35,175 nt of DNA, from contig NZ_MUHX01000030.1 of NCBI RefSeq assembly GCF_002007215.1, positions 1-35,175 of the forward strand. Direction: 5' to 3'. Origin of the DNA: Pyramidobacter sp. C12-8 (GTDB lineage Bacteria; Synergistota; Synergistia; Synergistales; Dethiosulfovibrionaceae). The notes below the pieces were generated by a model that did not search any database, was not told where the DNA came from, and saw only the letters and a program-made list of their open reading frames with translations. A program made the position numbers and the translations under genes. Positions 1-35,175 of this stretch are shown piece after piece (the first letter of the stretch is position 1; each line of letters begins with the position of its first letter).

Positions 1-56
1 TCCGCGAAGGCGGCCACACCGTCGGCGCCGGCGTCGTCTCCCAGATCCTCGAGTAG
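1..56 (+). CDS. tuf: Elongation factor Tu, C-terminal end (partial)
   Basis: Only the last 17 codons are present. They read REGGHTVGAGVVSQILE and stop at TAG (54-56), which is the characteristic C-terminus of domain 3 of EF-Tu, the GTPase that brings aminoacyl-tRNA to the ribosome. The gene enters from the left edge of the window. Its place directly before rpmG, tRNA-Trp, secE and nusG is the common bacterial arrangement and supports the call. Confidence 0.93.
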   Translation, partial: REGGHTVGAGVVSQILE

Positions 57-94
57 ATCTCCCTGGGCCTTTTATAAGGAAAGGACTTTGAAAG

Positions 95-132
95 AAAAAA
101 TCCTCCTGCTCTGGCGGCGGGAGGATTTTTCC
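95..132 (+). terminator. Intrinsic terminator after tuf
   Basis: The arms TCCTCC (101-106) and GGAGGA (120-125) are flanked by an A-run and a T-run that extend the stem and form the U-tract. It lies between the tuf stop and the rpmG ribosome-binding site, so it probably ends or attenuates tuf transcription. Confidence 0.75.
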
Positions 133-166
133 CGGAATTTTTTTTCACTGAGAGGAGGTGCACGTC

Positions 167-316
167 ATGGCAGACGAGATCGGCCTTACATGCACTGAAT
201 GCAAGAACCGCAACTACGTGACCTTCATCAACAAGAAGAACATGAACGGCAAACTTCAGCTGAACAAGTACTGCAAGCACTGCAGAAAACACACCTTGCA
301 CAAAGAGAGCAAGTAG
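167..316 (+). CDS. rpmG: 50S ribosomal protein L33
   Basis: A 49-residue protein starting [17 protein letters not shown] and ending HKESK. L33 is a small large-subunit protein. This copy keeps both CxxC pairs (CTEC near residue 9 and CKHC near residue 37), so it is the zinc-ribbon form. The start at 167 is preceded by AGGAGGTG (153-160). The gene was too short for a simple ORF listing but is unambiguous from sequence and context (tuf before it, tRNA-Trp and secE after it). Confidence 0.95.
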
Positions 317-324
317 TGTATAAT
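296..324 (+). promoter_or_regulatory. Probable promoter for tRNA-Trp-secE-nusG
   Basis: A perfect -10 TATAAT (319-324) is preceded 17 bp upstream by TTGCAC (296-301), a partial -35 match. The promoter lies in the 3' end of rpmG, and transcription would start about 331, just ahead of tRNA-Trp. Confidence 0.55.
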
Positions 325-337
325 CCCTGATTGTCGC

Positions 338-414
338 AGGTCCGTAGCTCCAATTGGTAGAGCGTCGGTCTCCAAAACCGAGGGTTGAAGGTTCGAATCC
401 TTCCGGGCCTGCCA
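338..414 (+). tRNA. tRNA-Trp (CCA anticodon)
   Basis: The acceptor arms AGGTCCG and CGGGCCT pair fully with one G-T wobble. The anticodon stem TCGGT/ACCGA encloses loop CTCCAAA with anticodon CCA at 372-374. The T-arm has GGTTCGAATCC, and the 3' CCA is encoded (412-414). It sits 22 nt after the rpmG stop and is followed by secE. Confidence 0.97.
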
Positions 415-455
415 TTATGTTGTGACCAAAACAAAAAGAATAGGGGGCCAAGGTT

Positions 456-638
456 GTGGATAAGCTCAAAAGCACGCTCCGCGAAGCGCGCGCCGAACTC
501 AACAAGATCACTTGGCCTGGCAAACAGCAAGTCTGGTATTCTACTCTGGTCGTGATCTTTGTAACGCTCCTTGTGGCGACGTATCTCGGAATCGTCGATC
601 TGGTCCTGACGGGAGTTTTTTCAAAGATTCTTGGATAG
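456..638 (+). CDS. secE: Preprotein translocase subunit SecE
   Basis: A 60-residue protein with a GTG start preceded by AGGGGG (442-447). SecE is the small essential subunit of the SecYEG channel in the inner membrane. The sequence has the hallmark amphipathic N-terminal helix with KITWPGKQQV around residues 17-26, followed by one hydrophobic membrane segment (about residues 30-52). This is the short, single-span form found outside enterobacteria. Position directly before nusG is the near-universal secE-nusG pair. Confidence 0.95.
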   Translation: MDKLKSTLREARAELNKITWPGKQQVWYSTLVVIFVTLLVATYLGIVDLVLTGVFSKILG

Positions 639-670
639 GATCTTTTTGCCGGGCATCCAATTCCATTGCA

Positions 671-713
671 GGGAGGTTCAGGGGGCCGATGTTTTTCGGG
701 TCCCTTTTTTACT
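671..713 (+). promoter_or_regulatory. Terminator-like hairpin between secE and nusG
   Basis: GGGAGG (671-676), a good ribosome-binding site, lies 37 nt upstream of the nusG ATG, which is too far for normal use. Between them 680-689 can pair with 696-705 (A-T, three G-C, a G-T wobble, one G-G mismatch, then CCGA/TCGG) around the loop TGTTTT. The stem is followed directly by six T (705-710). This is either an intrinsic attenuator in front of nusG or a fold that brings the ribosome-binding site to about 11 nt from the start codon. Confidence 0.5.
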
Positions 714-1259
714 ATGACCGAAAAAAAACATGAATGGTTCACTGTCCAGACCTATTCTGGATATGAAAACAAGGTCAAAGCCAACCTGGATCAGCGGATT
801 GCTTCGATGGGCATGGAGAACAAGATCTTCCGCGTTCTCGTGCCGACGGAAGAACGAGTCGTTGTCAAGGATGGAAAGTCGCGACGCATTTCCCACAAGC
901 TCTTCCCCAGTTACGTGCTGGTGGAGATGATCATGGACGAGCAGTCGTGGTATGTCGTGCGTCATACGCCCGGCGTGACGGGGTTCATCGGCGCCGGCAA
1001 CCATCCGCTGCCGATCACCGACAGCGAGATCGACGAGATCCTCGTCAAGATCGGCGAGAAGGAAGCCGCCCCGGCGCCCAAGGTCGAGATCGACTGCGAG
1101 ATCGGCGACCGCGTCCGCGTGTCGGCCGGTCCCCTCGCCGGCATGGAGGGCCCCGTGACGGAGATCTCGCCCGGCAAGGGCAAGGTAAAATTCAGCGCCA
1201 ACGTCTTCGGACACGACACTGAGATCGAAGTGGATTATGCAGAGCTGGAAAAGCTCTGA
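714..1259 (+). CDS. nusG: Transcription termination/antitermination protein NusG
   Basis: NusG binds RNA polymerase and links it to Rho or the ribosome. The 181-residue product starts MTEKKHEWFTVQTYSGYE, the canonical NGN-domain beginning, and ends with a KOW domain (GPLAGMEGPVTEI, about residues 142-154). Length is typical. I chose ATG 714 because it gives the family's N-terminus, although no ribosome-binding site lies just before it. An in-frame TTG at 666 would add 16 residues unlike the family. The nearest good Shine-Dalgarno (671-676) is separated from 714 by a hairpin. Confidence 0.95.
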   Translation: MTEKKHEWFTVQTYSGYENKVKANLDQRIASMGMENKIFRVLVPTEERVVVKDGKSRRISHKLFPSYVLVEMIMDEQSWYVVRHTPGVTGFIGAGNHPLPITDSEIDEILVKIGEKEAAPAPKVEIDCEIGDRVRVSAGPLAGMEGPVTEISPGKGKVKFSANVFGHDTEIEVDYAELEKL

Positions 1260-1339
1260 TAAATAAGTCCGCCGCCGTCTCTTGTACGATGGGAGCGGGC
1301 TTCACTAAATCTGCGCATTAGCGAGAGGAGTCTTTAAGT

Positions 1340-1765
1340 ATGGCAAAGAAAGTCATTGGCGTGGTCAAACTCCAGCTGCCCGCTGGCAAAGCCACACCTG
1401 CGCCGCCCGTGGGACCCGCGCTTGGCCAGTACGGTGTGAACATCATGGAGTTCGTGAAGCAGTTCAACGCGAAAACGGCGTCTCAGCCGGGGATGATCAT
1501 CCCCGCCGTGCTGACCGTTTACGCGGACAGAAGCTTCTCCTTCATCCTCAAGACACCGCCTGCAAGCGTGCTGATTCGTAAGGCTGCGGGAATCGAAAAA
1601 GGATCGGGCGCGCCGAACAAGAGCAAAGTCGCGAAGCTGACGATGGCCCAGGTCATGGAGATCGCCAAGGTCAAGCTGCCCGACATGAACGCCAACGACG
1701 TGGACGCCGCCGCCGCGATGGTGGCCGGCACCGCCCGTTCGATGGGCGTCGACGTCACCGAGTAG
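1340..1765 (+). CDS. rplK: 50S ribosomal protein L11
   Basis: A 141-residue protein, the usual length. L11 forms part of the GTPase-associated centre of the large subunit with 23S rRNA and L10/L12. The sequence shows the N-terminal [20 protein letters not shown] with the family's conserved proline run and [20 protein letters not shown]. The C-terminal rRNA-binding domain ends in [16 protein letters not shown] (1323-1330) precedes the ATG. It follows nusG by 80 bp and precedes rplA, the standard nusG-rplK-rplA order. Confidence 0.97.
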
Positions 1766-1824
1766 CCGCCGCAAGGCGTACCGTGGAAGGCGAAAGCCGT
1801 CATCACCACAAGGAGGAAAAAACA

Positions 1825-2541
1825 ATGGCAAAAATTGGCAAGAGACGCGCCGAGCTTCTCAAGAAGCTGGAGCCCCTCAAGGCGTACGGCCTCGAAGAGG
1901 GCATCGAATTGGCCCTTTCGGCCGCGAACGCGAAGTTCGACGAGAGCGTGGAGATCCACGTCCGTCTGAACGTCGATCCCCGTCAGGCGGATCAGCAGGT
2001 GCGCAGCACCGTTGGCCTGCCCAACGGCACCGGCAAGACGAAGCGCGTCGTCGTCCTGACTTCCACCGACAAAAACGTGGAAGCTCAGGAAGCGGGCGCC
2101 GATTACGTCGGCAGCACCGATCTGGTCGACAAGATCAAGGGCGGCTGGATGGACTTCGAAGCCGTCGTCGCCACGCCGGAAATGATGAAGTTCATCGGCC
2201 CTCTCGGCAAGGTGCTCGGCCCCCGCGGGCTGATGCCCAGCGCCAAAGCCGGTACGGTCACGGCCAACGTCGGCTCGACCGTCAAGGAGATCAAGGCCGG
2301 CCGCGTCGAGTACCGCGTCGATAAGTTCGGCATCCTGCACAACGCCATCGGCAAGGCCAGCTTCGGCAAGGACAAGATCCTCGAGAACATCAAGGCCTAT
2401 TACGCCGCGGTGCTCAAGTCCCGCCCCGTCGCCGTCAAGGGCGCTTACGTGAAGTCCCTGACGTTGTCCACGACCATGGGCGTAGGCGTGCGCATCGACG
2501 CCGCCGACGCGGAAAAAATCTGCGCGGCTGCCGCCGAATAA
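1825..2541 (+). CDS. rplA: 50S ribosomal protein L1
   Basis: A 238-residue protein starting [20 protein letters not shown]1 forms the mobile L1 stalk at the E site and in many bacteria represses its own operon by binding mRNA. The conserved [20 protein letters not shown] stretch (around residues 130-149) is intact. ATG 1825 was chosen because it follows AGGAGG (1811-1816) and gives the canonical N-terminus. A longer in-frame reading from GTG 1783 would add 14 residues and run through the ribosome-binding site. A strong terminator follows. Confidence 0.97.
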
Positions 2542-2555
2542 GGTTTCGCCCTTCG

Positions 2556-2591
2556 TCAACCTCTCGCGCAAGCGAGGGGTTGATTTTTTTT
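2556..2591 (+). terminator. Intrinsic terminator after rplA
   Basis: A 12-bp stem (2556-2567 with 2572-2583) closes a GCAA tetraloop and is followed by eight T (2584-2591). Its 3' arm overlaps the -35 box of the following promoter. Confidence 0.93.
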
Positions 2592-2608
2592 ATCCCTTCG
2601 GGTATAAT
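2580..2608 (+). promoter_or_regulatory. Promoter of the rplJ-rplL operon
   Basis: TTGATT (2580-2585) and TATAAT (2603-2608) are separated by 17 bp, a near-consensus sigma-70 promoter. The predicted start near 2615 is just ahead of the L10 leader. Confidence 0.85.
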
Positions 2609-2618
2609 CCACAACTGT

Positions 2619-2762
2619 GAACTTAAGACAGTGGGTACCTTCGGGTACAAAGGTTTGCCGCCCACCGAGGTTCGGAATGTAAAACGACTTCATGCTGCGC
2701 CGTGCGCGCGTATTGTGGCGTTCAATCTTCCCTGCCTGCGGAGGCGGGGAAGATTTTTATTT
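2619..2762 (+). ncRNA. Ribosomal protein L10 leader RNA
   Basis: The 5' untranslated region of rplJ carries the L10-leader hallmarks. GACAGTGGG (2627-2635) pairs with CCCACCGAGGT near 2662-2672 around a small GTACC-TTCG-GGTAC hairpin, the known L10(L12)4-binding element. At the 3' end a 13-bp stem (2725-2737 with 2742-2754) with a GCGG loop and a T-run forms the terminator. In this RNA family, bound L10 complex favours termination or represses translation, giving feedback control of rplJ-rplL. The assignment is by sequence resemblance to the family. The switching mechanism here is inferred. Confidence 0.82.
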
Positions 2763-2778
2763 GAGGAGGTGAATCGAT

Positions 2779-3309
2779 TTGCCCGCACAGTATAAAGTTG
2801 ATCAGGTTGCCGAACTGAAAGATCTGTTCAGCGGCGCCGAGGCGATTTTCGTCGCCGAATACCGCGGTCTGACCGTGGCTCAGGCTTCCGCGCTGCGCAA
2901 GGCGATCCGCTCTGCCGGCGGCAAGGCGAAAGTGGCCCGTAACCGGCTTGCCGAGATCGCTCTCGACGAAGTGGGACTGGCCAAGGACGTGAAGATGATG
3001 AAGGGGCCCAACCTCTACGTCGTCGCCGCCGACAACAGCCCCGCCGTGGCCAAGGCCATCAAGGATTTCAGCGAAGTGAAGGAAAACGCCGCGTTCGTCA
3101 TCAAGGGCGGCGTGATGGGGAAGGAACTGCTGGACCTCAACAACGTCAAAGCTCTGGCCGCCATGCCCTCCCGCGACGAGCTCATCGCCAAGGCGGTCGG
3201 CTCCATCGCCAGCCCGCTCCGCGGCCTCGTTACGGTTCTGTCCGGCCTGCCCCGCGGCCTTGTGACCGCGCTGTCCGCGATCGCCGACAAGAAGAAAGAA
3301 GCTGCGTAA
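2779..3309 (+). CDS. rplJ: 50S ribosomal protein L10
   Basis: A 176-residue protein starting MPAQYKVDQVAELKDLF. L10 anchors the L7/L12 stalk on the large subunit and binds its own leader RNA. The YRGLTVAQASALRKAIRSAG region (residues 29-48) and the KVARNRLAEIAL segment are typical, and the C-terminal alpha-helical L12-binding tail is present (ending DKKKEAA). The start is TTG 2779, preceded by GAGGAGGTG (2763-2771); no ATG is available near it. Confidence 0.96.
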   Translation: MPAQYKVDQVAELKDLFSGAEAIFVAEYRGLTVAQASALRKAIRSAGGKAKVARNRLAEIALDEVGLAKDVKMMKGPNLYVVAADNSPAVAKAIKDFSEVKENAAFVIKGGVMGKELLDLNNVKALAAMPSRDELIAKAVGSIASPLRGLVTVLSGLPRGLVTALSAIADKKKEAA

Positions 3310-3322
3310 AAGCAGCGTGACC

Positions 3323-3368
3323 GCGCTCCGAGAGCGCACATCCGAGAATCCGGCGGCCTGAGGCCGCC
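3323..3368 (+). promoter_or_regulatory. Tandem GC hairpins in the rplJ-rplL spacer
   Basis: Two perfect compact hairpins occur in the 89-bp spacer: GCGCTC-CGA-GAGCGC (3323-3337) and GGCGGCC-TGA-GGCCGCC (3352-3368). No T-run follows, so they are not classical terminators. They could protect or process the rplL message, which must be translated about four times more than rplJ. Confidence 0.5.
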
Positions 3369-3398
3369 TGAACAAATTTCCCGAGGAGGAAAATTACT

Positions 3399-3776
3399 AT
3401 GACCAAAGATGAGATCATTTCCGCGATTGAAAGCATGTCCGTTCTTGACCTGGCCGACCTGGTGAAGGCCCTTGAAGAGAAGTTCGGCGTTTCCGCCGCC
3501 GCGCCCGTGATGATGGCCGCGGGCGGCGCCGCTGCCGGCGCTGCCGCTCCCGCCGCCGAGGAGAAGACCGAGTTCGACGTGGTGCTGAAGGAAGTCGGCG
3601 CCCAGAAACTCCAGGTCATCAAGGTCGTCCGCGAAGTCACCGGCCTTGGCCTCAAGGACGCCAAGGACTTTGTCGAGAACCCCGGCAAACCGATCAAGGA
3701 AGGCCTGTCCAAGGAAGACGCCGAAGCTCTCGTCAAGCAGTTCGAGGGTACCGGCGCGACCGTCGTGCTTGCTTAA
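3399..3776 (+). CDS. rplL: 50S ribosomal protein L7/L12
   Basis: A 125-residue acidic stalk protein that recruits translation factors. Three parts are visible: an N-terminal dimerisation helix ([29 protein letters not shown] in two runs), an Ala/Gly-rich hinge (about residues 39-54) and the conserved C-terminal domain with [20 protein letters not shown] and [19 protein letters not shown] (3383-3389) precedes the ATG. It is the last gene of the L10-leader-controlled operon and is followed by a strong terminator. Confidence 0.97.
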
Positions 3777-3802
3777 TCGCCCGATACGAAAAAATGTGCC
3801 TG

Positions 3803-3842
3803 AAAAAGGGGATCCCGTCGCTGGCGGGATCCCCTTTTTTTT
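3803..3842 (+). terminator. Intrinsic terminator after rplL
   Basis: A 15-bp stem, A-run plus GGGGATCCCG against CGGGATCCCC plus T-run (3803-3817 with 3825-3839), with a long T-tract. Confidence 0.95.
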
Positions 3843-3850
3843 GTTATGAT
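3842..3850 (+). promoter_or_regulatory. Possible extended -10 promoter for the amidohydrolase gene
   Basis: TGTTATGAT matches the extended -10 pattern TGnTATAAT with one change and sits directly at the end of the rplL terminator, 29 bp before the next start codon. No -35 box is evident because the terminator occupies that position. Confidence 0.35.
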
Positions 3851-3878
3851 GCGGGCGAGACGGCGAGGAGGAATGGTC

Positions 3879-4730
3879 ATGACACCGGTAATCGACGTGC
3901 ACGTCCACGTGTATCCCGAACAGTTCGTCAGGGATCAGGAGTTGATTTCGAAAAGGGAGCCGCATTTCGATCTGCTCACGCACAACAGGGTCCATAAATG
4001 GGGCACGGCGGATCAGCTGATCCGCCGCATGGACGAGACGGGCGTCGAGCAGTCGTGGATCTTCGGCTTCGCGTTCCGCGATCCCGGGCTGTGCGCGATC
4101 TGCAACGACTACGTGATCGACGCCGTGCGGCGTTATCCGGGGCGGTTGAAGGGCTTCGCCTCGGTCTCGCCGCTGACGCGGGGGTTTACCGCCGAGGCGG
4201 AGCGCTGCGCCGACGCCGGGCTGATCGGCATCGGCGAGCTGTTTCCGCAGGGGCAGAACTTCGATCTCGGCGACCGGCGCCAGACGTGGCGGCTGGCCGC
4301 CGTGCTGGAGGAGCGCCGGCTGCTGCTCAACGTGCATACGGCCGAGCCGGTGGGGCACGACTACGACGGCAAGGGCAACGTCGGGCCCAAGGAAGCCGCG
4401 GCGTTCTGCCTGAACCATCCCGGCGTCAGGGTGATCTTCGCCCACTTCGGCGGCGGCCTCTGGCTGTACGAGACCATGCCGGAGATGAAACTTGCGCTCA
4501 AAAACGCCCGGTACGACACGGCCGCCTGGCCGTTCCTGTACGACGCGCGCGTGCTCGCCGCGGCGAAGGCCGCTGGCGCGCTGGACAAGATGCTGTACGG
4601 CACCGACTGGCCGATCCTGGACCGCGAGCGCTTCGCGTCGCGGCTGCGGGGTTGCGGCCTGGACGAGCGGGAAAAAGAGGCGTTCATGGGCGGCGCGGCG
4701 GCGCGTCTGCTGGCTGAAAGAGAGCGCTGA
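3879..4730 (+). CDS. Metal-dependent amidohydrolase (amidohydrolase-2 family)
   Basis: A 283-residue predicted TIM-barrel hydrolase of the amidohydrolase superfamily. The N-terminal IDVHVHVYPEQF carries the HxH metal-binding pair. A second-metal histidine lies in LLLNVHTAEPVGHDY, another in VRVIFAHFGGGLWLYE, and the catalytic aspartate in MLYGTDWPI near the C-terminus, in the order expected for this family (decarboxylases and hydrolases related to ACMSD). The substrate cannot be read from sequence. ATG 3879 follows GAGGAGG (3865-3871). In-frame ATGs at 3846 and 3873 precede or abut that site and are less likely. It stands alone between the ribosomal operon and the tRNA cluster. Confidence 0.82.
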   Translation: MTPVIDVHVHVYPEQFVRDQELISKREPHFDLLTHNRVHKWGTADQLIRRMDETGVEQSWIFGFAFRDPGLCAICNDYVIDAVRRYPGRLKGFASVSPLTRGFTAEAERCADAGLIGIGELFPQGQNFDLGDRRQTWRLAAVLEERRLLLNVHTAEPVGHDYDGKGNVGPKEAAAFCLNHPGVRVIFAHFGGGLWLYETMPEMKLALKNARYDTAAWPFLYDARVLAAAKAAGALDKMLYGTDWPILDRERFASRLRGCGLDEREKEAFMGGAAARLLAERER

Positions 4731-4769
4731 GCGGCGCTCGGGCGGCGCGGGGTTTTTGCGAAACCGAAC

Positions 4770-4798
4770 TTGACAGGTCCAAAGCATGATGATAGAAT
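4770..4798 (+). promoter_or_regulatory. Promoter of the six-tRNA operon
   Basis: A consensus -35 TTGACA (4770-4775), 17-bp spacer and -10 TAGAAT (4793-4798). Transcription would start near 4805, 23 nt before the first tRNA. Confidence 0.9.
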
Positions 4799-4827
4799 CT
4801 TCCTCGTGCTAGCGAGGCGGCATACAG

Positions 4828-4902
4828 GGGCGGTTAGCTCAGCGGAAGAGCGCCTGCCTTACAAGCAGGTGGTCACAGGTTCGATCCCTGTATCGCCCAC
4901 CA
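4828..4902 (+). tRNA. tRNA-Val (TAC anticodon)
   Basis: Acceptor arms GGGCGGT/ATCGCCC. Anticodon stem CCTGC/GCAGG with loop CTTACAA and anticodon TAC at 4860-4862. T-arm GGTTCGATCC and encoded CCA. First gene of the cluster. Confidence 0.97.
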
Positions 4903-4909
4903 TCCAATA

Positions 4910-4986
4910 GGGGTTGTAGCTCAGTCGGTTAGAGCGTCGGCCTGTCACGCCGAAGGTCGAGAGTTCGAGTCTCTTCAGCCCCGCCA
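4910..4986 (+). tRNA. tRNA-Asp (GTC anticodon)
   Basis: Acceptor arms GGGGTTG/CAGCCCC. Anticodon GTC at 4944-4946 in the loop CTGTCAC. T-arm AGTTCGAGTCT and encoded CCA. Begins 7 nt after tRNA-Val. Confidence 0.97.
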
Positions 4987-4992
4987 TTGCAC

Positions 4993-5068
4993 GGCGAGAT
5001 AGCTCAGTTGGTAGAGCAGGGGACTGAAAATCCCCGTGTCCCCAGTCCGATTCTGGGTCTCGCCACCA
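4993..5068 (+). tRNA. tRNA-Phe (GAA anticodon)
   Basis: Acceptor arms GGCGAGA/TCTCGCC. Anticodon stem GGGGA/TCCCC with loop CTGAAAA and anticodon GAA at 5026-5028. The T-loop reads GTCCGATTC, with TCC where TTC is usual. Encoded CCA. Confidence 0.96.
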
Positions 5069-5074
5069 TCCGAT

Positions 5075-5149
5075 GCGGAAGTAGCTCAGGGGTAGAGCAC
5101 AACCTTGCCAAGGTTGGGGTCGCGGGTTCAAATCCCGTCTTCCGCTCCA
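5075..5149 (+). tRNA. tRNA-Gly (GCC anticodon)
   Basis: Acceptor arms GCGGAAG/CTTCCGC. Anticodon stem CAACC/GGTTG with loop TTGCCAA and anticodon GCC at 5107-5109. T-arm GGTTCAAATCC and encoded CCA after discriminator T. Confidence 0.97.
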
Positions 5150-5167
5150 TTTTGACGTTAAGAGACC

Positions 5168-5241
5168 GGCGGCATAGCCAAGTGGTAAGGCAGAGGACTG
5201 CAAATCCTTTATCCCCAGTTCGAATCTGGGTGCCGCCTCCA
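5168..5241 (+). tRNA. tRNA-Cys (GCA anticodon)
   Basis: Acceptor arms GGCGGCA/TGCCGCC. Loop CTGCAAA with anticodon GCA at 5200-5202. T-arm AGTTCGAATCT and encoded CCA after discriminator T. Confidence 0.97.
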
Positions 5242-5247
5242 TAAAAT

Positions 5248-5323
5248 TCCTCGATAGCTCAGTCGGCAGAGCGGGTGACTGTTAATCACTAGGTCGCAGG
5301 TTCAAGTCCTGCTCGAGGAGCCA
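5248..5323 (+). tRNA. tRNA-Asn (GTT anticodon)
   Basis: Acceptor arms TCCTCGA/TCGAGGA. Loop CTGTTAA with anticodon GTT at 5281-5283. T-arm GGTTCAAGTCC and encoded CCA. Last gene of the cluster. Confidence 0.97.
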
Positions 5324-5331
5324 GAATGTTC

Positions 5332-5373
5332 ACGGGCTTTCAGCATAGTCGCGCTGAAAGCCCGTTTTTTTGT
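5332..5373 (+). terminator. Intrinsic terminator of the tRNA operon
   Basis: A 13-bp stem (5332-5344 with 5353-5365, ACGGGCTTTCAGC paired to its complement) followed by a T-tract. Confidence 0.95.
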
Positions 5374-5465
5374 TTTTGGCGGCGTGAATGCGGGCGAAAG
5401 CCGGCCGGCTTCCGTCCACATTTTATCGCGCCGCCGCCCTTCGCTTTTCGAAAAGAACGCCGCTC

Positions 5466-5494
5466 TTGACAGGCCAACGGCTTTAAACTAGAAT
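5466..5494 (+). promoter_or_regulatory. Strong promoter upstream of the decayed locus
   Basis: TTGACA (5466-5471), 17-bp spacer, TAGAAT (5489-5494): the same boxes and spacing as the tRNA promoter at 4770. The predicted start is about 5501, just before the small ORF at 5515. Confidence 0.85.
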
Positions 5495-5514
5495 TCCTGA
5501 TAGGAATAAACACA

Positions 5515-5655
5515 ATGAATACAGAACGGGAAGAATTGACTCAGGAATGGTCGGGCTTCGAGAGCGAACTGCGGCGGACGATCGGCGAAAAGAAGGGGTA
5601 TCGGCATCGCTCCGGCCGCCGGCAGAAATACGATCGAAGCGGCGTTGGTTCGTAA
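5515..5655 (+). CDS. Small ORF of unknown function (46 residues)
   Basis: The ORF begins MNTEREELTQEW and ends YDRSGVGS. AGGAA (5502-5506) lies 8 nt before the ATG, and a strong promoter lies just upstream. The product is charged and has no membrane segment, and I do not recognise it. Because the following ABC-permease ORF is truncated, this could be a leader peptide, the 5' remnant of a longer gene, or chance. It ends just before an 11-bp inverted repeat. Confidence 0.35.
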   Translation: MNTEREELTQEWSGFESELRRTIGEKKGYRHRSGRRQKYDRSGVGS

Positions 5656-5670
5656 AAAAATCGCTGCCGA

Positions 5671-5711
5671 CGATGCGGCAGGCATCCGGAAAAAGGACGC
5701 CTGCCGCATTG
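5671..5711. repeat. Long inverted repeat between the small ORF and the permease fragment
   Basis: ATGCGGCAGGC (5673-5683) and GCCTGCCGCAT (5699-5709) are perfect complements around a 15-nt loop, and outer G-T and C-G pairs extend the stem to 13 bp. No T-run follows, so it is not a standard terminator. It could be an attenuator arm, an operator or an mRNA-stability element. Confidence 0.7.
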
Positions 5712-5741
5712 TGGCGGCTGATTGAAAAGAGGGAAGAACGC

Positions 5742-5972
5742 ATGTTTTTTCAGTTCGACTATTTTTTACGGATGTTCACGATTATCTTCTCGGGATTCAA
5801 AGACACGGTTTCGATGGCGTTCGTCCCGCTCGTTTTCGCGGTGCTGCTCGGCTTTGTCCTGGCGGCGTCGCGATACTGCAACATTCCCGCGCTGAAGCGG
5901 TTTTCCGTCGAGCTCGCGTCGCTTTTCCGCAGCGCGCCGAGAGTGCGCAAATTCGTGGGGTCCGTGGCGTGA
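5742..5972 (+). pseudogene. Truncated amino-acid ABC transporter permease (N-terminal remnant)
   Basis: The 76-residue product starts MFFQFDYFLRMFTIIFSGFK, then has a hydrophobic span (FVPLVFAVLLGFVLAASRY), then ALKRFSVELASLFRSAP. This matches the start of HisM/GlnP-type permeases, where the segment ends in a motif like VELFRGTP. Full members are about 215-230 residues with several more membrane spans and the EAA loop. Here homology stops after SAP, and the reading runs eight residues further to a stop that overlaps the radical SAM start. GAAGAA (5733-5738) could serve as ribosome-binding site. No matching ATPase or binding-protein gene is adjacent. Most likely a deletion remnant. Confidence 0.7.
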
Positions 5973-6991
5973 GGGCGTTAGTGTCAAGCGCAGCGCAAAT
6001 GCCGGATCGCTTCCGCCGGGGCACGGGGCCTGACGGCGTGGACCGCGATTTCGTCGAGACTGCGGCGCGGCTCAGAAAAGAGCTTTACGAAGAATACGGC
6101 GCCTTTTACTACGTGCCGATGGCGGAATCCCGAGCCGTGCAGCTTCCCGTCTCCGTGGGGTGCAGCTATGGCCGCTGCCTCTTCTGCGACCTGAATCACG
6201 GGCTGGCCTACCGGGAGCTTTCCTGCCCGGAGATACGGGACAAGGTCGGGAAATTGCGTTTTCTCCACAAATACGACCGCCGGCCCGTGCGGCGCTGTCT
6301 TTTGTCTGGAGGGAACCCGTTTTGTTTGCCCGCGGAGAAACTGCTGTGGATCGCCGGGGAGCTGCGCGGCGCCTTTCCCGAGTGCGAGTCCGTCTCCTGC
6401 TTCGCACGGGCGGACGACGTGATGAAAAAGTCGGCGGAGGAACTTGAGATCCTGCGCGCGGCCGGATACGACCGCCTGTGCCTGGGGATCGAGTCGGGGT
6501 CGGAGCGGGTGCTCCGCTATCACGAGAAGGGCGTGGGGCGCGCCGGGAACGCCGAGGCCATGAGGAAGCTCGACGCCGCCGGGATAAGCTATTCAGTCTA
6601 CGTCATCCTGGGGCTGGGGGGACGGGCTCTTTCCGACGAGCACATCGCCGAGACGGCAAGCCTGCTGAACGGAGCGCATCCCTTCGAGCTGACGGTGGTG
6701 AACCTGGTACTGTTCAGGGGAGCCCGTCTGGCGGAGCGCGTGCGCGCGGGCGAGTTCAAGCGGCTTCGGCCGCTCGAGGCTCTGGGCGAGGGGCGGCGTC
6801 TTCTCTCGCTGCTGGAGATACCGACCGTCTACGACGGGACCCACAAGACCAACGCCTTTCCGCTGAAAGGGCGTCTGCCGGAGCACAAAGCGCTCCTGCT
6901 GCGCCGGATGGACTGGGCCATCGAGCGTCTGAGCCGCGGGAACGTGCAGGAATACGAGATGCGAAGATGGCGCAACTGGTTCACGGAGTAA
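5969..6991 (+). CDS. Radical SAM protein with a CX4CX2C cluster motif
   Basis: A 340-residue product. Near residues 60-73, PVSVGCSYGRCLFCD supplies three cysteines (65, 70, 73) spaced CX4CX2C, a variant of the usual CX3CX2C that binds the 4Fe-4S cluster cleaving S-adenosylmethionine. CLLSGGNPF fits the SAM-contacting glycine motif and LCLGIESGSERVL the later barrel strand of the Elp3/HemN-like fold. The substrate is unknown. The start is uncertain: GTG 5969 overlaps the preceding TGA, and ATG 5999 is an alternative. Neither has a strong ribosome-binding site. The N-terminus directly abuts a truncated permease, so the native start and promoter may have been lost or exchanged. Confidence 0.8.
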   Translation: MRALVSSAAQMPDRFRRGTGPDGVDRDFVETAARLRKELYEEYGAFYYVPMAESRAVQLPVSVGCSYGRCLFCDLNHGLAYRELSCPEIRDKVGKLRFLHKYDRRPVRRCLLSGGNPFCLPAEKLLWIAGELRGAFPECESVSCFARADDVMKKSAEELEILRAAGYDRLCLGIESGSERVLRYHEKGVGRAGNAEAMRKLDAAGISYSVYVILGLGGRALSDEHIAETASLLNGAHPFELTVVNLVLFRGARLAERVRAGEFKRLRPLEALGEGRRLLSLLEIPTVYDGTHKTNAFPLKGRLPEHKALLLRRMDWAIERLSRGNVQEYEMRRWRNWFTE

Positions 6992-7307
6992 CGCCCCGCA
7001 TCGGGAAAAAATCGGCGTCTGCCGCGAACGTGAGGAAAAAACGCGCCGGTTCCGTTTTAATGAAATCCGGAAATCCGAATCACTTCAATCGGCGGGGTTC
7101 TTGAGGTCGCCCCGCCCGCGCCGCCTTCCGCAGGCGCCGTTTCATCGCCGCTGTTTTTTCGTCGTATTCTCGCAATGTGCTGAATTATGAAAAAAATGCC
7201 CCTCAAAACGTGGCACATGTGCTATAATGCCGCTAACTTTTCAGGAAAACGGCGAGACGGAATTTTTCGCCTGTTCTGAAGATCTTGTCGTTTGAGGAGT
7301 GAAGGGT
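6992..7307. other. Intergenic region between radical SAM gene and NSS transporter
   Basis: No credible gene is visible. It holds two GC-rich hairpins, GGCGGGG/CCCCGCC (7091-7116) and GCGCC/GGCGC (7118-7137), neither with a proper T-run, and then the transporter promoter near 7220. The hairpins may act as a weak terminator for the radical SAM gene. Confidence 0.5.
7213..7228 (+). promoter_or_regulatory. Extended -10 promoter with overlapping palindrome
   Basis: TGCTATAAT (7220-7228) is a perfect extended -10. The perfect 10-bp palindrome GCACATGTGC (7213-7222) overlaps its upstream edge and could be an operator. No -35 match is evident at the usual distance. It lies 80 bp before the transporter start. 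Confidence 0.55.
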
Positions 7308-8660
7308 ATGGAACGAGAGAGTTTCAAGTCGCGGATCGGTTTCATCCTGGTCAGCGCCGGGTGCGCGATCGGCATCGGCAACGTGTGGAAGTATCCCTGG
7401 CTGGTGGGGCAGAACGGCGGCGGCATTTTCGTGCTGTTCTACCTGCTGTTTTTGATCTGTATGGGCATTCCCGTGCTGACGATGGAGCTGGCGGTGGGAC
7501 GCGGCAGCCGCAAGAGCGCCGTCAAGGGCTACGAGACGCTGGAGCCGGCCGGCAGCAAATGGCACGTACACGGCTGGTTCTGCGTGGCGGGCAACTATCT
7601 GCTGATGATGTACTACACGACGGTTTCCGGCTGGATGCTGTCGTACTTCTTCAAGTTCACCTTCGGCACGTTCGACGGCATGGCGGCCGAGAAGGTGAAC
7701 GGCGTCTTCGGCGGCATGCTCGGCAATCCCGAGGAGATGGCGCTGTGCATGGCGCTGACGGTGATCGGCGGCTTTCTGGTCTGTTCCATGGGGATGCAGA
7801 AGGGGCTGGAGAAGGTCACCAAGTGGATGATGCTCGGCCTGCTGGCGCTGATCGTGGTGCTGGCGGTGCACAGTCTGCTGCTGCCGGGGGCTGGGGAAGG
7901 GGCGCGCTTTTATCTGTTGCCCAGCGTGGAGCGCATGAAGGCTTCCGGGCTCGGCTCCGTGATCATGGCGGCCATGAACCAGTCGTTCTTCACGCTCAGC
8001 CTCGGCATCGCCTCGATGGAGATCTTCGGCAGCTACATGTCGGATCAGTTCACGCTGACCGGCGAGGCCGTGCGCATCGTCGCGCTCGACACCTTCGTGG
8101 CGTTCATGGCCGGACTGATCATCTTTCCCGCCTGCTTCAGCTTCGGCGTGCAGCCCGACGCCGGCCCGTCGCTGATCTTCCTCACGCTGCCCAAGGTCTT
8201 CATCAACATGGAGGCGGGCCGTTTGTGGGGCTCGCTGTTCTTCCTGTTCATGACCTTCGCCAGCTTCTCGACGGTGATCACCGTGTTCGAAAACATCCTG
8301 GCCGCCTGCATGGACAACTTCGGCTGGTCGCGTACCAAGTCCGTGTGGTTTAACTGCGCCTTCGTGCTCGTGACCAGCGTGCCCTGCGTGCTGGGCTACA
8401 ATCTGTGGAGCGACGTGCGCATCCTCGGTTCGCGCGACGTGCTCGACAGCGAAGACTTTGTCGTCAGCAATCTGCTGCTGCCGCTGGGGTCGCTGATCTA
8501 TCTGCTGTTCTGCGTGACGAAATGGGGCTGGGGCTTCGACAAATACCTGGCGGAGTGCAACAAGGGCGTGGGCATCAAGATGAGCCGCCGCTTCAAGCCA
8601 TATTTTCAGTTCGTGCTGCCGCTGCTGATCCTGGCGATCCTGATCCAGGGGCTGATGTAA
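7308..8660 (+). CDS. Sodium-dependent transporter, NSS (SNF) family
   Basis: A 450-residue polytopic inner-membrane protein of the neurotransmitter:sodium symporter family, the group that includes bacterial LeuT and MhsT and usually imports amino acids with Na+. The N-terminus SRIGFILVSAGCAIGIGNVWKYPW is the TM1 signature, with the unwound GxGNxWxFP-like segment that binds Na+ and substrate. About 11-12 hydrophobic spans follow, with FFTLSLGIASMEIFGSYM matching TM6. ATG 7308 follows GAGGAG (7294-7299). A GTG at 7299 overlaps that site. Monocistronic between a promoter at 7220 and a bidirectional terminator. Substrate not identifiable. Confidence 0.93.
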   Translation: MERESFKSRIGFILVSAGCAIGIGNVWKYPWLVGQNGGGIFVLFYLLFLICMGIPVLTMELAVGRGSRKSAVKGYETLEPAGSKWHVHGWFCVAGNYLLMMYYTTVSGWMLSYFFKFTFGTFDGMAAEKVNGVFGGMLGNPEEMALCMALTVIGGFLVCSMGMQKGLEKVTKWMMLGLLALIVVLAVHSLLLPGAGEGARFYLLPSVERMKASGLGSVIMAAMNQSFFTLSLGIASMEIFGSYMSDQFTLTGEAVRIVALDTFVAFMAGLIIFPACFSFGVQPDAGPSLIFLTLPKVFINMEAGRLWGSLFFLFMTFASFSTVITVFENILAACMDNFGWSRTKSVWFNCAFVLVTSVPCVLGYNLWSDVRILGSRDVLDSEDFVVSNLLLPLGSLIYLLFCVTKWGWGFDKYLAECNKGVGIKMSRRFKPYFQFVLPLLILAILIQGLM

Positions 8661-8666
8661 CAAACA

Positions 8667-8698
8667 AAGAGGACTTCCCGCACACGGGAAGTCCTCTT
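8667..8698. terminator. Bidirectional terminator between convergent genes
   Basis: A perfect stem of 13-14 bp, AGAGGACTTCCCG (8668-8680) with its complement (8685-8697), around CACA. T-rich tails occur on both sides, so it can serve the transporter (+) and the convergent minus-strand gene ending at 8714. Confidence 0.85.
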
Positions 8699-8713
8699 GA
8701 TGTTTCTTGAGAT

Positions 8714-9922
8714 TTATCTTTGTACGGCGGCGCGGAATTTCTGCTTCCGGCTCTTCGGAGTTTCGGGAAGCGTCATGGCGAGAAGTCGGGCATCAAGCAG
8801 CGGCGTGATGTAACGCTGCGTGACGTAGAACACGGTTTTTATGCCTAAAAAATCGGCGATCTCGCGACGGGTACGCGGGATCCGGCAGAATTCGAGCAGG
8901 CGCGCCGCGCTGTCGGGCAGTTCGTCTACGCCGACAGGCCGATCGTTCCGGCTGCGGTTGTAGAACGTGACGACGAATTCGTTGCGGCGATTTTCGAAAA
9001 CCGGCTCGGGCAGCCCCATGGCCGCCATTTCGCGGCACATGGTGGGGATGCCGGAATAACGATTTTCGGCCTGCGTCAGCGTCTCGGCCATGACTGCCAG
9101 CGTGGAGTTGCGCAGATCGGGCCGACCCTGTCCCAGCTGTTCGACGGTCATGCGGCCATAGAGCGCGCCGGGGCTGTGGATTTCGAGCCGATCGGTGAAA
9201 AAGTCGATCTGTATGGGCGTCCCTTCGGTATGGAGGCTGTAGTCGCGGTGGATCAGCGCGTTGAGGATGGCTTCGCGGATCGCGATGAGCGGGTATTCTG
9301 GGACGTCGCGCCGTTCTCCTGTCTGCGCGTCGACGACGGTCCGCACCTTCATGTTGCGGCTGCAGAAAGCGAGAGCTTCTTCCGCCATGGCGGACAGAGA
9401 CCCTTCGATCCTTTTATTGTCGATGAAACGGGCGCGCCCGGCGTCGACGTCGCCGATGCGCGTACCGGGAACGACCACAGCGGTGATCGCCAGTTGAGGG
9501 AAGAATCCCTGCGGATACAGGCCGAACGTCATCACGGCGGCCAGAGTGAGAGCTCCGCCACGGGTGATGTTCAGCATTTCATAGGCCTGCGCTTCGGAAA
9601 GCTGGCTGAAGCCGGGACGTTCAAAACGCTTTTGTGAAAGATATCGATGGAGTTGGTTTTGATCCAGCATCTGCAACGTGGCGCGTTCGACGGGGCGTTC
9701 GTCGTCATGCAGACGGCGGCGGAACGCTTCGTAGCTGTACAGTTCGTAGTCCGTCATCGGCAGGTCTGCGTCGCCGACGCTGTCTTGATTGGAGAAGCTG
9801 GACAGCGTGCCGTACAGTTTTTGCGGACAGCCGTCGTGAGCTGCCTTGACCTCGATGGTCCGGGATTCCGCCTTTTGTTGGCGGAGCGACTGGATCAGCT
9901 GGACTAATTCTTCGCTTAACAT
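8714..9922 (-). CDS. AlbA_2 (Schlafen-like)/RecG-C-terminal-like regulator, apparently with an internal deletion
   Basis: The 402-residue product belongs to the family annotated as ATP-binding or RecG-related putative transcriptional regulators. The N-terminus ESRTIEVKAAHDGCPQKLYG and TLSSFSNQD match the start of the AlbA_2 DNA-binding domain. The sequence then jumps at residues 47-49 to VGDADLPMTDYELYSYEAF, which in the family lies roughly 90 residues later. The rest is complete: FIDNKRIEGS, the HATPase_c_4-like IREAILNALIHRDYSLHTEG, ENRYSGIPTM, and a C-terminal winged helix (RTRREIADFLGI). The GGxxxxG core of AlbA_2 is therefore missing. GGGAGGTG precedes the start. The frame is open, so it may still be expressed. 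The family comparison is from memory. Confidence 0.8.
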   Translation of the reverse strand: MLSEELVQLIQSLRQQKAESRTIEVKAAHDGCPQKLYGTLSSFSNQDSVGDADLPMTDYELYSYEAFRRRLHDDERPVERATLQMLDQNQLHRYLSQKRFERPGFSQLSEAQAYEMLNITRGGALTLAAVMTFGLYPQGFFPQLAITAVVVPGTRIGDVDAGRARFIDNKRIEGSLSAMAEEALAFCSRNMKVRTVVDAQTGERRDVPEYPLIAIREAILNALIHRDYSLHTEGTPIQIDFFTDRLEIHSPGALYGRMTVEQLGQGRPDLRNSTLAVMAETLTQAENRYSGIPTMCREMAAMGLPEPVFENRRNEFVVTFYNRSRNDRPVGVDELPDSAARLLEFCRIPRTRREIADFLGIKTVFYVTQRYITPLLDARLLAMTLPETPKSRKQKFRAAVQR

Positions 9923-9938
9923 GAAACGTCACCTCCCG

Positions 9939-10040
9939 ATGAACACATCATGCCATAAATGAACAAACGAAATCAACGAATAGAAGTGAATAAACAAAGA
10001 AAAATTGTGTTTTAGCTGATAGAATCGCCAAATAAACAAA
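9939..10040. repeat. Imperfect direct repeats upstream of the AlbA_2-like gene
   Basis: Related AT-rich copies read ATGAACACAT (9939-9948), ATGAACAAAC (9959-9968), GTGAATAAACAAAG (9986-9999) and AATAAACAAA (10031-10040). The first copies overlap the likely promoter of the minus-strand gene: TTGATT and CATGAT, read on the minus strand from about 9976 to 9947, spaced 18 bp. They look like repeated protein-binding sites, possibly for autoregulation. Confidence 0.4.
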
Positions 10041-10092
10041 CAGATCAGCAAAATTTCAGCAAAAAATATTGCGCTGAAATTTTGCTGATCTG
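10041..10092. repeat. Perfect 20-bp inverted repeat downstream of hypE
   Basis: Bases 10041-10060 (beginning CAGATCAGC) are the exact complement of 10073-10092, separated by 12 nt. It lies about 140 nt past the hypE stop, and on the minus strand it is followed by TTTGTTTATTT, so it may be the hyp-operon terminator with an imperfect U-tract. The rest of the 311-bp gap (9923-10233) contains no convincing gene. Confidence 0.8.
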
Positions 10093-10233
10093 CCGTCTTT
10101 TTGCTCATACGACTTCGAGAGATCCGCAAAGCGGGTGGCGCAGGCCGCGCGGCGGTCGGAGATCGTCCCGCGCGACGGAGCCTTCTCGGGAGGCGGCCGC
10201 TTTTCATTTTGGCGCGCGTCGGAGGGAAATTCG

Positions 10234-11229
10234 TCAGCAGATCCGCGGCAGGATCTCGCCGACGGGCATGTCGACGATGCGGGAGCCGCCGAGCCGGGTC
10301 TTCATGCCCACGAGCCCGGCGTGTTCCGCCGTGACGGTGCCGATAAGGGCGGCGTCGCGCCCCAGCGGATGGCGGCGGAGCCGCGCGAGCGCGTTTTCAG
10401 TTTCTGCCGGGGCGCAGGCGATCAGGGCGCAGCCTTCGCTGGCGAGGTAGAGCGGATCGAAACCGAGGATGTCGCAGATGGCGGCGACGGAGGGATGGAG
10501 CGCGAGGCGTTCCTCTTCGATCTCCATGCCGAGGCCCGCGGCTTCGGCCCACTCGCAGAGCACGGTGCCGAGGCCGCCGCGCGTGCAGTCGCGCATGCAG
10601 CGCAGGCCCTCGAGCGGCAACAACGGCGCCAGCAGGGGCCAGAGGGCGGCGCAGTCGCTTTCCAGGCCGCCGCGGTCGAGTCCGTAGCGCAGCGCGGCGA
10701 TGACCGCGCCGTGGCGTCCCGGCGTGGTGGAGAGAATCAGCGCGTCGCCGGGACGCAGGCGGTTCATGCCCAGCGGCCGGGGCGTGACGGCATGGCCGAG
10801 GGCGGTGACGTTGAAAAACGCGCCTTCACAGGCGCCGCGAGGCACCACTTTCGTGTCGCCGGCCGCCAGCGTGGCGCCGAGGGCTTCGCACTGCCGGGCC
10901 GCGCTCCGCACGAGGCGCAGCAATTCCGCGCGCGGCAGCCCTTCCTCGATGATCATGCCCAGCGTCAGCCACTGCGGCCTGACGCCGCGCATCGCCAGGT
11001 CGTTCGTGGCGCCGCAGACGGCCAGGTGCCCCATGTCGCCGCCGGGGAAAAATCGCGGCGAGACCGTGAAGCCGTCGGTGGTGACGGCCAGATTCCCTTC
11101 TATAAACGTGCAGTCTTCGCAGCCGCCTTTTTGCCCGTCGCAGGCGGCGAAGTTCTTTATCACGGAGGCGATCAGATCGGCCGTGAGGCGGCCGCCGCTT
11201 CCTTCGCCCAACGAGATCAGTTCGCTCAT
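10234..11229 (-). CDS. hypE: Hydrogenase maturation protein HypE
   Basis: A 331-residue protein. HypE receives a carbamoyl group from HypF on its C-terminal cysteine and dehydrates it with ATP to a thiocyanate, the source of the CN ligands of [NiFe] hydrogenases. The N-terminus LGEGSGGRLTADLI is the PurM-like ATP-binding start, CTRGGLGTVLCEWA is the conserved mid-domain motif, and the protein ends in LPRIC, the diagnostic cysteine tail. ATG 11229 overlaps the hypD stop (ATGA), showing translational coupling. A much longer in-frame extension upstream is a shadow of hypD and is not part of the gene. The family is related to SelD, but the PRIC end decides the call. Confidence 0.95.
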   Translation of the reverse strand: MSELISLGEGSGGRLTADLIASVIKNFAACDGQKGGCEDCTFIEGNLAVTTDGFTVSPRFFPGGDMGHLAVCGATNDLAMRGVRPQWLTLGMIIEEGLPRAELLRLVRSAARQCEALGATLAAGDTKVVPRGACEGAFFNVTALGHAVTPRPLGMNRLRPGDALILSTTPGRHGAVIAALRYGLDRGGLESDCAALWPLLAPLLPLEGLRCMRDCTRGGLGTVLCEWAEAAGLGMEIEEERLALHPSVAAICDILGFDPLYLASEGCALIACAPAETENALARLRRHPLGRDAALIGTVTAEHAGLVGMKTRLGGSRIVDMPVGEILPRIC

Positions 11230-12308
11230 AGTCTTCCTCCCCGGCGGCCGTAACGGTACCACGCGCCGCAGCTTCCTTCCGACGAGACCATGCAGGGGCC
11301 GACGGGCTCCTGCGGCGTACAGACCTTTCCAAAAAGAGCGCACTGCGGCGGCGCGAGTCGGCCGCGCAGCACCTCGCCGCAGCGGCAGCCGGGAATGGGC
11401 GCGCTGACGGCGGGCGGCAGCTCCAGCTTGGCGCGGGCGTCGCAGCGGGAGTACGGGGCGCGCAGTTTCAGCCCCGACATCCCGATCGTGCCCAGGCCGC
11501 GCCAGACGCTGTCGCAGGGCGTGAAACACTCGTCGATCAGCGCCCGGGCGCGCGGATTGCCGTGATCGCGCACGCCGCTCGGATAGGCGTTGACGATGCG
11601 CGGCTTCCGGCGCGCGATCTGCGACAGCAGCGCGCACAACGCCAGCAGGATCTGCTCTCCCTCGAAGCCGCCCACGGCGCAGGCGAGGCGGTACTTTTCG
11701 GCCAGGATCCCGTAAGGCTCCAGCCCGATGATGCTCGAGACGTGCCCCGGCAGCAGAAAACCCTTCACGCCGGTCCGCGGATCCTGCGCCAGCAGTTCGA
11801 GCGCCGGGAGGACCCGCTTATGTTCGACCAGCACGGAAACGTTGCCGACGCCGAGACGCCTCGCTTCTTGAAGAAGCAGGGCCGTCTGCGGCGTCGTCGT
11901 CTCGAAGCCGACGGCGAAAAAAACGAACTCCCGCTGCGGCTCGCGCAGAGCCAGCGGGATCACGTCCAAGGCGCTCATGACCACGCGCACGTCGCCGCCG
12001 CGGGCCGCCGCTTCGCGCAGCGAGCCGCCTCGTCCCGGCACGCGGATCATGTCGCCGTAGCTGCACAACGCCACGCCGGGCAGCGAAGCCGCCGCGATGG
12101 CCTGGTCGACGTCGGCCTGATCGGTGACGCAGACCGGGCAGCCGGGGCCGGAAAGCAGCGCGACGTTTTCCGGCAGCAGCGAGCGCAGGCCGCTGCGGAA
12201 GATCGACACCGTATGAGTGCCGCAGACTTCCATCAGCGTGACCGGTCCCGTGCGCCGGGCCAGCTCCGCCAACGTCCGCGCGGCGCTAGAAAGGAAGCTG
12301 CCCCGCAT
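11226..12308 (-). CDS. hypD: Hydrogenase maturation protein HypD
   Basis: A 360-residue Fe-S scaffold protein that with HypC assembles the Fe(CN)2CO unit of [NiFe] hydrogenases. Visible signatures: MEVCGTHT, LLSGPGCPVCVT, AVGFETTTPQT, GFLLPGHVSSIIG and YPSGVRDHGN. The C-terminal cysteine cluster of the 4Fe-4S site is also present: CRCGEVLRG, CALFGKVCTP and GPCMVSSEGSCGAWYRY. ATG 12308 gives the family N-terminus. It overlaps the end of hypC by 23 bp, and its stop overlaps the hypE start by 3 bp, so the three genes are tightly coupled. Confidence 0.95.
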   Translation of the reverse strand: MRGSFLSSAARTLAELARRTGPVTLMEVCGTHTVSIFRSGLRSLLPENVALLSGPGCPVCVTDQADVDQAIAAASLPGVALCSYGDMIRVPGRGGSLREAAARGGDVRVVMSALDVIPLALREPQREFVFFAVGFETTTPQTALLLQEARRLGVGNVSVLVEHKRVLPALELLAQDPRTGVKGFLLPGHVSSIIGLEPYGILAEKYRLACAVGGFEGEQILLALCALLSQIARRKPRIVNAYPSGVRDHGNPRARALIDECFTPCDSVWRGLGTIGMSGLKLRAPYSRCDARAKLELPPAVSAPIPGCRCGEVLRGRLAPPQCALFGKVCTPQEPVGPCMVSSEGSCGAWYRYGRRGGRL

Positions 12309-12531
12309 CGCCGGCGCCTTCCCGGATTTCGGCCCAGAGCGCTTCCAGTTCCGCGCCGTCGCGTTCGTCGACTTTTTCGATGGCAAAACCGGCATGCACC
12401 AGCACGAGATCCCCCACGGCCGGCGCGTCCAGCAGGTCGACGCGGATCGAACGGCGGATCGGGCCGGCCGAAGCGATCGCGCTGCCGTCGCCGCAAAGCT
12501 CTTCAATTCTGTGAGGCACTGCGAGACACAT
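12286..12531 (-). CDS. hypC: Hydrogenase assembly chaperone HypC
   Basis: An 81-residue protein starting MCLAVPHRIEEL. The Cys directly after the start Met is the residue that binds the Fe(CN)2CO precursor with HypD and the hydrogenase large subunit. VGDLVLVHAGFAIEKVDE is the conserved C-terminal half of the family. ATG 12531 follows GGGGGCGG. First gene of the hypC-hypD-hypE operon; hypA, hypB, hypF and the hydrogenase itself are not in this window. Confidence 0.93.
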   Translation of the reverse strand: MCLAVPHRIEELCGDGSAIASAGPIRRSIRVDLLDAPAVGDLVLVHAGFAIEKVDERDGAELEALWAEIREGAGDAGQLPF

Positions 12532-12568
12532 CTGTCCGCCCCCTTTTTTTTTCGAAAACCCTTCGTCA

Positions 12569-12574
12569 ATTATA
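12569..12574 (-). promoter_or_regulatory. Possible -10 box of the hypCDE operon
   Basis: TATAAT on the minus strand, 38 bp before the hypC start. No convincing -35 box is seen 16-18 bp upstream, so an activator may be needed or the match may be chance. Confidence 0.35.
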
Positions 12575-12684
12575 CAACGGCGAAACGCTTTCGCCGCACG
12601 GCAGTTGCATCCCGCCCGAAACGTTTTTCCAATTTGTTGCATGTTTGAACTTTGAGGCGTTTATATCTTATTCATTTTGCGTCA

Positions 12685-12712
12685 TTGACGTAACCGATTC
12701 TGGCGTTAAAAT
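12685..12712 (+). promoter_or_regulatory. Promoter of the thioredoxin gene
   Basis: TTGACG (12685-12690), 16-bp spacer, TAAAAT (12707-12712). The predicted start near 12719 leaves a leader of about 55 nt. Confidence 0.7.
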
Positions 12713-12773
12713 GAAACGGTAAAAGCCGCACGAACTGCGCGGACAAAAACACCTTTCAAGGAGTGGATTCACT

Positions 12774-13100
12774 ATGGCAGTCGAACTTACGAAAGAGACG
12801 TATGAAGCGGCGATCGAAGCCAGCAAAAACAAACCCATGTTTATGGATTTCTGGGGCCCCAAGTGCACTCATTGCCTTGCCCTGATGCCCAGCGTCGAAG
12901 CTCTCGCCGAGAAGTATGCCGACAAGGTCGATCTGTGCAAGGTCAACATCGCCGGCGGCCGCCGCGTCGCCATGGCCCTCAAGGTCATGAGCCTTCCTTC
13001 CTTCCTGTTCTTCAAGAACGGCGCCGAAGTGGCCCGTCTCAGCGGTGACACGGTCACCATCGAGCAGATCGAAGAGAACGTCAAGAAGCTCTGCGAATAA
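12774..13100 (+). CDS. trxA: Thioredoxin-like protein of the glycine-reductase type
   Basis: A 108-residue protein with the thioredoxin fold. The active site is FWGPKCTHC, with redox cysteines 31 and 34, instead of the common WCGPC. Following features are ALMPSVEALAEKY, NIAGGRRVAMALKV and cis-proline SLPSF. This pattern resembles the divergent thioredoxins that donate electrons to glycine reductase in amino-acid-fermenting anaerobes, which fits its position beside the riboswitch-grdXEB operon. AAGGAG (12758-12763) precedes ATG 12774. It has its own promoter and terminator. The probable reductase partner is encoded at 22897. Confidence 0.88.
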   Translation: MAVELTKETYEAAIEASKNKPMFMDFWGPKCTHCLALMPSVEALAEKYADKVDLCKVNIAGGRRVAMALKVMSLPSFLFFKNGAEVARLSGDTVTIEQIEENVKKLCE

Positions 13101-13112
13101 CCTCGCCCAACG

Positions 13113-13145
13113 AAAAAGCCCGCGCGTTTCGCGCGGGCTTTTTGC
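13113..13145 (+). terminator. Intrinsic terminator after the thioredoxin gene
   Basis: AAAAAGCCCGCGCG (from 13113) pairs with its complement ending in a T-run (to 13143) around TTTC. Confidence 0.93.
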
Positions 13146-13419
13146 ATCGGACGCCGCGTGAGTTCCGGAGCGGAAATCGGCGCGGGGAGGAGGGCGCGGC
13201 GGGATGTTTTTTGTCGTGAATGGGTTTGTATTTTTAAATGAAAAATAAAGGCCGTAAATCTTTATGTTGTGACAGAATGTCGTAAGAATATTTCTTTCTT
13301 CGAGGCGTTTGTTTAAAATGCACAAAATAAATTTGCCTTTTTGCGGTTTTGGTGTATTCCTCGTACTTTTGGATCGACTGTTCTTTCATAAAAAACATTA
13401 CTGAGCGATCGTAAAAAAC
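13146..13419. other. AT-rich intergenic stretch before the grd promoter
   Basis: Between the thioredoxin terminator and the riboswitch promoter there are 274 bp, much richer in A and T than the surrounding genes. No gene, RNA or clear repeat is seen. It may hold activator sites for the grd promoter. Confidence 0.5.
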
Positions 13420-13447
13420 TTGATATTTTTCTCGTTGGTTGTAAAAT
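13420..13447 (+). promoter_or_regulatory. Promoter of the riboswitch-grdXEB operon
   Basis: TTGATA (13420-13425), 16-bp spacer, TAAAAT (13442-13447). Transcription would begin near 13454, about 10 nt before the glycine aptamer. Confidence 0.75.
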
Positions 13448-13463
13448 GAACCTGGCGAGAGAA

Positions 13464-13580
13464 ATTCGGGAGAGAGATTCCGACCTGTTTTGTGAGCGTC
13501 GGACGCCGAAGGGGCAACGCAAAACGTTTTTTCATTGCGGAAACTCTCAGGCACAAAGGATCCCGAGCGGACGCCGCTCT
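13464..13580 (+). ncRNA. Glycine riboswitch (single aptamer)
   Basis: The conserved core is clear: GGGAGAGA (13468-13475), GCCGAAGGGGCAA (13505-13517) and GAAACTCTCAGG (13540-13551) followed by CACAAAGGAT. P1 pairs 13465-13471 with 13561-13567. Only one aptamer is recognisable. Glycine riboswitches normally raise expression of glycine catabolism genes when glycine is bound, and the next genes here encode glycine reductase. The 3' strand of P1 shares bases with a hairpin GAGCGG-ACG-CCGCTC (13565-13579), a possible switching element. No terminator is visible before grdX, which suggests translational control. Confidence 0.92.
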
Positions 13581-13636
13581 GAATATACGTGCGAATCGTA
13601 CGACAGAGACTCATGACCACCAGAGAGGTGAGCGTG

Positions 13637-14026
13637 ATGTCCTGTCGCTTTATTTTGCTTACGAACAACCCGCGCTACAAGGACCGCGCCGATTTGCCCG
13701 TGCAGTTCGTCGACGGCGCCGGGAGAGACGTCATCGCAGCCGGGCGCGACCTGATCCACAAGGGATGGGTTCTGCAGAACCATCCGCTGTACGGCAACTT
13801 TCGTCCGCATCAGCAGCCCTTTCGCACGTTGTTGCTCAAAAAAGACGAAAAATCGGGCTTCGACGAATACGGCCTCAACCTGATCGAAGAGGCAGGGCTC
13901 GTCTACGCGAACGATCCCCACCCGCTGACTCCGGCGCAGACGCCGCCCCGGATGTCGGCCGACTGTTCCGAGATCGACTTCGAGCTGATGAAGGAGACGC
14001 TTCTCAAGAACGATCTGATCCGCTAG
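13637..14026 (+). CDS. grdX: GrdX family protein
   Basis: A 129-residue protein starting MSCRFILLTNNPRYKD. GrdX proteins are small proteins of unknown function found at the head of glycine, sarcosine or betaine reductase operons. The N-terminal ILLTNNP, the central GRDLIHKGWVLQNHPLYGN and HQQPFRTLLL fit that family. ATG 13637 is preceded by GAGAGGTG (13623-13630). Longer in-frame readings from GTG 13589 run back into the riboswitch leader and are unlikely. It is the first gene after the glycine riboswitch and is followed by grdE after a 157-bp spacer with two hairpins. Confidence 0.88.
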   Translation: MSCRFILLTNNPRYKDRADLPVQFVDGAGRDVIAAGRDLIHKGWVLQNHPLYGNFRPHQQPFRTLLLKKDEKSGFDEYGLNLIEEAGLVYANDPHPLTPAQTPPRMSADCSEIDFELMKETLLKNDLIR

Positions 14027-14116
14027 CGTTTTATCCGGGCACGGAGCGGTTCCCTCCGCTGGGCAGAGCGTGGAATCTCTTCTGGCCATGATCTAACGAT
14101 ACAGGTACCGCGCGCC

Positions 14117-14154
14117 GCCGGATTTTTCCGGCATCAGTGCCCCGACGAGGGGCA
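14117..14154 (+). promoter_or_regulatory. Tandem hairpins in the grdX-grdE spacer
   Basis: GCCGGA-TTTT-TCCGGC (14117-14132) and TGCCCC-GACGA-GGGGCA (14138-14154) are perfect, adjacent stem-loops ending 16 nt before the grdE ribosome-binding site. No T-run follows, so they look like processing or stabilising elements rather than terminators. Confidence 0.5.
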
Positions 14155-14183
14155 TGGGTAACATTCAGAAGGGAGGAGTTATC

Positions 14184-15476
14184 TTGAAGCTTGAACTCCA
14201 TAAGGTAAAGATTGACAAGATCGCGTTTGGGGACGAATTCTCCGTCAAAGGCGGAGTGCTCACCATCAACAAGAAGGCCATCATCGACCATCTGATGGAT
14301 GACGATCGTCTCGCCAGTGTCGATGTGGAACTGGCCCATCCGGGCGAAAAGACCCGCATCATGCCCGTGAAGGACGTTGTCGAGCCCCGCTGCAAGATCG
14401 AGGGCACCAATGAGGTGTTCCCCGGCATGATCGGCGACGTCGACACCGTCGGGGAAGGTTCCACTCTGGTCCTCGACGGCGCCGCCGTGGTCACCACCGG
14501 CCGTCTCGTCGCCCCGCAGGAAGGCATCGTCGACATGTCCGGCCCCGGCGCCGAGCTGACGCCGTTCTCCAAGACCAAGAACATCGTTCTGGTCCTGAAT
14601 CCCGTCGAGGGGCTCGAGAACCACAACCGCGAGACGAGCTGCCGCATGGCCGGCCTGAAGGCCGCCGTCTTCATCGCCCAGCAGATCAAGAAGGCCGGAT
14701 TCAAGGCCGACAAGGTCGAGACGTTCGAGGCTCCCTGCTACAAGGACGCCCTGGCCGCCTATCCCGGACTGCCCAAGGTCGCCTACATCTACATGCTGCA
14801 GACCCAGGGACTGCTTCACGACACCTACGTCTACGGCGTCGACGCCAAGAAGATCATCCCCTCGGTGATCAACGCCACCGAAGTCATGGACGGCGCCATC
14901 TGCTCCGGCAACTGCGTGTCCGCCTGCGACAAGAACAGCACTTACGTGCATCTGAACAACCCCATCATCAAGAGCCTTTACGAGCACCACGGCAAGGATC
15001 TGAACTTCATCGGCGTCGTCATCACCAACGAGAACGTGACGCTGGCCGACAAGAAGCGCAGCAGCTCCTACGCCGTCAAGCTGGCCCAGACTCTTGGCGC
15101 CGACGCGGCCGTCATTTCCGAGGAAGGCTTCGGCAACCCCGACGCCGACCTGGTCATGAACTGCTGGAAGTGCGAGCGCAAGGGCATCAAGACGGTCCTC
15201 GTCACCGACGAGTACGCCAACCGCGACGGCGCCTCCCAGTCTCTGGCCGACACCTGCCCCGAAGGCGACGCCTGCGTCACCGCCGGCAACGCCAACGCTA
15301 CGATCACCCTGCCTCCGATGGACAAGGTCATCGGCGACATCCAGTTTGCCGACGTCATGGCCGGCGGTTTCTTCGGCTCGCTGAAGAAGGACGGCAGCAT
15401 CTTCGCCGAGATCCAGATCATCACCGGCGCCACCAGCGAAGTTGGCTTCACCAAGCTGGGCGCTTACACGATCTAG
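14184..15476 (+). CDS. grdE: Glycine/sarcosine/betaine reductase component B, pyruvoyl-forming subunit
   Basis: A 430-residue proprotein. In this family the chain is cut between Asn and Cys and the Cys becomes a pyruvoyl group that forms a Schiff base with the amino-acid substrate. The cleavage motif is visible as SGNCVSACDKN with Asn243-Cys244. Other conserved parts are PVEGLENHNRETSCRMAGLK and the C-terminal EIQIITGATSEVGFTKLGAY. The start is TTG 14184, preceded by GGGAGGAG (14171-14178). An ATG at 14154 lies upstream of that site and adds a non-homologous extension. The substrate (glycine versus sarcosine or betaine) is not proven by sequence, but the upstream glycine riboswitch favours glycine. 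Confidence 0.93.
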   Translation: MKLELHKVKIDKIAFGDEFSVKGGVLTINKKAIIDHLMDDDRLASVDVELAHPGEKTRIMPVKDVVEPRCKIEGTNEVFPGMIGDVDTVGEGSTLVLDGAAVVTTGRLVAPQEGIVDMSGPGAELTPFSKTKNIVLVLNPVEGLENHNRETSCRMAGLKAAVFIAQQIKKAGFKADKVETFEAPCYKDALAAYPGLPKVAYIYMLQTQGLLHDTYVYGVDAKKIIPSVINATEVMDGAICSGNCVSACDKNSTYVHLNNPIIKSLYEHHGKDLNFIGVVITNENVTLADKKRSSSYAVKLAQTLGADAAVISEEGFGNPDADLVMNCWKCERKGIKTVLVTDEYANRDGASQSLADTCPEGDACVTAGNANATITLPPMDKVIGDIQFADVMAGGFFGSLKKDGSIFAEIQIITGATSEVGFTKLGAYTI

Positions 15477-15536
15477 TTCGCGGCCAAGACGCGCGAATCC
15501 CTTTTTCCAAGGACAGACTCTTAAGGAGGGGAACTT

Positions 15537-16847
15537 ATGACTTATAAAGTGGTTCACTATATCAACCAGTTCTTCGCCGGCATCGGCGGAGAAGAGAAGG
15601 CCGACATCGCGCCCGAAGTGCGCGAAGGCATCGTCGGTCCCGGTCTGGCCCTGAAGAACGCTTTCAAGGGCGAGGCCGATATCGTTGCCACCATCATCTG
15701 CGGCGACTCCTACTTCGCCGAGAACATGGACGCCGCTTCCGACTTCGTGGTCGAGGCCGTGAAGAAATACGGCGCCGACGGCTTCGTCGCCGGTCCCGCT
15801 TTCAACGCCGGCCGCTACGGCACCGCCTGCGGCGCCGTCTGCAAGGCCGTGGGCGAGAAGCTCGAGATTCCCACCGTTTCCGCCATGTACGTCGAGAACC
15901 CCGGCGTCGACCTGTACAAGAAGTACACCTACATCGTCAGCGCCGCCGACAGCGCCCGCGGACTGGGCAAGGCCGTGCCCGCCATGGCCAGCATCATCCT
16001 GCGCCAGATGAAGGGCGAAAAGCTCGGCACCCCGGCCGCCGAAGGCTACATCGAGCGCGGCGTGCGCGTCAACAAATTCTACGACGAAGTCGGCGCCGAA
16101 CGCGCCGTGAAGATGCTGATCAGCAAGCTCAAGGGCGAGAAGTTCGAGACCGAGTACAAGATGCCCGTGTTCGACCGCGTCGAGCCCCGGCCGGCTCTCA
16201 AGGACGTCAGCAAGGCCACGATCGCCCTCGTCACTTCCGGCGGCATCGTGCCCTTCGGCAATCCCGACCACATCGCCGCTTCCAGCGCCCAGAACTACGG
16301 CGAGTACAACATCGCCGGCGTCGAGGACCTGAAGCAGGGCGAGTATCAGACCGCTCACGGCGGTTACGATCAGACCTACGCCAACGAGGATCCCGACCGC
16401 GTGCTGCCCGTCGACGTGATGCGCAAGCTGGAGAAGGAACACAAGATCGGCAAGCTCTACGATTATTTCTACGCCACCGTCGGCAACGGCACCGGCGTCG
16501 CCAACGCCAAGCGCTTCGGCACGGAAATCGGCAAGAAGCTGCACGGCAAGGTCGACGCGGTCATCCTCACCTCCACCTGAGGCACCTGTACTCGTTGCGG
16601 TGCAACGATGGTCAAGGCTATTGAAGAGAATGCCGACGTCCCCGTGGTCCATATGCTGACGATCGTGCCGATCTCCCTGAGCGTCGGCGCCAACCGTCTG
16701 ATCCCCACGGTCGCCATTCCTCACCCCCTCGGCAACCCCGCGCTGAAGCCCGAGGAGGAGTTCGCGCTTCGTTACCGTCTGGTCACCCGCGCCCTCAAGG
16801 CCCTGCAGACCCCGGTGACCGAGCAGACCGTTTTCACGGAGGACTAA
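15537..16847 (+). CDS. grdB: Glycine reductase component B, selenoprotein subunit (UGA = Sec348)
   Basis: A 436-residue selenoprotein. An in-frame TGA at 16578-16580 interrupts the frame after AVILTST, and the sequence continues without a break as GTCTRCGATMVKAIEEN to the TAA at 16845. STU-GTCTRCGATMVK is the known selenocysteine site of GrdB, so the TGA is decoded, not a stop. Sec348 attacks the substrate imine made on GrdE, giving a carboxymethyl-selenoether passed to protein A. AAGGAGGGG (15523-15530) precedes ATG 15537. The C-terminal VVHMLTIVPISLSVGANRLI and AIPHPLGNPAL are typical. Automated callers will split it into a 347-residue protein and an orphan fragment starting near 16608. Confidence 0.96.
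16578..16610 (+). promoter_or_regulatory. Bacterial SECIS element of grdB
   Basis: Directly after the UGA a stem CGTTGC/GCAACG (16593-16598 with 16602-16607) encloses the loop GGT. The loop begins 18 nt after the UGA. This is the same distance, as I recall it, as in the E. coli fdhF SECIS, whose loop is GGUC. It should recruit SelB with Sec-tRNA. Confidence 0.8.
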
Positions 16848-16882
16848 GCGCCTCTCGACGGTTAGAGAGATATTCGAAACCT

Positions 16883-16920
16883 AAAAAAGGACGCCTTTTT
16901 GCGAAGGCGTCCTTTTTTTT
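16883..16920 (+). terminator. Intrinsic terminator after grdB
   Basis: AAAAAAGGACGCCTT (16883-16897) pairs with 16904-16918 and ends in a long T-run. It closes the grdX-grdE-grdB operon. Confidence 0.94.
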
Positions 16921-16988
16921 ATGAGCGAATATGGATATAATATGAAAAAGATCGGAGATTTTGATTTTCTGAAGAAGGGGTGCGAAAG

Positions 16989-18050
16989 TTGAAAGACCTG
17001 AAGATTTTAACAGGCTGTGTCGCCGTGCTGACGGTGATCGCCGTGGGGGTCGTCCTGCAGGCGGCGCAGAATGTCTTTCTGCCTCTGGTCATCGCCTGGA
17101 TCATTTCATATATCATGGCGCCGGGAGTGCGTTTCATGACTCGTCTGAAAGTGCCGGTCGAAATCACTACGTTCCTGCTGCTGGCGCTGCTGCTGTACAT
17201 CACGTCGCAGGCGGGCAGCTTCCTGAGCCAGCTGTTCGTCGGTTCGACCGACAAGTTCATGAACTATTACGAACAGCTCGTCGCCATCTGGAACCAGTTC
17301 TCGGCCAAATACAACATCACCGCCACCTACCTGCGGGGCGTGGACTGGGGCGGGGCGCTGCGTTCCTATATCATCGCGCTGTCGGGGTCGATCGTCACGA
17401 TCCTGTCCAAAACGGTGATGGTGATCGTCTTTCTGATGTTCATCCTCTTCGGCAGTCCCTACGTGGAGTATAAAATGCGCAAGGCGTTTCCGCAGAAGAG
17501 CGGACAGGTCATGAACATCCTCGATTCGATCTCGACGCAGATCGGCCGTTTCCTTTCGGTGATGACGCTGATCAGCGGCGCGACGGGGATCCTGATCTGG
17601 CTGGGGCTGAGCTGGATCGGCGTCGATTTCGCACCGACGTGGGGCGTGCTGGCGTTCTTCCTGAACTTCATTCCCACGGTCGGTTCGATCGTCGCTTCGG
17701 TGCCGCCGATCCTGATTTCGATCGTACAGTTTTATCCTGCGGCGGCCGGCGCTGTGTTCGGCATCCCGCCGCAGGTCTTCATGACGATCGGCGTGATTCT
17801 GTCGGTACAGGTGACGATCGGCAACATCATCACGCCCAAGGTGATGGGCGACAGCATGAATCTCAGTCCGGTCATGATCCTGGTTTCGCTGCTGCTCTGG
17901 GGCTGGCTCTGGGGCGTGGCGGGGGCGCTGCTTTCCATGCCGATCGCCGGTATCATCAAGATCATCTGCGACAACGTCGACCAGTTGAAGATGGTCGGCG
18001 TGCTGATGAGTTCCGGGCAGTCGTTCGAGAAGGAATTCAAGAACGAATAG
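16989..18050 (+). CDS. AI-2E family transporter (UPF0118/PerM-like)
   Basis: A 353-residue inner-membrane protein with about seven or eight hydrophobic spans in the usual arrangement. Two spans come at the N-terminus (ILTGCVAVLTVIAVGVVLQ and LPLVIAWIISYIMAPGV). A soluble central part follows, then a C-terminal cluster containing GVLAFFLNFIPTVGSIVASVPP and LSPVMILVSLLLWGWLWG, both family hallmarks. Members have been linked to autoinducer-2 export or Na+/H+ antiport, but the substrate here is unknown. TTG 16989 lies 8 nt after AAGGGG (16975-16980). GTG 16980 overlaps that site and would add three residues. TATAAT at 16936-16941 is a probable -10, just past the grdB terminator. Confidence 0.88.
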   Translation: MKDLKILTGCVAVLTVIAVGVVLQAAQNVFLPLVIAWIISYIMAPGVRFMTRLKVPVEITTFLLLALLLYITSQAGSFLSQLFVGSTDKFMNYYEQLVAIWNQFSAKYNITATYLRGVDWGGALRSYIIALSGSIVTILSKTVMVIVFLMFILFGSPYVEYKMRKAFPQKSGQVMNILDSISTQIGRFLSVMTLISGATGILIWLGLSWIGVDFAPTWGVLAFFLNFIPTVGSIVASVPPILISIVQFYPAAAGAVFGIPPQVFMTIGVILSVQVTIGNIITPKVMGDSMNLSPVMILVSLLLWGWLWGVAGALLSMPIAGIIKIICDNVDQLKMVGVLMSSGQSFEKEFKNE

Positions 18051-18141
18051 CGTTCCGCCGGTGAAACGGCGTATGGATTCCCGGCGGTGAAAAAGGGCGG
18101 CGGCGTTTTTTCGAGAGGATTGAGAAAGGGGGTGGGTATGG

Positions 18142-18786
18142 ATGAAATGGAGCGGGATCTTCACGGGGAAGAGGACACCGGACGAAAAAGCCCCCATGGA
18201 TTTTTCCGCGGAGACCGCGGTGGTCGGCGAGAAAACGGCGGTTCCCGCCGACGGCGAAGTCGGCTGCCGGGCTGCCGAGACCGAAGCGGAAGGCCGCGGC
18301 GGCGCGGCGGAGAATAAAACGGTCCCTGCCGCGCCGGAGCTCCCTCTTTGCGACGTGACGGTGCGCATGCGCATCAACGATACGGGCGACGTCGCCAAAG
18401 CGGCGCTTTATCTGGCGCTTTCGGACGGGATCGGCGAAGAGCGCCGCATCAAGGAAGCGCTGAGCGCCTGCGGGTGGCGCGGCGTGGCCACCGAAGTGGG
18501 CGGCATTTCCGGCGAGCTTGCCGCGAAGGCCAGCCGTGCTCTGGTCGGCGCGGCGCTGAACAGCGGAGTCGTGCGCAAGGACGGCGCGGAGATGCACGCG
18601 CTCATGCACGCGGCGCAGGAAGCCTTCAAATCTTTCATTCCCTGCGGCCTGCTCGAAACGAGCGTCGGCGCCAAGATCGCCATCGTGCGCAATGCTCAAT
18701 GGCTGGCCGTGGCCGTCGCCGGCGATGCGGCCTTTCATGCCATCGCCCACCACGAGCGCGTCAGCGTCGGCGTCATGCACATTTGA
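18142..18786 (+). CDS. HutP-family RNA-binding regulator with N-terminal extension
   Basis: The 214-residue product has two parts. Residues 1-70 are low-complexity, rich in Ala, Glu and Gly, and not recognised. From about residue 70 (DVTVRMRINDTGDVAKAALYLAL) to the end it resembles HutP, the histidine- and Mg2+-dependent antiterminator of B. subtilis hut, which is about 150 residues long. Shared features are ATEVGGISG, the EMHALMHAAQEAF segment that corresponds to the metal- and ligand-binding ESHALYHATMEAL, KIAIVRNAQWLAVAVAG, and the C-terminal GVMHI against GINHI. AGGGGGTGG precedes ATG 18142. No hut genes are nearby, so its RNA target is unknown. It follows the AI-2E gene by 91 bp. Confidence 0.8.
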   Translation: MKWSGIFTGKRTPDEKAPMDFSAETAVVGEKTAVPADGEVGCRAAETEAEGRGGAAENKTVPAAPELPLCDVTVRMRINDTGDVAKAALYLALSDGIGEERRIKEALSACGWRGVATEVGGISGELAAKASRALVGAALNSGVVRKDGAEMHALMHAAQEAFKSFIPCGLLETSVGAKIAIVRNAQWLAVAVAGDAAFHAIAHHERVSVGVMHI

Positions 18787-18830
18787 GTCGTTTCGCGCGG
18801 TGCGGCCTCCGTGAGGAGACTTTTCAACTC

Positions 18831-18859
18831 TTGCGCGAAAGCTCAAGTTGTGTTAAATT
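18831..18859 (+). promoter_or_regulatory. Probable promoter of rpmE
   Basis: TTGCGC (18831-18836), 17-bp spacer, TAAATT (18854-18859). Moderate matches, correctly placed about 50 bp before the rpmE start. Confidence 0.5.
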
Positions 18860-18907
18860 CTACCAATGTAAATGGAAGATCTTTGTACGCTAGGAGGTGC
18901 ACAAAGT

Positions 18908-19141
18908 ATGAAAAAGGACATCCATCCCAATTACGTTGAATGCCAGGTAACCTGCGCCTGCGGCAACCATTTCGTGACCCGCGCCACGGTCCCGGAGATC
19001 AAGGTCGGCGTGTGTTCGGCCTGTCATCCCTTCTTCACGGGCAAGAAGAGCCGCGTCGTTTCCGAAGCCGGCCGCCTCGAGAAGTTCAACAGAAAGTACG
19101 CCGGCATGAACTACGGCCAGAGAGAAGAGAGTTCGGACTAA
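18908..19141 (+). CDS. rpmE: 50S ribosomal protein L31
   Basis: A 77-residue protein starting [20 protein letters not shown]. The cysteines in CACG and in [11 protein letters not shown] form the zinc site, so this is the zinc-containing L31 type. ATG 18908 follows AGGAGGTG (18892-18899). A longer reading from 18872 would run through that site. It has its own promoter and terminator. The order rpmE, then (after thyX) DUF1385-prfA-prmC is common in anaerobic bacteria. Confidence 0.95.
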
Positions 19142-19145
19142 AAAG

Positions 19146-19171
19146 ACGGGGCCTGCGCCCCGTTTTTTTTT
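19146..19171 (+). terminator. Intrinsic terminator after rpmE
   Basis: ACGGGGC (19146-19152) and GCCCCGT (19157-19163) around CTGC, followed by nine T. Confidence 0.93.
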
Positions 19172-19268
19172 CAACTGCGTTTTGCGCCCCGCCGGGGCGT
19201 TGCCGCATAAATATGCCGGGCGTTCGAGCATCCGTTTCGTGCCCGGCGTTCAAAGGAGGTTTTGAACG

Positions 19269-19913
19269 ATGGAGATCAAAATTATCAACAAGACGCCCGA
19301 TTTCCTGCGCACGATCTGGACGGCCGGACGCACCTGCCACAGCACCATGGCGCCGCAGGAGCTTTTCGAACTCGACGAGAGCGAGGGCAAAATGCTCAAG
19401 CTGGTGAACTTTCTGCTGAAAGCCCGCCATCTCAGCACGCTGGAGCACTGCTCCGTGACCTACGCCGTGGCGGGCGTGTCGCGCACGCTGCTGGCGCAGT
19501 ACAGCCGCCACCGCATCGGCGTTTCCCTGTCGGTGCAGAGTCAGCGTTACGTCTCCGAAGGCACGGAGAAGCGCGGGCAGACGTTCGAGTACGTCACGCC
19601 GCCCACGATCGCCGCCGATCCGGCGAGACTGTCCGCTTACCAGGCCGCCATGGCCGCCGCTCAGAAGGGCTACGACGAACTGGTCGCCGCCGGCGCGCCC
19701 ATGGAAGACGCGCGCTTCGCGCTGCCCGGCGGCATCTGCACGAACTTCGTCACCACGCTGAACCTGCGTTCGCTGCTCGACATCTACGAAAAGCGCGTGC
19801 TCGTCTCCGGCGCGCAGTGGGAAGTGCGCGAGATGGTGCGCCGCATGGCCGAACTGCTGGTGGAGAAGGAACCGTGGCTGGCCGGCGTTTTCGAAGGAGT
19901 CTCGCCAAAGTGA
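19269..19913 (+). CDS. thyX: Flavin-dependent thymidylate synthase ThyX
   Basis: A 214-residue enzyme that makes dTMP from dUMP using FAD, NADPH and methylene-tetrahydrofolate. The signature lies at residues 80-94: RHRIGVSLSVQSQRY. The usual motif is RHR-x7-S; here eight residues separate RHR from the Ser of SQRY, a spacing I believe occurs in one ThyX subgroup. LSTLEHCSVTYAVAGVSRTLLAQ (the ExxxF/H region before it) and the C-terminal NLRSLLDIYEKR also fit. AAAGGAGG (19251-19258) precedes the ATG. Its stop overlaps the next start (GTGA), so it is coupled to the DUF1385 gene. Confidence 0.95.
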   Translation: MEIKIINKTPDFLRTIWTAGRTCHSTMAPQELFELDESEGKMLKLVNFLLKARHLSTLEHCSVTYAVAGVSRTLLAQYSRHRIGVSLSVQSQRYVSEGTEKRGQTFEYVTPPTIAADPARLSAYQAAMAAAQKGYDELVAAGAPMEDARFALPGGICTNFVTTLNLRSLLDIYEKRVLVSGAQWEVREMVRRMAELLVEKEPWLAGVFEGVSPK

Positions 19914-20875
19914 CCTTTTCCGCGGCGAAAAAATTTTCCGCGGCGCTGACCGCCTCGCTGGCGGCCCTTGCCGCGGAAACGGAGGACGGACGTCCCGCTC
20001 CCATGCCCGTGGGCGGGCAAGCCGTCATCGAAGGCGTGCTCATGAAGGGCTACACCCGCTGGGGATTGGCGGTGCGCCGCGCCGACGGCGAGATCGTCAC
20101 CGAGCACTGGCCCGCCAAAAACTGGAGCAAGACCGGCTGGGGCAAGATCCCCGTCGTCCGCGGTTTTCTCAACATGATCGAGATGCTGCGCGAAGGCTTC
20201 AGGGCCTTGTCCAAGTCCGCCAGCCTCTCCCTCGGCGAGGACGACGAGATGACGCCCCGCGACGTGTTTCTGACGGGACTCGTAGCGGCGATTATGGTGA
20301 TCGGGCTCTTCATCGTGCTGCCGGTTTACGCCGCCGACTGGATCCGCCGCGCCGCCGGATTGTCGGCCTGGAGCGGGCACCTGATCGAAGGCTGCGTGCG
20401 CGGAGGGGTGTTCGTCGCCTATCTGGGCATGATCGGCCTGTGGAAGGACATGGCCCGCGTGCTCGCTTACCACGGCGCCGAACACAAGACTATCAACGCC
20501 TACGAGTCCTGCCGCCCCATGACGGTGGAGTCCGTGAGCCGCTGCTCGCGCCTGCACCCCCGCTGCGGCACGTCGTTTCTGCTCATCGTCGTGATCGTCA
20601 GCATCGTCGTCTTTTCCCTGGCGGGCCCCGGCGGCATCGTCTGGCGCGTCGGCTCGCGCGTCTGCCTGATCCCCGTGGTCGTCGGCGTGTCCTACGAGTT
20701 CATCCGCGCCATGTCGCGGCTGGGGCGCGCCGGGCGCTGCGTCATGGCGCCGGCCATGTCGCTCCAGTATCTGACCACGAGAGAGCCGGGGGCCGATCAG
20801 GTGGAAGTGGGCATCCGCTCCCTCGAAGAAGCTCTCGATCTGAAATTCGATTCTGACCGCACGGAGGCCGTCTGA
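19910..20875 (+). CDS. DUF1385 (YqhQ-like) membrane protein
   Basis: A 321-residue protein of unknown function. The early GGQAVIEGVLMKGYTRWGLAVRR and the later RVLAYHGAEHKTINAYE and SRLHPRCGTSFLL are the conserved DUF1385 signatures. Four or five hydrophobic spans include LVAAIMVIGLFIVLPVYAA and LLIVVIVSIVVFSLAG. GTG 19910 overlaps the thyX stop and follows GGAG (19896-19899). A longer open frame upstream is only a shadow of thyX. It ends exactly where prfA starts (TGA then ATG). DUF1385 genes next to prfA-prmC are conserved in many Firmicutes-like and Synergistota genomes. Confidence 0.9.
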   Translation: MTFSAAKKFSAALTASLAALAAETEDGRPAPMPVGGQAVIEGVLMKGYTRWGLAVRRADGEIVTEHWPAKNWSKTGWGKIPVVRGFLNMIEMLREGFRALSKSASLSLGEDDEMTPRDVFLTGLVAAIMVIGLFIVLPVYAADWIRRAAGLSAWSGHLIEGCVRGGVFVAYLGMIGLWKDMARVLAYHGAEHKTINAYESCRPMTVESVSRCSRLHPRCGTSFLLIVVIVSIVVFSLAGPGGIVWRVGSRVCLIPVVVGVSYEFIRAMSRLGRAGRCVMAPAMSLQYLTTREPGADQVEVGIRSLEEALDLKFDSDRTEAV

Positions 20876-21952
20876 ATGAACCTGGAACCGAAACTGCGCG
20901 AACTGGAAGCGCTTTACGTCGAACTTGAAAGGAAGATGGCCGATCCCGCCGTCGTCTCCGATCTCAAGGAGATGCAGAACCTCGGCAAGAAGCACGCCGA
21001 ACTGGAAGAAGTCGTCGGCGATTATCGCCGCTACCGTCGGGTCCGGGATGAGATCGCCGAGGCCAGAGAACTGGCCGGCGGCGGCGACCGCGAGCTGGCC
21101 GAGCTGGCCAAGATGGAGCTGGAAGAAAAGGAGCCTCTGCTCGCCGAGATCGAGGAGCAGCTGCGCGTCGCCCTGCTGCCCAAGGATCCCAACGACGAGA
21201 AAGACGTCATCATGGAGATCCGCGCCGGCACCGGCGGCGACGAAGCCAGCCTGTTCGCCGCCGACCTGTTCCGCATGTACTCGCGCTATGCCGAGCGCGA
21301 GGGCTGGAAGCTCGAGATCGTCGACGAGAACGAGACCGACGTCGGCGGCTACAAGGAGATCGTGCTGCAGATCCACGGCCACGGCGTGTACAGCCAGCTC
21401 AAGTACGAGAGCGGCGTGCACCGCGTGCAGCGCGTCCCCGCCACCGAAGCGGGCGGACGCATCCATACCTCGTCGGCGACGGTCGTCGTCATGCCCGTCG
21501 CCGACGACATCGACATCGAGATCCGTCCCGAAGACCTGAAGATCGACACCTACCGCTCCAGCGGCGCCGGCGGCCAGCACGTCAACATGACCGACTCGGC
21601 CGTGCGCATCACGCACCTGCCCACCGGGCTGGTGGTCACCTGCCAGGACGAGCGCTCGCAGATCAAAAACCGCGCCAAGGCTCTGCAGGTGCTCAAGACC
21701 CGCCTCTACGACGCCGAAGTGGAGAAGCAGCGCAGCGCCGAATCGGCCGAGCGCAAGGGCATGATCGGCTCCGGCGACCGTTCCGAGCGCATCCGCACCT
21801 ACAACTATCCGCAGAACCGCGTCACCGACCACCGCATCGGCCTGACGCTTTACAAGCTCGAATACATGATGGACGGCGACCTCTACGAGATGATCAAGGC
21901 CCTCGTCATGGCCGAGCAGGCCGCCAGGCTCGAAGCGCTCGATGGCGTATAA
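20876..21952 (+). CDS. prfA: Peptide chain release factor 1
   Basis: A 358-residue factor that ends translation at UAA and UAG. The catalytic GGQ is at residues 232-234 in [32 protein letters not shown] contains the PAT tripeptide used for RF1 stop-codon recognition, which separates it from RF2. The N-terminal coiled-coil domain and C-terminal [18 protein letters not shown] are typical. It starts directly after the DUF1385 stop and overlaps prmC by 11 bp. RF1 does not read UGA, so it does not compete with Sec insertion in grdB; RF2 would. Confidence 0.96.
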
Positions 21953-22802
21953 GCCCGGCACGCTGGGCGAACTGCGCGCGCTTTTGGCCGCCGAGCTGAA
22001 GGAACTCGATTCGCCGCTTCTCGAAGCCGACCTGATCCTCGCTCATTATGCCGGCAAAGGGCGCGCCTGGGTCCACGCTCATCTGCCCGACGCCGCGCCC
22101 GCCGCCGTGGCGGAAGCGGCGCTGTCGGCCTGCGACCGGCGCAAGGCGCGCGAGCCGCTGCAATACATTTTGGGCTGCTGCGATTTCGACGGCCTTTCGC
22201 TGCTCGTCGAGGCGGGCTGCCTCGTGCCGCGCCCCGAAACGGAGCTGCTGGTGGAATGCGCGGCGGCAAATTTCGACGGCGGCGCGTTCCTCGACTGGGG
22301 CACAGGCACCGGCTGCGTGGCGCTGGCGCTGCTGAACCGCTTTCCGAACGCGCGGGCGCTGATGGTGGAAAAGAATCCCGCCAGCCTGAACTGCGCGCGA
22401 CGCAATCTGGAAAAGTTCGGCTTCTCTCCTCGCGCCCGCCTGATCGCCAGCGAGGCGCCCGAAGACATTCCCGATTGCGAAGTCTCGCTCGTGGTGTCCA
22501 ATCCCCCCTACGTCCCTTCCGACGAAATCGAGCGTTTGATGCCCGAAGTCTCGCGTTACGAGCCGCGGCTGGCCCTCGACGGCGGTCCCGACGGGCTGGA
22601 GCCGTACCGCTGGCTTTTTGAGCTCTGCGGGCGCGTGCTGCGCCCGGGCGGCTTCTTCTGCGTCGAGTACGGCGGCGGCGCGCAGACGGCAGCGCTGCGC
22701 GCGCTCGCGCCGAAAGCTTTTCGTGAAACGGTTCTCTTGCGCGATATTGCCGGTTGTGATAGAGTGATCGGGTGGCGTTTTGCCGATGTTTTGCCGCAAT
22801 GA
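21942..22802 (+). CDS. prmC: Release factor glutamine methyltransferase PrmC
   Basis: A 286-residue SAM-dependent methyltransferase that methylates the Gln of the GGQ motif in RF1 and RF2. [12 protein letters not shown], the SAM-binding [15 protein letters not shown] and the catalytic [13 protein letters not shown] are all intact, with the family's [23 protein letters not shown] downstream. The start overlaps the 3' end of prfA, its substrate gene, by 11 bp. Last gene of the thyX-DUF1385-prfA-prmC unit. Confidence 0.95.
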
Positions 22803-22810
22803 AACGTTTC

Positions 22811-22866
22811 TTGACTTTGATATAATCTCGAATATGTTTCTTGTTTACACCCGCTGACGTCAGCGG
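22811..22866 (+). promoter_or_regulatory. Promoter region and palindrome before trxB
   Basis: TTGACT (22811-22816) with TATGTT (22833-22838) at 16-bp spacing is one possible promoter. A perfect TATAAT at 22821-22826 lacks a -35. Downstream, CCGCTGACGTCAGCGG (22851-22866) is a perfect 16-bp palindrome, placed as an operator would be between promoter and ribosome-binding site. Confidence 0.55.
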
Positions 22867-22896
22867 AAAATCTCCGTGCAGAGAGGAAGATTTTAG

Positions 22897-23820
22897 ATGG
22901 AAGAAAGAGATGTTGTCATCATTGGCGGAGGCCCTGCCGGAATGGCTGCGGCCGTTTACTGCCGGCGTGCCGGACTGAAAACGGTCGTGCTGGAGCGGGG
23001 CAACTGGGGCGGCGCGATCAACCGCACCGAGGAGATCGAGAACTATCCCGCCATCAAGCACAGCAGCGGCCCCGAGATCGGCAAGATGTTCGTCGAGCAC
23101 GCCAAGGCTTTCAACGCCGAGATGATCGACTGCACCGTCAACAGCATCAAGGAAGACGGCAAGTTCAAGGTCGTTAGCACCAGCAAGGGCGATTACAAGG
23201 CCAAGGTCGTCATCGTGGCGACCGGCGCCGAGTTCCGCAAGCTGGGCTGCCCCGGCGAAGCCGAATACACCGGCAAAGGCGTGAGCTACTGCGCGACCTG
23301 CGACGCCGCCTTCACCGAAGGCGTCGACGTGGCCGTGGTCGGCGGCGGCAACACCGCCGTCGAAGAGGGCTGCTACCTGACTCAGTTCGCCAATAAAGTC
23401 TACATCATCCATCGCCGCGACCAGTTCCGCGCCGACGAGATGGCCGTCGAGCGCATGCTCAAGAATCCCAAAGTCCAGCCCGTCTACAGCTCGGTCGTCG
23501 AGTCGATCGAGGGCGACGGCGACTTCGTGCAGAAGGTCGTGCTCAAGAACGTCAAGACCGGCGAGATCAGCGACCTGCCCGTCGAGTTCGTGTTCATGTT
23601 CGTCGGCACCGAGCCCAACAACGAGCTCGTCAAGGATCTCGTCAAGTGCACCGAAAAGGGCGGCTGGGTCGTGGCCAACAGCAACATGGAAACCAGCGTC
23701 CCCGGCATCCTCGTCGCCGGCGACGTGCGCGACACGCCCCTGCGCCAGGTCATCACCGCCGCCGCCGACGGCGCCGAAGCCGGCATGTCCGCCTACAAGT
23801 ACATCGCCGAGAACTTCTAG
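22897..23820 (+). CDS. trxB: Thioredoxin reductase (NADPH)
   Basis: A 307-residue FAD enzyme that reduces thioredoxin with NADPH. The N-terminal VVIIGGGPAGMAAAVYCRRAG binds FAD, SYCATCDAAF holds the redox cysteines 132 and 135, VVGGGNTAVEE and HRRDQFRA fit an NAD(P)H site with basic residues for the NADPH phosphate, and GILVAGDVRDTPLRQV is the second FAD motif. Length is standard. GAGAGGAAG precedes ATG 22897. It stands alone with its own promoter region and terminator. Probable partner of the CTHC thioredoxin at 12774 and so of glycine reductase. Confidence 0.94.
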   Translation: MEERDVVIIGGGPAGMAAAVYCRRAGLKTVVLERGNWGGAINRTEEIENYPAIKHSSGPEIGKMFVEHAKAFNAEMIDCTVNSIKEDGKFKVVSTSKGDYKAKVVIVATGAEFRKLGCPGEAEYTGKGVSYCATCDAAFTEGVDVAVVGGGNTAVEEGCYLTQFANKVYIIHRRDQFRADEMAVERMLKNPKVQPVYSSVVESIEGDGDFVQKVVLKNVKTGEISDLPVEFVFMFVGTEPNNELVKDLVKCTEKGGWVVANSNMETSVPGILVAGDVRDTPLRQVITAAADGAEAGMSAYKYIAENF

Positions 23821-23837
23821 CTTTTGCGATCCGGACG

Positions 23838-23882
23838 AAAAAATTCTGCGAACCGTTTTTGCGGTTCGCAGAATTTTTTTTA
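23838..23882 (+). terminator. Intrinsic terminator after trxB
   Basis: TTCTGCGAACCG (23844-23855) pairs with CGGTTCGCAGAA (23862-23873), extended by A- and T-runs. Confidence 0.95.
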
Positions 23883-23985
23883 TCCGCCCCCGCGCCATGC
23901 GAAAAAAGCCGGCCGTATGTGCAAAAAGGAGCGGAGAAATATTTTAGACTGGGATATTTTCAGAGGGAAGGAAAGCTGTAATTTG

Positions 23986-24042
23986 TGATATACTCGTTTA
24001 GAATAATATTTATTATTGATCCCGAAAGAATGATTTCGGGAA
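23986..24042 (+). promoter_or_regulatory. Extended -10 promoter and leader hairpin of the peptide-binding protein gene
   Basis: TGATATACT (23986-23994) is a good extended -10. Within the leader TCCCGAAA (24020-24027) pairs with TTTCGGGA (24034-24041) around GAATGA and is followed by ATTTTA, a weak terminator-like hairpin 27 nt before the start codon. Confidence 0.45.
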
Positions 24043-24068
24043 TTTTACGGAAAAAGGATGGTCCAGTG

Positions 24069-25610
24069 ATGAAAAAGGCATACGGCATTTTGGCTTTGGC
24101 GGCGCTGTTGTGCGGCGCGTTTGTTCTGCCGGGCGGAGCGTTGGCGACGGAATATCGCGAGGAAATGAACATCGCGATCACGGCGAATCCGCCGTCGTTG
24201 GAACCGCACAGCGTGAACTCCAATATCGTCGGCGCCATCGGTTCGCATATCTACGAGCCGCTGTTCGCCATGAACGCGCGCCACGAACCGACGGCGGTGC
24301 TGGCCGAGTCCTACGGCGTCAGTGCCGACGGCAAGGTTTATACGATCAAATTGCGCCGCGGCGTGAAGTTCCACAACGGTCAGGAGATGAAGGCCGAAGA
24401 CGTGGCGGCGTCGATGACGCACTGGCTCGGCGCTTCCGGCAAAGCCAAGGCGCTTCTGGGCGGGACGGTTTTCGCGGCCGACGGCGATTACACGGTGACG
24501 ATGACGATGCCCGAGGCTTACGGCGACGCGCTCTCGGTGCTGGCCGCCCCTGTTCAGTTCGCGGCCGTCTATCCCCGCGCCCTGGCCGAAGAAGCTGCCG
24601 CGGGCAAGGGGCTTTCTACCTGCGTGGGCACCGGCCCGTATCGGCTGAAGGAGTGGAAGCAGGATCAGTACGTGCTGCTCGAACGCTATGACAGTTACCG
24701 GCAGCCGGCCGGCGAGCCGTCGGGTTTTGCCGGCAGAAAGGGCGCTTTGACGGAGAGGCTTTGTTTCCGCGTGGTGGTCGATCCGGCAACGCGCGTTGCC
24801 GGGCTGCAGACTGGGCAGTTCGACGTGGTGGAGGACTTCCCTGCGGATCGCTATGCCGAAGTGGCCGGCGACAAGTCCATGGTGCTCCGCGCGAAGACGT
24901 CCGGCACGCTGAACATGTTCCTCAACACGACCAAGGGGATCATGGCGAACCGGAAGATGCGTCAGGCCATTCTGGCGGCGATGAACTGCAGCGACGTCAT
25001 GCTGGCCAGCTACGGCGAACCCGATCTGTACATTCTCGACCCCGGCTGGTGCAATCCCGACGACGCTCTGTGGGGCAGCGATGCTGGCAGGGAGTACTAC
25101 AATCAGAACAATCCCGAAAAGGCGAAAAAACTTCTGGCGGAGGCCGGGTACGAGAATGAAAAGATCGTGCTGGTGACGACGGCCGACTACGCGGAGATGT
25201 ACAACGCAACGCTGGCAGCGCACGACCAGCTGCGGAAGGTGGGCATCAATGCCGAGGTGCAAAGCTACGACTTCGCCACGTTCATGGAGCGTCGGTCTGA
25301 TCCCGACAAATTCAGCCTTTTCATTACGAGCAACGGTTACAACATGACGCCAGTACAGCTGGCGGTGCTGATGAAGAACTGGGCTGGGCTCGATGTCCCC
25401 GAGATCCCCGAGGGGATCGCCGCGATCCGCCGCGCCGCTTCTCCTGAAGAGGCTTCGAAAGCCTGGGCGGAATTGCAGCGTTTTCTCTATGAATATGGCG
25501 CGGCCATCGTCTTCGGTCATTACAGCGACGTGTTCGGCGAGAGCGCGCGCACGGAAGGCGTGGATCTGCAGCGATTTGCGCTGTACTGGAACGCGCGCGT
25601 CGCGAAATAG
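24069..25610 (+). CDS. Peptide ABC transporter substrate-binding protein (DppA/OppA family)
   Basis: A 513-residue exported protein. Residues 1-27 form a signal peptide (MKKAYGILALAALLCGAFVL then GGALA), with likely cleavage after ALA. No lipobox cysteine is obvious at the cleavage point, so it is probably periplasmic. The SBP family 5 signature lies in YTIKLRRGVKFHNGQEMKAEDVAAS. It delivers peptides, or possibly nickel or other solutes, to the permease pair encoded downstream. ATG 24069 follows AAGGA. A terminator and a 256-bp gap separate it from the permease genes, so it is probably made in excess from its own transcript. Confidence 0.92.
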   Translation: MKKAYGILALAALLCGAFVLPGGALATEYREEMNIAITANPPSLEPHSVNSNIVGAIGSHIYEPLFAMNARHEPTAVLAESYGVSADGKVYTIKLRRGVKFHNGQEMKAEDVAASMTHWLGASGKAKALLGGTVFAADGDYTVTMTMPEAYGDALSVLAAPVQFAAVYPRALAEEAAAGKGLSTCVGTGPYRLKEWKQDQYVLLERYDSYRQPAGEPSGFAGRKGALTERLCFRVVVDPATRVAGLQTGQFDVVEDFPADRYAEVAGDKSMVLRAKTSGTLNMFLNTTKGIMANRKMRQAILAAMNCSDVMLASYGEPDLYILDPGWCNPDDALWGSDAGREYYNQNNPEKAKKLLAEAGYENEKIVLVTTADYAEMYNATLAAHDQLRKVGINAEVQSYDFATFMERRSDPDKFSLFITSNGYNMTPVQLAVLMKNWAGLDVPEIPEGIAAIRRAASPEEASKAWAELQRFLYEYGAAIVFGHYSDVFGESARTEGVDLQRFALYWNARVAK

Positions 25611-25636
25611 CGGCGCGGATAATCGAAGGTTTTTAC

Positions 25637-25667
25637 GAGCGGCGGGAAATTTCTCGCCGCTTTTTTC
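25637..25667 (+). terminator. Intrinsic terminator after the binding-protein gene
   Basis: AGCGGCG (25638-25644) pairs with CGCCGCT (25655-25661), extended inward by GGAA/TTCT-like pairs, and is followed by six T. Confidence 0.88.
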
Positions 25668-25688
25668 GTGGAGGGGTGGCGTATTTTT

Positions 25689-25722
25689 TTGATATTGATT
25701 TTCGATGAAAAAGAATTATTGA
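25689..25722 (+). promoter_or_regulatory. Possible promoter of the permease-ATPase genes
   Basis: TTGATA (25689-25694) with AAGAAT (25711-25716), or TTGATT (25695-25700) with TATTGA (25717-25722), each at 16 bp. The stretch is AT-rich in a GC-rich setting, but neither match is strong. Confidence 0.35.
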
Positions 25723-25866
25723 AAATGCCGCGCCGGCGACCGTGCCGCAAAGAACGTACGTCACGCGATCTCACGCAGTTTTCGACGCGCCGCCGGCGCC
25801 CTGAGAAGGCCGGAGAAACCGCGCTTTTTTAACGAAGACTTGGTAAGAGAAGGGAGCGACAAGGGG

Positions 25867-26817
25867 ATGCCTTCCTATATATGCAGGCGGATCTGGGCGT
25901 TGATCCCAACGCTTTTTGTCGTGTCGGCGGCGGTGTTCCTCGTGGTTTACCTGATTCCCGGCGGCCCGGCGACGGCTCTGTTGGGGCTGGAGGCCGAGCC
26001 TTCGGCGGTTGCCGCCCTGAATGCGGAGCTCGGCTTTGACCGTCCGTTTCTGACGCAGTATGCCGACTGGCTTGTGCGGGCGCTGCGAGGTGACTGGGGG
26101 CAGTCTTTCTTTCTGCGCATGCCGGTCCTGTCGGCGTTGCGCGAATATTTCGGGGCGACTCTGAGCCTTGCCGTCCTGGCGCAGTGCGTCGCGCTGCTGA
26201 TCGCGCTGCCGCTGGGCATCGCCGCGGCGTATCGGCGCGGTACGTTCTTCGACGCGGCAACGGTGTCGGCGTCGTTGCTGGGGACGGCGGTGCCGGGGTT
26301 CCTGCTGAGTTTTTTCCTGATGCTGTTTTTCGGGCTGTCGCTGCGCTGGCTGCCGGTGGCGGGGTATGCGCCGCTCAGCCGGGGGCTCGCGGAGCATTTG
26401 CGTTATTTGCTGCTGCCGGCGCTTTCGCTGGGAATGGTGCAAGCGGCTTACATCACGCGCATGTCGCGTTCGGCGCTACTTGACGTGCTGCACAGCGGCT
26501 ACATTCGCACGGCGCGCGCCAAAGGGCTGAGCGAAACGGCGGTACTGCTGGTTTATGGGCTGAAAAACGCCGCCCCTACAGTGCTGACCGTGGCTGGGCA
26601 GTCTTTCGGCAGTCTGCTGACGGGCACGATCGTCACCGAGACGATATTCGGCATTCCCGGGCTGGGGATGCTGACGATGGGGGCGATCAGCCGGCGCGAT
26701 GTCTTTGTGATTCAAGGCGTGACGCTTTTTGTCGCGTTGATTTACGTGCTTGTCAATCTGGCGGTGGATCTGCTGTGTGCGTTTGTGGATCCTCGGATTC
26801 AATTGGGACGACGATAG
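25867..26817 (+). CDS. Peptide ABC transporter permease, DppB type
   Basis: A 316-residue inner-membrane permease. It begins with a membrane span (ALIPTLFVVSAAVFLVVYLIPG) typical of DppB/OppB/GsiC proteins, followed by about five more. The EAA-loop region reads YIRTARAKGLSETAVLLVYGLKNA, which contacts the ATPases. The C-terminal FGIPGLGMLTMGAISRRDVFVIQG is the family end. ATG 25867 follows AAGGGAG (25851-25857); a TTG at 25840 would place that site inside the gene. First gene of a four-gene unit whose members overlap or nearly so. Confidence 0.92.
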   Translation: MPSYICRRIWALIPTLFVVSAAVFLVVYLIPGGPATALLGLEAEPSAVAALNAELGFDRPFLTQYADWLVRALRGDWGQSFFLRMPVLSALREYFGATLSLAVLAQCVALLIALPLGIAAAYRRGTFFDAATVSASLLGTAVPGFLLSFFLMLFFGLSLRWLPVAGYAPLSRGLAEHLRYLLLPALSLGMVQAAYITRMSRSALLDVLHSGYIRTARAKGLSETAVLLVYGLKNAAPTVLTVAGQSFGSLLTGTIVTETIFGIPGLGMLTMGAISRRDVFVIQGVTLFVALIYVLVNLAVDLLCAFVDPRIQLGRR

Positions 26818-26828
26818 GGGGGCTTGCC

Positions 26829-27731
26829 GTGTTTTGGAGCGGACGAAGGATTTCTTTTCGCGGCGGCGATGCGATTCTGGCGGAAGCGCGGCGGCGGGAG
26901 CGGGAACGTTTGTTCGCCAACACGGCGCTGCTTGCCGGGATTTGCGGTTGCGCCGCGGTGCTGCTGACGGCTTTTCTCGTTCCGGAGCTGTGCGCTCTCG
27001 ATCCCAATGTCATGGCGGTAACGGAGCGGCTTCAGCCGCCTTCGGTGCGTCACCTTTTCGGAACGGACCGCTTCGGGCGCGATCTCTTCATTCGCGTTGT
27101 CTACGGCGCGCGGGTGTCGCTGAGCGTGGGGGCTTGGGTCGCGTTTTTTTCGGGGCTCTGCGGTGCGGCGCTGGGGCTCTGCGCCAGTTATTTCAGGGCG
27201 CTCGACGGAGTGCTGATGCGCCTTTGCGATGGTTTGACGGCTATCCCGGGGGTTCTGCTGGCCATCGCTTTGATGGCGGCGCTGGGAACGGGAAGCTGGA
27301 ACGTGGCGCTCGCCTTGACGGCGGTTTACACGCCGGGCGTGGCGCGGGTGGTGCGCAGCCGTGCGCTTGTTGTGAAGCAGCAGCTTTATGTCGAGGCGGC
27401 GAAGGTGCAGGGGGCCGGCAGCGCGGCAATTCTCTGGAGGCTGATCCTGCCTGGGGTTGTTTCGCCGCTTGCCGTGCAGTTGTCGTTTATTTTCGCGCAG
27501 GCGATCATCGACGAAGCTTCGCTGAGTTTTCTCGGCGCGGGAATTCCGGCGCCGGCGGCGAGTTGGGGCAATATTCTTCAGGAAAGTCGTCAGGTGCTTC
27601 AGCGCGCGCCATGGACGATCGTCTTTCCAAGCGCCGCCGCCGTGTTCTGCGTGCTCAGTCTGAATCTTTTGGGCGACGGGCTGCGTGATTATCTTGATCC
27701 GCTCACGGAAAGCCGAGTGAGGAAAAAATGA
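26829..27731 (+). CDS. Peptide ABC transporter permease, DppC type
   Basis: A 300-residue permease. HLFGTDRFGRDLFIRVVYGARVSL is the DppC/OppC signature, and the EAA loop is YVEAAKVQGAGSAAILWRLILPG. GAGIPAPAASWGNILQESRQ near the C-terminus is also conserved. Five or six membrane spans are visible. I chose GTG 26829, 7 nt after a GGGGGG run (26817-26822). A longer frame from GTG 26775 overlaps the DppB gene and is not homologous. Its end overlaps the next gene (ATGA). Confidence 0.92.
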   Translation: MFWSGRRISFRGGDAILAEARRRERERLFANTALLAGICGCAAVLLTAFLVPELCALDPNVMAVTERLQPPSVRHLFGTDRFGRDLFIRVVYGARVSLSVGAWVAFFSGLCGAALGLCASYFRALDGVLMRLCDGLTAIPGVLLAIALMAALGTGSWNVALALTAVYTPGVARVVRSRALVVKQQLYVEAAKVQGAGSAAILWRLILPGVVSPLAVQLSFIFAQAIIDEASLSFLGAGIPAPAASWGNILQESRQVLQRAPWTIVFPSAAAVFCVLSLNLLGDGLRDYLDPLTESRVRKK

Positions 27732-28741
27732 CGGCGAAACGATGGAAGGCGCGCGAACCTTTTCTGCAGATTCGCGGCCTGAAAGTAAAATTTCCTGAAC
27801 GGGGTCGCGAACTTGTCGCCGTGGACGGCGTGGATCTGTCCATCGCGCGCGGAGAGATCGCCGGCGTGGCGGGCGAATCGGGCTCGGGCAAGAGCGTGAT
27901 GTCGCAGTCGATCCTGCGGCTGGGCGCTTACGACTCGACGCAAAGCTGCGAAGGGGAGATCCTTTTCGCGGGACAGGATCTTCTCAGGCTGCCGGAGGCT
28001 GAAATGCGTCGTCTGCGCGGCAGCCGCATCGCCGTGATCTTTCAGGATCCGATGACGTCGCTGAGTCCCGTACATACGGTGGCCCGTCAGATGACGGAGG
28101 TGCTGACGTTGCACCGGGGCTGTTTGAAAATCGAGGCCCGCCGCCGCTGTGCCGAGCTTCTGGCGCGGACAGGCATCGCCGCGCCGGAGGCGTGCCTGCG
28201 CAAGTATCCTTTCGAACTTTCCGGCGGCATGCAGCAGCGTGTGATGATCGCCATGGCACTGTGCTGCGAGCCCGAGCTGCTCATCGCCGACGAGCCGACG
28301 ACGGCTCTTGACGCGACGGTGCAGCAGCAGATTCTCGAGCTTTTGGCAGGCCTGAACCGCGAGCTGGGCATGTCGATGCTCTTTATTTCCCACAATCTGG
28401 GAGCGATCGCGCAGCTTTGTCACAGCGTGCACGTCATGTACCTCGGCCAGATTCTCGAAGAAGCCCCCGCCGCAGAGCTCTTTTCGCGCCCGCTCAATCC
28501 CTACACGCGCGGGCTCCTGCAGTGCGCACCCCATCTTGACTCGCGGCGCGGCGGCCCCCTGCCGACGATTGCCGGCACCGTGCCTTCCCCGTACCGAGCG
28601 CCAGCTGGCTGCCGTTTCTGCACGCGCTGTCCGGAGGCGGACGAGCGCTGCCGCAGCGCCGAACCTCCCATGCTCGAACCGGCGCCGGGGCACCGAGTGA
28701 AGTGCTGGAAGTACGCTGTCTCGGAAAGGAACTGCCTATGA
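27728..28741 (+). CDS. Peptide ABC transporter ATP-binding protein, DppD type
   Basis: A 337-residue ATPase. Walker A is GESGSGKSV, the Q-loop VIFQDPMTSL, the ABC signature LSGGMQQRVMIA, Walker B LLIADEPTTALD and the switch histidine FISHNLG. The C-terminal peptide-transporter domain holds the cysteine motif CRFCTRCPEADERC, thought to bind an Fe-S cluster in this family. ATG 27728 overlaps the DppC stop. It couples ATP hydrolysis to transport together with the DppF-type ATPase. Confidence 0.95.
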   Translation: MTAKRWKAREPFLQIRGLKVKFPERGRELVAVDGVDLSIARGEIAGVAGESGSGKSVMSQSILRLGAYDSTQSCEGEILFAGQDLLRLPEAEMRRLRGSRIAVIFQDPMTSLSPVHTVARQMTEVLTLHRGCLKIEARRRCAELLARTGIAAPEACLRKYPFELSGGMQQRVMIAMALCCEPELLIADEPTTALDATVQQQILELLAGLNRELGMSMLFISHNLGAIAQLCHSVHVMYLGQILEEAPAAELFSRPLNPYTRGLLQCAPHLDSRRGGPLPTIAGTVPSPYRAPAGCRFCTRCPEADERCRSAEPPMLEPAPGHRVKCWKYAVSERNCL

Positions 28742-29706
28742 ACGCCGTCGTGCAGATCAGAAATCTGCGGAAGTCGTATCCGATTTACGGACTCTGGGGC
28801 AAATTCCTGCCGCCGCGCGGCTGGCAGAAAGCGCTGGCCGACGTCTCGCTTGATCTGGAGCGCAGCGAGACCTACGGCCTTGTGGGAGAGTCGGGCTGCG
28901 GCAAGAGCACGCTGGCGCGCTCGATTTTGGGATTGGTTAAACCCGACGGCGGCGAAGTCCTTTACGAGGGCAGGGAACTGACGCGGCTTTCCGACCGCCA
29001 GTTCCGACCGCTGCGGCGCGATCTGCAAATGGTTTTTCAAGACACTCTCTCGTCGCTGAATCCCCGCAAGCGCGTTGGCGAACTGCTCGAAGAGCCGCTG
29101 CTTGCGCAGCGTATGGGAAACCGGTCGCAGCGCTGCGAAAAGATCGTTGCGGCGATGCGGGGCGTCGGCCTTTCGGAGGAATATTACTTTCGCTGGCCGC
29201 ACGAGCTTTCCGGCGGCCAGCTGCAGCGGTTGGGCATCGCCCGCGCGCTGATCGTCGAACCTCGCGTCGTGGTGTGCGACGAACCCGTCTCGGCGTTGGA
29301 CGTTTCCATTCAGGCGCAGGTGCTGAACACGCTGCTGGAACTTCAGCGGCGCATGAAGCTGACCATGCTGTTCATCTCGCACGACATCGGCGTAGTGCGC
29401 GTCATGTCTCACCGCATCGGCGTCATGTACGTGGGAACGCTGGTGGAGGAAGCGGCGACGGACGAACTCTTTGCCCGTCCTTTGCATCCCTACACACGCG
29501 CGCTTTTCGACTCGGTCCCCGATTACAAGGGAACGGGGCGTTCCCGGCCGGCGCTGCGCGGCGAGCCGCCGCTACACGACGACGCGTTCCGCGGCTGCGT
29601 TTTTCACACGCGTTGTCCTCTGGCCCAAAAACGCTGCTTTGCGGAAACGCCGCCGCTGCGCCGCCTCGAAAGCGGGCGGCGCGTCGCCTGCCATCTGGCG
29701 GAATGA
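28738..29706 (+). CDS. Peptide ABC transporter ATP-binding protein, DppF type
   Basis: A 322-residue ATPase, partner of the DppD type. Walker A is GESGCGKST, the Q-loop MVFQDTLSSLNPRK, the signature LSGGQLQRLGIARAL, Walker B VVCDEPVSALD and the switch FISHDIGV. The C-terminal cysteine motif CVFHTRCPLAQKRC is present. ATG 28738 overlaps the preceding stop (ATGA) and follows GGAAAGGA (28723-28730). A longer frame from ATG 28702 overlaps DppD further and is not homologous. Last gene of the unit, followed by a terminator. Confidence 0.95.
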   Translation: MNAVVQIRNLRKSYPIYGLWGKFLPPRGWQKALADVSLDLERSETYGLVGESGCGKSTLARSILGLVKPDGGEVLYEGRELTRLSDRQFRPLRRDLQMVFQDTLSSLNPRKRVGELLEEPLLAQRMGNRSQRCEKIVAAMRGVGLSEEYYFRWPHELSGGQLQRLGIARALIVEPRVVVCDEPVSALDVSIQAQVLNTLLELQRRMKLTMLFISHDIGVVRVMSHRIGVMYVGTLVEEAATDELFARPLHPYTRALFDSVPDYKGTGRSRPALRGEPPLHDDAFRGCVFHTRCPLAQKRCFAETPPLRRLESGRRVACHLAE

Positions 29707-29771
29707 GCCTCCGCGCCCACATAACGAAAAATCGCCGCCGCGCCGCAGAAGAATCCGCGCGAGGCGGGGCG

Positions 29772-29808
29772 AAAAGCTTGATGATTCCGGGATCATCAAG
29801 CTTTTTTC
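29772..29808 (+). terminator. Intrinsic terminator after the peptide transporter genes
   Basis: AAAAGCTTGATGAT (29772-29785) pairs with 29792-29805 around TCCGGG and ends in a T-run. The 321-bp gap 29707-30027 contains this terminator, an AT-rich stretch with two small dyads, and then the heat-shock promoter and CIRCE; no gene is seen. Confidence 0.94.
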
Positions 29809-29928
29809 ATGGAAAACATCCCGCGCGGATCGCGTTCCATGGAAAGAACGTTCAGGGTATTTCGAGCCCTGCGACCGTGTGTGTTTTGATCATTTGTTTG
29901 AACAAATAAAAAATATGTCTGACCAGAC

Positions 29929-29957
29929 TTGACATTAAATCTACTTCCTGCTATTCT
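29929..29957 (+). promoter_or_regulatory. Promoter of the hrcA-grpE-dnaK-dnaJ operon
   Basis: Consensus -35 TTGACA (29929-29934), 17-bp spacer, TATTCT (29952-29957). Transcription would start near 29963, just upstream of the CIRCE operator. Confidence 0.85.
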
Positions 29958-29976
29958 CTCATGCGTAATAGATGCG

Positions 29977-30003
29977 TTAGCACTCCTTTTAATTGAGTGC
30001 TAA
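29977..30003. promoter_or_regulatory. CIRCE element (HrcA operator)
   Basis: TTAGCACTC (29977-29985), 9-nt spacer, GAGTGCTAA (29995-30003): an exact match to the CIRCE consensus. HrcA bound here represses the operon until heat or misfolded protein titrates GroEL, the chaperone HrcA needs to stay active. Only this copy is in the window. Confidence 0.98.
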
Positions 30004-30027
30004 TAACATGGAAGGAGGTGCGAGGCC

Positions 30028-31068
30028 GTGCTTACAGAACGGCAGCTCGAGATAGTTTTCGCCGTGGTGTACGAGTACATCAAGACCGGCGAACCGGTGG
30101 GATCGCGCACGATTTCGCGCAAGTTCCTCAAGAGCCACAGCGCGGCGACGATCCGCAACGAAATGTCCGATCTCGAGGAGATGGGCTATTTCACTCAGCC
30201 CCACTCGTCGGCGGGACGCCTTCCCACTTCCATGGCCTACCGGGTCTACGTCAATTCGATCCTGCACCGGCCTTCGTCGCCCCCGCCGGAAATCAGCCGT
30301 TGGGTGCATCAGGTCGCGGATCAGCTGCAGAGTCTGGACGAGCGTCTGGCCGAAGCGGCCCGCTTTTTGGGACGCTTCACGCGCTGTTTCAGCGTCGCCG
30401 CCGTTTCCGCGCTCGAAGGGCTGAAGCTGCGCAAGGCCGATTTCATCCGGCTGGCGCCGGAGATCCTGTTGATCCTGCTGGTGGTGGAAAACGGCGCGGT
30501 GCATCACAGCCGCGTGCGCGTTTCCCCCGACGTGACGCAGGAGCAGCTGGAGCAGTTGGCCGCGGTGATCGATCACGCCGCGGGCGGAGTGCCGTGGAAC
30601 AGCGCGCGCGGCGAGCTGCTCGAGTATCTTTCGAGAGCGATGGCCGAACGCTGGCAGGACGTCGAAGATATCTTTATCGCCATCGACGAGATGATGAGCG
30701 GCGACGGCCTGACCCTTTCCACCGGCGGCATGCGCGAAGTTTTCATCTCCGACGGCGGAGAGGCGTCCGACGAGCGGCGCGGCCGCATCCAGGCCATCTC
30801 TTCGCTGATGGACACGCGCGAGGATCTGGAAGACTTCATTTCCGATTACGCCGCTTCCGAGGGGCTGAAAGTGACCATCGGCGACGAGAACGAGCGCCCT
30901 GCCATGCAGAACTGTTCGGTCATGATGTCCACCGCCACCGGCGGCGGGCGCAGGGCCGTGGTGGGGTTGGTGGGACCGCTGCGCATGAATTACGAGAACT
31001 CGATCGCGGTGCTGGAGGCCGTCCTGAACGGACTGAACCGTCCCGTGACCGAGAAGGAGGAGCCATGA
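30028..31068 (+). CDS. hrcA: Heat-inducible transcription repressor HrcA
   Basis: A 346-residue repressor. The N-terminal winged helix reads LTERQLEIVFAVVYEYIKTG and EPVGSRTISRKF, with SAATIRNEMSDLEEMGYFTQPHSSAGR as recognition and wing region, all typical. The C-terminal GPLRMNYENSIAVLEAVLNGL is the conserved end. GTG 30028 follows GGAAGGAGGTG (30010-30020). It is the first gene after the CIRCE operator, so it represses itself and the chaperone genes behind it. Confidence 0.96.
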   Translation: MLTERQLEIVFAVVYEYIKTGEPVGSRTISRKFLKSHSAATIRNEMSDLEEMGYFTQPHSSAGRLPTSMAYRVYVNSILHRPSSPPPEISRWVHQVADQLQSLDERLAEAARFLGRFTRCFSVAAVSALEGLKLRKADFIRLAPEILLILLVVENGAVHHSRVRVSPDVTQEQLEQLAAVIDHAAGGVPWNSARGELLEYLSRAMAERWQDVEDIFIAIDEMMSGDGLTLSTGGMREVFISDGGEASDERRGRIQAISSLMDTREDLEDFISDYAASEGLKVTIGDENERPAMQNCSVMMSTATGGGRRAVVGLVGPLRMNYENSIAVLEAVLNGLNRPVTEKEEP

Positions 31069-31069
31069 T

Positions 31070-31657
31070 ATGGAAGACGATTTGAAAAAAACGACGGCGG
31101 AGAACCCCGCAGCGGAAGAGCGCCCCGAGAACCAGAGCGCGCCCGAGGCGGAAACGTCCGCGGACGAGACGCAGCGGAAAATCGACGAGCTGACGGCGCA
31201 GTATCAGCAGATGCGCGAACTCGCCGCCCGCGCGCAGGCCGACGGCATCAACTACCGCAACTGGGCCGAACGCGAGATGAAGCGGCTCAAGGCCTACGGC
31301 AGCGAGCGCGCCATTCTCGCCATGCTGCCCGTGTTCGACAACCTCGAACGCGCCCTCGATTCGGCCGAGGCCGATCCCGCCTCGATCAAAGAAGGCGTGC
31401 GCATGGTCCGGCAGCAGTTCGCCGACGCGCTCAAAGATCTTGGCGTGACGGAGCTGGATCCCGCGGGCAAACCGTTTTCCCCCGCGGAGCACGACGCCAT
31501 GGGCATGGTTCCCGTAAGCGACAGATCTCAGGACGGGCTCGTCCACACGGTCGTGCGCAAGGGCTTTCAGATGGCCGAGAAGGTCATCCGTCCGGCGCTG
31601 GTCATGGTCGGCCGTTACGCCGAAAACGAGCCGGAAGGGAACGGGGAACCGCAGTAA
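31070..31657 (+). CDS. grpE: Nucleotide exchange factor GrpE
   Basis: A 195-residue DnaK cochaperone that releases ADP. An acidic, disordered N-terminus (about residues 1-35) leads into a coiled coil (RKIDELTAQYQQMRELAARAQ). Then comes the conserved NYRNWAEREMKRLKAYGSER, the LLPVFDNLERAL-like segment and the beta domain ending VIRPALVMVGRY. ATG 31070 starts one base after the hrcA stop, with AAGGAGGAG inside the hrcA end. Confidence 0.95.
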   Translation: MEDDLKKTTAENPAAEERPENQSAPEAETSADETQRKIDELTAQYQQMRELAARAQADGINYRNWAEREMKRLKAYGSERAILAMLPVFDNLERALDSAEADPASIKEGVRMVRQQFADALKDLGVTELDPAGKPFSPAEHDAMGMVPVSDRSQDGLVHTVVRKGFQMAEKVIRPALVMVGRYAENEPEGNGEPQ

Positions 31658-31728
31658 CAGGGTAATAAGCGGGAAAGACCGCAGCGATATATAAAAACGG
31701 AACAAAATTTTTCATGAGGTGATTCATT

Positions 31729-33558
<1,830 letters not shown>

Positions 33559-33571
33559 TCGGGCGTAGGCA

Positions 33572-34729
33572 ATGGCTGGAACGCATCGGGACTACTACGA
33601 AGTTCTTGGCGTCGCCCACGACGCGACGGCGGACGAGATCAAGCGCGCCTTTCGCCTGAAAGTCCGCGACTGCCACCCCGACACTCATCCTGACGATCCC
33701 GAAGCGGAACAGAAATACAAGGAGATCAACGAGGCTTTTTCCGTCCTCGGCAATCAGGAAAAACGACAGCGTTACGACCGCTTCGGCACCGCCGACGACG
33801 CCGGCAATCCCTTTGCCGGCGCCGGCCCCGAGGACATCTTCGGCGACCTTTTCGGCAGCATGTTCGGCGGCTTCGGCGGTCCCCGTTCGCGCCCCAACGC
33901 CCCTGCCCGCGGCAGCGACCTGCAGATGGTCCTTTCCATCACCCTCGAAGAGGCGGCGACCGGCGTGGCGAAGAAAGTCGCCATTCCCCGCTGGGAACCT
34001 TGCGACCATTGCCACGGCAGCGGCTCCGAGCCGGGGCATGAACCGCGGGAATGTCCCACCTGTCACGGCGCCGGCGAGGTCCGTACCCGCGTGCGCACCC
34101 TCTTCGGCGACACGCTCAGCGTCAGCACCTGCCCCACCTGCGGCGGCCGCGGCACCGTGGTGGAAAAAGCCTGCACCGAGTGCGGCGGCGAAGGCCGCAT
34201 CCACCGCCGCCGCGAGCAGGAGATCAAGATCCAGCCCGGCGTCGACACCGGCACGCGCCTGCGCGTTCCCGGCGCCGGCGAACTGGGCGCCAACGGCGGC
34301 CCTCCCGGCGACCTGTACATCGTCATGCAGGTCAAGGACCATCCGCTGTTCCAGCGCGACGGCAACGACCTGCACCGCACCGTCTCCATCCCCTTCCCGC
34401 TCGCCGTCATGGGCGGCCCGTCGACCGTCGGCACCCTGATCGACGGCGACGTTCCCTTCGACATCCCCGAGGGGACCGCCCCCGGCCAGACCATCCGCGT
34501 CAAAGGCAAGGGCATGCCCCGCCTGCGCGGCTCCAGCCGCGGCGACCTGTACCTGCACGTCACCGTCGACGTCCCCAAAGGCAGCGTTCTCTCCGAGCGC
34601 GCCGCCGAGCTGGTAAAACAGCTCGCCGAAGAAATGGACGTCGCTACCGGCGAAAAGGAAGGCCTGTTCGACAAACTCTTCGGCAACAAGAAAACCGCCG
34701 CCAAAAAGAAAAGCGCGAAAAAGAAATAA
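33572..34729 (+). CDS. dnaJ: Chaperone protein DnaJ (Hsp40)
   Basis: A 385-residue class I J-protein. The J domain carries HPD at residues 35-37. A Gly/Phe-rich segment follows (FGDLFGSMFGGFGG), then four zinc-finger repeats (CDHCHGSG, CPTCHGAG, CPTCGGRG, CTECGGEG), then the substrate-binding beta domains. The C-terminus is lysine-rich (KKTAAKKKSAKKK). It stimulates DnaK ATPase and delivers substrates. It starts 13 bp after dnaK with no strong ribosome-binding site in the gap and is the last gene of the heat-shock operon. Confidence 0.96.
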   Translation: MAGTHRDYYEVLGVAHDATADEIKRAFRLKVRDCHPDTHPDDPEAEQKYKEINEAFSVLGNQEKRQRYDRFGTADDAGNPFAGAGPEDIFGDLFGSMFGGFGGPRSRPNAPARGSDLQMVLSITLEEAATGVAKKVAIPRWEPCDHCHGSGSEPGHEPRECPTCHGAGEVRTRVRTLFGDTLSVSTCPTCGGRGTVVEKACTECGGEGRIHRRREQEIKIQPGVDTGTRLRVPGAGELGANGGPPGDLYIVMQVKDHPLFQRDGNDLHRTVSIPFPLAVMGGPSTVGTLIDGDVPFDIPEGTAPGQTIRVKGKGMPRLRGSSRGDLYLHVTVDVPKGSVLSERAAELVKQLAEEMDVATGEKEGLFDKLFGNKKTAAKKKSAKKK

Positions 34730-34740
34730 ACGGACGGTAT

Positions 34741-34782
34741 GGATCCCGAGGCAGTTTCATTCTGTTTCAGGATCCTTTTTTT
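34741..34782 (+). terminator. Intrinsic terminator after dnaJ
   Basis: GGATCC (34741-34746) pairs with GGATCC (34770-34775), and GAGGCAG pairs with CTGTTTC inside it, followed by seven T. Confidence 0.85.
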
Positions 34783-34793
34783 GTGGGTAAATT

Positions 34794-34850
34794 TTCAGAG
34801 TAAATGCAACCTCGTCAAAGTAAATGCGACGGGGTTGCATTTACTTTGAC
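34794..34850. repeat. Nested inverted repeats of an AGTAAATGCRAC motif
   Basis: AGTAAATGCAACC (34799-34811) is the complement of 34833-34845. GTCAAAGTAAATGC (34814-34827) is the perfect complement of 34837-34850. So three copies of one motif lie within 57 bp, two direct and one inverted. The motif recurs near the transposase end, so these look like abutted insertion-sequence ends or a small non-autonomous element. Confidence 0.7.
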
Positions 34851-34982
34851 AGGACAAAAGCAGCAAGCAGTCATTACGAACACATAATAACGATCAAGAT
34901 TGCGCTAACGGAACAAATTCAAGGGGATGAAAAGCTGTTACGAGGAAATTGTCCGAAAAAAGTGCATACAAAAGTGATCCTC

Positions 34983-35024
34983 AACTGAAAGCAAAATTTT
35001 CAGTTCAGAGTTAATGCAATCAAG
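34983..35024. repeat. Hairpin and probable insertion-sequence terminal repeat
   Basis: AACTGAAA (34983-34990) pairs with TTTCAGTT (34998-35005). The 21 bp at 35004-35024 match 34794-34814 at 17 positions in the same orientation. It lies about 20 bp beyond the transposase stop, where an element end is expected. Bases 34851-34982 are AT-rich and show nothing recognisable. Confidence 0.55.
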
Positions 35025-35041
35025 AAATTAAAAAGGAGCCG

Positions 35042-35175
35042 TTATTTACCGGCGAGAAGAGTCCGCTTTAAACAGATATCCTGTGGCGGAATAAGTTCGA
35101 GTCCGAGTAAATGCAATACATCCTCGCCATACAGGTTGATAAAGATCTCTGCAGGAGATTTTCCGTTAAATTTTT
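35042..35175 (-). CDS. Transposase, C-terminal fragment (probably IS30-like; runs off the window)
   Basis: The minus-strand frame reads KFNGKSPAEIF, then INLYGEDVLHLLGLELIPPQDICLKRTLLAGK in two runs, and stops at TAA (35044-35042). The xNGKSPxExF pattern, then YG, L-LGxxxIPPxDVxLK-like residues, resembles the C-terminal end of IS30-type DDE transposases. I am recalling this, not matching it. Only about 43 residues lie in the window; the catalytic DDE part is beyond the right edge. Repeats just downstream of the stop support an insertion sequence. Confidence 0.5.
   Translation of the reverse strand, partial: KFNGKSPAEIFINLYGEDVLHLLGLELIPPQDICLKRTLLAGK

Follow-up and report, generated by a model that had tools for sequence, protein, structure and literature searches.

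The stretch of DNA analysed here, called the window throughout, covers 35,175 nt of Pyramidobacter sp. C12-8 (family Dethiosulfovibrionaceae) and carries a glycine reductase operon in the order grdX-grdE-grdB, preceded by a leader RNA that matches the glycine riboswitch family RF00504 (Table 1). The GrdB protein scores above the cut-off of TIGR01917, which is the glycine-specific model, and the trxA gene upstream of the riboswitch (12774-13100) has its own terminator. The grdA gene, with an in-frame UGA, lies away from the operon on contig C144 (126449-126889), and the genome also contains a gcvT gene (contig C166, 100488-101249) without a glycine riboswitch. Just beyond the grd genes, positions 18142-18786 of the window encode a HutP-domain protein (PF09021, 2.6e-29) whose N-terminus is extended by about 83 residues. 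A comparison addressing a plasmid origin of the leader gave no match.

Table 1. Features of the grdX leader and the grd operon, in window coordinates.
Feature	Position	Strand	Basis or remark
Promoter-like site TTGATA-16-TAAAAT	13420-13447	+	Matches 10/12 consensus positions; weak, as 0.6 such sites are expected by chance
P0 5' strand GGCG, then the AGA bulge and GA of the kink-turn	13454-13457	+	Pairs with 13572-13575
Glycine aptamer, P1 + P2 + P3	13459-13573	+	RF00504, 53.4 bits
Aptamer P1	13465-13471 / 13561-13567	+	Part of RF00504 match
P1-competing hairpin of the earlier note, GAGCGG-ACG-CCGCTC, 6 bp	13565-13579	+	Overlaps P1 3' end, P0 3' strand and ghost P1 5' strand
Linker GA and P0 3' strand CGCC (kink-turn), downstream of P1	13570-13575	+	Compensatory CAGCG/CGCTG in G120
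Ghost aptamer; ghost P1 CUCUG 13577-13581 / CAGAG 13604-13608	13577-13608	+	CTCTG offset, RF03166 alignment
Ghost inner hairpin	13588-13593 / 13597-13602	+	Within ghost aptamer
Predicted anti-start hairpin, 18 bp: 13601-13606/13642-13647, 13608-13610/13639-13641, 13611-13615/13633-13637, 13618-13621/13627-13630	13601-13647	+	Fold, local z, covariation and swap tests in relatives
Shine-Dalgarno-like GAGGTG of grdX	13625-13630	+	Sequence; 13627-13630 paired in anti-start hairpin
grdX, ATG at 13637, pairing site in codons 2-4	13637-14026	+	NF038093, 85.8 bits, E 2e-24; profile starts at residue 6
GrdE-type subunit, TTG start, ORF extended from 14154	14184-15476	+	PF09338, E 1e-198
grdB, in-frame UGA (Sec) at 16578-16580	15537-16850	+	TIGR01917, 643.8 bits, cut-off 602.2
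SECIS_4 element of grdB, directly after the in-frame UGA	16581-16618	+	RF01990, 60 bits

By its sequence, the leader RNA upstream of the grd operon is a genuine glycine riboswitch aptamer. The RF00504 score stands against a gathering score of 32 (E 1.4e-10 on 241 nt), and a covariance-model scan found this to be the single match across the whole 2.67-Mb genome. The core motifs GCCGAAGG and CUCUCAGGC are present, GGCACAAAGGAU occurs with one additional base, and the aptamer presumably binds glycine. An earlier note on this DNA, made from the letters alone, had remarked on the extra core base, and it is real: the window has GGCACAAAGGAT where the two more distant congeners G119 and G120 have GGCACAAGGAT. 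That note had also read the RNA as a glycine riboswitch directing glycine reductase, which the aptamer score and the grdX, GrdE and GrdB profile matches bear out. The weak promoter match would place the RNA start at about 13454, the first base of P0.

We searched 188 genomes of the phylum and found the aptamer in 119; loci preceding grdX, the window included, number 102 in 102 genomes (42 genera, 9 families). A GrdE-based scan identified the group as Synergistota (e.g., L166 from Acetomicrobium and L196 from Fretibacterium) and added loci from Clostridia and Desulfovibrio-type bacteria. In Synergistota it is normal for grd to be preceded by a glycine riboswitch, and the other two groups have this arrangement too. 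Contrary to what the earlier note implied, a reductase is not an unusual target: within the phylum these riboswitches chiefly serve grd, and the operon of C. difficile had already been listed (PMC11477304). Further targets sampled in the phylum are gcvT, a lipoate ligase, a Na:alanine symporter and a DUF5058 protein, and at L149 (genome G018) and L054 (G019) the riboswitch lies directly 5' of a lipoate-protein ligase gene. A second aptamer is detectable with Rfam at just 3 grd loci (G014, G017 and G018), and degenerate second halves are kept in families f3, f4 and f5. Six leaders (L082, L088, L089, L099, L087 and L057) display a graded decay of the second aptamer before grdX within one phylum, from Rfam-detectable through degenerate to a short ghost.

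The type-1 singlet with its ghost aptamer reportedly goes back to Ruff et al. in 2016. Such a singlet is classified as an aptamer plus a 3' ghost aptamer (PMC6944388), and the window riboswitch is, judged by sequence features, of this type: one aptamer, a P0 kink-turn and a 3' ghost. The earlier note described a single aptamer and proposed scanning for a degenerate second one. A permissive Rfam scan of 13100-14200 found no second aptamer, and only one is detectable there and genome-wide, yet a 3' ghost is present, and with the P0 kink-turn it means that the element is not a bare singlet. The leader-linker kink-turn of type-1 singlets appears in the window as GGCG-AGAGA ... GA-CGCC, and 90 of 100 grd leaders share the P0 kink-turn pattern while using many different pairs (GGCG/CGCC in the window, CAGCG/CGCTG in G120). 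At 82 of the 102 grd loci, CTCTG begins after a 3-base gap past the Rfam match (+4 to +8), and 75 of the 102 have a clear ghost P1, with CTCTG closed by ACAGAG or ACAGGG 29-88 nt downstream; in the window's family the ghost measures 31-34 nt.

The only additional result of the permissive 1.1-kb scan was a full-length alignment to the two-part model RF03166 (glycine-GGAnGA), which extends over P0, the aptamer and the 3' stem. Its 58.7 bits fall under the gathering score of 110, and we rejected a classification under this family. The second half of RF03166 has a GGAGA and an AAAAGGA core, whereas the window ghost has neither; lacking a core, the ghost was also rejected as a binding aptamer.

The 3' strand of the ghost P1 has a second potential partner at the start of grdX. 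Together with its flank it supplies CGACAG (13601-13606), which is complementary to CUGUCG (13642-13647) in codons 2-4, and in the predicted fold this helix is the outermost part of a hairpin that encloses the ribosome-binding site and the AUG of grdX. Bases 13604-13606 and 13608 are needed by both the ghost P1 and the anti-start hairpin, which are therefore mutually exclusive; A13607 is the only base of the ghost P1 3' strand that they do not share. Prediction and covariation in relatives thereby place the ribosome site and start codon in a structure exclusive with the ligand-bound fold, the masking that characterizes a translational ON riboswitch. When 13454-13660 was folded with P1 and P0 formed, the anti-start state reached -69.5 and the ghost state -63.1 kcal/mol, figures that leave the ligand and tertiary contacts outside; the modelled gap of about 6 kcal/mol is large for one ligand, in a model that includes neither tertiary docking nor co-transcriptional folding. 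The outer helix of the window has 6 bp, with an A13600/C13648 mismatch where G117, G119 and G120 have A-U, and the local hairpin z in the window is -3.7. A further pairing, CGCUC (13575-13579) with GAGCG (13630-13634), is possible in the window and broken in G117 (GAACG), and we dropped it. In a test that swaps start regions between genera, the window alone ranked unremarkably (p 0.20), so the case for the window is carried by its relatives and by the 18-bp hairpin.

Across 36 genera, the native ghost strand pairs with its own start region 3.5 kcal/mol more strongly on average than with the starts of other genera (Wilcoxon p 3.3e-6), and in 18 of 34 genera the start region outdoes at least 90% of later grdX control stretches (p 4e-5, with start codons taken 14-62 nt after the ghost), p values that are optimistic in both cases since the genera share ancestry and are not independent. 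The position signal is strong in f1, in genus g7 of f4, in g10, g11, g14, g17 and g27 of f6, in f7 and in most of f8, and the helix is absent in g19, g20 and g22-24 of f6 and others, about half of the tested genera, so it is not universal. Leaders of g19 (e.g., L133 and L140) have the ghost P1, and neither a start-masking nor a terminator hairpin was found in them. Of 35 genera, 29 have a local hairpin z below -1, with values from -3.1 to -5.1 in the window's genus and from -2.0 to -7.7 in its sister genus.

The helix also covaries. Among 24 sequences of f1, f6 and f7, the pair beside the invariant core is GC in 12, AU in 9 and UA in 1, and the covariation score is 0.151 against 0.090 in shuffled alignments (0/500). 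This pair sits on the third (wobble) base of an Arg codon. The 12 sequences of f8 have 5 of 11 pairs altered on both sides, with 18 such cells against 8.0 shuffled and a covariation score of 0.431 against 0.241 (0/500); one register is kept there among different sequences and peptides, and slid registers give far fewer pairs.

Taking this evidence together, we put the probability at roughly 0.7 that the window carries a type-1 singlet glycine riboswitch that turns grdX translation ON, and probably also that of the grd genes behind it, through an exchange between the ghost P1 and the anti-start hairpin. We hypothesize that, when glycine is absent, 13601-13615, made up of the ghost P1 3' strand with flanking bases, would fold onto the grdX start, and that the 18-bp hairpin would make the Shine-Dalgarno sequence inaccessible together with the AUG and codons 2-4. 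With glycine bound, the aptamer and the P0 kink-turn would stabilize the ghost P1 (CUCUG/CAGAG), which would capture the shared strand and free the grdX start. An ON polarity would fit the glycine-dependent increase of grd in C. difficile (PMC11477304) and the gonococcal precedent (PMC13104608). The earlier note had considered control probably translational, and we agree that this is likely.

Control might instead be transcriptional, with the hairpin itself, or blocked translation together with Rho, ending transcription. Clostridial grd leaders do have terminators at the corresponding position, and U runs follow the hairpin in families f3 and f10. We nevertheless regard this as unlikely for the window, whose hairpin is without a U run: no intrinsic terminator was found between the aptamer and grdX, the hallmark of a transcription-terminating switch, and no grd leader of the window's family (f1) holds a terminator-like site. 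Rho-dependent coupling may nonetheless contribute. The earlier note was thus correct that none precedes grdX; it had also held that a conserved terminator at this position in relatives would speak against its reading, and such terminators are present in Clostridia and absent from the window's own family.

The earlier note had placed the main two-state switch at the aptamer P1, in competition with the hairpin at 13565-13579. This hairpin exists, is perfect, appears in the unconstrained minimum-energy fold and shares 3 nt with the P1 3' strand, and it overlaps the 3' strand of P0 and the 5' strand of the ghost P1 as well. As a conserved switch it does not hold up, since it is identical only in the near-identical leaders of the window, G116, G117 and G118 from one genus. 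G119 and G120 carry a disrupted version and the sister genus has none, while P0 and the ghost P1 persist, and by itself the hairpin does not extend to the ribosome-binding site. A stem of at least 6 bp occurs somewhere in the corresponding 24 nt in 11 of 100 grd leaders, which makes a 6-bp hairpin on its own weak evidence. We consider this model improbable; the hairpin is a local feature that may help in the glycine-free state, and the comparison of leader sequences puts the conserved competition one helix further downstream than the aptamer P1, at the ghost P1.

It is just as improbable, in our judgment, that the local Shine-Dalgarno hairpin CACC/GGTG alone governs access and that the longer pairing is a by-product. 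The pairing, which the earlier note had proposed, is possible, and versions of it with altered bases recur in the family (CGCC/GGUG in G117, CUCC/GGGG in G109); a strong local hairpin at the ribosome site is present in family f10. In the window, however, these 4 bp form merely the tip of the 18-bp hairpin, and the ghost P1 3' strand is part of the 5' arm of that hairpin; without overlap with the ghost P1, the 4 bp would leave glycine no route of action, and the outer helix covaries independently of them. Least probable is that the complementarity reflects protein-coding conservation or chance in a riboswitch with another or no expression platform: although CR/GR residues recur at the grdX N-terminus in several clades of the genera compared and the helix is missing from about half of those tested, the f1/f6/f7 pair changes at a synonymous Arg wobble base, which protein constraint does not explain, f8 preserves the helix register with a differing peptide, and native pairing is stronger than swapped pairing between genera.

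The ghost P1/anti-start exchange that we propose differs from the best studied singlet, that of Torgerson in 2018, which reportedly switches a terminator, whereas in the window the strand would mask the start codon. Like other type-1 singlets, the window has one predicted binding aptamer, a P0/kink-turn and a short 3' ghost with a conserved P1, but these singlets mostly serve glycine cleavage (93% precede glycine-cleavage genes; PMC6944388), and the window's group serves grd. The gcvT riboswitch of N. gonorrhoeae is a translational tandem glycine ON riboswitch whose logic was demonstrated by mutation (PMC13104608); there, as predicted for the window, a segment of the second aptamer base-pairs to the translation start when no glycine is present. 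The gonococcal RNA is a tandem without a P0/kink-turn in which the aptamer-2 pocket pairs with bases upstream of the AUG, whereas in the window the ghost P1 strand would pair with coding bases and the AUG lies inside the hairpin. In C. difficile, as in the window, a glycine riboswitch lies ahead of grdX, and grd transcription increases with glycine (PMC11477304, PMC10880999).

Sampled Clostridia (L202, L203, L222, L230 and others) have a terminator platform, unlike the window. In Geosporobacter, Caloramator, Lutispora, Anaerosolibacter, Hathewaya and Sporomusaceae, a hairpin and U run form a terminator whose 5' arm is, or directly follows, the aptamer-2/ghost P1 strand; leaders with a terminator built on or abutting the 3' strand are L202, L203, L204, L206, L222, L230, L240 and L215. 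Among Desulfovibrio-type grd loci, a start-masking hairpin was seen in L163, L164, L165 and L170 (z -1.8 to -3.0) and is missing in L168, L173 and L174; its occurrence in the first four, as in Synergistota, may stem from horizontal transfer or convergence. With a terminator in Clostridia and a start-masking hairpin elsewhere, both platforms use the same strand. In the grdX leaders L076 (f3) and L144 (f10), a ribosome-site hairpin is followed by a U run and could both mask translation and end transcription.

Three elements were already known singly: the glycine riboswitch ahead of grd, the type-1 singlet and the translational glycine ON switch. A start-codon platform at grdX or in Synergistota was not described in the non-subscription literature searched. 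We consider it reasonably probable, with less assurance than for the window itself, that the ghost is itself the switching element in Synergistota and in some Desulfovibrio-type bacteria, its P1 3' strand pairing alternately within the ghost and with the beginning of the grdX coding sequence, with the first grdX codons kept complementary by synonymous and N-terminal changes, and that Clostridia build a terminator from the same strand before the same operon. Ghost aptamers have long been regarded as mere scaffold, and they would gain a testable role besides scaffolding. The leaders would also offer a natural comparison in which one riboswitch and one operon use the same strand to act on translation in some phyla and on transcription in another, within a set of leaders that retain the second aptamer whole, in degenerate form or only as a ghost.
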